Shown: positions 1-64,000, counted from the stretch's first letter. The stretch: 64,000 nt of DNA from Sulfurovum sp. (GCA_027019175.1 JALUXB010000027.1:1-64000), one strand, 5' to 3'. Made by a program: numbers and translations. Notes: generated from the letters alone by a model not told the origin.

Positions 1-1
1 A

Positions 2-2425
2 GCAGCAGGCAGCGCCATTGTTATTCAGGCCAAGGCGGAAGCAAGGGACAAGAATGAAGAAGCGGACATAAAAAGGGATGCAGAAGAGGTTGGCAGAAAA
101 AAGCTTGAGGACTTTTTGCGCGATCTTGCGATTTCACCCGAAGACGACCCTAAAAAATTCAGGTATTTGGAAGAGGCCATAAAGCACGAAAAGAGGTTGA
201 CACGCAAAGAGAGGAAGCGGCATATAAAAACCTACGGGGAAAGTTTCTATCCCGAAGGGTTTTCGGTAGTTGAAATAATATCGCCCGAAAATGACGATGG
301 CTATGAGCGGCTTCGGTCAGGCTTTAGGTTTCACCGTATGCGTGAAACGCCTGAGTATATCTTTCAGGCGGTTTCGTCAAGAATGTTTACAATCGGCATC
401 AGTGCAACAGCTACCCTTGAAACAGTCACCCAAAACCTTGATCTCGGCTACCTCCGCTCCGTCCTTCCCGTAAAAACACTGACTCCGCTTGAAATTGAAA
501 AACTCAACAAGATGTATATTGACGACAACCGACAGCAAGAGAGGGAGTTTGATGTCAAATTCACCGATGAGGAGGATATGGGGATTGAGGATATTTGCAA
601 GGCATTTTACAATAATGACAAAAGCATTATTCCAAGGCTCAGGGACTTTGAAAACAAGTATACAGAAAAGGGCAAAAGAAAGAAAAAGACATATCAGTAT
701 GATCGCTACAAAAAATATCTTCGGCTCTATTGGGAGTTTATCACAAACAGGAAGATAACATCCATGCTGGCTTTTGTCAACGCCCTGCCCAAGGAAACAC
801 GATTGGATGATCTCAAGCATCTATTCTCTCAAATGCTGCTTTGCAATCGAAACAATCCTATGCTCAAAAGTGAAGCAAGGGCTCTAATCGACTATAAACG
901 CGGGACATTGGTCAGCGGTGCGGAGGAGAGGCTCTTTTTTGTTGTTGATGCGGAGAGCATGAAATCAAAGCACTACAAGACCAAAATAGAAAATGCCATA
1001 CTTTCCAAAGATGGGAGTGCGTTTATTTTCACGACATATAAAACGATGGGGTCAGGGAAAAACATTGATTATGCTGTTGCACCAAGAGGATTGATACACC
1101 GTTGTGTATTGAGGCACAGGAAAGTCATATTTAAAAGGTTTGTTGCAAATGCTGAAAAGCTTTTCCGAAAAAGGGACTTCAGCGCGATCTACTGTGAACA
1201 GCCTACCCACATTATACCGCGTTCCGATTCGGAAGAGGATACCAATCAGCCAATGCTTGAGCTGCTGTACTATGTGCATGCGCTCAATGTCTCAAATGCT
1301 ACATCCAACGAAGAGTTCCGTCGCTCGCTTACGGCAGCCATAAAAAGGAATTTTAAGCGTGTAGCCTATGGAAAGAATACAGAGGATTATATAAATGCTG
1401 TGATGAGCATAGTCATTCAGGCCGTAGGCAGATGCCACAGGGTCAACAACCCGGAAGACCCGCTAACAATCTTTATAGACGAGAGCTTGTATGGAGTTGT
1501 CAGTAATTTCGATGCAAGCAAAATCACTCTGCTTCCTTCCGTTAAAAAGCTGCTTGAGGTCGCGTCCAACAGCAGTCAAAGCCCAAAAGAAAAAAGTAAT
1601 GACATACTTACGCGACAAATTGCAAAAAACTCCAACAGGCTAAACCGGATTACAAGAAATATGCTGAAGTATATAAGAGAAGATCAGAGAACTGCGCAGG
1701 AATACAGTGAATTAAGAATGTTTTTCCTTAAAAACCCATCTGTTTCGAGTCTGAATCAGAATGTGTTTTCCTTGGGCTATACCCCAAAACTGCCACTAAA
1801 GAGATACTGGTACAAGACTGATAATGACTACACTTCGACTATTGTGGGAATGAAAAAAGGGGGCGAGGATTGGGTGGAGGTTTCCGAAGAGGCGGCGAAT
1901 TTGCACCTTATCCGCAATATGCCCCGCTTAAAACAATACTTTGAAGAGCATGACATCCCATTACGCTTTGAGCATAAACATCTCCTCACTCCTGCTGCAT
2001 TCAACAACCTATACAAAGGGATACTTGGAGAGACTATCGGGCAGTACATCCTCCAACATGAGTGTCATACGAGGCTCTTAGAGCTTGATTACAGCGATGG
2101 GTATTTCGAGTTTTTCGACTTTGAGACACCAAACGGCTTTTATATAGATTTCAAGTATTTCTCCTCCTCTACGCTATCCTCTACGAAGGAGTCGGATATA
2201 CGCGCCAAAGCCGTACCAAAGCTAAGAGAGATGAATGCACGGGCTGGCATGGTGATAAATATCTTTTATCACGGCACGGAAAAGAGTGGGGTAAGCAGAG
2301 AAATCACCTATGAGGACGGTATTTATATTGTTCCTTTCCTTATTGATGCTACAGACCCTCAAAATCCATACATAGACAAGACAATAACGCGTAAGATTAT
2401 GGAGATTCTCAATGAGTACGATTAG
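2..2425 (+). CDS. ddmD: SF2 helicase with C-terminal PD-(D/E)XK-like nuclease, DdmD-like; 5' end runs off the window
   Basis: Frame 2 is open from the window edge (AAGSAIVIQAKAEARDKNEEAD...) into the listed ORF. Motifs: SATA (GISATATLETV), TYKTMGSGKNIDYAV, motif VI QAVGRCHR. C-terminal GETIGQYIL...FYIDFKYF fits a PD-(D/E)XK nuclease (E...D-x-K). Confidence 0.6.
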   Translation, partial: AAGSAIVIQAKAEARDKNEEADIKRDAEEVGRKKLEDFLRDLAISPEDDPKKFRYLEEAIKHEKRLTRKERKRHIKTYGESFYPEGFSVVEIISPENDDGYERLRSGFRFHRMRETPEYIFQAVSSRMFTIGISATATLETVTQNLDLGYLRSVLPVKTLTPLEIEKLNKMYIDDNRQQEREFDVKFTDEEDMGIEDICKAFYNNDKSIIPRLRDFENKYTEKGKRKKKTYQYDRYKKYLRLYWEFITNRKITSMLAFVNALPKETRLDDLKHLFSQMLLCNRNNPMLKSEARALIDYKRGTLVSGAEERLFFVVDAESMKSKHYKTKIENAILSKDGSAFIFTTYKTMGSGKNIDYAVAPRGLIHRCVLRHRKVIFKRFVANAEKLFRKRDFSAIYCEQPTHIIPRSDSEEDTNQPMLELLYYVHALNVSNATSNEEFRRSLTAAIKRNFKRVAYGKNTEDYINAVMSIVIQAVGRCHRVNNPEDPLTIFIDESLYGVVSNFDASKITLLPSVKKLLEVASNSSQSPKEKSNDILTRQIAKNSNRLNRITRNMLKYIREDQRTAQEYSELRMFFLKNPSVSSLNQNVFSLGYTPKLPLKRYWYKTDNDYTSTIVGMKKGGEDWVEVSEEAANLHLIRNMPRLKQYFEEHDIPLRFEHKHLLTPAAFNNLYKGILGETIGQYILQHECHTRLLELDYSDGYFEFFDFETPNGFYIDFKYFSSSTLSSTKESDIRAKAVPKLREMNARAGMVINIFYHGTEKSGVSREITYEDGIYIVPFLIDATDPQNPYIDKTITRKIMEILNEYD

Positions 2426-4439
2426 CACACTGACAAACGAGGTTGAAGTTGACATTAATTATCCCGCCCTTATGGAGCAATACGATTTTTACGAGATTGA
2501 TGTCCCTGATACAGATAAAAAAAACGAACTCAAAAAATTTTATGCAGAGGTCAGGCGGCACTTCAAACCAAAGGCCAAGTGCCTCAAATATAGTTTTGGA
2601 AACACAAGTTACATAATGGCCAAAACCAAAAATGAGCCAATCGATAATGCAGGATACAGTCTTAAAAAGTTAGGGTTGTCGCAAATAAAAGAAATCCCGC
2701 ATAAATCTATGTTTTCTATGCTGTTGTCCATTATGGTGGACAAAAAGACCTTTTTCGATCTTGTCGATGCACCGGATGAGATTTTTTACCCTTACAGTTT
2801 TGAAAATACAACGGCAGCAGATATGGTTGCTCTCAGGGTGGAGCTAAAGAGCAATGAAGATGGTTTTTATATGACACTTGGAGCAACCAGTTTCAAAACA
2901 GCAAGAGAGATAAAGGACTGGGCAAATAATTACTATGTCGAAGAGTGCGGCCTCCTTCGACCGTACGACAAGAATAGAGATGCAGGTAAAGAAGTTTATG
3001 AAAAGGGAAGCAGAGGTAACAAAAAATCAACAGTTACAATGCTTGGTCTTGACCATAGTTTTAAAAGCTCCAAAGCCTACTTTTTCTTCAGAATAAAAGA
3101 GGAGATCGATGCTTCTCTTTCTGATGTGCTTAGGTTTGGCTTCAAAGAGAAAGAGCTACAGGTGCATGCAACCGGGAGTGATCTTGCACATCAAAAAAAC
3201 AGACTGAAAGAGGTGATAAGGGAATATGCAAAACGGCAGCAAGAGATACATATAGCTGTACTCGACCCTCGTTGTCAAGATCAGGCAGAAGAGATCAGGA
3301 GCGGGCTTGAGAACTTGTTTAACGATACGGAACAGACGCTATTTGATAGTGCGCCCAACATCACTATGGGCAGCTCCATCAAACCAAATATGCCGAATAT
3401 TGCCGTAACGCTTGAAAAGCAATACTACGAAGATCATAAAGAGCGCGACCCATACATGGATATAGACAGAAGCTTCCCTGTTCAAAACTATACCGCTCCA
3501 AAACCGCACAAAGCCCAAAAGGTCTCGGAAACTGTTACAGATGTGCTACTAAAAGAGCTTGCCATAAAATGCGAACTTTTGGGGTATGAGCCGTTTATTG
3601 AGCACAACATAGAACTATTGCAGGAATACCGTTTTTTCGCCGTGATCGATTTTTCCCGAAAAGAGCCGCGTAAAACACAGTTTTACAAGGCATATCTTGA
3701 CGGAAAAACATTTAAAGCGTGTGCACCGACAGAGGATGAGGCCGCAAATCTTATTCACGCACTGCTTGAGGTACCAGCAGGCGAAGTGCCTGAGTTTGTT
3801 GTGATGGACAGGAACGGTCGCACCATACTTGGCACAAGGACACCCTTGTATCCTCTACCCGACTTTGAAAAAATGACAACAGTATTTGAAAAAGATACGA
3901 AAGAGTATTATTTTCAGGAAGATGTCGTGTTGGGTATTGCAGACTCCCTCAATCAATACGGGGGAGGCAACAAACAGCCAAAGACAAGAGAAGAGTTTTT
4001 GGCTTTGCTAAATACCATCAAAACACCCAAAGGAATCCCCTCTTCGGAATTAATGAATTATCTTGGACAAAGCAGAAAGTTCAAGTCTATGCTTGAGGAG
4101 GAGGCCGGAAGGCGACTCCGATACCTTCCGAAAGTGGCACTAAGGGATACATTCTTGGGAATGCTCGGCATTACATACAAAAACTATATGACAGAGGACG
4201 GGACACTTTATCATGTAGGGGCTCTCGAAAAGTCGCTCAAGTATGCCATAGAGAAAAACAGCCCCTTTAGAAGGCTTATGCCTGTTCCAAGGTTTGGGAG
4301 CATACCGGATAATGAGATCAGCAATATTCTTTCACTCTTGGAGCACTATTTTGTAAAAAACAAGGACTATACAGTAATGCCATACCCGGTAAAATACGCA
4401 AGAGAGGGGTGGAAGCTGGATGTCAACTCAAGAAGTTAA
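2412..4439 (+). CDS. ddmE: Helicase-partner protein, candidate DdmE-like prokaryotic Argonaute (Mid/PIWI-like), 675 aa
   Basis: Starts inside the 3' end of the helicase gene (translational coupling). Size and neighbour fit DdmE. Weak PIWI-like cues: FFAVIDFSR strand, VVMDRNGR, and C-terminal 'MPYPVKYAREGWKL' resembling the P-x-x-YA ending of PIWI domains. Family assignment is inferred. Confidence 0.45.
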   Translation: MSTISTLTNEVEVDINYPALMEQYDFYEIDVPDTDKKNELKKFYAEVRRHFKPKAKCLKYSFGNTSYIMAKTKNEPIDNAGYSLKKLGLSQIKEIPHKSMFSMLLSIMVDKKTFFDLVDAPDEIFYPYSFENTTAADMVALRVELKSNEDGFYMTLGATSFKTAREIKDWANNYYVEECGLLRPYDKNRDAGKEVYEKGSRGNKKSTVTMLGLDHSFKSSKAYFFFRIKEEIDASLSDVLRFGFKEKELQVHATGSDLAHQKNRLKEVIREYAKRQQEIHIAVLDPRCQDQAEEIRSGLENLFNDTEQTLFDSAPNITMGSSIKPNMPNIAVTLEKQYYEDHKERDPYMDIDRSFPVQNYTAPKPHKAQKVSETVTDVLLKELAIKCELLGYEPFIEHNIELLQEYRFFAVIDFSRKEPRKTQFYKAYLDGKTFKACAPTEDEAANLIHALLEVPAGEVPEFVVMDRNGRTILGTRTPLYPLPDFEKMTTVFEKDTKEYYFQEDVVLGIADSLNQYGGGNKQPKTREEFLALLNTIKTPKGIPSSELMNYLGQSRKFKSMLEEEAGRRLRYLPKVALRDTFLGMLGITYKNYMTEDGTLYHVGALEKSLKYAIEKNSPFRRLMPVPRFGSIPDNEISNILSLLEHYFVKNKDYTVMPYPVKYAREGWKLDVNSRS

Positions 4440-4603
4440 GCAGGCTCCGTCCTTGTGTCGCCATATATGGTGTCAAGACGGGAGAAGAGTTTGTCCGAGA
4501 ACTGCTTGAACTCGCTGCTGCTCTTGACCTCCTCAAGTTCCTCCACAATATCGAGGGGGAACGCTCCGTTGTAGGGTTTTTCGCTTTTTGCCGCTTGTGA
4601 CAT
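4436..4603 (-). CDS. Small hypothetical protein (55 aa), convergent with the 675-aa gene
   Basis: MSQAAKSEKPYNGAFPLDIVEELEEVKSSSEFKQFSDKLFSRLDTIYGDTRTEPA; stop overlaps the stop of the upstream gene. Coding status uncertain. Confidence 0.3.
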   Translation of the reverse strand: MSQAAKSEKPYNGAFPLDIVEELEEVKSSSEFKQFSDKLFSRLDTIYGDTRTEPA

Positions 4604-4655
4604 TCTAAACTCTTTTTGTTTTTTCCTGTGCCGAAGCACACCCTTTATTTCCCTT

Positions 4656-5462
4656 TTATGGTTTTCTTCTTTTTGGTCTGCTTATCTCTTGTTTTTTTGC
4701 ATTTTCAACAGCCAAAACAGCATCAACCGTTCCTTTATATTCATTTATAAAATATGCCTTGAACTTATCGTAGCTTCCGGTTTCATAATAAGCCACAACA
4801 GAAGCCAAATATTCAGAAACTCTTTCTTCGTTTGGGATATAAAGCATCTTTCCATCCTGCTTCAATGAGACATTCAGCATCATTCTTGCTGTTCTTTTAT
4901 TGCAATCTTTGAAGTATTGCAAGTAGGCTAAATTGCAGTGAAGATAGATTGCTCTATCAAAAGCATTTTCTATTGCTGTGTACTTATCAAACATATAGTT
5001 CAATTCGTCATCAAGTTTTTCTGCCGTGGCAAGAGGTATGTATTCACACCCTTTGATTATCACCTCTTCGTTTCTCGGCATAGCTCTTTCGCTATCCGCA
5101 ACCATCTCATCAGACAGTATATAGTGCAAATCTTTTAGGGTATTTTTATTGACAGCCAAATTCTCCCTAATGAAAAGCTCATACGCATCACGCATATTAA
5201 GTATCATTTTTGCATCACTGTATCTTTTTCCTCCTGCGGTACGACCATATTCAAGCAGGGTAAGTGTATCGTTTCTATCGTAAGTGTTTCCCTCTATTTT
5301 AGCGGAGGTATGTATGAAGTCCATTCCGAATTTATCAATATAGCTTTTATTGGCCAGAAACTTGGATAATGATACTTTACGGTTGAGCGTATCAAGAAGA
5401 GCTTTTTCTTCTGTTGTGAATACTGCAATATTGTCAAGAAAATTAGGATTGTAAGGTGTCAT
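4656..5462 (-). CDS. Fic/DOC-fold protein with degenerate catalytic motif
   Basis: N-terminal inhibitory-type motif TSAKIEGNT (SxxxEGN) and Fic core QYFKDCNKRTARMMLN in place of HPFxxGNxRxxR. Confidence 0.85.
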   Translation of the reverse strand: MTPYNPNFLDNIAVFTTEEKALLDTLNRKVSLSKFLANKSYIDKFGMDFIHTSAKIEGNTYDRNDTLTLLEYGRTAGGKRYSDAKMILNMRDAYELFIRENLAVNKNTLKDLHYILSDEMVADSERAMPRNEEVIIKGCEYIPLATAEKLDDELNYMFDKYTAIENAFDRAIYLHCNLAYLQYFKDCNKRTARMMLNVSLKQDGKMLYIPNEERVSEYLASVVAYYETGSYDKFKAYFINEYKGTVDAVLAVENAKKQEISRPKRRKP

Positions 5463-5573
5463 TATCTATACCTATTTGTTTATTTATAATATTGTAGTAG
5501 CTGCCTATAAAAATGTCAAGGAAAATAAATGTTAGCCTATCCGAAGTTTCGTTCTCGGTATTCTCCGGGGAAA

Positions 5574-6041
5574 TTATTTACTATTTATTTGTTTTGGCAA
5601 ATCAGGTCTGATGACATAGAAAAGCTCTTCTAATGGTGCTGTCCCAAGTATTTTTAGCATGAAAAAACTTATGCGCTCATCAAATGTGCTCCATACCTGC
5701 GTGTGTTCTGCCGGATTATGTTTGTATTTTTTTATATCATAGTGAGGCATGAAGTAGGAAGCAAAATCTGTTTTGGATGACCAAATTAGGTCATCTGTCC
5801 TCTCCGGCGGCACGAAGCTTGTAAACACTCCTTCAACATAAGAGATTTCGGGGTACTCTTCGATAAGCTCTTTTTCTGCAAAATCATTGGGGAACTTGGT
5901 GCGCTGAAACCTCTGCTTTAGCTGATAAAATCTGTCCGAATCGGGTAATTCCATTGGAAGAAAGATCATAAGATATGTGCTGTGCTCATCAGGCTTTTCG
6001 GGGCGACAACGGTATATCGCAGCTACCCAACTTTTTTCCAT
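5574..6041 (-). CDS. Hypothetical protein (island orphan)
   Basis: ORF with AAGGA-type RBS (gagaaaggaaacacaATGG) upstream of the internal Met; no family recognised. Confidence 0.6.
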   Translation of the reverse strand: MEKSWVAAIYRCRPEKPDEHSTYLMIFLPMELPDSDRFYQLKQRFQRTKFPNDFAEKELIEEYPEISYVEGVFTSFVPPERTDDLIWSSKTDFASYFMPHYDIKKYKHNPAEHTQVWSTFDERISFFMLKILGTAPLEELFYVIRPDLPKQINSK

Positions 6042-6304
6042 TGTGTTTCCTTTCTCTATTCGAGGTGTATACACGCACCCATTATTCATAGAATATAAAT
6101 GCTGACACTATTATATACCACAAAGCAAAGTTTCTGCAAAAAAAATAACAAATTGTCAATTTTAATATTTTCATATTATGTGAAATTGATGCAGGGCATT
6201 GTTAGTTAAGTGTATTTTTTCATCGTAAAGTTTTTAACTATGAAAAGGTATCGTTTTTGTGGGAAAACCCGTTTAGTTGATTTTGTAGTTATATCTTAGA
6301 AGAG

Positions 6305-7606
6305 TTGAAGAAGTCCGGCAGTCATTTTGACCTTCCCATTGCACTGCTGATTGCTATGAACAAAAAGGCATTTGATGAGCCTCAGCTTTATGTTTTTGGG
6401 GAACTGGGGCTGGATGGGCGTATCAAGAGCTCTTCTATGCTCTTTCCGCTTATTCTGTCGCTTAAACAGCAGGGGCGTATCAAAAAGGCCATTGTACCCA
6501 AAGAGGCGATGGCGTCACTCAGACACATTTCCGGTGTGGCGTTTATCCCTGTAGAGACACTCAGTGAAGCCATTGGGCTGATGCAAAGCGGCAGACTCGA
6601 AGCTGAAACGACACAGTTTGCCTACAGTGCTGAAAGTGTGGATGTTGGTGGCGTACCCTACTATTACGATACCACGTATACGGCAGATTTTGCCGATGTC
6701 AAAGGGCAAATGGTTGCCAAACGGGCCGCACTTATCGCTGCGGCGGGGATGCACAACCTTTTTATGGAAGGGAACCCGGGATGTGGCAAGAGTATGATTG
6801 CCAAACGGCTGTGTGATATTTTGCCGCCGGTGAGTGAAACAGAATTGCTGGGTATTGCAAAGCATCAGTTCCTCGATGGACAGACCCCGGCTTTTGCACC
6901 TAAAAGACCATTCCGCTCTCCACACCATACCGCGACGTCAGCTTCCATTTTTGGCGGTGGTTCCGGCACGGCGAAGATAGGAGAAGTGGCACTGGCTCAT
7001 CACGGATTGCTTTTTTTCGATGAAGTCCCGCATTTCTCCAAACAGGTACTTGAAGCGATGCGTGAGCCGCTTCAAGACCGAAGAGTGCTCATCTCGCGTG
7101 TAAACAGTAAGGTAGAGTATGAGGCCGACATTATGTTCGTGGCCGCACAGAACCCCTGCCCTTGCGGCAACCTGCTCTCCAAAAACCCTGCAAAGATGTG
7201 TCGCTGTTCGGAAGCAGAGATAAAACGCTACCAGAACAAGCTTTCCGATCCGTTCCTCGACCGTATTGATCTTTTTGTGGTGATGCAGGAGGTAACCCGG
7301 GATGACAAAAGTGATGTTACCTCCAAAGCAATGCATAAGGCGGTGTTGGAGGCGTTTATCCGTCAAAAAGAAAGAGGACAGTTGCATCTTAACGGCAAAC
7401 TGAATGAAGAGGAGATAGATGCCTACTGCATCCTTAATACCGATGCGCAGAAAATTCTTCAGAGTGCCGTTGAAAAATTTGCCCTCTCCCACAGAAGTAT
7501 TGGCTCAATCAAAAAGGTAGCACGCACCATTGCCGACATAGAGGGTCATGAACAGATAGGAAAACGTGACATGCTTGAAGCATTGAGTTATCGCAGGAGA
7601 AAGTAA
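6305..7606 (+). pseudogene. comM: ComM/YifB-family Mg-chelatase-like AAA+ ATPase, N-terminally truncated
   Basis: Begins abruptly at KKSGSHFDLPIALLIA, an internal conserved block of ComM. Retains Walker A GNPGCGKS, Walker B LLFFDE, the CPCGN...CRC region and the C-terminus. Frame upstream is closed by TGA at 6278-6280. Confidence 0.85.
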
Positions 7607-7621
7607 AACTGTGGTTGACAC

Positions 7622-7650
7622 CTCCCGGATATGTTGCATATCGGGAGCTG
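7622..7650. terminator. Stem-loop between convergent comM and nifU
   Basis: ctcccggatatg-ttg-catatcgggag inverted repeat with a 1-nt bulge between convergent gene ends. Confidence 0.5.
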
Positions 7651-7666
7651 TCTGATATTCAAAAGG

Positions 7667-8641
7667 TTAAATAGGAAGTACTCTGATGTTCGGGTCGAGC
7701 TTCTCTTTGAGAATGTTCTCAATAGCAAAGAGTGTACCGGTCGCTGAACTTGCACAGCCGCTGCATGCACCGAGGTAGCGGATGTAAATGTCAATGTGTT
7801 CACCATTCTCCTTGATGTCCAGAATCTCCATATCACCACCGTCCATAATGAGCATCTGGCGGATGTTTTCGTCGATGACTTTGTCGACCGCTTTGATCTT
7901 CTGAACGATGGTCATCTCTTTGAACGAGCCTGCACCGCCGTTTTCGTTGCCGATAGTCGCAGCTGCCGCCATCTTCTCTTTTTCGTACTCTTCGAGCAGG
8001 TCTACGAGGTAGATGTCCTTCTCTTCGTGACCGCCAGGCTTGATACAAGACTTACAGAAGGCTCCCGCTTTGGTGTAGTCGGTGATCTGTTCTACGGTAG
8101 TGAGGTCATTGAGACGGATCACTTCACGCAGTGTCGAGAGGCTGACACGGGCACATTCGCAGACGATGATATCTTCTTCGAACGATTCCATATCGACACC
8201 CTTGTACTGTGCGGCAGCTTTTTTGATGACATCGTACGCCATGACCGAACAGTGCATCTTTTGAGGCGGTACGGCAGGGGTGTCCGGCTCGTCACGCATC
8301 GCTTTTTCAACATCGATGTTGGTGATCTTTACTGCTTCATCGACGGTTTTGCCTTTACAAAGCTCCGCCATTGTGTCTGAGGAGGCGATCGCCGTACCAC
8401 AGCCAAAACTCTTGAACTTGCTCTCCAAAATGACATCGGTTTTCGGGTCTACCGCCCAGTAGAGACGCACCGCATCCCCACAGCTCTCCGCACCGAAGTC
8501 CGCAACGATAAGCTTCGCGCCCATCGCTTCTGCCTGCTCTTCTGTGATCTCACCCATATTCTTCGGGTTGTTCATCAACTCCGTTACTTTGTTGCTGTAC
8601 TCATCCCAGATGGTACCGCCAATCAAACTGTCAAATCCCAT
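7667..8641 (-). CDS. nifU: NifU Fe-S cluster assembly scaffold
   Basis: N-terminal IscU-like domain (GCGTAIASSDTMAELCKGKT), central C-rich region, C-terminal Nfu CSGCASS motif. Confidence 0.92.
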   Translation of the reverse strand: MGFDSLIGGTIWDEYSNKVTELMNNPKNMGEITEEQAEAMGAKLIVADFGAESCGDAVRLYWAVDPKTDVILESKFKSFGCGTAIASSDTMAELCKGKTVDEAVKITNIDVEKAMRDEPDTPAVPPQKMHCSVMAYDVIKKAAAQYKGVDMESFEEDIIVCECARVSLSTLREVIRLNDLTTVEQITDYTKAGAFCKSCIKPGGHEEKDIYLVDLLEEYEKEKMAAAATIGNENGGAGSFKEMTIVQKIKAVDKVIDENIRQMLIMDGGDMEILDIKENGEHIDIYIRYLGACSGCASSATGTLFAIENILKEKLDPNIRVLPI

Positions 8642-8673
8642 AATGCTTCCTTTATAAAATCTCTATTATTCTT

Positions 8674-8691
8674 GACAAAGGTCTCTTTGTC
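8674..8691. promoter_or_regulatory. Perfect 7-bp hairpin in the nifS-nifU spacer
   Basis: gacaaag-gtct-ctttgtc. Confidence 0.5.
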
Positions 8692-8703
8692 ATGCTACTG
8701 TTC

Positions 8704-8751
8704 TTAACTCTTAACTCTTAACTCTTAACTCTTAACTCTTAACTCTTAACT

Positions 8752-8752
<1 letters not shown>
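8704..8752. repeat. 7 perfect tandem copies of heptamer TTAACTC (GAGTTAA on the coding strand)
   Basis: Counted directly: ttaactc x7, last base overlapping the nifS stop codon (cta at 8752-8754). Confidence 0.97.
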
Positions 8753-9981
<1,229 letters not shown>

Positions 9982-9993
9982 CTAATTATTTTT

Positions 9994-10018
9994 AATTAAG
10001 ACTAAATTAGTCTTAATT
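9994..10018. promoter_or_regulatory. IscR/Rrf2-like operator palindrome upstream of nifS
   Basis: aattaagactaa-a-ttagtcttaatt: 12-bp perfect arms. Core GACTAAATTAGTC fits GACT-RWWWY-AGTC (IscR type-1 core). About 40 bp before the nifS start. Confidence 0.6.
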
Positions 10019-10104
10019 GATTTGACTGAATCATACGCTCTTTTGCTTAAGTTAAGATAAAACAGAAGATAAAAAAGACATTTTTACTCTGAATTAAATT
10101 ATGA

Positions 10105-10130
10105 TATAATCATTATATGAAATTTCATAT
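10105..10130 (+). promoter_or_regulatory. -10 box TATAAT followed by 16-bp perfect palindrome
   Basis: TATAAT at 10105-10110, then ATATGAAATTTCATAT at 10115-10130. Confidence 0.5.
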
Positions 10131-10167
10131 GTCTACAAGTTAAGTTCCAAAGGACTATTTTATCTTC

Positions 10168-11382
10168 ATGCCCAATAATCAAACCGAAGCATTACACTTT
10201 GTAATTGCCTGCTGCCAGTCAGAACTGTCTGATGAAGATATTGCGCTTGTTTGTAACGTTTTGCGTACACAACACATCCCACACGAGACACTGCTCGTCC
10301 TGGCGCATCAGCACGGAGTGCTGCCGTTAGTATACAAAACCCTCAAAAAGCTGTATGAAGAAGAATACCTCCCTCATGTTTCCTATACCGATACACTGAT
10401 TACAGAGGCAAAACACCTCTATAGAGCCATAGCCCAAAAAAATATGCTGATGTCAGCCGAACTCATCCGTATAATGAAGCTTTTTCAGGCAAACAACATC
10501 GAAGCACTTGCTTTTAAAGGACCTGCATTGGCACAGGCGGCGTATGGTGACATTACGCTGCGGCAGTATGGGGATCTTGATATTTTGATACACCGAAAAG
10601 ATTTTAGGCATATTGCCTCGCTTATGCAGGAGAAAGGGTACTCCCCCCATTACCCCATAGAGATATTTGCCGGTGATAAAGTGATGTTCGAAATGAACAA
10701 TGACTGTCCTTTTTATGACAGAAACCGTGGACTTGCCGTAGAGATACACTGGGACTTTTTCCGGAAGCTTGCTCTGCCTACCGAACGTTTTTCCCCCTGG
10801 GAGAATACAGAGACGGTAATGATAAACGGTAAGGATATTCGTACTCTTTCTTCGGAAACCCATCTTCTTTACCATGCGCTGCATGGTGCAAAACATGTGT
10901 GGGAGCGGCTGGTGTGGATTGCCGATATTGACAGATTTATTCGCAGTACACCGGACTTGGATTGGGGAAAAACTATTGGGATGGCGAAAAATATGGGAGC
11001 GGAAAAGATGTTTTTCTCAGGGCTTGTCCTTGCACACAACTATTTTCATACGCCGCTGCCAGATACCATACTGCATCGGTGCCAGACACTGAAGCTTGAG
11101 CCCTTTATAGCCTATGTCGAAGCAGAATTAAGCAGTGAGAATCCGGCTTCTGAAGACAGTTTGGCAAAACTTTCCAAAGTGATTGGATTGAGAGATACCC
11201 TGTATTATAAAACGATGACACTTCTGGAGTTCATGTTCCGTCCGGGCATTAATGAGCGCCGCACTGTTATTCTCCCCGACACTCTTTTCTGGCTCTATTG
11301 GTTCCTTCGTCCTGCGGGTATGGTATACCGGTTCATTGTGTGTCGTACGATGAAGCTTTGCAGCTCCGGTACAAAAACCTGA
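10168..11382 (+). CDS. Nucleotidyltransferase family protein (NTP_transf_5-like)
   Basis: LAFKGPALAQAAYGDITLRQYGDLDILIHRKDF motif. Confidence 0.8.
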   Translation: MPNNQTEALHFVIACCQSELSDEDIALVCNVLRTQHIPHETLLVLAHQHGVLPLVYKTLKKLYEEEYLPHVSYTDTLITEAKHLYRAIAQKNMLMSAELIRIMKLFQANNIEALAFKGPALAQAAYGDITLRQYGDLDILIHRKDFRHIASLMQEKGYSPHYPIEIFAGDKVMFEMNNDCPFYDRNRGLAVEIHWDFFRKLALPTERFSPWENTETVMINGKDIRTLSSETHLLYHALHGAKHVWERLVWIADIDRFIRSTPDLDWGKTIGMAKNMGAEKMFFSGLVLAHNYFHTPLPDTILHRCQTLKLEPFIAYVEAELSSENPASEDSLAKLSKVIGLRDTLYYKTMTLLEFMFRPGINERRTVILPDTLFWLYWFLRPAGMVYRFIVCRTMKLCSSGTKT

Positions 11383-11383
11383 C

Positions 11384-12223
11384 TTAGATTTTCATATAGT
11401 ATTTCATTTTTAAAACCGCACTGTCCTGCTTGACATCGTAGCGCTTTTGCATATAGGTGCGGTTATGGGGTGTCTGGGCATGCAGAATTTTAAATTGTCT
11501 ATTCATTACCGTGACGAGAATGCCTTTCGCACGTGTAAAGAAATCGGCATGATCCAGGCGCTTGATACGGGCATCCCACCCTACCAGCTTCAATCGTTCT
11601 GTGCGGGCAATGTAAAAATTGGGAATCTTGTCATATACGGGTAAACCTGCGAGCAGTGTGCCTGGTGAGACGAGGGATGCCTTGTTGGTAGGATGCAGCT
11701 GTGCATCACGGTAGTTAGCTGCTTTGAATGAGGGCAAATTAACCACTTCCCCGCCCATAATGTCTATGACAGGTTCACGTTCCAGTATGTTCAACGCCTC
11801 TTCGAGTTTTGTTTCATAGTAAAAGATAAAGTCGTCATCGAGCAGCAGCACATACGGTGTTTTTACCGCATCAAGCGCTTTCTGCCTTCCCGCAGAAACG
11901 CCTGAGTCATAAGGGAGTATGATTGTTTCGATCCCGTTGTGTTTTTGGGGTTCACGACTGTCATCAACTACAATGACATGCATATGGGGGTAACACCGCC
12001 GAAGGCTTGACAGAAGGCGCTTCAGTGTCTCCGGGCGCTCAAATGTTTTAATGATTGCTGTTAGTTGTGTATTGACAAGCGGTGTATCGGTAAAAGGCAG
12101 TCTGTCCCGCTCTTTTCTCTCTACCCATTTCAATTCCAGCGCGATCAGTCCTTCATAGAGAGGTTTCCCGAGCCATTGAAGTTTGCCGTGCTTTAGATGA
12201 TGGGAGAGGGTTTTGCCTATCAT
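11384..12223 (-). CDS. Glycosyltransferase family 2
   Basis: TAIIKTFERPETLKRLLSSL...VIVVDDS...LLLDDDF. Confidence 0.85.
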   Translation of the reverse strand: MIGKTLSHHLKHGKLQWLGKPLYEGLIALELKWVERKERDRLPFTDTPLVNTQLTAIIKTFERPETLKRLLSSLRRCYPHMHVIVVDDSREPQKHNGIETIILPYDSGVSAGRQKALDAVKTPYVLLLDDDFIFYYETKLEEALNILEREPVIDIMGGEVVNLPSFKAANYRDAQLHPTNKASLVSPGTLLAGLPVYDKIPNFYIARTERLKLVGWDARIKRLDHADFFTRAKGILVTVMNRQFKILHAQTPHNRTYMQKRYDVKQDSAVLKMKYYMKI

Positions 12224-13374
12224 TGCGGTGTGTACTCCAAAATGGCTTCAAGGCAACGTTTGGCCGTCTTCCCATCCCAAAATTTAGGTCGTTGAGGTCG
12301 GCGCTCACTTTGGGAGAGTTCAGCATAAGCTTGGCGGATCTTTTCTACATCGTTACCCACCAGTACCGAGGCACCGCCGTGCTCGCGGAGGGTGACGGGA
12401 CGTTCGGTGTTCCAGCGCAAGGTCAGACAGGGGGTCCCCAGCACGCAGCACTCTTCCTGTAGCCCACCGCTGTCGGTGAGCATACACCGCGCACTCATGT
12501 TGAGCTTGAGCATTTCGTGGTAGTTGACCGGATGAAGCAGTATCATTCTCGGATGTTTGCTTACCTTTTCCCAAAGCCCAAAGCGTTCAAGCTGTTTTCT
12601 TGTTCGTGGATGGATCGGCCAGATCAGCAGCTCTTTTTCACATACCTCATCCAGCAAAAAATTGACGATCGGTTCCAACACCTCTTTTTTATCGACATTG
12701 GAAGGTCTGTGCATCGTCAAAACAGAATACTCCCCTATGTGTCCAGGTAATTTTTGTGAAGGATCAAGCAGATTTTCCTGTAGTATCGTTTCAATCTGCA
12801 TGGCTTCGGCCTTCTCTCGGTTGGCTTCAAGCGTATCGATCATCACATTACCCACAAAACGGATTTTCTCCTCGGCTACACCTTCACCGCGAAGGTTCTC
12901 TGTTGAAAGCAGATCAGGAGTAAAGAGCAGATCAGAAAGGCGATCTGTGACAAGACGGTTGATCTCTTCGGGCATATCCATATCGCCTGAGCGCAGTCCT
13001 GCTTCAATGTGGCACACTTTGACATGTTCTTTCTTGCCAGTTACCGAACAGGCAAGTGTAGCATTGACATCGCCCACGACGACTACCCAGTCCGGTTGTT
13101 CCTCTTGGATGACCTTTTCGAAAGCCATCATGGTATTCCCTACCTGCTGGGCGTGGCTGCCGGAACCGACATTGAGGTGGATATCTGCTTCAGGAATACC
13201 AAGTGATTCAAAAAAGACTTTTGACATTCGGTCATCATAGTGTTGCCCGGTATGTACCAACACATGTTCTATTTTCTCGGAGGCATGATCTTGATTGTAC
13301 GCATTTATTGCATGCACAAAGGGTGCAATTTTCATAAAATTGGGTCTTGCTCCCACTACGGAAATGATTTTCAT
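12220..13374 (-). CDS. wecB: UDP-N-acetylglucosamine 2-epimerase (non-hydrolysing)
   Basis: GARPNFMKIAPF, VLVHTGQHYD, HIEAGLRSGDMDMPEEINR, LTDSGGLQEE. Confidence 0.92.
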   Translation of the reverse strand: MKIISVVGARPNFMKIAPFVHAINAYNQDHASEKIEHVLVHTGQHYDDRMSKVFFESLGIPEADIHLNVGSGSHAQQVGNTMMAFEKVIQEEQPDWVVVVGDVNATLACSVTGKKEHVKVCHIEAGLRSGDMDMPEEINRLVTDRLSDLLFTPDLLSTENLRGEGVAEEKIRFVGNVMIDTLEANREKAEAMQIETILQENLLDPSQKLPGHIGEYSVLTMHRPSNVDKKEVLEPIVNFLLDEVCEKELLIWPIHPRTRKQLERFGLWEKVSKHPRMILLHPVNYHEMLKLNMSARCMLTDSGGLQEECCVLGTPCLTLRWNTERPVTLREHGGASVLVGNDVEKIRQAYAELSQSERRPQRPKFWDGKTAKRCLEAILEYTPQ

Positions 13375-14588
13375 ACTATTTTTCCTACCTTTGTTATGAT
13401 TCCTAACATCTTTTCAGCTAAGACTTTTCTGTCAAAATCCCGTGCCAGCTTTTCACATCCAGACAGGCATGTTTCATACAGTGTTTTATCATTTTTGAGT
13501 CGTTCAAGTTTTTCAAGGAAGTCCGTTTCGTCTTCCGGCTTAAAGCAGAGTCCGGCACCATATTTTTCTATGATCTCCTGCGCCTGTCCTTCAACGCCAA
13601 GCAGTGTCGGTTTACGCATGGCAGAGGCTTCGAAAATCTTGGAGGGGATGACAGTCTTGAAGGTATCGGATTTCTTAAGTGGAGCAAGTGAAACATCGAT
13701 GATGGAGAGGTAGTCCGATACCTCTTCTTTGGAAACAGGATCAAGAAACGTTACATTTTTCAATGCCAGTCTCTCTGCCATTTCCACAACGGTCTGCTTC
13801 ATCGCACCGCCGCCTACAAACAGAAAATGGATATCAGGATCATCCACGTTCTTCAAAGCGGTGACAATAAAGTCCAGGCTGTGTGCCATGCCGTGTGTTC
13901 CAATGTAACCGACAATAAACTTTCCTTCCAGTCCAAGTGATTTCAGGAGTGTCTTGTCTTTCTCTCTTGCAACATATAGCTCCAGGTTTGCCCCGTTCGT
14001 CACCACGTCAATTTTCTTGGCATCGATACCGCGATTTACAAGGTTTCGCTTAAATGCCTCCGTCACGGCTACCACTCTGTCGGCATCCTTGTAGAGCCAG
14101 AGTTCCACCTTTTCCAGCCAGTCAAGCACCCTGCTCTGCTTCATGGCTCCAACAGTACGGATAGACTCCGGCCAAAGATCGCGCAATTCAAAGATCCACG
14201 GTTTCCTGCGGATTTTCGATATGCCGACCACTGCCCATGTGGTAAAAAACTGCGGAGAAGTCGCCACGACGACATCAGCCTTTTGAAACAGCCCGACCCA
14301 AAATGCCATAAATGCAAAACTCACATAGTCAAGAACCCGTTTGGTAAAACCTTCATTGGCGGTGATGTAACTCCAGACCCGTATAACTTCAATACCGTCG
14401 ATATGCTCTTTCTGATACAACCTGTTTTGATAGCCTTCATATACCTTTCCCTGCGGGAAATTGGGAGCACAGGTAATGATGGTCACATCTGCTCCTTCCT
14501 TTACCCACTCCTTGCAGTGTTCATAGGTACGGGTTGCCGGGGCATTGGTTTCAGGTGGGAAGTTGTCGGTGATAAAAAGAATTTTCAT
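13371..14588 (-). CDS. Glycosyltransferase family 4 (WbuB-like)
   Basis: DNFPPETNAPATRTYEHCKEW N-terminus; GT4 C-terminal E-x7-E region. Confidence 0.85.
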   Translation of the reverse strand: MKILFITDNFPPETNAPATRTYEHCKEWVKEGADVTIITCAPNFPQGKVYEGYQNRLYQKEHIDGIEVIRVWSYITANEGFTKRVLDYVSFAFMAFWVGLFQKADVVVATSPQFFTTWAVVGISKIRRKPWIFELRDLWPESIRTVGAMKQSRVLDWLEKVELWLYKDADRVVAVTEAFKRNLVNRGIDAKKIDVVTNGANLELYVAREKDKTLLKSLGLEGKFIVGYIGTHGMAHSLDFIVTALKNVDDPDIHFLFVGGGAMKQTVVEMAERLALKNVTFLDPVSKEEVSDYLSIIDVSLAPLKKSDTFKTVIPSKIFEASAMRKPTLLGVEGQAQEIIEKYGAGLCFKPEDETDFLEKLERLKNDKTLYETCLSGCEKLARDFDRKVLAEKMLGIITKVGKIV

Positions 14589-15931
14589 ATGGTTTTCTCA
14601 TTTAAATTGCTCTTTTTCAAAAAGGACTGAATGATCTGAGGTTTTCCGGAAGCTGTGGGGGCAATGCTTTCTACTTCTTCAAAATGGATATAAAAGTCAT
14701 CTTCTTGCAAACTTTTTCGAATTTCCCGTTCTATAGTATCCAAAATATCTGTCTCAAAATTTTTGTCTGCAATATACTGAATAACTATACCATCAAGTTC
14801 TTTTTGCAGCACTGTATATTGTTTTATTTCCGGATAGTGTTCAATGATTCCTGTAAAGGAATGTACCACCATATATTTACCCGAACGTGTTTTGATAAGG
14901 TCAGTATCTCTTCCGATTACTTTTTGCAGCAATGGGTAGGCATATTTTCTCTGCCTTGGGTAGTGTTCTCTTGGCAATTTAATTGCCAAGTCCCCTATTC
15001 TGTAGCGTATCAATGGCATGGAAAAGTTATTGAGCTTGGTTACAAGGACATGACCAAGTTCCCCATCTGACACTTCCTCCCCGTGATCATCCACAATTTC
15101 AATATATACATCGGTACTCATAATATACATATAGGGCAAATCTTTCTGTGCAGCGATCATAAAGCCTTCAGAAGATGCATACGTTTCATGTACCTGTGTT
15201 TCAAATGTCGTCTCTATATGGTTTCGATAATGATCAAATAACTTATCACCCCATGAAATTGCTGTTTTAAAGCGAAGATTCTGTTTATCTTGCTTAGCCA
15301 TTTCTGCTAATACATACAATGATGATGCATACCCGGCCAAAACAACATTTTTTTTGCCAGAAACCCAGTTGAAAGCATCTAAAGCACTTTTTTCAGAATG
15401 TGTAAAGGCAGGCAGATAGTAGGTTCGAAATAAAATATCTTTTATACTTTTAATAAACCCTCGATGGGGGTTCATACCTGTTTGAAGCAACCTGTCACCT
15501 ATCTTATATCCAGCCCATTCCCACCATCGTATCTGGTAGGCTCTTTGTATAGACTGTTCTTTTTTATCAAAATAAACGGTTGTTTGTATACCTGAAGATC
15601 CACTGCTCCGCTGCATTACCAAACGTGATTTATGTTTGGTCAATAATCTATCGGTATTTTCCCGCAAGGTTGTTTTGTCCAAGATAGGAAACTTCTTAAG
15701 AAACTTTACAGGGTCTTCTTCGTACATATCCTTGAATTTTGCATAATAGGAAGAGTTGTTGACTGCATACAACAACAGTTTGGAAAGTTTCTCTCTTTGA
15801 AGCTGTTCCAATTGATCTTCTGATAAAGTGTCCTGATATCTTAAATTTTTCAACTCTTTCATAAATGAAGAACCGACAAGCATATCGCCTAATGGCAGAA
15901 TTATTTTTTCGAGAAATAGATTATAAAGCAT
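14585..15931 (-). CDS. PaaK/CapK-like adenylate-forming enzyme
   Basis: RSSGSSGIQTTVYFDKKEQ, YASSEGFMIAAQ, LIRYRIGDLA motifs of phenylacetate-CoA ligase-like proteins found in capsule loci. Confidence 0.8.
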   Translation of the reverse strand: MLYNLFLEKIILPLGDMLVGSSFMKELKNLRYQDTLSEDQLEQLQREKLSKLLLYAVNNSSYYAKFKDMYEEDPVKFLKKFPILDKTTLRENTDRLLTKHKSRLVMQRSSGSSGIQTTVYFDKKEQSIQRAYQIRWWEWAGYKIGDRLLQTGMNPHRGFIKSIKDILFRTYYLPAFTHSEKSALDAFNWVSGKKNVVLAGYASSLYVLAEMAKQDKQNLRFKTAISWGDKLFDHYRNHIETTFETQVHETYASSEGFMIAAQKDLPYMYIMSTDVYIEIVDDHGEEVSDGELGHVLVTKLNNFSMPLIRYRIGDLAIKLPREHYPRQRKYAYPLLQKVIGRDTDLIKTRSGKYMVVHSFTGIIEHYPEIKQYTVLQKELDGIVIQYIADKNFETDILDTIEREIRKSLQEDDFYIHFEEVESIAPTASGKPQIIQSFLKKSNLNEKTI

Positions 15932-16951
15932 TTACTTATTGTCTCCATGAAGTAATTTAACCCATCTTGTTTTCACCTTTTTCCAATCAAAACTTTCAAC
16001 TTTTTTCCGCGCATTTTCAGCCAACTCAACGGCATTTGACGGATGTTTAATAAGCAGTGATATCTTCTGTGCCATAGCATTCGCATCGTTGGGATCTACG
16101 AGTATAGCCTCCTTCACATCCTGTACAAGATAGGGTATCCCCCCAACATTGGTACTGACTACAGGCAGTCCCAGTGCCATCGCTTCCATGACACTTACCG
16201 GTGTATTGTCAAAATTGGTTGTATTTATGAAAATATCATATTTTTCAGAAAGTTTAATCCATTCACTTTTTTTCATCTTACCTTTAAATATAACGTGGTT
16301 TTCTACACCAAGCTTTACGGCTAAATCTTTTGTCTTTTCAAGTGTACCGTCTTTATCGGGTCCAACCATACACAGCTTGGCATCAGGATATTTTTTTAGC
16401 ACTTTATGTAACACATAAATAGCCATCTGAGGATTGTATACCTCACTAAATGCCCTGACATACAAAAGCCTTGGTCGTACTACTGTACGTTTAGTAAATG
16501 GATAGTTTTCCAACGCTATACTGTTTGGGATATACTGCACTTCATAACCGTACATTTTAAAAGCTTCAAGAAGATAATTTGAAGGAGCAATATTGATTTT
16601 CGCATTTTGAAAAATAAAATTAGACATTTTTCTATTTTTTTGAATTCGTTCAGGAAGGTTTCCTCCATGCAATATTGGAATATAGGGGATCTTAAACATT
16701 TTAGCCTGCCATGCGCATATGACGGCATAGTAAAAGTTTAAGGTGCTATAAGTATCTATCAAAATCAACGATAGCTGTTTTCTGTGACGGACAATGGCCG
16801 ATAGCATATCGATAAGCCTCAAGAGTTTATTTGCTTTATCCGATACTGTAATCATCTCATACTCTTCAGCAAGTGCATTTCCTAATGTTTCTACAGATGT
16901 AGGAGTATTACCATGCTTTGAGAGTTTGTTTCCGATGTAAAGTATTTTCAT
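15932..16951 (-). CDS. Glycosyltransferase family 4
   Basis: NTPVSVMEAMALGLPVVSTNVGGIPYLV. Confidence 0.88.
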   Translation of the reverse strand: MKILYIGNKLSKHGNTPTSVETLGNALAEEYEMITVSDKANKLLRLIDMLSAIVRHRKQLSLILIDTYSTLNFYYAVICAWQAKMFKIPYIPILHGGNLPERIQKNRKMSNFIFQNAKINIAPSNYLLEAFKMYGYEVQYIPNSIALENYPFTKRTVVRPRLLYVRAFSEVYNPQMAIYVLHKVLKKYPDAKLCMVGPDKDGTLEKTKDLAVKLGVENHVIFKGKMKKSEWIKLSEKYDIFINTTNFDNTPVSVMEAMALGLPVVSTNVGGIPYLVQDVKEAILVDPNDANAMAQKISLLIKHPSNAVELAENARKKVESFDWKKVKTRWVKLLHGDNK

Positions 16952-18132
16952 AATTTTCCATTTTCAATAAAAATTTTACATGCATTCACTAATTTCTTTG
17001 CTTGCTGTTCAAGTGTATTTTCTTTTGCAAGAATATAAGCATTTTTTACTAGTCGTTTACGTAATTCCTCATCTTTGAGCAATAGATATATATTATCTAC
17101 TATATCAGCAACACTCCCAGACTCAACCAGTAAAACATTTTTACCATTATCCAAAAAATGAGGTATTGACCCCAAATTGGAAGCAATTACAGGAGTGGTG
17201 TTAGCCATCGCTTCCCAAATAGTACGTGGAAATCCTTCATTGCCTTTGGATGCAATCACATAAATGTCTGCATTTCTATACATAGAAAAGAGCTCTTCCC
17301 CTACCTGTTTTTTCCCATGAAAAACAATATTGTTTTCCATGCCAAATTGCTTTGCCTTTTGAAAGAGATGCTCAACATAACCTTTTTTGTCTTCCCACCC
17401 AACAAGATTAAGTTTTGTATCGATTCCTTTTTCATTTAAAAGTTTCATTGCTTCAAGTACTTCATCCAAACCTTTTGTAGGTTCTATTCTTCCCGTATAA
17501 AGTAATTCTACAGGATAATGAAAATTTTCATTTTTCTTTTCAAAAAAATCTTTTTCTGTTAAGGTAGTTGTTTTGATTTCATATGTATTTGATGTAACAT
17601 CTCTGTACTCATTATGTAAAACTCTACTATTTGTAAAAACAAGCGCTTTGGGAGCAAAATGATCTTGTCGTTTTTTATTATAATTAAAATAATTTTTTAA
17701 AATAATTTTTTTCCAACCCTTTACACTTGCACCTTCAAAACTTTTTACATAATCTCCAACAAGAAGATATGCCAAAGGAACATCATTTTGAATCGAAACA
17801 GATGAAAAGAGAGGCAATAATGGTGAAGGGGCGCGAATAAGCATGATGTCTACAGAAGCTAAATAAGGTTGGATGATTTTCTTAATTTTTCGACTTCGGG
17901 TAATACGCTTTAAAAAAAGATCGTGTGACCCTATTTCAATAATTCTTATATTTTTCTGCTTTAGTTTATAATCCATTTGTTCAAACTCTGCATCCAATGC
18001 AGTATGCAGAAAACATACTATTTCCGTGCATTGCTCGGCAATACTATCTATAAATACACCAATAGCCCCGGATGTATAATACCCGTCATCTTTTTTAATA
18101 AAAGGAATATGATAATGAAACCCCATCCTCAT
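16948..18132 (-). CDS. Glycosyltransferase family 4
   Basis: LYTGRIEPTKGLDEVLEA, EGFPRTIWEAMANTTPVIASNLGSIP. Internal Met at 18132 overlaps the upstream stop (ATGA). Confidence 0.87.
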   Translation of the reverse strand: MRMGFHYHIPFIKKDDGYYTSGAIGVFIDSIAEQCTEIVCFLHTALDAEFEQMDYKLKQKNIRIIEIGSHDLFLKRITRSRKIKKIIQPYLASVDIMLIRAPSPLLPLFSSVSIQNDVPLAYLLVGDYVKSFEGASVKGWKKIILKNYFNYNKKRQDHFAPKALVFTNSRVLHNEYRDVTSNTYEIKTTTLTEKDFFEKKNENFHYPVELLYTGRIEPTKGLDEVLEAMKLLNEKGIDTKLNLVGWEDKKGYVEHLFQKAKQFGMENNIVFHGKKQVGEELFSMYRNADIYVIASKGNEGFPRTIWEAMANTTPVIASNLGSIPHFLDNGKNVLLVESGSVADIVDNIYLLLKDEELRKRLVKNAYILAKENTLEQQAKKLVNACKIFIENGKL

Positions 18133-19394
18133 GACAAGTGCCTTTTTCTCTGTGTCAAGGTTAAGGACAGTCCCATGAGTAGCCAAAATAGTGCCCCCTG
18201 AACAGTTACTAGAATGATGCCATAAAACAGTAGTGCCACAAATGGAATATAGATGTATATTTCTGCGTTATTTCTAAATGATTTTACATAGTAAAAACCT
18301 TTCCATAGAATAATTAAAAATACAGTCAATAAACTCAGCAATGCAAAGATACCATCTTCTGCCAAAATCATCAAATAGGAATTTTGAGAAGATCTTCTAT
18401 TATAGTTTTTTTCACTTTGATGTAACCAATGGCTTACAGATGCAATATCCAAACTTGTATAATAATACATAAAATTTCCTAGTCCAATTCCAAAAAATGG
18501 ATGTTCCTCAAAGATCTTCTCTCCTTTTTGGATCATCAGTTTTCTGATCAGTAGAGACTTGTCTCTGTTTAGTATATTCTCTTCCATTCGCAGGGTATGT
18601 GAAATTTTTGGGCTGTAATCTTCAAGCATGTCAGCCAAACCAAGTTTTATATACCTAATATGAGACTGATCAACAGAAAGGAACATAACTATAATAACCG
18701 GCAAGGTAAATATGCCTGTGAGCATGGATGCTTTTTTAAGTTGTTTGTTGCCAAGACTTAACAGTAGCATCAGCTCAAAAATCGTTAAAGCCGTTCCTGT
18801 TCTTGAGCCGGAATACATCACTCCCAACACAAAAGCTACAGAGATAAGCAATATCATTGGAATTGAAAAGCGTTTCATTACATAGTAGTACCCCAAGGGC
18901 ATAGCCGTTACGATGGCGTAGGCAAAAGAGTTTGGATAAAATATGGGATAAAAAGGATTTAAAAATGCATAGTATAGAATAGAAACAACCGATGCATAGA
19001 AAATTGCCCTGCTTAGTTTGTAAAAGTTAAAGTTGTATATCCATGTTTTGATAAAAAGTGCTAACACTACCCAGTAAACATATTGTGTCATTAGCTTTAT
19101 GATGGAGAAAACACTTCTGTCTCTGTAGCTTTCTTCCGTTAAAATAGCAGCAATGGATACAAACAATAAAAATAAAATTAAAAAAATGTCTGTCCATTGT
19201 GTCACTCTAAAAAGTTTCTTTTTCCGTTTCAAGAATTTATAGGCGATAATGATAAAAATAAAGAAGGTGATTGAGATACCACCAATTTTAATTAGCGGGA
19301 ATACAGAAAAGAAAGCAAACCAATTCATATATTTTTGTGTAGAAGTAAATAATACATCTTGCTGTGAAATTGTTTTAGCGTCTTTTAATGTCAT
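18129..19394 (-). CDS. O-antigen polymerase/ligase family membrane protein (Wzy-like)
   Basis: Many TM segments; YSGSRTGTAL and EHPFFGIGLGNF loops typical of the Wzy_C family. Confidence 0.8.
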   Translation of the reverse strand: MTLKDAKTISQQDVLFTSTQKYMNWFAFFSVFPLIKIGGISITFFIFIIIAYKFLKRKKKLFRVTQWTDIFLILFLLFVSIAAILTEESYRDRSVFSIIKLMTQYVYWVVLALFIKTWIYNFNFYKLSRAIFYASVVSILYYAFLNPFYPIFYPNSFAYAIVTAMPLGYYYVMKRFSIPMILLISVAFVLGVMYSGSRTGTALTIFELMLLLSLGNKQLKKASMLTGIFTLPVIIVMFLSVDQSHIRYIKLGLADMLEDYSPKISHTLRMEENILNRDKSLLIRKLMIQKGEKIFEEHPFFGIGLGNFMYYYTSLDIASVSHWLHQSEKNYNRRSSQNSYLMILAEDGIFALLSLLTVFLIILWKGFYYVKSFRNNAEIYIYIPFVALLFYGIILVTVQGALFWLLMGLSLTLTQRKRHLS

Positions 19395-20394
19395 GTATTG
19401 CCTCTTTTTGCCATATTTTCCCATCATTGTAGTATGAAAGAATTTTTCTATCTCTTATTGCTTTTTTTATACCTAAAAAATATCCACGAATCATCTCTTT
19501 TCTCTCTTTGCTTGGCTCTAAAATATAGTTTACATTCATTCCTCCCAAACGCCATAACATATACCAGATAAAGTGAATTAAAACACTATTTTTGGACATA
19601 CCAGAAAGTCTTGCATATTCATAAGATAAATACAGACGAGAATATGCAACACGTTCTCCATAAGATTTTAGGTCAATAGTATATGTGCTGTCTTTTTGAT
19701 CGTTATGATAGAAAAGCTCTTGAGGAATATATATTATTTTTCCTTGCTTAGACAAAGTATACCCCAACAGCACATCTTCTCCCATACCCAATTTTTCTTC
19801 GAATAAATCGAAAAGTTTAAAATTAAATTTTTTATATATCGCAGATCGCCTTGCTGCAAAAGCTCCTCCCTGTACCCATTGTGTTTCACCTCCGTCAGGT
19901 GGCTGCACGCCTCTTATGCCGCACAACCAAAACGCTCCTGGATTCAGGTAAGGATGGCCAGTAAAAGCTTTTACGGCACGCCTTAAAACTCCTGGCTTCT
20001 TAGGATTACCAAGTTTTGTTTTTGGTACCTTGATATTGAGAAATTCATTATCATTGGTAAATGCTATCGCTGCTCCGACTACACTATTGTCTGCAAATAC
20101 ATTTTCTATTTCATCCATCCATAAGGGTTCAGTCAACTCCATATCATCATCTAAAAAAACCAATATTTCAGCATTCGATGAAATGTATCCAACATATCTC
20201 TGATAAGGTTGATTGGCATGTGATGAACAAATATAACGTACCTTGTGTAAAGTCTGTATTTCCTTGTTCTCTTTCACAGATGAATCAATGACAATGATGT
20301 TTTGTATTTTGTCTGTAGACTCAAGTAGTTTTTTGACAACATTCATCAGACTTTCGGGACGATTGTAGGTCGCAATGATTACATCAGTTTTCAT
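19375..20394 (-). CDS. Glycosyltransferase family 2
   Basis: DVIIATYNRPESLMNVVKKLLES, VFLDDDMEL, WVQGGAFAARR. Confidence 0.85.
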   Translation of the reverse strand: MKTDVIIATYNRPESLMNVVKKLLESTDKIQNIIVIDSSVKENKEIQTLHKVRYICSSHANQPYQRYVGYISSNAEILVFLDDDMELTEPLWMDEIENVFADNSVVGAAIAFTNDNEFLNIKVPKTKLGNPKKPGVLRRAVKAFTGHPYLNPGAFWLCGIRGVQPPDGGETQWVQGGAFAARRSAIYKKFNFKLFDLFEEKLGMGEDVLLGYTLSKQGKIIYIPQELFYHNDQKDSTYTIDLKSYGERVAYSRLYLSYEYARLSGMSKNSVLIHFIWYMLWRLGGMNVNYILEPSKERKEMIRGYFLGIKKAIRDRKILSYYNDGKIWQKEAIHDIKRR

Positions 20395-21571
20395 CCAAAC
20401 CCTTTTGATAAAGCGCTATATTTTCTTTTATCCATTTATCGTATGAAAATAACGTTTCTACACGTTTTTTTCCATTTTCAGCAATCTCTTTTGCTTTACC
20501 GGGGTTTTTAAAAAAATACATAATTTTTTCTGCGATATCCTTTGGGTCTTTCGGATTACATAGCAATCCAGATATACCATCCTCTATTGCCTCTGGACCT
20601 GAAGTAAGTTTACTAAAGACAACGGGTTTGCCTATAGCCATGGATTCAAGAGGAGTTAGGGCAAAGGCTTCACTATAGGATGGGAAACAACATACTTCAG
20701 CACTTGACAGTAAAGGGAATAAAGCTTTCTCCCTATCAACAGAACCAAGAAATTTAACACGAGGTTTGTATGATTCTTTTTCAAGAGAGCCCAGTAATAT
20801 ATCCGAAAAAAATGTATTATGAACCTTATAATTATTCTTGCCGGCAAGGTATAATTCTGCATCAGGATAACGGGCAAATATAATATTCATTGCCTTAACC
20901 AATTCATACACCCCCTTTTTAGGAATTACTGATCCTGTAAATACAATTCGATGCTTGACAAATGAATTTTCATCAACGATTTTAAATTTTTCTGGTACCT
21001 TAACTGAGTTATAGATAACTGTATAAGGTTTATTTAGCCTAAAAATATCAAGTGTTTTCTTTGCTGTGTAGTTAGAAACTGAAACCAATTGGTCACTATG
21101 TACCAACTGTCTTTTCTCAAGTATTTTGTTTAATCTTGAATACCCTCTGTCAAGCGCTTCCCCAAAATACGTTTCTCCTCCGTGAAATCGAGTAATAAAG
21201 GGAATACATTTAGGAGTTCCCATTGGTAGCCATCCCTGACTTTCCGGTGACTCTAAAATATCTATTTTTTTATCAGAGTGAACCTTTTTGATTTGTGTAT
21301 AAAGATGCCATCTATTAGCTAAATTATTTAATTGGGGTAAATTATAACTTTTTTTCTCCGGTAGCCTATATACTTTTACTCCCGATATCTCTTCCTCAAC
21401 CTGCTCATTTATTTCCAAAACAGCAGATGAATAAACTCCTATGACACTTACGTTAAACCCAGATTGTACCAAGCCTTCAGCAAGATCTTTTGTGAATGAC
21501 CCTATGCCACCATGGTTACAGGGTGGATATTCATGACAAATGAAAACTATGTGCATCATAATACTCTTCAT
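20384..21571 (-). CDS. Glycosyltransferase family 4
   Basis: HEYPPCNHGGIGSFTKDLAEGL, PSYSEAFALTPLESMAIGKPVVFSKLTSGPE. Confidence 0.88.
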   Translation of the reverse strand: MKSIMMHIVFICHEYPPCNHGGIGSFTKDLAEGLVQSGFNVSVIGVYSSAVLEINEQVEEEISGVKVYRLPEKKSYNLPQLNNLANRWHLYTQIKKVHSDKKIDILESPESQGWLPMGTPKCIPFITRFHGGETYFGEALDRGYSRLNKILEKRQLVHSDQLVSVSNYTAKKTLDIFRLNKPYTVIYNSVKVPEKFKIVDENSFVKHRIVFTGSVIPKKGVYELVKAMNIIFARYPDAELYLAGKNNYKVHNTFFSDILLGSLEKESYKPRVKFLGSVDREKALFPLLSSAEVCCFPSYSEAFALTPLESMAIGKPVVFSKLTSGPEAIEDGISGLLCNPKDPKDIAEKIMYFFKNPGKAKEIAENGKKRVETLFSYDKWIKENIALYQKGLDEN

Positions 21572-21576
21572 TTATA

Positions 21577-22347
21577 TCATATGGAGTGTGACTCAATAAG
21601 GGCGTAGTTAAAATAATTGACTACTTCCGGATCTAAAAACGTATTAATTGTTTTAATTACATCAGGAGAAAGCTCCTCTCGCCATTTTTCTTTTAAATAA
21701 TAATCTTGATAATCTACAAATTTTTTGGAGTCACTTTTAGTAGAATTATTAATATTTTGGAAATCTTGAATCTTTTCCTTTATAGAAAAATCATTTGAAA
21801 TATGATTTATAATATTCTGTGGTTCTGATATGAGATTTTCATAGGTTAAATTTATAGTGTTAAAATTTTTTCTTAATTCAATATATGATTTATTTTTTTT
21901 ATTCCATAAATCAATGGGGTTTTCAAAAGTTTTTTGACTATGTTCCCTATAGACACTTTTCCATGGATGATTGATAAATTCTGAAAAACTCATTTCTTTT
22001 TCAATTTTTTGATGATATGGACGTTTGTATAATGACAATAGCCATGAATAAGGATTTTTAGTAATTGTTAAGAAATATACTTTATTTTCTTTATAGATTT
22101 TTGTCTTCTTGATTGTTTCTTTATTTCTTACTAAAGAATGTTTCCAGCCTAATGTTTTGTGATATGTCATAAAGTCATAAATATCCATAGCAATTTCATT
22201 GTCTAATAGATATTTTTGTTGATTAACCAGCCTTGAAGGCATTATTCCAGGTAAAATATTGACATCTAAATTTGTTTTTACAAGTTCCTGTAAGTAGTTG
22301 GTTCCAGTATTCCTTTCACCATATATTTTAATATATTCTTTTTTCAT
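21577..22347 (-). CDS. Sulfotransferase-like P-loop protein
   Basis: N-terminal YGERNTGTNYLQELV (PAPS-binding-like loop), KNPYSWLLSLYKRP segment. Confidence 0.6.
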   Translation of the reverse strand: MKKEYIKIYGERNTGTNYLQELVKTNLDVNILPGIMPSRLVNQQKYLLDNEIAMDIYDFMTYHKTLGWKHSLVRNKETIKKTKIYKENKVYFLTITKNPYSWLLSLYKRPYHQKIEKEMSFSEFINHPWKSVYREHSQKTFENPIDLWNKKNKSYIELRKNFNTINLTYENLISEPQNIINHISNDFSIKEKIQDFQNINNSTKSDSKKFVDYQDYYLKEKWREELSPDVIKTINTFLDPEVVNYFNYALIESHSI

Positions 22348-22361
22348 TGAGATGTTTCTCC

Positions 22362-23267
22362 TTATAATTTTTTGAAACCAGTATCAGTTATCATAAAGCT
22401 ATCCCAATTTTCTGGAAATGCTTCTTTTACAATTGAGTCAATCAAAGACCATTTAGCAGGTCTTAATTCCTCTCTGAGCCATTTATCAGATTTAAAATTC
22501 ATAAAATGTAAATACATAAATTCCCTCTCTCCATCTTTATTATTGGTTAAATGCCCTTTTCTCCAATACCATATAGTTGGATGTTCATATGAACCATCTA
22601 TCCATGGAATAGGGGCAAGTATAGTTGAATATTGCTCTACGAAGTATGTTTTCCGATGATATGAGTCAAAAATTTTCATAACTAGAAAAAAAAGTATTGA
22701 CCCTTTTTTTCTTCTGCGAAATATTCTTGAAAATGCCCCCTCGTCTACTCCAAAATGTTTTTCATTCTCTAATAATGATTTCCAGTTAGGTATTTTCATA
22801 AAAGCATTTCTATATTTATCATTGTTCCTGAATAATGCAAAATGTCCGGAAATTCTGTTATTATGTGTTGATATAACATTATTTTTTAAGACCTCTCCCG
22901 TTAAAAATGCCCTAATGTTTCCATATATTACATCTATATCACCAAAACCGAAAAAATCATAATCTTTAATATCATCTTCATGTACAAAACCATAAGTGGG
23001 TTTAAAATCACAAAGTTTGTAGGGTGTCATTTTTTCTGTGTTCACACCCAATTTTTCTTGAAGAAGTTTTCTATAATCCACAAACGACATTTCATGTATG
23101 ATTATATTTTTAGGAATATTGTTTGGTGTGCCACAATCTGTAAAAAAAATCCAGTCTATTGAAGGATTGTATCTACAAGATTCCATAAAATAGTCAATCC
23201 ATTCTGGCCATTTTCCAAAATAAGGTATAAGTATAGCAATGGTTGAAAAAGCACCTTTCTTTTTCAT
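22362..23267 (-). CDS. DUF6625-like glycosyltransferase-type protein
   Basis: AILIPYFGKWPEWIDYFMESCRYNPSIDWIFFTD; FGFGDIDVIYGNI. Confidence 0.65.
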   Translation of the reverse strand: MKKKGAFSTIAILIPYFGKWPEWIDYFMESCRYNPSIDWIFFTDCGTPNNIPKNIIIHEMSFVDYRKLLQEKLGVNTEKMTPYKLCDFKPTYGFVHEDDIKDYDFFGFGDIDVIYGNIRAFLTGEVLKNNVISTHNNRISGHFALFRNNDKYRNAFMKIPNWKSLLENEKHFGVDEGAFSRIFRRRKKGSILFFLVMKIFDSYHRKTYFVEQYSTILAPIPWIDGSYEHPTIWYWRKGHLTNNKDGEREFMYLHFMNFKSDKWLREELRPAKWSLIDSIVKEAFPENWDSFMITDTGFKKL

Positions 23268-24622
23268 AGTTTGTCCTCAAATATTTTTTCCAATAAACGT
23301 TTTGATGCATTGCCATCAAAATTACCAAGTAGATTAGGAAGGGGTACTTGTATATGTTTCTTTGCTATAAAAATGCAAAAGGCACTTTCAAACTCGCGAA
23401 TGTTTCTACAAACTTTGATATCAGGTCTATTTAGTAATGGTGTATAAAATGGCGCTTCTGTAAATTTTTTAAGAAGTGGTTCATTGTCTCCATTACCATT
23501 GAATTCTATATTGATTACAGGCTTTTTCATCATCAAAGCTTCCAATGTAACAGTTGAGGCTACATTTACAACAATATCCGAATAATAGATCAAGTCTAAC
23601 CATTCAGATTCTCCTTCAATACTTTGAATAAAAATAGCCTTTTCTTTGCTACCCTCAAAATAATGTTCTGCAAAAACTATGTCATCATCTATTTTTTTTT
23701 CGTTTAATGTTTCCTCATCCATAGGATTCCTGCGTAATAGCAAGAAGGGTCTGTTATTTTTATCGGGATAATTTCTTTTTATTACATTACCTATTAATTT
23801 TACTATTTCGAGTTCTTCAGAATAAACATCTGGTGCCAATAATGTGTATAATATAATGGATTGTTTTGATTGTATTCCGTATTTATTTTCATAATAGCTT
23901 CTTGAAAAATTTGGTTTATACTTATAAAATCGATCAAAGGCAGGATTGCCAATTGCGCTAAAATTTTTTTGGGTTAAATGCATGTTTCTTTTCAAATATT
24001 CTCTTGTCATTGTATTGTTCCATGAAAAAATTTTATTTGGAACAAAGGGAATAAAGTTATTGACATATAGGTCTTTCCAGTTATTTAATGTAATCCAAAC
24101 ATTAATATTTGATTCAATTGCATTAATTGCAAAGAGTTTATTCCCGGCATTGGAATATCCACATAAGATTACATCGGTGATATTTAGGGTTTGATATATA
24201 CTTTGAATATCTTTTCTGACATAATGTTTATGAATTTTTTTGACTGCAAAAGCATTCAAGATTCTAAAAACAAAATTATTTCCAAGAATATAATCAGTCC
24301 ATTTTAATGCCCTATCATTACTAAAGTACCCAAAGTTACCAATTTTTTTAATGCGATGCCTTGCTTTTCGTGAAGCCAACACTAAGTTTTCTATTTTAAG
24401 CATAGGGTGTAAAAAATATTTTTTATCGAACTTGTATGTATTTATTTTGTAATATGCACTATATTCATCTAAATTTTTTGAAGAGCACTCTCTCATGATT
24501 AGAATGACTTTATGGTATTTTATAAGTTCTTTATACAAACCAGAAAGAAGCAAGCTTCTATATTCAATACTGCACTGGAAAATAAATGCAAATGTTCTTT
24601 GTTTATCTTTTGAATTTTGCAT
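23264..24622 (-). CDS. Surface polysaccharide biosynthesis protein (GT-B / CDP-glycerol transferase-like)
   Basis: C-terminal YYSDIVVNVASTVTLEALMMKKPVINIEF motif. Confidence 0.6.
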   Translation of the reverse strand: MQNSKDKQRTFAFIFQCSIEYRSLLLSGLYKELIKYHKVILIMRECSSKNLDEYSAYYKINTYKFDKKYFLHPMLKIENLVLASRKARHRIKKIGNFGYFSNDRALKWTDYILGNNFVFRILNAFAVKKIHKHYVRKDIQSIYQTLNITDVILCGYSNAGNKLFAINAIESNINVWITLNNWKDLYVNNFIPFVPNKIFSWNNTMTREYLKRNMHLTQKNFSAIGNPAFDRFYKYKPNFSRSYYENKYGIQSKQSIILYTLLAPDVYSEELEIVKLIGNVIKRNYPDKNNRPFLLLRRNPMDEETLNEKKIDDDIVFAEHYFEGSKEKAIFIQSIEGESEWLDLIYYSDIVVNVASTVTLEALMMKKPVINIEFNGNGDNEPLLKKFTEAPFYTPLLNRPDIKVCRNIREFESAFCIFIAKKHIQVPLPNLLGNFDGNASKRLLEKIFEDKL

Positions 24623-26102
24623 ATACTATCCCTTTTGTTTCTTTATCCAGCGCGATTATCCACAATAACAGGGCATTGATAATACAAAAGCCTGTAAATG
24701 CCAATAATGTTAGAGTATTGGATGATCCTATATATTGTTTACAAATGAAAGCGGAGGCCATGCTAAAAAGAAAAATGATGATTATTTTGTAGCCTATAAA
24801 ATGTATCCACGTTTTAAACGAAATATCAAGATGACGCATGGTTATATAGGGAACATACCAGAATGAAGTCAGAATAGCTGCCATTAGTGTAGCCAAAGCG
24901 ACACCATTAAGTCCATAATTTTGTATTAACCAAATCGATAAAACAATGTTGATGATTGCTTCAACTATCCTGGTAGTTGTCACCTCTTTGAGCTTTAAAT
25001 CTGCACTAATGACCAAAGAAGAAGCATGAAAAACAACACTTGTAAAGAGAATAGCTCCAAATATCAAAGAAAGTGCCTGCCCTGCAAAATATGCATCACC
25101 AACCCAAAAACTCACAAATACCTGATTGAAAAGAGAAATAAATACTGCTCCTACAGCTGACAAGGAAAGAATGATAGGCTGTGACCTCAAATAGATATCT
25201 CTAGCTTTGTTTTTGTCACCACTTCCCATGATCTGACCAATACCAGGCATTAATGTGAAGTTTATACTGTAGATAAATTCCCGTAGCACCTCACTTAAAC
25301 GAAATGTCAAAGCATACATGGTGACCATTGCCGTTGACATGAACATACCTATCAGGATGGTATCTGTTGAATAAATAATCATCGCTGCTATCATCCCGAC
25401 AAACCAATAAGCACTGACACCGAATATTTCTTTCATGTGTTTTAGGTTCACTACAGAAAGATCAAAGTGTAACTGTGGATAAGCTTTTTTTGCAAAATAG
25501 ATATAGATGGGGTAAGCTAAAAGCCGTACGGCAATAGTACCTAAAGGCAGAGCCAACAACCCAAAGCCAAGATGCAACAAGTACAGGTTAAGAGCAGTCA
25601 CAATAATAAACAAAATAAATTCTAACCATACAGCCAGAGAGATCATCTGTCTGGCACGGATGAGTCCCTTGAGTGACTTAGGCGGGAAACTGATACCGTA
25701 ACCAATTATTGCCATTACAAAGACCCGCCATGCATCTTCTTTATCATAATTTCCTATATTGAACATGGTTGGGAAATAGGAGGAAAATAGCAGACCAAAG
25801 ATCACGATGAGAAGACTTATTAATACTTGCAAGGCAAAAGCATTGTTAATAATGGTATTTATATATGTTTCTTTTTTTTGAGTATTACTTTTTGCTATAA
25901 TGGCAGTTGTCGCACCGGTAATACCGAAGTCCATTAATCCCATATAGCCTAAAACCGAGCCTATGATCACCCATATTCCATATTCAGTTTTATCGAGATA
26001 ACTCAATACTATAGGGGTGACGACTAAACCAATCAATTTTGTTAATATCTTTTGGGCAGTCGTACTGGCAAATCCCCGTATGAATGACTTTGTTCTACTC
26101 AT
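24603..26102 (-). CDS. wzx: Polysaccharide flippase (Wzx-like)
   Basis: ~12-14 TM segments, [21 protein letters not shown]-terminal region typical of PST transporters. Confidence 0.85.
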
Positions 26103-26708
26103 TAACTATCTTTTTGACAATTTTGGCAGGGACTCCGGCAACAAGTACATTGGGTGGTACGTCTTTAGTTACCACACTTCGTGCAGCAACAACACTGTTT
26201 TCACCTATGGTCACTCCACCAAGGATCAATGATTCCATTCCTACCCAAACATTATCTTCTATCACAACATCGCCCCCCCAACATCAAATGCGTTAAGAGA
26301 GCCTTTCGGTATCTTTTGAGCGTCTTCCCTTCTTTTGGCTGGATCAATAGGATGATTGTCGGAGTCCCAAATAGTCACACCAGAACCGAACATACAATAA
26401 TTGCCAATTGTAAGTTCATTGTTGATATGCAGCTTGCAGCCGCTATTCATATAGACATAATCTCCTGTAGTGATTTGTCCATTTTTTGTAAGATAAATAG
26501 ATACGGAAACATTGTTATAATCCCCAAATACAACACGCTCTGCACCATATGGATTTTTAATTTTGACGTTTGTATAAAGATATGATGTTTTGTTGCCGTT
26601 AAGAGGTCGTTCACAAAATGCTTTGCCGAATTTGGCACTCTTTTCCAGTTTTTTTTGATGTTTTATCTGTTTAAATCGTCTTAAATATTTAATAAGCATG
26701 ATAAACAT
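26095..26708 (-). pseudogene. Hexapeptide-repeat acetyltransferase, frame interrupted at poly-G(7); candidate phase-OFF allele
   Basis: ORF stops at 26262 just after the tract. Adding one G restores [59 protein letters not shown], ending at 26095 and overlapping the wzx ATG. Confidence 0.85.
26273..26279. repeat. Homopolymeric C7/G7 tract
   Basis: cg-ccccccc-a, counted directly. Confidence 0.95.
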
Positions 26709-27327
26709 CCAATATTTTATTGTCTATGACATCTACATAAATATCACTCACTGACGATAAATCCTCATTGTTGAAACCAACAAAATACAAGCCATTTATT
26801 TTTGCTGCATCGTAGTCATTGATGCTGTCTCCAATCAAAAGAGTCTCATTTGGATTGTAGTTATAGGTATTCATAATATTTTTGACCAATTCGTTTTTGG
26901 GAGCAGGAGAGCCTTCAATAGTTACAAAATAATGATCTATATTAAGTTCTTTGCATAAAAAATTTAATTCTTGTTCATCCGAACCGGAAACAATATGAAG
27001 AGGAATCTGTGCATGAATATCTTTTATAAAATCTATTGTTTTAGGGATGAGAACATCCGATGAAACAAGACGTTTTTTCATAATTTGTGAAAATTTGTCG
27101 GCAAGTGCATTGACTTCATCTTCCGAAATGGTTTTGCCCAGCAGTGTTTCATAAAAATAACGTATTTTTACATAACGTGAAAGACCTGCATTATAGCGAT
27201 GGTAGGCAATGAACTTATCGATCAATGCTTCATTGTGTCCTTCAACAATGGCTCTGAAACCTTCATCACGCACATCCATAGAATCAATAATCACTCCGTC
27301 GAAATCAAATAAAATTTGTTTAATCAT
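26689..27327 (-). CDS. HAD-superfamily phosphatase
   Basis: FDFDGVIIDSMDVR (motif I), IVSGSDEQE, LLIGDSINDYDAA (motif IV). Confidence 0.88.
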   Translation of the reverse strand: MIKQILFDFDGVIIDSMDVRDEGFRAIVEGHNEALIDKFIAYHRYNAGLSRYVKIRYFYETLLGKTISEDEVNALADKFSQIMKKRLVSSDVLIPKTIDFIKDIHAQIPLHIVSGSDEQELNFLCKELNIDHYFVTIEGSPAPKNELVKNIMNTYNYNPNETLLIGDSINDYDAAKINGLYFVGFNNEDLSSVSDIYVDVIDNKILDVYHAY

Positions 27328-29669
27328 TTTGCTTTACCATATTGTTTGTAGAGTGGATCGTCAGGCATAACACTTCGAACATATTCTAAATCTTCGGGTG
27401 TATCTACACTGATTGCAGTACTTTCTACTTCAATACCTTGTATCTTGTAATCATTTTCGAGTACACGAAGTAATTCGTGAGATTCTATGCGGTCCAAAGG
27501 CGTTTGTTCCAAACTAATATAAGTATCTAAAAATTCTTTTTTAAATGACATTATGTGATAGGCTTTAAACATATACTCCTCATTACTTCGTGCATCTGAA
27601 GGAATATCATTTCGAGAGATATACATGATCTCTTTTTTTCTATTGAACACAACCTTGAAATCTGCTGGAGAATGTTTTTTCGAGAATGCATTGTAAAGTA
27701 AAGAAACCGGAGCTTTAGACACAAGAAGTCCTTTTACTCCCATATCAATATGTTCTGGTTTTAAAAGTGCTTCATCACCATTGATCACAACAAATATATC
27801 CCCGGAAATTGATTGTGATACTTCATACATGCGTTCAGAACCATTGTTATGAGATATATCTGTCATCATTGCTTTTCCTCCATATGCCTCAACGAGTTCA
27901 AAAATACGTTGATCATCTGTTGCAACAATCACTTCATCAAGCAATTCTGACATTTTAGCCCGTTTAAGTACATGAATTATCATTGGTAACCCTGCAATAT
28001 CTTTAAGGGGTTTCCCCGGTAAGCGTGTGGAACTATAACGTGAAGGAATGACACCAATGATTTTCTGTTTTGTGTATTGCTTGAAACGTGACGGTGTCAA
28101 ATAGGAGATATGAACATTTTGTGAAATAGTCTCAATAGCGTGAGAAATATTTGTATTGATCTGTATGAGTGTTTCATCATCAAGTACACGGTTATATTCA
28201 GCATAACTGTATTGATCTAACTCTCTGAGATCATATCCATCAAGTCCGGCGATAGCCACATCATCCACGTCATTGATTGCAAGAAGATTCAACATCAAAA
28301 TAGCTGAATTATCTACACCCAATCCTTTATAATCAAGCAGTTGTTTATACTCGACGACATAACACCCTCGATGATTGGAACGAACTTTGATATTTGAAGT
28401 TACAATAAGTTTTTGACTATCTAAATTGTCACAAAATTCATCATATCGCAACTGATTCGAAAAAAAATAATAATTGCATGTTAGATGAGGACTGATATGA
28501 TTAAGGCTTACTGTTTGGTAGGCATTTTTTAGAACTTTCTGAGAAAGTATAGCTTTCTCTCTCTCAATACTTTTCCCAGAGGCAATCAGTAAAATTTTTG
28601 TTTTATAAAAATCATTTGGTAAAGCTTTTAATGGAAGTTGAGATTCCTTTCTATGTCTATTGTAAATACCCTCAATGAGTGTTTTATTAAATTCACGTCG
28701 CTCCATTTCTGGTATTTGACCTATAAGCTTTTTGATTTCGAGGATGGAGAGATTTTTCTTATTTATAAGAAACGATGCATAGTTGGGATGACAATGTTCA
28801 GATGCAGAAAGAAAATGTTCCAGAGAATACCCCCAGCGATTTTGCTGATAAATTGCAGAAAGGTATTCATCGACAACCTCCAAAAGTGGATCAATTCTGT
28901 AATAATGGGTTTTATGCCGGTTGATATAATCTGCGAGCAGTTCCGTATTGAGGTTTCCAGCACCTCTTCCCATACCATAAATTGATGTATCAATAATAAT
29001 TTCTCGTTGTGACTGATGGGAGATTTCAATAAAATCAATAGCATTCGAGTAGGAAAGCTGAAGATTGTTATGTGAATGAAATCCTAAACGGGTATTCATA
29101 TTGAGGTTGTGTTCAAAAAGATAATAGAGCCGTCTAAAATCTTCACGCATCATTGAACCGTGTGTATCGACAATGTACATTGCATCTACTGTAATCGCAT
29201 TACAGCGGTCAATTAAATTGAGAATTTCGGTATCTGAATATAGTTCAGTGGCAATTGGCTGGATAAACAGCTTGTAGCCTTTGTCAATAATTTTTTGTGC
29301 ATCCTCAAAAATGGAAAGGTGATCCGGTTTTCGAAATGAAAGCCGGATACCTCTGATGAGGTTTTTCTTGTCACCTACTTCGGGAAGTTCCTCAATACTA
29401 ACTTTTCCATATTCCGCCATAGCAACAAAAAGTGGGCAATTTTGCTCTGGTAGTTTATTTAATAGAGCATTGATAGTTTCACAACGGTCATAACGTGTTA
29501 GATTTTCTACTTTACCATTTTCACTGTCAAGAAAACCACATTCTACAATATCTATTCTAGCATCTTGTAGTTGTCTTATTATTGAAATAATATGAGTATT
29601 ATCAAAGGCAAAATTATTAACATAACCCCCATCACGAAGCGTACAATCCAGTATATTTATTTTTCCCAT
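27324..29669 (-). CDS. Three-domain protein: DRE-TIM (HMGL-like) aldolase + DUF115-like Rossmann domain + CMP-KDO synthetase-like cytidylyltransferase
   Basis: N: ILDCTLRDGGYVNNFAF...VDTHGSM...LGFHSHNNLQLS. Middle: KILLIASGKSIEREKAIL...VDDVAIAGLDGYD. C: GVIPSRYSSTRLPGKPLKDIAGLPMIIHVLKRA...INGDEALL. Confidence 0.85.
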   Translation of the reverse strand: MGKINILDCTLRDGGYVNNFAFDNTHIISIIRQLQDARIDIVECGFLDSENGKVENLTRYDRCETINALLNKLPEQNCPLFVAMAEYGKVSIEELPEVGDKKNLIRGIRLSFRKPDHLSIFEDAQKIIDKGYKLFIQPIATELYSDTEILNLIDRCNAITVDAMYIVDTHGSMMREDFRRLYYLFEHNLNMNTRLGFHSHNNLQLSYSNAIDFIEISHQSQREIIIDTSIYGMGRGAGNLNTELLADYINRHKTHYYRIDPLLEVVDEYLSAIYQQNRWGYSLEHFLSASEHCHPNYASFLINKKNLSILEIKKLIGQIPEMERREFNKTLIEGIYNRHRKESQLPLKALPNDFYKTKILLIASGKSIEREKAILSQKVLKNAYQTVSLNHISPHLTCNYYFFSNQLRYDEFCDNLDSQKLIVTSNIKVRSNHRGCYVVEYKQLLDYKGLGVDNSAILMLNLLAINDVDDVAIAGLDGYDLRELDQYSYAEYNRVLDDETLIQINTNISHAIETISQNVHISYLTPSRFKQYTKQKIIGVIPSRYSSTRLPGKPLKDIAGLPMIIHVLKRAKMSELLDEVIVATDDQRIFELVEAYGGKAMMTDISHNNGSERMYEVSQSISGDIFVVINGDEALLKPEHIDMGVKGLLVSKAPVSLLYNAFSKKHSPADFKVVFNRKKEIMYISRNDIPSDARSNEEYMFKAYHIMSFKKEFLDTYISLEQTPLDRIESHELLRVLENDYKIQGIEVESTAISVDTPEDLEYVRSVMPDDPLYKQYGKAK

Positions 29670-29714
29670 GTTAATTATTCCTTATTGTGTACACCCATCA
29701 ATGTTTTCTATGTA

Positions 29715-29797
29715 GCACATTATCGCCTCTTCCCCTCTCCCGATAGATGCCATGTGTCGACTGATACCCTACCATGGTTTAAGCTTTGGTGATGTTG
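29715..29797 (-). pseudogene. Duplicated, frameshifted remnant of the epimerase gene 3' end
   Basis: Encodes TMVGYQSTHGIYR(fs)EEAIMCYIENID, matching epimerase [26 protein letters not shown]. Nucleotide similarity to 30630-30703 visible by eye. Confidence 0.85.
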
Positions 29798-30242
29798 TAT
29801 TCTTGACTTCCTGGGTACTTTTTAAAGCTTCCAACTCTTTTGTTACAAAATCCAAATACTTATTATCTTCTATAAATGCATCCGCCAGTTCTATTTTTAA
29901 ATCTGTATCGATTGATGAAATAATCTTTAAAATAACTTTTTTAAAGTTCTTTAACTTGTAATGTATAATGTCCCATACTTCATCGGAATCTATACCAAAG
30001 TATTCATGAATAATGACATTTCTAAAATCAACAACAACTCTATGCTCTTGCTGCAATATATTTTCATTTAACAAATATTTACTTGCTTCTCCGATAATTT
30101 CAAACTCTCTAATAACACTATCCCAATCTGTATAGCTATATAGTAAATTCTGTGGGTTTGTAAATTTGGAAGAGGTCTGTTCTATTTTCAAAATAGCTAT
30201 AAAAATATCAAAAATAAAGAATTCAACCTCTCTTTTAAACAT
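29769..30242 (-). CDS. hepT: HepT-like HEPN toxin
   Basis: RNVIIHEY (Rx4HxY) motif; directly downstream of the MNT nucleotidyltransferase. Confidence 0.85.
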   Translation of the reverse strand: MFKREVEFFIFDIFIAILKIEQTSSKFTNPQNLLYSYTDWDSVIREFEIIGEASKYLLNENILQQEHRVVVDFRNVIIHEYFGIDSDEVWDIIHYKLKNFKKVILKIISSIDTDLKIELADAFIEDNKYLDFVTKELEALKSTQEVKNTTSPKLKPW

Positions 30243-30525
30243 GAATCAAGTCCTTCTTAATTCTGTTTTTAATAAATGTCTGCATGGAATCTAAATATCC
30301 CATATCTATATTTTTATTTAATTGCGCTTCTAAAAATGCTTTTGCCTCTAACCTTTTTAAAATATCCTTTTTTTGCATTTTGAGTATGGCGATATCTACA
30401 TCACTTTGTTCTGTCGCTTCCCCTCTGGCATAAGACCCAAAAAGAGCAATCTCTTCTATACCGAATCGGCTTTTTAATTCACCTTTGACACGCTTTAAGT
30501 GAATGATGAGTTCATTTGTTGTCAT
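30235..30525 (-). CDS. mntA: MntA-like minimal nucleotidyltransferase antitoxin
   Basis: ALFGSYARGEATEQSDVDIAI (GSx10DxD). Confidence 0.88.
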   Translation of the reverse strand: MTTNELIIHLKRVKGELKSRFGIEEIALFGSYARGEATEQSDVDIAILKMQKKDILKRLEAKAFLEAQLNKNIDMGYLDSMQTFIKNRIKKDLIHV

Positions 30526-30599
30526 GAGATTCTCCTTTTTGAATTTTAATCATTATACCTTATTTATTGTCAATCCACTCAAAATAGCATTGAGGCTTG

Positions 30600-31646
30600 T
30601 TACTCTTTTATATTGTCGATATACCACCCAATCGCCTCTTCCATTCCCCGATAAATGTCATGTGTCGGCTGATACCCTACCATGGTTTTGGCTTTGGAGA
30701 TGTCTGCATTGGAGTGTCGGATATCGCCGGGGCGGAAGTCTCTGTAAATTGGTTTTTGGTCGTTGGTCTCGGGTTGTTGGTCACTGTTTTTGGTTTGTAA
30801 TTGGGTTTTGATGAGTTCAAAGAGTTCGTTGAGGGTGTTTCTGCCTCCTGCGGCTACGTTAAATGCTTCACCAAATGCTTCGGGGTTGTCTGTGAGTCCT
30901 GCAAGGATGTTCATCTGGATGACATTGTCGATGTAGGTGAAGTCACGGCTGGTTTCACCGTCACCGTTGATGTAAACCGGTTCATCTTTCATCATAGAGG
31001 CCACCCATTTGGGAATGACCGCTGCATAGGCGCCGTTGGGGTCTTGTCTTCTGCCAAAAACATTGAAATAGCGTAAGCCAAGTGTTTCCATGCCGTATAC
31101 TTTGTGGAAAACCGAGCCGTACAGCTCGTTGGCCGCTTTCATGGCCGCATAGGGAGAGAGAACATTACCCGTACGTGCTTCGACCTTTGGCAGCTCTTCG
31201 GAGTCACCGTAAACAGAACTGGAACTGGCATAGACAAACCGCTTGATGCCGGCATCTTTTGCTGCGGTGATCATGTTGAGAAATCCGGTGACATTAGCGC
31301 GGTTGGATGTGATGGGGTCGTCTATGGAGCGGGGGACGGAACCCAGTGCTGCCTGATGCAGGACTATGTCAACATTTTCACAGGCTTTTTGGCAGGTTTC
31401 CATGTCGGCAATGTCGCCCTCTATGAAAGTGAAGTTCTTTGCCTTCTCTTCGCCTACTTGAGAAAGTACATCATCGATGTTGTGTTGATATCCTGTAGAG
31501 AAGTTGTCCAGTCCAACTACTTTCTGGTTGTGGTTCAGCAAAAACTCTGTGAGATTGGAACCGATGAAACCGGCGTTACCTGTGATGAGCCAGGTTTTCT
31601 GTTCTTTTTGTAACTCTTTTTTCAATGCTTCAAGTTTGTTCATCAA
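30600..31646 (-). CDS. wbpP: NAD-dependent epimerase, UDP-GlcNAc/GlcNAcA 4-epimerase (WbpP/TviC-like)
   Basis: [29 protein letters not shown]-x3-K (YAAMKAANE); paired with the WbpO-like gene. Confidence 0.85.
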
Positions 31647-32926
31647 AGTTTCCCGTCACTTTCTTTCAGTTTGGACTTGATATCGTAAATAACAGTATTG
31701 TCTCCATGCTTAAGTTTTGTGAGGTCAAGATCATCAAACTTGTCATGGGCAACAGCAAGTACAATAGCATCATATGCCCCTTCGGGATGGGGAAGTAGAT
31801 CCAGTCCATACTCATGTTTGACCTCTTTAGGATCTGCCCATGGATCATACACATCGACATCGGTACCGAATTCCTCAAGTTCACGGATCACATCGATCAC
31901 ACGGGAGTTTCTGATATCCGGGCAGTTCTCTTTGAAGGTAATTCCCAAAACCAGTACCTTTGCCCCCTCGATCTTTTGCCCTTTTTTGATCATCAGTTTC
32001 ACTACCTGATTGGCAACATAAATACCCATATTGTCATTGAGACGGCGTCCGGCAAGGATGATTTCGGGGTTGTGTCCAACTTCCTGTGCCTTGTGCGTCA
32101 GGTAGTACGGATCTACACCGATACAGTGTCCACCGACAAGTCCTGGACGGAACGGCAGGAAGTTCCACTTGGTTCCGGCAGCTTCAAGTACTGCTTCCGT
32201 ATCGATGCCGAGTTTGTTAAAGATGATAGCCAGTTCATTGACAAAGGCAATATTGATGTCGCGCTGGGAGTTTTCAATGACCTTTGCCGCTTCTGCCACC
32301 TTGATGCTCGGAGCCAAATGGGTACCGGCAGTGATGACTGAAGCGTAAAGGTCATCGACAATTTTGCCGATCTCCGGTGTTGAACCGGATGTCACTTTAA
32401 GAATTTTCGTTACGGTATGCTCTTTGTCTCCGGGGTTGATACGTTCGGGGGAATAGCCGCAGAAAAAGTCTTCATTGAACTTCAGTCCGCTTACCTTTTC
32501 AAGTACAGGGACACACTCCTCTTCGGTAGCTCCGGGATACACAGTCGATTCGTAAATGACAATGTCGCCCTGCTTCAGCACCTTGCCAATAGATTCACTC
32601 GCCTTGATAAGCGGTGTCAAGTCCGGGCGTTTGTGTTCGTCAATGGGCGTAGGCACTGTTACGATATACACGTTGCAGTCGGCAATATCTTCAAGTTTGT
32701 TGGTGAACTCCATACCGTTGTCAATGGCTTCTTGAACCTGGGTGTCGCTCAGTTCCAGTGTACGGTCATGGCCGCCGCGCAGCTCATCGATACGCCACTT
32801 GGCAATGTCGAAGCCGACCACTTTGTACTGTTTGCTGAAAGCGTGTGCCAGAGGCAGACCTACGTAGCCCAGACCGATGACAGCTATCTTTGCATTTTGA
32901 AGGTTGGTTGTTGCGTTGCTTTTCAT
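31643..32926 (-). CDS. wbpO: Nucleotide-sugar dehydrogenase (WbpO/TviB-like)
   Basis: [46 protein letters not shown]. Confidence 0.88.
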
Positions 32927-32944
32927 TGTTTTATTTCCTGCTTT

Positions 32945-33268
32945 TTAGATTGTATTACAAAAAAGTTCTTTTATTTCTTTCATCACCGGTGTATGGATTG
33001 AGGTTAGTTTTTTGTCTACTATATCCATACTGAGTGTAAAGCATTTATCATATTTGACATAAGAATCCAATGGTAAACTTTTCTCTGAAAATACTGAACT
33101 GTTGAGTGCAAATAAATGTGATTGCGTAGATTTTGAGGTAATTTGAAAACAGATAAAGTCGCCCTGTGTATTTGCATCTTTGATAACAAGAACGGGTCGT
33201 TTTTTTGCATTTGTAAGTGTCGTAAATGGAAATTTTACGAGGACTATATCACCTTGTTTATAAATCAT
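32945..33268 (-). CDS. PemK/MazF-family toxin
   Basis: YKQGDIVLVKFPFTTLTNAKKRPVLVI. Confidence 0.88.
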   Translation of the reverse strand: MIYKQGDIVLVKFPFTTLTNAKKRPVLVIKDANTQGDFICFQITSKSTQSHLFALNSSVFSEKSLPLDSYVKYDKCFTLSMDIVDKKLTSIHTPVMKEIKELFCNTI

Positions 33269-33458
33269 CCCATACCTTGTCTTCTTCGTTGTCCCACGTA
33301 CTTTTCATGCTGGGAATTTGTAATTTTATAAAGTCATTGTTTATTTGGGTATCCTCTACCAATTTTATTTTATCAATCATTATACCCTGTAAACTATGCA
33401 GCATTTCTAAAACGTTATGCATATAGGGTTCTTTTACTTCAATGGTTATTTTTTGCAT
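33258..33458 (-). CDS. Cognate antitoxin of the PemK-like toxin
   Basis: Small ORF overlapping the toxin start; C-terminus STWDNEEDKVWDDL. Confidence 0.75.
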   Translation of the reverse strand: MQKITIEVKEPYMHNVLEMLHSLQGIMIDKIKLVEDTQINNDFIKLQIPSMKSTWDNEEDKVWDDL

Positions 33459-33535
33459 AAAAATTCCTTTTGCCTTTGAATGCTCTATTATAACAAAAAC
33501 ACTACAGTTTATAAATATTATGGCATATATGTATT

Positions 33536-34546
33536 TCAACACTCCCGTTTCTGCCGTTTTATCATAGCACCAAGCACCATATAGAGCAAGAGCGTGTTAA
33601 GGAGAAAAAGTACCATCATGTAGCCTTCATCCATCTGTTTGTTTTGTAAAAGACCGGTGATGGAGTAGACCGCTTGAAGTACACCGAAAAAAATGACAGT
33701 TTTGCGGGTATCTTCCCGGAAAAAGTGTTTGATGATGTGATGCATATGACAGCGATCCGGGGAGAACATGGAGCGTCCCCGTAGTTTACGGCGGGTCATG
33801 ACAATGAGGGTGTCAAAAATGGGCAGTGCTGCAATGAAAAGGATGCTGACAGTGGGGAGGTAGTCCAGAGATTTGATGGACAGTACGGAAATGGCAAATC
33901 CCAGTGTCAGGGAGCCGCTGTCCCCCATGAAAATGGATGCCGGGTGCCAGTTGAAGAGCAGGAATGCAGCCAGCGCTGCGATAAAAAAGAGGGAGAGCGT
34001 CATGATAAACATATCTTCATGCCGGTAGCCCACAATCAAAAATGCACCAAGGATAATGATGCTGACGGTGGCAGCAAGGCCGTCAATGCCGTCTATGAGA
34101 TTCATTGCATTGGTAAATCCGGAAACTGCGAACATAGTGAACGGCAACGCGAACCAGCCAAGGGTAACAGGCACGCCAAAATAGGTACCTACATTATTGA
34201 TGATAAGACCGTCAAAAGAGAGAAAAACCGTAGCGATGATAAACACGATGAACTTGGTATTGGGCGAAGTGTCATGCCTGTCGTCAAGCACCCCTATGAT
34301 AAAGACAAAAAAGAGTGCGATGAACGTCCACGGGTAGTCGAAAAAAAGCTGCCTCTCAAAGAGTGCAAGGGAAAGTACAACGGCGAGAAAAAATCCGATG
34401 CCGGCACCACGCGGGGTATGGGTTACATGGGTGCTTCTTTCATTTGGGATATCGATGAGGCCGAGTTTCGGCGAAAACTGTTTGATGAGATAAATGAAGA
34501 TCAATGCAAGTACGAAAACAGCAACAAACGCGATGACGGCATGCAT
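33536..34546 (-). CDS. WecA/MraY-family undecaprenyl-phosphate sugar-1-phosphate transferase
   Basis: TM protein with AMNLIDGIDGLAA and FMGDSGSLTLGF; DRCHMHH motif. Confidence 0.88.
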   Translation of the reverse strand: MHAVIAFVAVFVLALIFIYLIKQFSPKLGLIDIPNERSTHVTHTPRGAGIGFFLAVVLSLALFERQLFFDYPWTFIALFFVFIIGVLDDRHDTSPNTKFIVFIIATVFLSFDGLIINNVGTYFGVPVTLGWFALPFTMFAVSGFTNAMNLIDGIDGLAATVSIIILGAFLIVGYRHEDMFIMTLSLFFIAALAAFLLFNWHPASIFMGDSGSLTLGFAISVLSIKSLDYLPTVSILFIAALPIFDTLIVMTRRKLRGRSMFSPDRCHMHHIIKHFFREDTRKTVIFFGVLQAVYSITGLLQNKQMDEGYMMVLFLLNTLLLYMVLGAMIKRQKREC

Positions 34547-34715
34547 GTTGCTGTCTCCTTTAGGGTGTTTTGTAACGCAATTTTACCATAATAGCCTGCA
34601 TATTGTGAGAGATTTGGAGCAAATGGGTGATATATGTTTTTTGGGTGATTATTGTGTTTTTTGGTGTGGTATGTGTGTGTCACACCTGCCAAAGCAGGTG
34701 CAGTAAAAAAAAGAT

Positions 34716-35294
34716 CTAAAAGTTTGATGGTGTCGGGGTGTTAATGAGGTTGTAAAACTCGTTACGGGTACGTTCATCACGCTTGAAAAGGCCGCGCAGG
34801 GCGGAACTGACGGTGGTAGAGTTGATCTTTTGTACGCCGCGCATCTCCATACACATGTGGCGGGCGTGTACGACAACGGCGACGCCTTTGGGGTTGATGG
34901 TTTCCAAAATGGCATCGGCAATCTGCTCGGTCATCTGTTCCTGTATCTGAAGCCGTCTGGCGTAAACGTTGACAATGCGTGGTATTTTGCTCAGCCCCAC
35001 TACTTTGCCGTCCGGGATGTAGGCGACATGGCAGCGACCGATGATAGGAAGCATATGGTGTTCACACATCGAGTAGAACTCGATGTCACGTACCAGCACC
35101 ATCTCGTCATTGCTGGTAGAGAAGAGTGCCTGATTGAGGATCTCTTTGGGGTCTTGGTGATACCCCTCGGTTAGAAACTTCAGTGCCTTGGCGACACGGT
35201 GTGGGGTCTTTTGCAGCCCCTCACGGTTGGGGTCTTCTCCCAAAAGCTCCAGCATCCGGCTTACCAGCTGTTCAAATTCCTGCTCTTTATCCAT
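34716..35294 (-). CDS. folE: GTP cyclohydrolase I
   Basis: [34 protein letters not shown]. Confidence 0.95.
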
Positions 35295-35368
35295 TTGTTA
35301 TCCCATATAATAAAAGCTTTTCGAAAAGAAAAGCATACCAAAACTATTTACTATTCACTCTTAACTCG

Positions 35369-36343
35369 TTACTTCATACTGTCTAAATACAGGTTCAGGA
35401 TTTTCTCATCAACCTTGGAGATAGCGAGCCTACGTATCTGCTGCGGGGTGAAGTAGTGATCTTCGGTTTTCTCAAGCGCATCATAGAGATAGACTTTGCA
35501 TGTGAGTTTGAAATGGGTATAGGCATGCGTGACCTCCCCTATGTACTCGGCGGCACACAACGGCACTTCGGTAGCGGGGAATCCCCAGAGACCGTGCAGG
35601 AATTTCCCTTCTCTTTTTGTGAGGGCAAGTTTGTTGTCGTAGAGATTGAGCATGATATGCTGCTCTCGTGTTGGTACGGCGCGTCTCTTCTTTGTCGGGT
35701 AGCGTTGGGGGTCGTGTTTGCCTTGGCAGATGCTCTCAAACGGGCATGCTGTACACTGCGGCGTTTTGGGGGTACAAAGTGTCGCCCCGATATCCATCAT
35801 CGCCTGATTGTACTCAAAAGGATGTTCTCTGTCGACCATTTCATAGGCGATCTTCCACAGCATCTTTTCATCAGCCTGTTCCATCGCATAAATGCGGCAG
35901 AGGATACGCCGAACATTGGCTTCCATGACGGGCACAGGCTGTCGGAAAGCAAAGGCGGCAACGGCATGGGCAGTATTTTTGCCGATACCGGGAAGTTGGA
36001 TGAGCGCATCAATGGCAGAAGGCAACACAGGAGCAGTACCTGGTGCCTGTTCCTGCGTCAATAGCTGAGCTGTTTTATGCAGATTCTTCGCGCGGGTGTA
36101 GTAGCCCAGTCCTTCCCATTGCTTGAGTACAGCATCAAGCGGTGCCTTGCCAAGTGCTTCAATCGAGGGGAACTTTTCCAGAAAAGGGAAATAGTATCGT
36201 TCCAGTACCGTTTTTACCTGTGTCTGCTGCAGCATTACCTCGCTGAGCCAGATGGTATACGGGTCGGCTGTGTTGCGCCATGGCAGGTCGGTTCTGCCGT
36301 GCCGGGTGTACCAGTGGCGGATTTTGCGGTGTACAGATCTCAT
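35369..36343 (-). CDS. mutY: A/G-specific adenine glycosylase
   Basis: LPWRNTADPYTIWLSEVMLQQTQV; PGIGKNTAHAVAAFAF; C-x6-C-x2-C-x5-C FeS cluster. Confidence 0.93.
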   Translation of the reverse strand: MRSVHRKIRHWYTRHGRTDLPWRNTADPYTIWLSEVMLQQTQVKTVLERYYFPFLEKFPSIEALGKAPLDAVLKQWEGLGYYTRAKNLHKTAQLLTQEQAPGTAPVLPSAIDALIQLPGIGKNTAHAVAAFAFRQPVPVMEANVRRILCRIYAMEQADEKMLWKIAYEMVDREHPFEYNQAMMDIGATLCTPKTPQCTACPFESICQGKHDPQRYPTKKRRAVPTREQHIMLNLYDNKLALTKREGKFLHGLWGFPATEVPLCAAEYIGEVTHAYTHFKLTCKVYLYDALEKTEDHYFTPQQIRRLAISKVDEKILNLYLDSMK

Positions 36344-36858
36344 CCGCCCCAGCCGTGCATTTTTTTGGAGATAAGCAGGTCGTAGTGTTCGAAAAGATCA
36401 TCGATGGTATTGGAAGCAACATAGTAGTTCTCTTCAAGCAGTCGCAGCCATTCCCAGCGCTGGGAGTGGTCGCCTTTGGACAGGAAAATCAGAATATTCC
36501 CGCCGTTTTTCATAACAGGATGCACCCGTTTGAGGAAATCTTCGCGTATTGCGTCATCAATGTCCGCGGTGACAAACACATAGTCGTAGAGCTTGCCCTG
36601 GATCATATAGCGCGGTCTGGTGAGGGTGAAGTTGACAAGCTTGATATGCGGAGCAGTCTGCAAGTGTTTCTGCAGCAAGTTGAAGTATGCGGTATCGAGA
36701 GCGTTGATCTGGTATTCATAGCCTTTTTGGGCTGTAAAACTGCTCAAAATTTCGGGTAATGTCTCTCCACTGTCGGCAAAATGCACAATACGTATCATCG
36801 GATGGTCAGGGATGATCTGCAGCAGTTGGAAGAGTTTGGTCGCTTCTATAGGTTTCAT
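36340..36858 (-). CDS. Hypothetical methyltransferase-like protein
   Basis: MKPIEATKLFQLLQIIP...; Rossmann-like pattern. Confidence 0.5.
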   Translation of the reverse strand: MKPIEATKLFQLLQIIPDHPMIRIVHFADSGETLPEILSSFTAQKGYEYQINALDTAYFNLLQKHLQTAPHIKLVNFTLTRPRYMIQGKLYDYVFVTADIDDAIREDFLKRVHPVMKNGGNILIFLSKGDHSQRWEWLRLLEENYYVASNTIDDLFEHYDLLISKKMHGWGG

Positions 36859-36998
36859 AGTGGGAGTGTAGCTAAAAATCAGCATAGATGTGTATAATAA
36901 TTTCAAAAACAGGCCGTGCAATATGCTGAATGCTTCGTTTGTCAACAGGGCGGCAGACGGTTGATGCGGTCATAAAATCACAGAAGGCGGGAGCAGAC

Positions 36999-38018
36999 AT
37001 GATACGTAAAAAGATATACAATCCGGAATCGGAAGAGAAGACCAACGAACGGAAGATCTTTGGCGGGAATCCGACAGGGATCTTTGAACTCAACGACATC
37101 AAGTACCAGTGGGCGTACAATCTGTGGGAGATGATGCTCAACAATACATGGTTTCCAAAAGAGGTTGACATGACACGTGATGTCAACGACTACAAACACC
37201 TTACCGATGCAGAAAAGCAGGCATATGACAAGGTGCTTGCCCAGCTGATCTTTATGGATTCGCTGCAAACCAACAACATCATTGATAACCTCAACCCTTT
37301 CATTACAGCACCTGAGGTAAACCTGATTTTGGTACGTCAGGCATTCGAAGAGGCATTGCACTCCCAGAGTTATGCAGTGATGGTTGATTCCATCTCTACC
37401 AACACGGAGGAGATCTATGAATTATGGCGCCGGGATATGAAACTCAAGCACAAAAACGATGCCATTGCCAAAGTTTATGAAGATCTCTCGGCAGACCCTA
37501 CCGATACCAATATTGTCAAAGCTATGTTTGCCAACCAGATCCTTGAAGGCATTTACTTCTACAGCGGATTTACCTACCTTTACACGCTTGCCCGTGCAGA
37601 CAAAATGCTCGGTTCTGCGCAGATGATCCGTTTTATTCAGCGTGATGAGGTAACCCACCTGCTGATTTTCCAGAATATGATCAACACCACCAAACGCGAG
37701 CGTCCCGAACTCTTTACCAAAGAGCTGATAGATGAAGTGTACGAAATGTTCCGTTCGGCTGTGAAGCTTGAGAGTGAATGGGGTGCCTACATCACCCAGG
37801 GGCAGATTCTGGGACTGACCGATGAGATCATCGAACAGTATATCAAGTACCTTGCCGACCAGCGCCTGCATGCGGTAGGATTTGAAAAACTCTACAATGT
37901 GGAACACCCTATCAAGTGGGTGGACAACTTCTCCAAATTCAACGACCAGAAGACAAACTTTTTTGAAGGCAATGTGACCAATTACTCCAAGGGGAGCATT
38001 GATCTGGATGACTTTTAA
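36999..38018 (+). CDS. nrdB: Ribonucleoside-diphosphate reductase beta subunit
   Basis: [30 protein letters not shown]. Confidence 0.93.
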
Positions 38019-38050
38019 AAAGAGAATGTATGCTGCATAGACGTAAACCG

Positions 38051-38761
38051 ATGGCGGCTCTTGCACTGCAACTGCCGTCAGAAAAACGCTACCAGACCAA
38101 CCTCGAACAGCTGCTGGAGATGATCCGCAGCCACCCCGAAAGCCGGCTCATCGTCGCACCGGAAGTTTTTTTGACAGCGTATGATTACGAGCATCTTGCC
38201 ACCGCGGCGAAGTTTTCTGCAAAAGCACTGAAAATACTCAAGCAGGAAACTGATGAGCAGATTCTTGTGTTGACGCTGCTGATTGAAGAAGATGAGCATT
38301 TTTACAATCAGGCGGTGGTGATCCACAAACACAAAGTCGTACACCGTCAGGAGAAGGTGAAACTCTTCAAGCTTGGTGATGAAGACCTCTATCTGAGCCC
38401 AGGCAAAAAGAAACGCATCAAACCCTTCGAGATAGACGGAGTTACCTATGCGATCCTTATCTGTTTCGAACTGCGCTTCAAAGAGTTGTGGAAGCAGATA
38501 GAAGGGGCAGATGTGGTATTCGTTCCAGCACGCTGGGGAAAACCCCGAAAGCACCATCTTGAGATCCTCTCTCAGGCACTTGCGGTAATGAACCAGTGCT
38601 ATGTTATTGTTTCCAACAGCAGTGACCGCGATATGGCTTCCTCTTCCGCTATTATCTCTCCGAATGGGGATGTGGTGGCAGATGACAGCAAAGAGGCCAT
38701 TGAAGGGGTGGTTGATTTTCGTGAAATCAAGAAAATACGCCGCTATATCGTTATGGACTGA
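38051..38761 (+). CDS. Carbon-nitrogen hydrolase (nitrilase family)
   Basis: IVAPEVFLTAY, HRQEKVKLF, YAILICFELRF catalytic E-K-C pattern. Confidence 0.88.
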   Translation: MAALALQLPSEKRYQTNLEQLLEMIRSHPESRLIVAPEVFLTAYDYEHLATAAKFSAKALKILKQETDEQILVLTLLIEEDEHFYNQAVVIHKHKVVHRQEKVKLFKLGDEDLYLSPGKKKRIKPFEIDGVTYAILICFELRFKELWKQIEGADVVFVPARWGKPRKHHLEILSQALAVMNQCYVIVSNSSDRDMASSSAIISPNGDVVADDSKEAIEGVVDFREIKKIRRYIVMD

Positions 38762-38824
38762 CGCGCACTTAACCGATTTTTTGATAGAATTCTCCCACTA
38801 CAAGGGAAGAGGACGCATTCGGAA

Positions 38825-39460
38825 ATGATCAAAGCCAGAAACAGACAGCAGCTTGTCAATGAGATCGAGCAGCACTTCAAACTCGACGCACATGTCAAAC
38901 AGGCCTTTCTGGAAATTGACAGAGAAGCCTTTGTCCCCCCGGAGTTCCGCCACCTCTCCTACAAACTTGACGCCCTTCCCCTTGCTGCCAGCCAGTGGAT
39001 CTCTTCGCCGCTGACTGTCGCAAAGATGACACAGCATCTGGAGCTCAAAGGAGTCGATTCGGTACTGGAGATTGGCTGCGGAAGCGGCTATCAGGCGGCG
39101 ATCCTCAGCCGTATCTGCCGCCGCGTATTTACCATAGAGCGTATTGACGAGCTGCTCAAAGAGGCAAAACGCCGTTTCAGCCAGCTGGAGCTGCATAACA
39201 TCTTTACCCGTTTCGATGACGGACAGCGCGGATGGAAGCAGTATGCACCGTTTGAACGTATTCTCTTTTCCGCTACGGCCAAAGAGGTACCGCAGGTGCT
39301 CTTTGAGCAGCTTGCCGAAGGGGGTATTCTTGTCGCACCCATCGAGCAGAGCAAAGACTATCATATTCTTACCCGTTTTTACAAAAAGAACGGACGCATC
39401 ACTTCTGAGAGCATCGAGCAGTGTCTTTTTGTTCCGGTACTTGACGGCACACAGAAGTAA
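38825..39460 (+). CDS. pcm: Protein-L-isoaspartate O-methyltransferase
   Basis: PLAASQWISSPLTVAKM, VLEIGCGSGYQAAIL. Confidence 0.92.
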   Translation: MIKARNRQQLVNEIEQHFKLDAHVKQAFLEIDREAFVPPEFRHLSYKLDALPLAASQWISSPLTVAKMTQHLELKGVDSVLEIGCGSGYQAAILSRICRRVFTIERIDELLKEAKRRFSQLELHNIFTRFDDGQRGWKQYAPFERILFSATAKEVPQVLFEQLAEGGILVAPIEQSKDYHILTRFYKKNGRITSESIEQCLFVPVLDGTQK

Positions 39461-39555
39461 ACTCCCCTGTACTTCAGGCTGTTTCTCTTGTCAGCGTTGA
39501 CACTTTTTCATTCAACTTATGTTATGATTTACAAAATTGTAAAGTAAGGGCATTC

Positions 39556-40194
39556 ATGGAGAAGCTGATGAAGCCGGCGGAGTACGCCAAAGAGCTTGGT
39601 ATTTCAAGGCAGGCGGTCTATGCAAAGATCAAACGGGGTATTTTGACAGCGAAGAGTGTCGACGGCAAACTTTACATTGTAGTTGACAGTGATGCTGTGG
39701 CAGAGGAAATGACAGAGACCCCGCAGAGGCAGGAGGAAAAACCTGTAACAGAAACTGTGAAACCGGCACGTTCCTCTTCTGCCAAGGCCAAAGACTATGA
39801 AGCGCTTCTTGCTGCGAAAGATGAAACCATTGCTGTACTCAAGGGAACGGTCAAGGACCTCAAGAAGTCCAACAAACAGATCACGACAACCCTGCGCGGA
39901 GAGATTGACCTGCTCAAGGAGGCATTTCACGAGATGCGCACCCTCTATATGCATCAGATTGAATACCGGGGAAGCGAGCCAGATGCGATTGATGTGGAGA
40001 GTGAGACACGAGAGCCGGTATGGGGCGGCGTGAAAAAGTTCTTCAAGGCAGCCGGTATTACCAAGCCCAGACAGCAGGAGAAATTGCTTAAACGTTTTAA
40101 AAAGGCGTGGAAAGCCGGTGATGCACGTATTTGCAAGATTGACGGCAAACTCAAAGTCGATCTCTCTGAAAACTATGACGATCTTGTAGGCTGA
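39556..40194 (+). CDS. DUF3972-like helix-turn-helix protein
   Basis: PAEYAKELGISRQAVYAKIKRGILTAKSVDGKLYI; coiled-coil middle. Confidence 0.65.
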   Translation: MEKLMKPAEYAKELGISRQAVYAKIKRGILTAKSVDGKLYIVVDSDAVAEEMTETPQRQEEKPVTETVKPARSSSAKAKDYEALLAAKDETIAVLKGTVKDLKKSNKQITTTLRGEIDLLKEAFHEMRTLYMHQIEYRGSEPDAIDVESETREPVWGGVKKFFKAAGITKPRQQEKLLKRFKKAWKAGDARICKIDGKLKVDLSENYDDLVG

Positions 40195-40195
40195 T

Positions 40196-41290
40196 ATGGA
40201 ACTGCTTAAACGTTTTTCAAAAGAGTACAGCCTTTTTGCCGCCCTGCTCGCCTTTGTGGGAATTCACTATTTTGAACATATACTGGAGGCAACTACTGCA
40301 GGCAACCTGATTGGATTTGGCATCCTTTTTGCTGTCATTGTTTATGCGGCAATGGCGGTAGCGCACCATGCGGAGATGCTTGCCGAAAAGTTCGGCGAAC
40401 CTTACGGTACGCTGATTCTGACGATGTCTGCGGTCATTGTGGAAATTGTCATTATCGTTATTATGATGATGCATGCACACAATCCAGAACTGGCACGCGA
40501 TACGATCTATTCGGCGGTGATGCTCGATATTAACGGTCTGCTGGGTTTGGCGGCGATCATTGGCGGACTGAAATACGGTGAACAGCCTTACAATGTCGAC
40601 TCGACCAATTCCTACCTTTCGATGCTGCTGGTTGCCATTGGGATCGCGATGGTGCTTCCCGAATTTATAGACCCTGCCTACCATCAGCGTTTTATGCTCT
40701 TCAATGTGCTTGTTTTTGTACTGCTCTATATTATTTTTACCCGGGTACAGCTCAAGTCACACCGCTACTTTTTTGAATACAAGGCACCAGAGTCATCCCA
40801 ACCCTGCAAAGAGGGGGAAGAGTGTGAACCGCATGCGCCGATCAGCGGCTGGTACCATGGTGTCAACCTTGTTGTCTCCATTGTGATCATCGGTGTGTTG
40901 GCAGAGATGCTGTCGCTTTTTATGGGAAATACGCTTGAAGCGTTTGGCATGCCTGCGGTTATTGGTGCGGTGAGTGTGGCGGTCATCTCCGCTGCACCCG
41001 AACTCATCACGGCTGTTCGGGCGGCTGTCGACAACCGGATGCAGACGGTTATCAACATTGCGCTGGGCGCATCGCTGGCGACGGTACTGTTGACAATTCC
41101 TGCGGTGATTGTCGTTTCCTATTTCCTGGGACTGGAGCTGAACCTTTCCCTCACCCCGGTACAGACAATGCTGCTTGCACTGACGCTGCTGGTGAGTATG
41201 GTCAATTTCAATGACGGAGAGACCAATATGCTCGAAGGATTTTTACATGTCATTCTCTTTGTTGTGTTTGTTTTCCTTCTCTTTGTCTAA
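40196..41290 (+). CDS. Calcium/proton antiporter (ChaA/CaCA family)
   Basis: Multi-TM; GEPYGTLILTMSAVIVEIVIIV and AVISAAPELITAVRAA repeats. Confidence 0.85.
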   Translation: MELLKRFSKEYSLFAALLAFVGIHYFEHILEATTAGNLIGFGILFAVIVYAAMAVAHHAEMLAEKFGEPYGTLILTMSAVIVEIVIIVIMMMHAHNPELARDTIYSAVMLDINGLLGLAAIIGGLKYGEQPYNVDSTNSYLSMLLVAIGIAMVLPEFIDPAYHQRFMLFNVLVFVLLYIIFTRVQLKSHRYFFEYKAPESSQPCKEGEECEPHAPISGWYHGVNLVVSIVIIGVLAEMLSLFMGNTLEAFGMPAVIGAVSVAVISAAPELITAVRAAVDNRMQTVINIALGASLATVLLTIPAVIVVSYFLGLELNLSLTPVQTMLLALTLLVSMVNFNDGETNMLEGFLHVILFVVFVFLLFV

Positions 41291-41316
41291 TTGTATGCAA
41301 AAGGTGAGGTAATCCC

Positions 41317-43779
41317 ATGTATCGTCTGGCTATACGGCTCTTAGTGGCTCTTTTGATCTTCCTGCTCTTGTTGAGCGGTGCAGCACTGCTGCTTTTTACC
41401 GACAGGGGGAATGCCCTGCTGAAACCCTATGTGCAGACGCAATTGAGAGAAGCCACCGGCCTGCCATTGGAATTGAAGCGCTTTACATTGCGTTGGCGTA
41501 CCCTGCATGCCGATGTTGTAATGCCGGGGGCTGCATTGCGTGTGGATGCTGCCTATGACCCCTTCAGGCTGCGTTACGCCGGAGACTATAGGGTAAAGGC
41601 TAAACAGTTTACGTACCAAAAATATACCCTTTCACAGGCTGATGTGAAGGGACGTTTCCAGGGCAGACGGGACGATGTGAGCACATCGGGCAAAGGGACA
41701 CTGCTTGGGGCGCCTGTGGCGTACAGTGTCGCAGTGGACGAAGGGCGTGTGCGCAAGCTCGAAGCACTCACAAAAGGGACGCCGGTTGCACAAATTCTGG
41801 CAGCTGCAGGGATGCCTCCTCTGGCGGAAGGGGAAGCTGATTTAAAGATCGATATGCCGACAATTGGCAAAGAGGGAGCAAAAGGATATGCCCGTCTCGA
41901 GGTTGCCAGGGCTTCTCTTAACAGGGTGCTGATCCAAAAGCGTTTTGGCTACTTGATGCCCCAAAATGACCGCCTTTCTCTCCATGCCGAGGCAAAGCTC
42001 GATTCTGAGCATATTGATTTTGATGCAAAGATCCGCAGCAGCCTGTTGAATGCTACGGTAGAAAAGGGGCGTTATGATACCAAAGCAGAAAAGATGCAAG
42101 CCGTGTACAGGGCTGATGTGCAAGAGCTTGGTGTGCTTACCACGAATCGTTTGCACGGCCCTTTGGCATTGTCGGGAGAACTGCATTTGGATCATGGTCT
42201 ATTCGGTATTACCGGCCGTACCAAAACCTTTGGAGGGAAAATTGACTTTGCATTTGCAAAAGGAGTGCAGCTCCGGCTGCAGGAAGTATCGGTTCCAAAA
42301 CTCCTGAAGCTTGCCGGTATTCCGAATCTGCTCGATGGCAGACTGGAGGGGAAAGTACAGCTTGCACAGCTCAATGCTCCTGAGGGCAACTTTGCTTTGA
42401 ACCTGAAGCATGCTGTACCAAAGCGAAAACGTATTGAAAAACTGTATGGTATAGCCCTTCCTGACTATGGTATATTTACAGCCGATGTTTCAGGAAAAAT
42501 AAACAAAGAGGTACTTGCCGCAACGGCAAAGCTCCACTCCGGAAAAATAGACCTGAAACTTCCTTCTATTCACTATGCATTGACAAGCGGCAGACTGCAA
42601 ACAGAGTACCGTGCTGCCATACATACCCCTGCGGGGGAAGTGAGAAGTAAAGGGAAGGCAGATTATAAAAAACAGCTTTCGCTCGAGGGTGTCATCACAG
42701 GGCTTGGAAAGAAGATAACATACCGCTACGACGGTACCAAAGCCTCTTTTGACGCGCCTGCTGCAGAGATGGAAAAGCTGGCGGCTTTGGCGGGACTCCC
42801 TGTTTATGTGCGCGGGAGAGCAGGTATTACCGTACATATAAGCGATATCAAGCGTCTGGAAGGAACGTATGCGGTGAAGAGCAAAAAGCTGCGTCTGAAT
42901 CCAAAAACAATGAAGCAGCTGACAGGGAAAGCACTCGACTGGCCGCTTGCAGTAGACACGAGTGGAAAGATGCACAACAAGCACCTTTATGGCGGTGCTA
43001 CGGTTACCATGCGTCAGGGAACCTTGAAGATTTCAGCGCTCGATTTCAATACCAACAGTGCTGCACTCTTTGCCAAATACCGTCTTGACATTCCCGAGCT
43101 GGCAAGACTGGCAGTCCTTACGGGCAAACCGCTTCACGGGAAAATGCTGCTGGCGGGAACATTGCGGCAGCACAACGGGCTGCACCTTGACGGTACGACA
43201 CAATCCCTTGGCGGATCGGTTGCCTACCGCCTTGATAACACCCTTTTCCAAGCGACACTTGCCTCTGTACCCATGAGCCGGCTTTTGGCCATGATGGGCT
43301 ATCCTCAGTACTTTATGGGGGCACTTTCCGGTAAAGTGCGTTACGGTCTCAAAAGCAAACGGGGAAATGCCAGCATGCGCATTGCCGGTTTCCGTATCAA
43401 GCCGAGTCCTTTGACACAGGCGTTGGCAAAGATATTCCCAAAAGACCCTACCCGTATTATTTACAAGACGACAACACTGAATGCCACCTTCGCTCCCAAT
43501 CGTGTGCGCTACACACTCCATGCACGAGGCTCCCGCAGCAGACTTGATATTACCGACGGAAGGGTTGATACCCGAAGTGGAAAACAGTATGCAAAACTGA
43601 AGTTTGTGTATGAGAAATACACAATTTACGGTACGATCGGCGGTACGACAGCACAGCCGAAGTTCACACTCGATGCCTCCAAGCTCATTGAGCAGAAGGT
43701 AGAGGATGCCATTCGTAAAAAAGTAGAAAAAAAATGGGGTAAAGGAGCAGGTGCCCTGCTGAAAGGATTGGGACTTTAA
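41317..43779 (+). CDS. Large AsmA/TamB-like envelope protein
   Basis: N-terminal signal-anchor, repetitive beta-type architecture. Confidence 0.6.
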   Translation: MYRLAIRLLVALLIFLLLLSGAALLLFTDRGNALLKPYVQTQLREATGLPLELKRFTLRWRTLHADVVMPGAALRVDAAYDPFRLRYAGDYRVKAKQFTYQKYTLSQADVKGRFQGRRDDVSTSGKGTLLGAPVAYSVAVDEGRVRKLEALTKGTPVAQILAAAGMPPLAEGEADLKIDMPTIGKEGAKGYARLEVARASLNRVLIQKRFGYLMPQNDRLSLHAEAKLDSEHIDFDAKIRSSLLNATVEKGRYDTKAEKMQAVYRADVQELGVLTTNRLHGPLALSGELHLDHGLFGITGRTKTFGGKIDFAFAKGVQLRLQEVSVPKLLKLAGIPNLLDGRLEGKVQLAQLNAPEGNFALNLKHAVPKRKRIEKLYGIALPDYGIFTADVSGKINKEVLAATAKLHSGKIDLKLPSIHYALTSGRLQTEYRAAIHTPAGEVRSKGKADYKKQLSLEGVITGLGKKITYRYDGTKASFDAPAAEMEKLAALAGLPVYVRGRAGITVHISDIKRLEGTYAVKSKKLRLNPKTMKQLTGKALDWPLAVDTSGKMHNKHLYGGATVTMRQGTLKISALDFNTNSAALFAKYRLDIPELARLAVLTGKPLHGKMLLAGTLRQHNGLHLDGTTQSLGGSVAYRLDNTLFQATLASVPMSRLLAMMGYPQYFMGALSGKVRYGLKSKRGNASMRIAGFRIKPSPLTQALAKIFPKDPTRIIYKTTTLNATFAPNRVRYTLHARGSRSRLDITDGRVDTRSGKQYAKLKFVYEKYTIYGTIGGTTAQPKFTLDASKLIEQKVEDAIRKKVEKKWGKGAGALLKGLGL

Positions 43780-44603
43780 CGGAAAAGCTGTATCAGTTTT
43801 TCAACAGGCTCCTCGTCCGTAAAGAGTTTGGCATAGCGGATATCATAGCGGGAAAAGTGTGCCGTCAGTGCAGCATCGTTCGCTTCTTTTGCCGCTGTAT
43901 AACGGGCAAGGCTTCGTTTCCCGAAAAAAGTGTCCTGCTGCTGTGCGGTACGGGGCTCTTCCAGCAGCACTTCCCCCATTGTTTTCGGAAACTCTTCTTC
44001 TCTGTGACGCACAATAAGCGCGATCACTTCGTGACGTTGTGCAAGCAGTGAGAGGTCGACAGGTTCCAAAAAATCATGTAAAATCAGTACCAGAGAAGGT
44101 TTGTGCAGGCGTCTGAAAAGGTCGTTTACCGATGCTTGAAGATCTATGCCTGTATGCAGCAGCGGGGCGGTGTAAAGCTGCTGGGAAAAGTGTTCAATGT
44201 CAAAGAGCTGTTTTGTCGGCGGCGTGCTGATGGTACCATCCGGTGTGTAGGCTACACCGGTAAAAAGGTCATTGCTGTGCTGCGCGGCATACCCCAGCAG
44301 TGCTGCAGTCTGTGCCATATGCCGCTGTTTGGCATTATTGTCACCGACATAGACACTGCCGTCCATCATAGCAGCGACAACCACAGAGAGCTCACGGTTT
44401 GCATGCAGTTCTTTGATGTAGGGTTTGCCAAGTTTTGCAGTGATGGTCCAGTTGATCTTTCGTATATCATCTCCTATCTGATACTCGCGAAGTTCTGCAA
44501 AGTCATACCCCTCACCGTGCAGCCGGCTGAGGTTGTGACCGCTGAGCAGTGTATGTACCTGGTGACGTGCTTTTAGCAGGAGAGCCTTGAAATCGGGAGT
44601 CAC
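43776..44603 (-). CDS. DUF58 domain protein
   Basis: GEGYDFAELREYQIGDDIRKINWTITAK. Confidence 0.9.
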   Translation of the reverse strand: MTPDFKALLLKARHQVHTLLSGHNLSRLHGEGYDFAELREYQIGDDIRKINWTITAKLGKPYIKELHANRELSVVVAAMMDGSVYVGDNNAKQRHMAQTAALLGYAAQHSNDLFTGVAYTPDGTISTPPTKQLFDIEHFSQQLYTAPLLHTGIDLQASVNDLFRRLHKPSLVLILHDFLEPVDLSLLAQRHEVIALIVRHREEEFPKTMGEVLLEEPRTAQQQDTFFGKRSLARYTAAKEANDAALTAHFSRYDIRYAKLFTDEEPVEKLIQLFR

Positions 44604-44674
44604 GGGGTGACCTCTGGTTTAATGAAGAGTGCTGGTATGCATTGCTGTGTAATGCTCTGATTGACAAGAGAGAA

Positions 44675-44772
44675 CGCGTAGGGTGCGTAGCCACGCACCT
44701 TCAAACCGTTTGTAAAATAAGCATGTCTGGTTGTCATGTGTTTTAATGGTGCGTGATTACGCACCCTACGCG
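44675..44772. repeat. REPIN-like inverted pair of palindromic REP-type units
   Basis: CGCGTAGGGTGCGTAGCCACGCACC (44675-44699) and GGTGCGTGATTACGCACCCTACGCG (44748-44772); arms differ at 2 positions, each unit self-palindromic (GGTGCGT...ACGCACC). Confidence 0.85.
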
Positions 44773-44833
44773 AAAGCGATTTTCCATTAACTAAGATTGA
44801 CGCAATCTTACATCGTATTATCATTCCTGCTTC

Positions 44834-45781
44834 CTACGGAACCGGTACTGTCTCAACGATTTTCGCAATGATCTCATCGGGCTGTACGCCTTTGGCTCTT
44901 GCTTCGTAGCTGAGTACGATGCGGTGGCGCAGTACGTCAGCGATGACATAACCGATGTCGGCAGGCGTGACGTAGTCGTTACCGCGAAGGAACGCTTTGG
45001 CACGGGAGGCTTTGTACAAGTCGATGGAGGCACGGGGGCTGACGCCGTACATAATGTCTCCGGCGATATTTTCGAGACCGAACTTCTCGGGTTTTCGGGT
45101 AGCTGTCACAAGGCTGACGATATACTGTTCGAGTTCAGGGTCGATGTGGATTGCGTCAAGTGCTTTTTGGAGTGTGAAGAGTTCTTCTTTATTGAGTACC
45201 TGTTTTACTTCCCCAAAACTTTTGGTTGCCCCCTTGCGCATGATCTCAAGTTCTTCAGTTTCACTGTTGTGGGTGACAACCAGCTTCATCATAAAGCGGT
45301 CAAGCTGCGCTTCGGGAAGTGCGTAGACTCCCTCCTGTTCTATGGGGTTCTGGGTTGCCATGACAAGAAAAGGGCGCTCAAGCGGAAAGGTTTCGTCACC
45401 AATGGTCACCTGCTGCTCCTGCATTACCTCCAGCAGGGCTGATTGCACCTTTGCCGGTGCACGGTTGATTTCGTCTGCAAGCAGCAGATTGGTAAAAAGC
45501 GGCCCTTTTTTGACGCTGAAACTGTGATCTTTGGGGTTGTAGATCTGCGCACCGATGATATCAGAGGGGAGCAGGTCGGGGGTGAACTGTATGCGCTTGA
45601 AGTCCAGCCCCAATGCTTTGGCAAGAGCGTTGATGGTGGTGGTTTTGGCAAGACCAGGTACCCCTTCGATGAGGATGTGCCCTTCGCAGAGCAGCCCGAT
45701 GAGCAGCCCCTCTATCATCCTCTCCTGTCCGATGACTGCCTTGGAGAGCTCCGCTTTGAGTTGTGTGATCTTTTCTGTCAT
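44834..45781 (-). CDS. MoxR-family AAA+ ATPase
   Basis: LIEGVPGLAKTTTINALA, LLADEINRAPAKVQSALLEVMQE. Confidence 0.95.
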   Translation of the reverse strand: MTEKITQLKAELSKAVIGQERMIEGLLIGLLCEGHILIEGVPGLAKTTTINALAKALGLDFKRIQFTPDLLPSDIIGAQIYNPKDHSFSVKKGPLFTNLLLADEINRAPAKVQSALLEVMQEQQVTIGDETFPLERPFLVMATQNPIEQEGVYALPEAQLDRFMMKLVVTHNSETEELEIMRKGATKSFGEVKQVLNKEELFTLQKALDAIHIDPELEQYIVSLVTATRKPEKFGLENIAGDIMYGVSPRASIDLYKASRAKAFLRGNDYVTPADIGYVIADVLRHRIVLSYEARAKGVQPDEIIAKIVETVPVP

Positions 45782-46917
45782 ATCAGTCGCTCCTTTGCTT
45801 CCTGTTTGAGTTGTTTAAGTGCATGGTCCCCTGTACCGTAGAGGTCGGCTTCGAGTTTGTCAATCACGGGTGCGAAGCGCTGCACATCCTCTGCCATCAG
45901 CAGCTGCAACAGCGCTTTTTTTGTTTTGCTCGCATCGATCCGTGCGGTAAGTGGATGTTCCTTTACCCTCTCTTTCTTGTGCCACTTCAGCAGCCACGCA
46001 CTCAGAAAGCCTGCCCCAAAGGCAAGCAGGTATCCCATAAGCGTACTTAGCTGTCTCCAGTCAGTTTGCAGTGGTGGCGGTGTATCGGTTTTATCGACCA
46101 GTACAGCGGTATCGGGGCGGGTGACTTCAATGTGCTCCGGGGGAATGCTAAGCGTGTATTGCTTCCGGGTTTTGGGGTTAAAGGCACGTAGTGTGATAGG
46201 TGCTGTGTCAAAACTTTTTCCGGAAGTGAGTGCGAGGTCGTAAACTGCTTTGTAGTGCACGGTGTGTGCATCCACATGTCTGGTAAGTACCGGCTTGCTT
46301 GCAAAGAGGCTGACGCCTTCCTGTTTGGGGTAAATGTTTTTAATCAGTGGAGGGTAGCCGTTTCCCTCGATAGTGATGCGCAGAGAAACAGGCGCGTAGG
46401 CTTCGACCTTTTTTGGTTTGAAGAGATAGCCAAGTTTGAAGTTTCCTATGAGCTGTGTTCCTTTTGGCAGCGGTTTTACCTGTAGTCTTAGTGGAGGAAC
46501 CGGTATGTTTGAGTCGGTGGTTTCAAGTTTTTTGAAGTCGTCACGGTCACCTGAGAAGAAGTAGTGCACCTTGTCATCGTTGGTGACACGTTTGGTAAGG
46601 TCGAAGTCAATGTCGAGCAAACCGCTTTTAAGCGGAAAGAGAAGGTAGAGGTAATGCTCTTTGGCATGGTGTAGGGTGTTGTCATGCGTGGCGCTGATCT
46701 GTTCAACCCGGTATGTACGTTTTGGTTTGATGTCAAACAGAAAGAGCAGAATCGGCTCAGGATTGGTCTGGTTGATATCAACACTCAGTAGTACCGGCTC
46801 TTTTTCATACGGTGTGAGAGTACTTGGGTGGATGGTGTAGGTAAAATCTTCTGCGTGCAGCAGGGCACTGAAGAGGACAAGAAACAGTGCAGTCAGCCTA
46901 CCACGGTTTGGTTTCAC
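45778..46917 (-). CDS. BatD-like protein
   Basis: Signal peptide, Ig-like BatD repeats, C-terminal TM; position in the Bat operon. Confidence 0.7.
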   Translation of the reverse strand: MKPNRGRLTALFLVLFSALLHAEDFTYTIHPSTLTPYEKEPVLLSVDINQTNPEPILLFLFDIKPKRTYRVEQISATHDNTLHHAKEHYLYLLFPLKSGLLDIDFDLTKRVTNDDKVHYFFSGDRDDFKKLETTDSNIPVPPLRLQVKPLPKGTQLIGNFKLGYLFKPKKVEAYAPVSLRITIEGNGYPPLIKNIYPKQEGVSLFASKPVLTRHVDAHTVHYKAVYDLALTSGKSFDTAPITLRAFNPKTRKQYTLSIPPEHIEVTRPDTAVLVDKTDTPPPLQTDWRQLSTLMGYLLAFGAGFLSAWLLKWHKKERVKEHPLTARIDASKTKKALLQLLMAEDVQRFAPVIDKLEADLYGTGDHALKQLKQEAKERLI

Positions 46918-48454
46918 GGATATATCCTTTGTTGATCAGTTCGTACACTTTGGAGCTCAGCGGCAGTTTTTGCGGTTTCTGCTCCTCATCCATCAAAAGT
47001 TGTTTTTTCTCATTTTGGGTACGCTTTTTGTGTTGCTGCTCGCCGCCCGAGCCCGAACCTGCCCCCGACTGTTCCTGGGCTTTGGGTTTCTTGGCATTGT
47101 CATTCTCGTCGCTGCTCTGTTTTGCTTTGCTCTGTGCTCCCTGTGATTTGGGACGGGCCATACCAAGGCTCTTTTTTTTCTGTTCCTCAAGCAGGGCAAC
47201 GGCCTGCAGGTTGTGCAGTGTGTCGGCATCCTCTCCCAGTTGGAGTGCCTTAGTATAATACATCCTCGCTTTAGCATACGTTCCCTGCATGGCGTATGCA
47301 TTGCCAAGATTGTAGAAAAGCAGATGCTTAATTTTCGGAGAGGTGGTGCGTATAGAGCGGTAGAGTGCGGCAGCTTTAGGGTAGTTGCCCAGTTTATAGT
47401 ATGTATCCGCCAGTGCGATCTGACGCTGCAAAGAAGGGGTTTTGACCTTCAGAAGTGCCATTTTGGCGGCATTGTACTCCTGCTGTGTATAGTGGCTGTA
47501 TGCCTGCTTGAGATAGAGGGTATCGAAAAAGGAGGCGTGCAGCTGTATGCCAAAGAACGCAAAGAACGGCAGGAGTTTTCGCGCAGCGCGCGTGTGTACC
47601 GCAAGAAAGAGCAGCAGTGCCAGCAGCAGCGGCAGCTGGTAGAGTTCGGTGTAGCTGTAGCGCAGTTTCTCTATGCTGTTGGTGTCCCTGCTGCCCGCTT
47701 CAAAACTTTTGAGAATGGCATCGGCTGTTGCTTCCGGACTGCTTCCTGGGGTAAGGTAGGTACCGTCAAGTGTCTCCGCAAGACGCTCAAGCAGAGGATT
47801 GATACGGGAGATGACCAGATGCCCCTCTTTGTCTCTCAGGGGCTTGCCCTGTTCTGTAGGGATGGTACTGCCTTCCGTTGTGCCGAGGGCAAGGATGGTA
47901 AGGTGAATATCTGCCCCCTTGAGAGTTCCTGTCAGCGTATCGAGATCCCTCTCCTCCCCGCCATCAGTAATGAGCAGCAGCTCCTTATGGCCGTTTTTGT
48001 CTGCGGCAATTTGCTTAAAGAGCTTTTTGAGTGATGTCCCTTTGGTAAGGATGTTCTTGGGCTCAAGCGCTTCCAGTGCTGTTTTGACGAGGGCATGGTC
48101 AGTCGTTGGAGGAGAGAGCAGCAGAGGGTTGGTTGTAAAGGCGATAAGCATCACATTGTCCTTGACATCCTTTTGGAGCAGTGTTTCGATGGTTGCCTTG
48201 GCAAAGCGGTAGCGGTCGGGCCGAATATCCCGGGCACGCATTGAGTAGGAGACATCCAGTGCGATGATGACATCGCGCGCATCGACACGCTCCTGGGTGA
48301 TACCTTTCTCAAGCTGTGGTCTTGCAAGTGCAATAAGCAGCAGGGCAATGATGAGCAGATGCATGACGATACGCAGCGAACGCGGCTTGAGCAGGTAGAA
48401 CGCAAGACCAAGCGGAATAAGCAGCCAGAGATATTGGGGAGCGTGAAAGATCAT
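46898..48454 (-). CDS. BatB/BatC fusion: vWA domain + TPR
   Basis: DVIIALDVSYSMRARDIRPDR (MIDAS); C-terminal TPRs (LGNAYAMQGTYAKARMYYTKAL). Confidence 0.85.
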   Translation of the reverse strand: MIFHAPQYLWLLIPLGLAFYLLKPRSLRIVMHLLIIALLLIALARPQLEKGITQERVDARDVIIALDVSYSMRARDIRPDRYRFAKATIETLLQKDVKDNVMLIAFTTNPLLLSPPTTDHALVKTALEALEPKNILTKGTSLKKLFKQIAADKNGHKELLLITDGGEERDLDTLTGTLKGADIHLTILALGTTEGSTIPTEQGKPLRDKEGHLVISRINPLLERLAETLDGTYLTPGSSPEATADAILKSFEAGSRDTNSIEKLRYSYTELYQLPLLLALLLFLAVHTRAARKLLPFFAFFGIQLHASFFDTLYLKQAYSHYTQQEYNAAKMALLKVKTPSLQRQIALADTYYKLGNYPKAAALYRSIRTTSPKIKHLLFYNLGNAYAMQGTYAKARMYYTKALQLGEDADTLHNLQAVALLEEQKKKSLGMARPKSQGAQSKAKQSSDENDNAKKPKAQEQSGAGSGSGGEQQHKKRTQNEKKQLLMDEEQKPQKLPLSSKVYELINKGYIRETKPW

Positions 48455-49362
48455 TGGCGCTTCCTTGCATAAGAGGGGTAGAGCCATAACAGCAGCAGTG
48501 TCAGTGCCGCAAGCAGCGGCGGAGTGATAAGCAGCCGTTTGTTGAGGTAGTTCTCTCCGCGTATTTTGCTCGGTTCGAGTGCTGCGATCTCTTTGAAAAC
48601 CTTTTTAAGCGATGCTGCAGAGGAAGCACCGTAGCTTTTTCCGCCGGTTTCCCTGGCGATGGTCTCAAGCAGTGAGGCATCGTAGTCGCGTTTGGTACCG
48701 ATGCCGATGGTGTAGATGCGTATGCCCCGCTTCTTTGCCAGTGCGACAGCCTCTTTTGGGGAGTGCTTTCCTGCATTGTGAAAGCCATCGGTCAGCAGTA
48801 CGATCACTTTTGATTTCGCTTTGCCAAAAGAGAGGGTGCGCATTGCCTGCATCAGCGCGTCTCCAACGGCGGTACTCTCTCCAGCAATGCCGACTGTGGT
48901 CATTGTAAGCAGTTTCCCCAGTGCGGCAAGGTCGTAAGTCAGCGGTGAAGCGGTATAGGCAAAGGTACCGAAGACCACCACACCCATATTGTCGTCAAGC
49001 CGGTTTCTGGTAAAAGACTGTGCCAGATCGAGAGTGGTTTCATATTTACTCTTGAAGCGGTCTTTGGTGTCGAAGCCGCTTTGTGCCATGGAGCCGGAGG
49101 CATCGATGGCAAGGACAAGGTCACGTCCCTTTTTATGTCTGTTGGCACTGCTGTCATAGACAAAGGGTTCGGCCAGTGCTGTAACCATCAGGAGGAAAAT
49201 GAGTACTTTTAACCACATCTCCCACGAAAAGAGAGGGTGTTCTCTACCCACCCATTTAAGCCTTGGGAAATAGTAGCGGCGGCTATGCTCCCGGCAGAGG
49301 AAGAGGCATGGAAGCAGCAGCAGAAAAAGAAAAGCCCATGGGCTACCGAACATAAAATGCAT
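48451..49362 (-). CDS. BatA-like vWA protein
   Basis: DLVLAIDASGSMAQSGFD; VIVLLTDGFHNAG; two TM ends. Confidence 0.88.
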   Translation of the reverse strand: MHFMFGSPWAFLFLLLLPCLFLCREHSRRYYFPRLKWVGREHPLFSWEMWLKVLIFLLMVTALAEPFVYDSSANRHKKGRDLVLAIDASGSMAQSGFDTKDRFKSKYETTLDLAQSFTRNRLDDNMGVVVFGTFAYTASPLTYDLAALGKLLTMTTVGIAGESTAVGDALMQAMRTLSFGKAKSKVIVLLTDGFHNAGKHSPKEAVALAKKRGIRIYTIGIGTKRDYDASLLETIARETGGKSYGASSAASLKKVFKEIAALEPSKIRGENYLNKRLLITPPLLAALTLLLLWLYPSYARKRQ

Positions 49363-49430
49363 ACGCTTATTTTAGCATTTTCGGAATAAGGTTACGATAT
49401 AATCTTATCAAATCTACGTCGAGGGCAAAC

Positions 49431-51095
49431 ATGCTTCCAAAAATGATCATGCAGTGGTTCGCTGCCGTCTGTACCGTACTTATTCTTTCTGTTAGTGCCG
49501 TATCTGCTGTGGAAAAGCCGTTTGACGAGCATGCCACAGAGGTAATCTACAATTCTCTTCAGTCCGAATCCGATAAAAGTTTTCTCAAGCATTTTTACAA
49601 ACAGCTGCTTTTTCTGCCGGCATGGATGCATGAGAAAGGCCCCTCTTCCGCGGCAAAAGGACTCTTCGCAGCCATGAAAGAGGACTTCACGCTTGATCCA
49701 AGAAGCAGACTTTACCACGATGCAAGGGATTTTGAGGTTCAGGCTCAGGCACTCTACGCAAACGGAAGTACCTTTTTGCAGAAGATGGAGATGGAGTTCA
49801 AAATTACGATGCTTTACAAGGCTTATACTGATTACGCCTACTTTGGCAGCATCAACTGGGGAGCCTTTCAGGCACGTATTGTCAATCTGAAAGTCAACGG
49901 CGTGAGTACAGAATGGGTACTGCACCGCCCTAATGTAGACCCTGTCGGCATGGTAGAAAAGGCACTTTTGGGGGCAGACCTTAAAAAAGAGCTTCAGGGT
50001 GCTGTACCCACCGCTTACCACTACCGTGCCCTGCAGCGTGCGCTCAAGCACTACATGTCCATCGAAGCGGAGGGTGGCTGGGCACCGGTACGTCTGCATG
50101 CCCGCAAACTTAACCCCGGCAAACGTGATCCTGGCGTCTACTCGCTGCGAGAGCGTCTGCGTGTTACTGGAGAGTACCGCGTATGTTCAGAGAGTAGCGA
50201 AGACGACCGCTATGACAGTTGTCTTCTCGAAGCGGTCAAACTTTTTCAGACCCGAAACGGTTTGAAAGCCGATGGTGTTGTGGGACCTGCAACGCTGCGA
50301 AAGCTCAATATCCCTGTCTCCCGGCGGATCACCACAATCCGTCTTAACCTTGACCGTATCAAGTGGCTCAATCCAAGGCAGCCTCACCATCATATCATCA
50401 TCAATATTCCCTTCTTTACGCTCTATTTCGAAGAAGATGGCAAGCTGCTTACCTCCATCCGGGTCATTACCGGAAAACCCAACCACCCTACCCCCATTTT
50501 CTCTGATGAGGTAGAGATGATCGTCCTCAATCCCTACTGGAACGTGCCAAAAAGCATCATCCAAAAAGAGATGATCCCCAAACTGCTGCGCAACCCCTAT
50601 GCCCTCAAGCGCGAAGCCATACAGATCTACTCCGGCTGGGGGAAAGATGCAAAGGTTGTCGACCCTGCTTCGGTCAACTGGGCGCAATACCGCTACAGCA
50701 AACATGTTCCCTACCGCTTCGCACAGCAACCCGGATACAAGAATGCACTCGGAAAGATCAAGTTCCTCTTTCCCAACAAGTTCTCGGTCTATATGCATGA
50801 TACACCGACAAAGCGTCTCTTTCTCAGAAACAAGCGTGCTTTCAGTCACGGCTGTGTGCGTCTTCAGGAGCCCAAGAAGCTGCTGGAGACCTTTGCGAGC
50901 TTCGAGCCGATCGATATGGAAAAGGCCGATACGATCCTTAAAGGCAAGAAGAATGTCTACATGAAGCTCAAAGAGAAGGTACCGGTTGATATCATCTACC
51001 TGACCGCATGGGTGGACTACGACGGCCATCTGCAGTTCAGGGACGATGTCTATCACTACGACGAGATGCAGCTGCAGTCGTACAAAAGGTGGTAA
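49431..51095 (+). CDS. L,D-transpeptidase (YcbB/LdtD-like)
   Basis: PG-binding domain (GLKADGVVGPATLRKLN), HDTPTKRLFLRNKRAFSHGCVRL catalytic motif. Confidence 0.92.
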   Translation: MLPKMIMQWFAAVCTVLILSVSAVSAVEKPFDEHATEVIYNSLQSESDKSFLKHFYKQLLFLPAWMHEKGPSSAAKGLFAAMKEDFTLDPRSRLYHDARDFEVQAQALYANGSTFLQKMEMEFKITMLYKAYTDYAYFGSINWGAFQARIVNLKVNGVSTEWVLHRPNVDPVGMVEKALLGADLKKELQGAVPTAYHYRALQRALKHYMSIEAEGGWAPVRLHARKLNPGKRDPGVYSLRERLRVTGEYRVCSESSEDDRYDSCLLEAVKLFQTRNGLKADGVVGPATLRKLNIPVSRRITTIRLNLDRIKWLNPRQPHHHIIINIPFFTLYFEEDGKLLTSIRVITGKPNHPTPIFSDEVEMIVLNPYWNVPKSIIQKEMIPKLLRNPYALKREAIQIYSGWGKDAKVVDPASVNWAQYRYSKHVPYRFAQQPGYKNALGKIKFLFPNKFSVYMHDTPTKRLFLRNKRAFSHGCVRLQEPKKLLETFASFEPIDMEKADTILKGKKNVYMKLKEKVPVDIIYLTAWVDYDGHLQFRDDVYHYDEMQLQSYKRW

Positions 51096-51096
51096 A

Positions 51097-51690
51097 ATGG
51101 CGTTTGATTATGCAGTCGTACTGACAGGAAGTATCGCTACGGGTAAAAGCACGGTGGCGCGGATGTTCGAAGAGGACGGTTTTGCCATCATCGATGCGGA
51201 TACTATTGCACACGAAGTGCTTGAATCGCAGCAGGAGACGATAGCCCGGATGTTCGGCAGTGAAGTTGTTCAGGAGGGCAAGGTGGATAGAAAGGCACTT
51301 GGGAAAGTGATCTTTGCCGACCCGCTCAAACGAAAGGCGCTCGAACAGCTGCTTCATCCGCTTATCTATGATGTCATCGAAGCCAGAGCGAAGGAAGAGG
51401 ATGCAAAGCGCAAGCCCTACATTGTCGATATACCGCTTTTTTTTGAGGGAGGGCGTTACCCCATCAAGTGCTCACTGGTAGTGTATGCTGCGCCGGAGCA
51501 GCAGCTGGAGCGTGCCATGGCGCGTGACGGGTTGGATGAAGAGGCCGCGCTTGAGCGTATTGCTTCGCAGATAGACATTACCGAAAAGCGTTTTCTGGCA
51601 GACTATGTGATCGACAATACCAAAGACGAAGTACACTTGCGACGTGAATATGAACAGGCCAAAGATGCTATTTTGAAGGAGTTTGCATGA
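51097..51690 (+). CDS. coaE: Dephospho-CoA kinase
   Basis: LTGSIATGKSTVARMF, DADTIAHEVL. Confidence 0.93.
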   Translation: MAFDYAVVLTGSIATGKSTVARMFEEDGFAIIDADTIAHEVLESQQETIARMFGSEVVQEGKVDRKALGKVIFADPLKRKALEQLLHPLIYDVIEARAKEEDAKRKPYIVDIPLFFEGGRYPIKCSLVVYAAPEQQLERAMARDGLDEEAALERIASQIDITEKRFLADYVIDNTKDEVHLRREYEQAKDAILKEFA

Positions 51691-52436
51691 CAGTGACCAA
51701 ATATTCGGCCAACGGGAACGATTTTATTTTTTTTATCGCCAAAGAGAAGGCCGACAGAAGTGAATTAGCCAAGAAGCTTTGCCACCGCCAGAATGGTGTA
51801 GGTGCAGACGGTATGGTGGTACTGTTGCCCCATCCGGAGTATGATTTCGAGTGGGAATTCTACAATGCCGACGGCTCGTACGCGGCAATGTGCGGCAACG
51901 CCAGCCGTGCCGCAGCACACTTTGCCCACGAAAAGGGTATCAGTAAAGAGGGCAGGGCAGAGTTTCTTACCGGTGCAGGGGTCATCCGCGCAACGATCAA
52001 CGGCCTCTATGTGGTCAGTGATATGGTTGAGCCCAAAATTCTGCGTACTGACATCGAGGAAGAGGGTGAAACATGGTGGCTGATCGATTCGGGTGTACCG
52101 CATTTGGTAGCTGTACGTGACAATATTGATGAATTTGATCTGGAACAGGCTCGCAGACTGCGCGAGAAGTACGACACCAACGTCAATATCTGCCGTATGG
52201 AAGGGGACGACACGATGTATGTACGTACCTACGAGAGAGGTGTGGAAGATGAAACACTGGCATGCGGTACAGGCATGGTTGCCTGTTTTATCCGCAACCA
52301 CAAAGAGGGGAGGGCGGCCGATCAGGTGAAGGTCTTTCCTAAAAGCGGTGATGAACTTTACGTCAGCTATGAAGAGGGTGTTTACCGTTTTGGCGGGAAA
52401 GTGACCAAAACCTTTATTGCCGAAACACTGATTTAG
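51687..52436 (+). CDS. dapF: Diaminopimelate epimerase
   Basis: SANGNDFIFF, YNADGSYAAMCGNASRAAAHF, ERGVEDETLACGTGMVA. Confidence 0.95.
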   Translation: MTVTKYSANGNDFIFFIAKEKADRSELAKKLCHRQNGVGADGMVVLLPHPEYDFEWEFYNADGSYAAMCGNASRAAAHFAHEKGISKEGRAEFLTGAGVIRATINGLYVVSDMVEPKILRTDIEEEGETWWLIDSGVPHLVAVRDNIDEFDLEQARRLREKYDTNVNICRMEGDDTMYVRTYERGVEDETLACGTGMVACFIRNHKEGRAADQVKVFPKSGDELYVSYEEGVYRFGGKVTKTFIAETLI

Positions 52437-52446
52437 AGAGGAAAAT

Positions 52447-53085
52447 ATGAAAAAACTGTTATATATCGCCATGCTCATTGGCAGCCTGTTTGGCGGAGAA
52501 TTTGATGATGCGATGCAAGCCTACAAGGCAGGCAACTACATCCAGGCACTTAACGGATTCTATGTGCTGGCAAAGAACGGCGACCCGCAGGCACAATACA
52601 ATGTAGGGTTAATGTATGCCCTTGGCAAAGGGACACAGCCCGATGCCAAAAAAGCGATGGAGTGGTACGCAAAGGCAGCCAAGCAGGGCATGTCTCAGGC
52701 ACAATTCAACCTGGGAGAGATCTATCAGAATCTCGGCGGAGTAGAAGCACATGGATATGAGAAAGCGAAATACTGGTATGAAAAGGCTGCTGCGCAGGAT
52801 GTTGCACAGGCATATAACAACCTCGGCGCTCTCTATCTTGAAGGCAAAGGCGTAAAGAAGGATATTGAAAAAGCATTGACATACTTCGGTAAAGCAGCCG
52901 AGCTTGGCGATGCCAATGCAGACCTGAATCTCGGCATTCTTTACGCCTGGGGAGAGGGTGTCCCCAATGACAAAATGAAAGCCTATGAGTACTTCAAAAA
53001 AGCACTGAGTGCCGGCAAGCAGCAGGCCGGAGGTTACCTTGAAAAACTCTGTAAAGAGAGCAGCTGGGTGTGTGAAAAGAAGTAA
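52447..53085 (+). CDS. Sel1-repeat secreted protein
   Basis: Signal peptide; repeated A..YNVGLMYALGKGT/AKAAKQG Sel1 units. Confidence 0.9.
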   Translation: MKKLLYIAMLIGSLFGGEFDDAMQAYKAGNYIQALNGFYVLAKNGDPQAQYNVGLMYALGKGTQPDAKKAMEWYAKAAKQGMSQAQFNLGEIYQNLGGVEAHGYEKAKYWYEKAAAQDVAQAYNNLGALYLEGKGVKKDIEKALTYFGKAAELGDANADLNLGILYAWGEGVPNDKMKAYEYFKKALSAGKQQAGGYLEKLCKESSWVCEKK

Positions 53086-53158
53086 GTCACCGCTTCTTTC
53101 CTGATTTGGGGGAAAACTTAAGCTTTCTTCCTATATAATTTCCACCTACAAAATTTGT

Positions 53159-53234
53159 GGTCGCGTAGCTCAGTTGGTAGAGCACTACCTTGACATGGTA
53201 GTGGTCGTTGGTTCAAGTCCAATCGTGGCCACCA
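53159..53234 (+). tRNA. tRNA-Val(GAC)
   Basis: Cloverleaf GGTCGCG...CGTGGCC-A-CCA; anticodon loop TTGACAT; GTTCAAGTC T-loop; CCA encoded. Confidence 0.95.
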
Positions 53235-53316
53235 TTGCTCATATTTTTTTCTGCTCACTCCAATTTTTCAAAAATCATAGTATAATACTCCCAATTACGT
53301 TTGAAAGAGGGAAATC

Positions 53317-53730
53317 ATGGACAAGTCAATGATGGTGTTTATTGCCGTGGGTATAGGTTTTTTTTATGTAGTAACGACGTATGTCGGGGACATACAGAAA
53401 GAGGATGACCGTCTTCAGAATACCGGCTATGAACAGGAGCACAGGTTCGACCAGTACTATACTGAAGACAGTATAGGCGAGAAGATACTCGATGTTACCC
53501 TTGCCGATCCTCAAACGCAGGTAGCCGCATGGAACAAGAGCCCTCTGAAAAAGGAGTATCTTGAGCTCTTCCCCGACTTCGATACAATGCGTACTTTTAT
53601 TAAGAATCGTGTGAGAGGGAAGGTACTTATAGAGAAACTCAACAAGCAGATTAAAGATGTTGAAGATAAATTTTTCTCCGGTACAATCGATGCGGAAACT
53701 GCCAAGCGTACACTTGGACAGCTCAAATAG
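53317..53730 (+). CDS. Hypothetical membrane-anchored protein
   Basis: N-terminal TM; ORF with upstream GAAAGAGG RBS. Confidence 0.65.
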   Translation: MDKSMMVFIAVGIGFFYVVTTYVGDIQKEDDRLQNTGYEQEHRFDQYYTEDSIGEKILDVTLADPQTQVAAWNKSPLKKEYLELFPDFDTMRTFIKNRVRGKVLIEKLNKQIKDVEDKFFSGTIDAETAKRTLGQLK

Positions 53731-53733
53731 TAT

Positions 53734-54447
53734 TTATCTGCACGGATCGGTCATTTGGTTTCTGTCTGCATACAAATAGACTTCTACACGCCGGTTCAGC
53801 GCTCTGTTTCTCGGAGTATCATTCGGTGCGATCGGTTTCTCCCATGAACATCCTTTTATGAGCGGACGGCCGTTGACAGCCAACAGGTTGGCAACGCTTC
53901 TTGCCCGTCTTTCAGAAAGTGCCTGGTTGTACTCGTAACTTCCCGTATTGTCCGTAAAGCCGGCTACACCCACAATGGTTTGAGGATACTGTGCGAGTAC
54001 CTGTGCCACTTTTTCCACTTTTGCTTTTGCGCTTGGCTGCAGTCTGTCCGAATTGGTTTTGAACATCATTTTGTCCCGGAACATGATCTTGACATAGGTA
54101 GGGTGTTTGGAGACAATGATGTCGTGTCTGGGATCAAGTGCAGCAAGCGGATCATTGTTGACACCGGTACCCAGTGCACGTGCTACGGCATTGGCCTGTT
54201 CATCCAGACTGTACCCTATGCCTCCCCCCAGTGCAGCACCGAGAAGTGCCCCGATGACAGCACGTTCTCCTTTGTGGTGTCCTTTTGTGTTGTATCCTAT
54301 GGCTGCACCGGCCAGTGCGCCTGTCAGTGCGCCTGTTTTGGTGCGGTCATAGCTTTGGTCTTCTACCAGTCCCGGCTGGTTATAGCAGCCGGTAAGCAGC
54401 AAGAGTGCAGCACTTGCGCTTAATATGCTTTTTCGATATATCATCAT
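53734..54447 (-). CDS. OmpA-family lipoprotein with glycine zipper
   Basis: LLLTGCYNQ lipobox; GALTGALAGAAIGYNTKGH; C-terminal GFTDNTGSYEYNQALSERRARSV. Confidence 0.9.
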   Translation of the reverse strand: MMIYRKSILSASAALLLLTGCYNQPGLVEDQSYDRTKTGALTGALAGAAIGYNTKGHHKGERAVIGALLGAALGGGIGYSLDEQANAVARALGTGVNNDPLAALDPRHDIIVSKHPTYVKIMFRDKMMFKTNSDRLQPSAKAKVEKVAQVLAQYPQTIVGVAGFTDNTGSYEYNQALSERRARSVANLLAVNGRPLIKGCSWEKPIAPNDTPRNRALNRRVEVYLYADRNQMTDPCR

Positions 54448-54459
54448 TTCCTCTCCTTT

Positions 54460-54735
54460 TTATTCATGCCATCCGCCGGTTTCGACGGGTTGCGGATTGT
54501 TTTCATCTACCGCGTTGCCTATTAGTCCGCCTACTGCAGCACCGGCAAGTGCACCGAGTGCAGCATTCCTTCCTCTATGGTGGCCGCTATTGTATCCGAT
54601 TACAGAACCGGCGAGTGCACCGGTAGCTATACCGGTTTGTGTTGCATTGTTTGGTACAACTTCATTCCCTGTGCATCCTGTCAGGAGGAATAGGGAGATA
54701 CCTGTCATGGTAACGATTAGTTTGCTATACTTCAT
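54460..54735 (-). CDS. Glycine-zipper lipoprotein
   Basis: LFLLTGCTG lipobox; GALAGSVIGYNSGHH...GALAGAAVGGLIGNAVD. Confidence 0.85.
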   Translation of the reverse strand: MKYSKLIVTMTGISLFLLTGCTGNEVVPNNATQTGIATGALAGSVIGYNSGHHRGRNAALGALAGAAVGGLIGNAVDENNPQPVETGGWHE

Positions 54736-54785
54736 TGTTCATTCCTTCTGTATGAAATATGACGATTATAGCACGTCATTGCAAA

Positions 54786-55985
54786 TTAATTGTGAATCGT
54801 TTTCTCTTTTTGGGTGATTTTTTTATGCCACTCATCGAGTGTCTTCTCAAATCCCATGCCGCTGCTTTCATAAAAATGCATCTGTCTGGGTAAATAAGGT
54901 TGTTCAACCCAACCGCCGAAGTCATGGGGATAGCGGTAGGTTTTTGCATGGGTTTTGATATGATCGGGAACAGGATAAATATGCCCCGCTTTGATCGCCT
55001 TTTGTGCCCGGTTAATCGCCATATAGGCGCTGTTGGACTTGGGGGAGGAAGCGAGGTAAACCGTCAGCTGTGCAAGGGAAATACGCGCTTCAGGGTAGCC
55101 GATATGCTTGACGATGTCGAGCGTGGAAGCAGCAAGGTTGAGCGCATGAGGGTTGGCGTTTCCGATATCTTCACTGGCGAGAATGGCAAGCCGTCTTGCA
55201 ATGAACTCGGCAGGCTCACCCCCTTCAATGAGACGGGCAAGGTAATAGAGTGCCGCATCGATGTCCGAGCCCCGGATACTTTTGATCATTGCTGAAGCAA
55301 GTTCATAGTGGCTTTCGCTTTCACTGCTGCCTGCCTGCATGGCGTGGGGGCGGATGGACTTGAGTGTCTCAAGCGTTACGGGGCTGGAGACGGCGGCAGC
55401 GCTTTCCAGAAGGTTGAGCATCGCGCGCAGATCCCCACCGCTGGAGAAGACGAGGTACTCTCTGGCATCTTCCTCCGCTTCTATATGCTCTTTTTGAAGT
55501 ACGCTGTCCAAAAAAGCATGCATCGCTTCACTGTCGATGGCATCCAGTTTGAAGAGGTGGGAGCGTGAACGCATCGCCGCGCTCAGTGAGTAGTAGGGGT
55601 TTTCTGTCGAAGCGCCGATGATGAGCGCATCGTTGTTCTCCATAAACGGAAGCAGTACCTCCTGCTGGTTCTTGCTGAGTCTGTGTACTTCATCGATGAA
55701 AATAAGCGGTTTCTGAAGGGCATTGGCATAGGTTTTAAAGATTTTTCGCAGCTCCTCTATCTTGAGAGAGGTAGCATTCATTTCGTAAAAGGGGCGCCCC
55801 AGTGTCTGTGCGATGACACGTGCAAGCGTGGTCTTGCCGCATCCGGGAGGGCCGTAGAGAAAGGTGTGTTCGAGTTTGCCGCTTTCAATGAGTTTGCGCA
55901 GCACGCCCTCTTTGCCAAGCAGCCGTTCCTGTCCTGCAATCTCGTCAAGGCTGACCGGACGGTACTTGAGTGCCAGGGTACTCAT
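54786..55985 (-). CDS. rarA: Replication-associated recombination protein A
   Basis: FLYGPPGCGKTTLARVIAQ; FIDEVHRLSKNQQEVLLPFME. Confidence 0.92.
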   Translation of the reverse strand: MSTLALKYRPVSLDEIAGQERLLGKEGVLRKLIESGKLEHTFLYGPPGCGKTTLARVIAQTLGRPFYEMNATSLKIEELRKIFKTYANALQKPLIFIDEVHRLSKNQQEVLLPFMENNDALIIGASTENPYYSLSAAMRSRSHLFKLDAIDSEAMHAFLDSVLQKEHIEAEEDAREYLVFSSGGDLRAMLNLLESAAAVSSPVTLETLKSIRPHAMQAGSSESESHYELASAMIKSIRGSDIDAALYYLARLIEGGEPAEFIARRLAILASEDIGNANPHALNLAASTLDIVKHIGYPEARISLAQLTVYLASSPKSNSAYMAINRAQKAIKAGHIYPVPDHIKTHAKTYRYPHDFGGWVEQPYLPRQMHFYESSGMGFEKTLDEWHKKITQKEKTIHN

Positions 55986-56791
55986 TGTGCCTGTTCATCC
56001 TCAACAGTTCTCTTCTTGGCCTTTTTCTGCTCTTTTTTGCGTGCTTTGAGAAAGGCATGCAGATCATCATACTCGCGTTTGGTGAAAAAGCGTGTTTTAT
56101 TTGTGGGCAGGTTGTTCAGCTCGATACCGCCGAAGGCCACGCGCTTGAGATCAAGTACCTTTGCATCGAAATGTGCGAAGAAACGGCGCAGTTCACGGTT
56201 TTTGCCTTCGTTGATGGTCACGCGCAGCTTGGTATAGTTTTTGCCTTCACTCCGAAGCTCGAAGCCTACAAAGGGGGCGAACTCCATACTGCGTATCTTG
56301 CTCTTCTCGTGTGCACCGGCAGTAGCATTGTCAAGCACCAGCCCTTCACGCATTGCATCAACCATCTCCTGTGTGAGTGGTTTATCGATCTTGATGTTGT
56401 AGGTACGGTCAAGGTTGCTCTCCATCAGTGCCGTAGCGACGTCTACATTGTCCGTCAGCAGCAAAAGCCCTTCGGAGGCATAGTCGAGCCTGCCTACAGG
56501 GATAAAGTGCCTGAATTTGCCCGGAAGCTTATGGTAGATGGTGGTACGTCCCCGGTCATCCTTTTTGGTCACCAGCACCCCTTTGGGCTTGTTGTAAACA
56601 ATGACGGTTACTTCGTTACCCTTCTCTTTGACCATCCGCCCCTTGACAAAGATCCGGTCACCGGGCTGCACCTCGTAGCCAAACTCTCGGATGGGGCGTT
56701 TGTTGAGGGTGACCTCTCCTGCTTCAATGAGTTTGTCGGCTTCCCGTCTGGAATATTTGGTATTATGGGCGATATATTTGTTCAGTCTCAT
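55982..56791 (-). CDS. Pseudouridine synthase (RluB family)
   Basis: S4 domain MRLNKYIAHNTKYSRREADKLIEAGEV; VGRLDYASEGLLLLT. Confidence 0.92.
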   Translation of the reverse strand: MRLNKYIAHNTKYSRREADKLIEAGEVTLNKRPIREFGYEVQPGDRIFVKGRMVKEKGNEVTVIVYNKPKGVLVTKKDDRGRTTIYHKLPGKFRHFIPVGRLDYASEGLLLLTDNVDVATALMESNLDRTYNIKIDKPLTQEMVDAMREGLVLDNATAGAHEKSKIRSMEFAPFVGFELRSEGKNYTKLRVTINEGKNRELRRFFAHFDAKVLDLKRVAFGGIELNNLPTNKTRFFTKREYDDLHAFLKARKKEQKKAKKRTVEDEQAQ

Positions 56792-56800
56792 GTTTGTGCC

Positions 56801-57769
56801 TTACTTGCTTTTGATACCTGCATTAACCAGGTCATGAATGTGTAACACGCCTGCTATTTTCCCTTCCTCGTCGGTAATGGGGAGCAGCTGAATACGTGCA
56901 TTTTCTATAATTTCGAGTGCTTCACTTGCAAGAAGCTCTGTGTTGTGGTAGCTTTTGGGGGCTTTTGTAGCATAGGTATATGCACGCTCATCCATGCTAA
57001 AGCCTTCCTGCATGAGTGCACGTCTCAGGTCACCGTCACTGAGAATAGCGCTTAGCTTTCCATCTTCATCGGTAATAAGTACATTGCCGAGTTTCCCCTC
57101 ACTCATAGTGACAATCGCTTCTTTGAGCGGTGTGGTCTGCGTGATGACCGGTAAATTTTCTGTCCTCATCAGATCTTTGATTTTGACAAAGAGCTTTTTC
57201 CCCAGCGCACCGCCGGGGTGGAAAGAGGCAAAATCCTCTTTTTTGAAACCTCTTTGTCTCATCAGTGCCACCGCCAGTGCGTCACCCAGCGCCATCGTCA
57301 GGGTTGTCGACGCAGTGGGTGCAGTGTTGAGCGGGCAGGCTTCTTTTTCTACCGAAATGTCAAGCCATACATCGGCATACTGCCCCAGAGAAGAGTTACG
57401 GTTTCCTGTCATACCTATTAGCGGAATCTCAAAACGTTTGATGTGCGGCAGAATCTTCGTCAGCTCTTCACTCTCGCCGCTGCTGCTGATGGCAAGCAGG
57501 GTATCTTCCCTACCGATCATTCCCAGGTCACCGTGCAGTGCTTCAGTAGGGTGCAGAAAGAAGCTCGATGTTCCTGTTGAGGCGAAAGTAGCCGCCATTT
57601 TGGCACCTACAAGCCCCGATTTTCCCACACCGGTGATGATCAGTTTCCCTTTGGTCTGTAAAATGAGTTCGACAGCTTTGGTGAAGTTCTCATCGAGTCT
57701 TTCGGCTGCTTTTTGCAGTGTATCCGCTTCGATAAGCAGGGTTTCTTTGGCGCTCTCTATAAGGTTCAT
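56801..57769 (-). CDS. D-arabinose-5-phosphate isomerase (KdsD/KpsF)
   Basis: SIS domain GVGKSGLVGAKMAATFASTGTSSFFLHPTEALHGDLGM plus two CBS domains. Confidence 0.93.
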   Translation of the reverse strand: MNLIESAKETLLIEADTLQKAAERLDENFTKAVELILQTKGKLIITGVGKSGLVGAKMAATFASTGTSSFFLHPTEALHGDLGMIGREDTLLAISSSGESEELTKILPHIKRFEIPLIGMTGNRNSSLGQYADVWLDISVEKEACPLNTAPTASTTLTMALGDALAVALMRQRGFKKEDFASFHPGGALGKKLFVKIKDLMRTENLPVITQTTPLKEAIVTMSEGKLGNVLITDEDGKLSAILSDGDLRRALMQEGFSMDERAYTYATKAPKSYHNTELLASEALEIIENARIQLLPITDEEGKIAGVLHIHDLVNAGIKSK

Positions 57770-57856
57770 GGTTTCGCTCGTTATGAATGGATTGTCAGAA
57801 TATGATTATAGCATAGATGTGGGCAGGGGAGGGTAGACCTCCCTGTATTGCAGGAC

Positions 57857-59959
57857 TTAAACGACAAAGACGGTAGGTATGATGAGAGGATAGCGCTTTT
57901 TGGTACGTACAATATGCTTGCGTACGGCCGCCCTGATTTCGGTTTCGATGACAGTATGCTCAGGGATACCTTTGGCTTTCATATTCAGCAGCATCGTCTC
58001 GAGCAGTTGTTCGATCTCTTTGGCGAACTTTTTGTCCTCTTTGTCCGGTACCAAACCGTGTGTGTAGACAACCGGTTTGCCTACCAGTTTTCCTTCACTC
58101 TGTGATACCTGTGCGACAATCGTTACGATACCGTCTTCTGCAAGCTTCTGTCTGTCAAGTACAACATCATTTTCTATGGTCATGTTGTTCTGATTGTCGA
58201 TGTATGTTTTGCCCGACTTGACCGTTTTGACCTTCTTGAGGTATTTGGGTGTGATCTCTACCTGGTCACCGTCGCTCATCAGCAGAATGTTACGCTCATC
58301 GACACCACAGGTGACTGCGGTTTTTGCATGTTTAGCGATGTGGTTGTATTCTCCGTGGACAGGCAGGAAGAACTTTGGCTGTACCAGTCTGAGGATGAGT
58401 TTTTGTTCCTCCTGTGCGGCGTGTCCGGAGACGTGAATGTCGCTGAACTCTTTGTATCGTACCGTAACCCCCGCTTTCATCAGCAGGTTCATCAGCTTCG
58501 AGACACTCGCTTCGTTGCCCGGAATAGCAGAAGCGGAAATGATGACTGTGTCGCTTGGTTTGAGTTTGATATGGCGGTGTTCGTCTGTCGCCATACGGTT
58601 GAGTGCCGCCATGGTTTCTCCCTGTGACCCTGTTGTGACAATAAGGATTTCATGGTCAGCATACTTTGGTACTTCATGTACTTCGATGAAGTGTCTATCG
58701 TCTATGTCTACAAAGCCCAGAGCACGGTTGGTCTCAACGTTACGCTCCATAGAACGTCCGATGACACAGATCTTTCTGCCATGTTTGACCCCACGCTGCA
58801 TTGCCTGGAAGATACGGTGTACGTTGGAGGAGAAGGTAGACATAATGACACGTCCCTTCGCCATCTCGAAGAGCTGGTCAAAGGTCTTGCCAACCACGGT
58901 TTCACTCTTGGTAAAGCCCGGGTTGTGTGAGTTGGTCGAGTCCGAAAAAAGACAGAGCACTCCCTTTTCTCCATAGTGTGCGTAGCGTCTCAGATCCATT
59001 GTATACCCGTCTACAGGCGTGTGGTCTATCTTGAAGTCTGCAGTGTGCATCAATATGCCTGCAGGGGTTTCAATGGCCAGTGAGCAGGCATCGATGATAG
59101 AGTGGGTATTGTGGATCCACTCTATCTTCATATCACCGATTTCATACTGTTTACGTTTGGTCACAAAACGGAAATATTTTGAGTCACCTTTGAGGCCGTG
59201 CTCGTTGAATTTGTTCTCAATCATTGCCAGTGCCAGCGGGGTACCGTAAATTGGGAACTTCAGTTCCTTGAAAAGGTAGGGAACCGCACCAATGTGGTCT
59301 TCGTGGCCGTGTGTAATAACAATGGCCTTGATCTTGTCCTTGATGGTGTGCAGGTAGCTGAAATCGGGTACAAGAATGTCCACCCCGTGCATTGTTTCAT
59401 CGGGGAAGCTCATTCCCACATCGATGACGATGGCGGTCGTCTCCGTCTCGAGTACGGCCATATTCCCGCCGATCTCTCCAAGTCCTCCAAGCGGGGTGAA
59501 GCGCACTTTGCCTTTGGAGTTGAGATCCATCTGCTTCCATGGTGCCATTCTGGCTTCCTGGACGCGTTTGTTCTCTTCAAGTGAAGCACGCATGGTGTCG
59601 TTGACGGTAGTGACATTTTTGCGCTTGTTTCCGCCGCGCCCTTTGTTGCCTCCGCTGTTGCGGCTGGTATTGCCGGGCTTTCGGTTATTGTTGTTGGCTT
59701 GCTTCTGCCCTTGGCTCTGGTTGCCCTGGCCTTCTTGTCGTGGCTGTCCGCCCTGACGGTTAGGGTTGGATTTTCTGTTACGGTTACGGTTTCGATTGCG
59801 GTTTTCGCCGCTTTCGCCGCCGCCGCCATTCTGTCCCTGACCGGGATTATTGTTCTGTCTGTGTGGGTTGGGTCTTCTGTTGCGTTGCGGCTTATTGCCT
59901 TCCTGCGTTTTTTGCCCTTGATTTTGATTGTTTTCGTTGGTTGGTTTGCTGTTTTCCAT
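57857..59959 (-). CDS. rnj: Ribonuclease J with long low-complexity N-terminal extension
   Basis: ITHGHEDHIGAVPYL metallo-beta-lactamase motif; ~140-aa N/Q/R/G-rich N-terminus. Confidence 0.93.
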   Translation of the reverse strand: MENSKPTNENNQNQGQKTQEGNKPQRNRRPNPHRQNNNPGQGQNGGGGESGENRNRNRNRNRKSNPNRQGGQPRQEGQGNQSQGQKQANNNNRKPGNTSRNSGGNKGRGGNKRKNVTTVNDTMRASLEENKRVQEARMAPWKQMDLNSKGKVRFTPLGGLGEIGGNMAVLETETTAIVIDVGMSFPDETMHGVDILVPDFSYLHTIKDKIKAIVITHGHEDHIGAVPYLFKELKFPIYGTPLALAMIENKFNEHGLKGDSKYFRFVTKRKQYEIGDMKIEWIHNTHSIIDACSLAIETPAGILMHTADFKIDHTPVDGYTMDLRRYAHYGEKGVLCLFSDSTNSHNPGFTKSETVVGKTFDQLFEMAKGRVIMSTFSSNVHRIFQAMQRGVKHGRKICVIGRSMERNVETNRALGFVDIDDRHFIEVHEVPKYADHEILIVTTGSQGETMAALNRMATDEHRHIKLKPSDTVIISASAIPGNEASVSKLMNLLMKAGVTVRYKEFSDIHVSGHAAQEEQKLILRLVQPKFFLPVHGEYNHIAKHAKTAVTCGVDERNILLMSDGDQVEITPKYLKKVKTVKSGKTYIDNQNNMTIENDVVLDRQKLAEDGIVTIVAQVSQSEGKLVGKPVVYTHGLVPDKEDKKFAKEIEQLLETMLLNMKAKGIPEHTVIETEIRAAVRKHIVRTKKRYPLIIPTVFVV

Positions 59960-60776
59960 CTAACATATCCTTTAATTCATTATATAGCAGATGATACATC
60001 GATGTCCCAGCTTCATGAGGCCGCAAGTTCGGATCGAGATCCAGTTTTGCGAAAGTCTCTGCAACTCTATCTTTTGAGAAAGCGGCAGTAAGATTTTTGA
60101 AAAGCTTTTTGCGCGGCTGCGCAAAAGCGACCCTGAGGAAGGCTTCAAACTTTTCATCATTCAGACTACGGTCTTTCTCTATTAAAAGCACGGCAGAGGT
60201 TACCTTGGGCGGCGGAATGAACGCTTCGGGTTCTACCTCGAAGCAGAGCGTGGCCTTCCCGACGCTCGAAGCCAGTACGGAGAGGGCAGAAAAGGCCTTC
60301 TCGCCGGGTTTGGCAGCGAACTTGACGGCAACTTCCTTCTGAACCATGACCAGTATGGACCGGCACCGTTCATCCTTGAAAGCTTTCAATATGATATTGG
60401 TTGCAATATAGTAGGGGAGGTTCGCTACCAGATGATAAGGTTCATCCAGAAGAGCGCCTTCCCCCCAACGCTCAAGCACATCTCCGCAGCGCAGTTCGAA
60501 GTGTCCCTGTGAGATAGGGGCTTCAAATTCCGTTGAAAGATGCTCGCATAGTCTTTTATCAACCTCAAATGCTGTGACATTTCGAGCTTTTACAAGCTCT
60601 TTGGTTAAATCACCTAAGCCAGGCCCGATCTCGGCAACCTTCAGGTTGTCCTCGGGCATCGCTTGGATGATTTTCTGCAGGTAGAAACTGTTTTTCAGAA
60701 AATTCTGGCCGAATTTTTTAGAAGCAAATTCTGCCAAATTGTCGTTTATCATACTGTAATCTACCTTTATAGCCAA
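59892..60776 (-). CDS. ksgA: 16S rRNA dimethyladenosine transferase
   Basis: KFGQNFLKNSFYLQKI, AEIGPGLGDLTKEL, VANLPYYIATNII. Confidence 0.93.
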   Translation of the reverse strand: MAIKVDYSMINDNLAEFASKKFGQNFLKNSFYLQKIIQAMPEDNLKVAEIGPGLGDLTKELVKARNVTAFEVDKRLCEHLSTEFEAPISQGHFELRCGDVLERWGEGALLDEPYHLVANLPYYIATNIILKAFKDERCRSILVMVQKEVAVKFAAKPGEKAFSALSVLASSVGKATLCFEVEPEAFIPPPKVTSAVLLIEKDRSLNDEKFEAFLRVAFAQPRKKLFKNLTAAFSKDRVAETFAKLDLDPNLRPHEAGTSMYHLLYNELKDMLDGKQQTNQRKQSKSRAKNAGRQ

Positions 60777-60856
60777 TGGCTAAACCCCTATTTGGGATAA
60801 TTTTTGTATAATCTTACCATAAATTTGCCCAAAATGGCGGTAAAAATGGAGAAAGC

Positions 60857-61621
60857 ATGGACTATTTTGCAAAACGCATCATCCCCTGTCTCGATGTAGA
60901 CGGCGGACGTGTGGTAAAGGGGGTCAACTTTGTCGGCCTCCGAGATGCGGGAGATCCGGTCGAAGTAGCACGCCGCTATAACGAGGAAGGTGCGGATGAA
61001 TTGACCTTTCTCGATATTGGAGCAAGTCATGAGGGACGTGATACCATTGTGGATGTCGTAAAAAAAGTTGCCCAGGAGGTATTCATCCCTCTTACTGTTG
61101 GTGGAGGTATACGCAAGCTTGAAGATATTTATGCACTGCTCAATGTGGGATGTGACAAAGTAAGTATCAACTCTGCCGCCATCAAACGACCGGAATTCAT
61201 AGAAGAAGGTGCAAAACGTTTTGGTTCCCAGTGCATTGTTGTTGCCATCGATGCCAAGCGTGTGGGAGAGGGTGAGTGGCACATATTCACACATGGCGGC
61301 CGTAACGATACGGGCATCGATGCTGTAGCCTGGGCGAAAGAAGCTTACGACAGAGGTGCGGGTGAGCTGCTGGTCACTTCAATGGATGCAGACGGCACCA
61401 AGGCGGGCTTCGACAATACACTCAATCGTGCTATTGGTGAAGTGGTCAACATCCCGGTCATTGCCAGCGGCGGGGCGGGGACAATGGAACATATGAAAGA
61501 GGCATTTACCGAGGGGCATGCTGATGCAGCACTGGCAGCCTCCATCTTTCACTTCAGAGAGATCGACATTATGGATCTCAAACGCTACCTCAAGGCAGAA
61601 AACATTCCGGTGAGGCTCTGA
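60857..61621 (+). CDS. hisF: Imidazole glycerol phosphate synthase cyclase subunit
   Basis: [32 protein letters not shown]. Confidence 0.96.
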
Positions 61622-62190
61622 TGATCGTATGTGCGGGTCGTATCGAACAATTCGATTTTGCCCGTCCTGTCGGTATTGGCATGATTGAATCGGCGATCAC
61701 ACTGACACAGTTATGCATAGAGGAAAAGCCTGAAGAGATTCTCTTTGTAGGTACAGCAGGTGCCTATGGAAAATATGAGATTTTTGATATTGTATCATCA
61801 CATACAGCAGCCAATATTGAACAGAGCTTTTTTGAAGGAAATGCCTATTCTCCTATTTCAGATGTGTTGGATGGCATTTCCTGTGATGGTACAGGGAAAG
61901 TGCTTTCCAGGGTTTCACGTGAAACAAAAAATGCCGTGATTGTCAACTCGTCAAACTACATAACGACCAACAGGGCATTATGGGAACATTATACAGCTCG
62001 CAATATATACCTGGAAAATATGGAGTTTTTTGGTGTACTACAGGCGGCGAAGCAGTGTGGTATTCCTGCCTCTGGATTCTTCATTGTCACCAACTATTGT
62101 GACGAGAATGCGCACAGAAATTTTGTAAAAAACCATCAAGAGGCGATGAATCGACTCTCGATATATATGAAAGAAGGGATTAAACAGTGA
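61621..62190 (+). CDS. Phosphorylase-superfamily (PNP/MTAN-like) protein
   Basis: ILFVGTAGAYGKYEIFDIV; LENMEFFGVLQAAKQCGIPASGFFIVTNY. Confidence 0.7.
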   Translation: MIVCAGRIEQFDFARPVGIGMIESAITLTQLCIEEKPEEILFVGTAGAYGKYEIFDIVSSHTAANIEQSFFEGNAYSPISDVLDGISCDGTGKVLSRVSRETKNAVIVNSSNYITTNRALWEHYTARNIYLENMEFFGVLQAAKQCGIPASGFFIVTNYCDENAHRNFVKNHQEAMNRLSIYMKEGIKQ

Positions 62191-62849
62191 AAGGACATCT
62201 CGTCAAATGGGATTATAAAAAAGCGTTTGGCTTTATTGCGCCAGATGATGGTTCCGAAAATATATTTATACATATATCAGATTTTAGAGTAAAAGGTTAT
62301 CGTCCAAAGGTTGGTGATGTGATTATGTATGAAGTTGGTAGAGGAAAAGATGGTAAGAAAAAAGCTATTCGAGCCTATACCCAGAATATTAAGACTGAGC
62401 ATTCCGCGTTGTCTAATCGTACAATACACCCATATGCTGAAAAAAAGCCGAAAAGAAGAAGGCTTTTTTCTTCTAGAAGGATTAAGCTTCTAATATCATT
62501 GGCGATACTACTTGTTATATTTGGTAAATTTCATTTTTTTGATAAATCAAACAGTAATAGACTACCAGTAGTTGGCCATTCATATAATACAACATATAAA
62601 GAGTCTATTGAAGAAACTGATGATTTTAGTACTTTTATGAAAGAACAGGAAAAATTTAGAGAGAAACATACAAAAAAAACTTTAACACACCATAATAGTC
62701 AAACTATGGATCGATGTGATGGAAGAGAATATTGTAGCCAAATGAATTCATGTGAAGAGGCAAAGTACTTTATAAATCACTGCCCAAATACAAAAATGGA
62801 TGGAGATGGTGATGGGATACCCTGTGAAAGCCAGTGGTGTGGACATTAA
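62187..62849 (+). CDS. Cold-shock domain + TM + Excalibur domain protein
   Basis: N: GHLVKWDYKKAFGFIAPDDGSENIFIHISDF. TM: LLISLAILLVIFGKF. C: CSQMNSCEEAKYFINHCPNTKMDGDGDGIPCE. Confidence 0.88.
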   Translation: MKGHLVKWDYKKAFGFIAPDDGSENIFIHISDFRVKGYRPKVGDVIMYEVGRGKDGKKKAIRAYTQNIKTEHSALSNRTIHPYAEKKPKRRRLFSSRRIKLLISLAILLVIFGKFHFFDKSNSNRLPVVGHSYNTTYKESIEETDDFSTFMKEQEKFREKHTKKTLTHHNSQTMDRCDGREYCSQMNSCEEAKYFINHCPNTKMDGDGDGIPCESQWCGH

Positions 62850-62861
62850 AATGAGGATAAT

Positions 62862-63932
62862 ATGAAAAAAATCATTCAAGACTTAACCAAACAAGAGCTG
62901 GCAGAGAATATCAAGCCGGCATTCAGAGCCAAACAAATCTACCAGTGGATTTACCATAAGTATGCAACTTCATTTGAAGAGATGAAAAATTTGCCAAAAG
63001 GACTTCGGGATGAGTTGGAATCGGAATATACACTGACACCGCTCAAGACGGTGACGGTACAGGACAGCATCGACGGCAGCCGAAAATATCTCTTTGAACT
63101 GCATGACGGTCATACTGTTGAAGCGGTCTTGCTGCTGATGCGTGACAAGGAGTACCATGAAGATGGCTCTGTGAAGCATCAGGAGCGCTATACAGTCTGT
63201 ATCTCCTCCCAGGTAGGGTGCAAGGTAGGGTGTGCCTTTTGTTTGACTGCAAAAGGCGGTTTTATGCGAAATTTGACCCCTGGAGAGATTGTCGAGCAGC
63301 TGCGTTTGATCAAAAAGGACAATGATATTGCTGCCAACCGCCGTGTCAACATTGTTTTTATGGGAATGGGTGAGCCGCTTGACAACCTCGATGCGGTTGC
63401 CAAATCGGTAAAAATCTTCGCAGACGAAGAGGGAATGGCGATTGCCCCACACCGACAGACTATCTCAACTTCTGGTCTCAGCAGCAAGATCGAGAAGCTT
63501 GGGAAAATGGAGCTTGGCATCAATCTTGCCATCTCACTGCATGCGGTCGATGACGAACTGAGGCAGAAACTTATGCCGATCAATAAAGCCTACAATATCG
63601 AGTCGATCATCACCGCAGTCAAAAACTTTCCTGTCAACGACAGGAAGCGTGTGATGTTCGAATACCTTGTCATCAAGGATGTCAACGACGACATCAGTGC
63701 GGCAAAGAAGCTGCTCAAACTCCTCGACGGTATCAAGGCAAAGGTCAATCTCATTTACTTCAACCCCTACGGCGGAACAGAGTTCAAGCGCCCGACCGAA
63801 GAGGATATGAAGAAGTTTCAGGAGTATTTAACCAAAAGAGGACTACATTGCACCATCCGCGAGTCCAAGGGGCTCGATATTTCCGCTGCCTGCGGCCAGT
63901 TGCGCGAGCAGGAAGCCAAAGGAGAGGTGTAG
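62862..63932 (+). CDS. rlmN: 23S rRNA (adenine2503-C2)-methyltransferase
   Basis: [34 protein letters not shown] radical SAM CxxxCxxC. Confidence 0.96.
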
Positions 63933-63933
63933 T

Positions 63934-64000
63934 ATGCCTGATGTACAAATTGGAATGTTGGTATTTATTGTGCTGGTTGTCGGTATCGGCGGCGGCTGGT
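63934..64000 (+). CDS. Partial ORF, N-terminus of a membrane protein
   Basis: MPDVQIGMLVFIVLVVGIGGGW..., runs off the window. Confidence 0.4.
   Translation, partial: MPDVQIGMLVFIVLVVGIGGGW

Follow-up and report, generated by a model that had tools for sequence, protein, structure and literature searches.

In the DdmDE defence system, DdmE finds plasmids by means of DNA guides; DdmD, which it recruits, then moves along the non-target strand and cleaves it (PMC12409362). ApsAB is a sister antiplasmid family. ApsA and DdmD belong to one wide family; ApsB and DdmE are not similar in sequence, and their predicted structures differ (PMC11096173). Two further groups of elements bear on the locus described here. 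AbaR islands disrupt comM in Acinetobacter and thereby lower natural transformation, and one of them, AbaR11, is composed of the transposons Tn6019 and Tn6018 (PMC7508600). GInts and SEs, which bear recombinase trios, are characterised by 6-nt staggered cuts or 6-bp spacers, and we found no mention of comM as a target in the papers on them (PMC5385486; PMC10214605).

We analysed 64,000 nucleotides of Sulfurovum sp. DNA (JALUXB010000027.1:1-64000; "the window" below), and consider it very probable that its left part holds a DdmDE plasmid-defence operon as the cargo of a comM-targeting integrative element (Table 1). What is new here is the location of DdmDE in a comM element, and we learn more from this element than from the pair itself. 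An earlier note on this DNA had proposed a DdmDE-type pair in a Campylobacterota-like genome. Both of its ORFs, the helicase at 2-2425 and the 675-aa protein at 2412-4439, lie where it placed them, the SATA, QAVGR and PD-(D/E)XK-like (GE...D...DFK) motifs are all present in the helicase, and Campylobacterota is correct, as the nearest relative, which belongs to this family, is recorded as Campylobacteraceae. The ATGA (4-nt) gene overlap it described has to be corrected, as ddmE starts 14 nt before the end of ddmD (ATGAGTACGATTAG, 2412-2425).

Table 1. Features of the element at the left end of the window, and the related elements found in comM of other genomes
Feature	Location	Strand	Description
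ddmD, 3' part	2..2425	+	807 aa, open at contig start; SAT and QAVGRxxR helicase motifs, C-terminal PD-(D/E)XK nuclease
ddmE	2412..4439	+	675 aa, Argonaute-like protein
Fic/DOC-family protein, 268 aa	4656..5462	-	Pfam Fic 3.8e-9; same-island cargo
Uncharacterised 171-aa protein, cargo	5574..6089	-	no significant family match
Right terminal sequence of integrative element, ...GTTGATTTTGTAGTTATATCTTAGAA	6262..6301	.	
6-bp crossover GAGTTG	6302..6307	.	identical to empty comM site on contig C12 of the same assembly
comM (yifB), 3' part	6308..7606	+	Mg-chelatase ChlI family ATPase; interrupted by element
G016 element	L151, G016:C1:2185388-2199480		complete, in comM
G311 element	L144/L012, G311:C8:86400-112550		complete, in comM
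G483 element	L154, G483:C131		left end in comM

The Fic/DOC gene, which lies between ddmE and the element end on the opposite strand, resembles the PADLOC candidate PDC-S04 (6.7e-14) and SoFic (1.5e-10). Elsewhere in the window, an apparent surface-polysaccharide gene cluster (about 10-33 kb) includes one large protein (27327-29669) that combines an HMGL-like aldolase domain with a cytidylyltransferase domain, and an 820-aa ORF at 41317-43779 has no Pfam match at the threshold used.

DdmD is the sole PADLOC match of the helicase ORF (1.6e-25), and no Pfam families were matched in it. As a single sequence it matches the solved Lactobacillus casei DdmD (9ix4; 2.4e-28) and Vibrio cholerae DdmD entries (6e-20), and a 63-row profile matches the two proteins over near full length at E-values of 4.3e-169 and 6.4e-149, respectively, so that the helicase groups with DdmD only. 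The SATA motif corresponds to S134-A-T136, QAVGR to Q473-R477, and the nuclease motif to E677, D706, D716 and K718. Conservation at these sites is strict: S134, A135, T136, Q473, A474, G476, R477 and R480 are invariant in 63 of the 63 aligned sequences, as are G676, E677, D706, D716 and K718 of the nuclease region and, except for its T (59/63), a Y-x-T-x-G-x-G-x-N motif. The protein thus has both the SAT and second RecA-domain motifs of an SF2 helicase and the catalytic residues of a C-terminal PD-(D/E)XK nuclease, and the ORF encodes the last 807 aa of a DdmD. On its 5' side the gene is incomplete because window base 1 is base 1 of contig C27, one of 87 in the 2.2-Mb assembly. Alignment to the complete protein of a relative (G311) shows that about 381 N-terminal residues are absent, the part bearing Walker A and Walker B, both of which are present in the relative. 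Searches of the Sulfurovum assembly for this N-terminus, and of the genome for a contig overlapping the window's left end, found neither. The lost 5' part presumably lies intact beyond the contig end.

The identity of the 675-aa protein to studied DdmE proteins is low (15-18% in structural alignments); as a single sequence it matches L. casei DdmE (9iw3) at 1.1e-7. Profiles extend the match: one of six rows finds V. cholerae DdmE at 1.3e-12 (residues 91-670), and one of 53 rows finds the solved DdmE proteins at 3.3e-71 (L. casei) and 7.4e-57 (V. cholerae). When an AlphaFold model built from the 53-row alignment (mean pLDDT 86.3, pTM 0.86) was compared with the PDB by Foldseek, the top six chains were all DdmE from L. 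casei and V. cholerae (E 1.6e-27 to 2.4e-20, TM 0.53-0.70), with eukaryotic and prokaryotic Argonautes ranking after them (from 3e-10). Judged by profile, model and predicted fold, the protein is a DdmE with the Argonaute-like fold of that type. It probably lacks cleavage activity; in the 53-row alignment, no Asp tetrad that is invariant or nearly so was seen towards the C-terminus. The DdmDE-type pair of the earlier note is thus borne out by profile matches to solved DdmD and DdmE, and for DdmE by fold as well. With the one protein an Argonaute fold and the other a DdmD, its fallback of an undescribed helicase-nuclease system is excluded.

The same layout would also be expected of an ApsAB-type pair, with the helicase-nuclease as ApsA and the Argonaute-like protein as ApsB, and the kinship of ApsA and DdmD, as well as a partial Y-Q-K pattern (Y339, Q358, K386) conserved in the DdmE alignment, could be taken in favour of such an assignment. 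However, the ApsB MID motif Y-x3-K...QG...K is not reproduced: Y339 and K343 are present, but only 6 of the 53 aligned relatives have a lysine at position 343, and the residue after Q358 is N rather than G. The protein matches solved DdmE both in sequence and in fold, in both of which (for structure, as predicted) ApsB and DdmE are dissimilar (PMC11096173). Judged by the match to DdmE and by the lack of conservation of the ApsB lysine, we regard an ApsAB identity as highly improbable.

Operon order agrees with a DdmDE identity. A search of genome contigs with the DdmD alignment gave 80 loci, and DdmE is present at 78 of 87 DdmD loci, nearly always overlapping or directly downstream of ddmD, as it is in the window. 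The same-family relative G311 (JALVUD010000008.1) has a complete pair (DdmD of 1182 aa, DdmE of 672 aa), 47/45% identical to that of the window, and its DdmD joins the window DdmD in a quick tree (support 100); next to join is Arcobacter vandammei (99), on a long branch whose placement the program flagged as unsure. No recognisable copy of the window DdmE was found among 99 relatives, 60 of them from the same genus. The DdmD profile matched 4 of 398 Campylobacterota genomes, and one of these matches (G459, 4.9e-4) is spurious, being a different protein, a repeat protein beside an ATPase gene, which leaves 3/398. In one genome, G443, the pair is complete and lies outside comM, which is intact on another contig. 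Neither comM nor the recombinase trio described below was found near any of the other DdmDE loci retrieved (flanks of at most 8 kb), and single-sequence DdmE searches of viral contigs, plasmids, phages and genome contigs gave no matches. Homologous DdmDE pairs occur in Bacillota, Bacteroidota, Cyanobacteriota, Spirochaetota and methanogenic archaea, and a horizontally moving defence system would give such a patchy spread. The window pair is a genuine DdmDE of known type in Campylobacterota, where DdmDE is rare.

Two aspects of this wider distribution deserve mention in their own right. DdmDE-like pairs are plasmid-borne in Nostoc, Francisella philomiragia and Cetobacterium (L008, L009, L010), and their presence on plasmids themselves raises the question of self-avoidance or plasmid-plasmid competition. 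Archaeal DdmDE-like pairs (L020, L028, L036, L051, L057) are found in Methanolobus, Methanoculleus, Methanosarcina and Methanoperedens, and in the DdmD tree these methanogenic and methane-oxidising archaea group with cyanobacteria.

If the window pair, which is presumably expressed, works as its studied counterparts do, a non-cutting Argonaute-like DdmE would hold a short DNA guide and recognise plasmids, mainly small ones, through complementary DNA. It would then recruit DdmD, whose inactive dimer would open; DdmD would load on the displaced strand and translocate 5' to 3', and its PD-(D/E)XK nuclease would cut that strand, with loss of the plasmid. By this analogy the pair should eliminate plasmids in its host. 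Its divergence in sequence from the studied pairs, and the sharing of an island by the G311 pair and a type III restriction system, might instead point to redirection toward phages or conjugative elements, but the conserved residues of the family have been kept, and plasmids are the target of ApsAB and DdmDE alike (PMC11096173; PMC12409362); such a change of target seems unlikely.

The right end of the element lies at window position 6301, and downstream of it comM is present as an ORF (6305-7606) without its first part. The 3' part of comM is likewise separated from its first part in G311, where the two lie 26.1 kb apart on one contig, and in the single-contig genome G016 they are 13.7 kb apart. 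In reverse complement, the window's right end starts with TTCTAAG, as do both ends of the two complete elements, those of G016 and G311. Each of these spans TTCTAAG to CTTAGAA, and the 6-bp spacers to comM in G311 and G016 are GATGCC and GATATC on the left and TCGCCA and TTTGTG on the right. The window junction (GTTGATTTTGTAGTTATATCTTAGAA, then GAGTTG, then comM) is almost the same as that of G016. A left end is found at the same comM position in G483, with the variant TTCTAGG and the same trio of genes. In G356, the point where two contigs break off and overlap coincides with this 6-bp core. The window's right end therefore has the 6-bp crossover, the TTCTAAG-type end and the fixed comM position of these elements, and the DdmDE pair belongs to the cargo on the right-hand side of an integrative element splitting comM. 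We rejected a Tn7-like insertion into comM, because the window showed no recognisable Tn7-type end and the comM elements of the relatives start with tyrosine recombinase genes.

The empty site is present in the same assembly. One end of contig C12 is identical over 124 bp to window 6302-6425 (L120:1-124), and C12 runs uninterrupted from this overlap into the 5' part of comM; the comM region of G009, where the gene is intact, is collinear with both C12 and the window flank. The assembly thus has both occupied and empty comM sites, which suggests either a mixed population (a strain mixture) or excision.

Homologous tyrosine-recombinase trios, with comM split at the same codons, were found in G311, G016 and G483, one of which (G311) has DdmDE. 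In all three the left end carries first a tyrosine recombinase (430-442 aa), then a small protein (209-218 aa) and then a large tyrosine recombinase (951-988 aa), and next to the trio comes a CI/S24-like repressor in G311, whose place is taken in G016 and G483 by a similar-sized gene. The first and third genes are nearest GmtY and GmtZ in NCBIfam, far below the curated cut-offs. Type III restriction-modification genes adjoin the trio in the two complete elements (G311 and G016). The Sulfurovum assembly has no left element end, and the large recombinase gene, intB, was not found in it; the assignment of the window to the trio elements therefore rests on end sequence and target site. Tyrosine recombinases like those of the relatives, distantly GmtY/GmtZ-like, presumably moved the window element into comM.

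That neither intB nor the DdmD N-terminus was found despite an estimated completeness of 99.99% might be read as decay, with the 5' part of ddmD truly gone and the locus a remnant. The break, however, falls at a contig end in mid open frame, the 807 aa that remain have kept their key residues, and a mixture of empty and occupied comM sites can break an assembly and leave parts of an island out. We therefore hold decay to be quite improbable and continue to treat the pair as an operon cut by the contig end.

By analogy with Acinetobacter, insertion of the element should inactivate ComM and lower natural transformation. We raise, tentatively, the possibility that campylobacterotal trio-recombinase elements entering comM are gatekeepers of gene transfer. 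If this were true, a broken comM would lower natural transformation, which could remove the element or bring rivals, and the cargo (DdmDE, type III restriction) would destroy incoming plasmids and phages. The locus extends a DNA-guided antiplasmid system to a phylum that seldom has it (3/398 genomes sampled, one spurious match left out), and it makes a vehicle of DdmDE visible, an integrative element that inserts precisely at one site of the DNA-uptake gene comM. It also poses a testable question, namely whether defence islands gain by disabling host transformation while policing plasmids, as the AbaR comM insertions suggest.

Among known mobile elements, the closest in architecture are GInts, SEs and the gamma-mobile-trio (GmtY/GmtZ). 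As in these, the left end of the relatives' elements consists of two tyrosine recombinases and a small protein, and the elements have a 6-bp crossover and imperfect terminal inverted repeats; the differences are the phylum, Campylobacterota, and the comM target, and the window holds the right end only. With the AbaR islands of Acinetobacter baumannii the window element shares the interruption of comM by a genomic island, but it is of the trio-recombinase type, unlike the transposon-built AbaR11, and we know of no DdmDE cargo in AbaR islands. ApsAB of Escherichia coli ST38 likewise joins an SF2 helicase and PD-(D/E)XK nuclease to an Argonaute-like partner on a genomic island, although the partner in the window is DdmE-like rather than ApsB-like. 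The DdmDE pairs of V. cholerae (VPI-2) and L. casei agree with the window pair in both proteins, domain order, operon order and Argonaute fold and, within the window fragment, in the helicase-nuclease catalytic residues. They differ from it in host phylum, in the low identity and in that the window DdmD is cut by the contig end, and where V. cholerae DdmDE is carried by VPI-2, the carrier here is a comM-inserted element.
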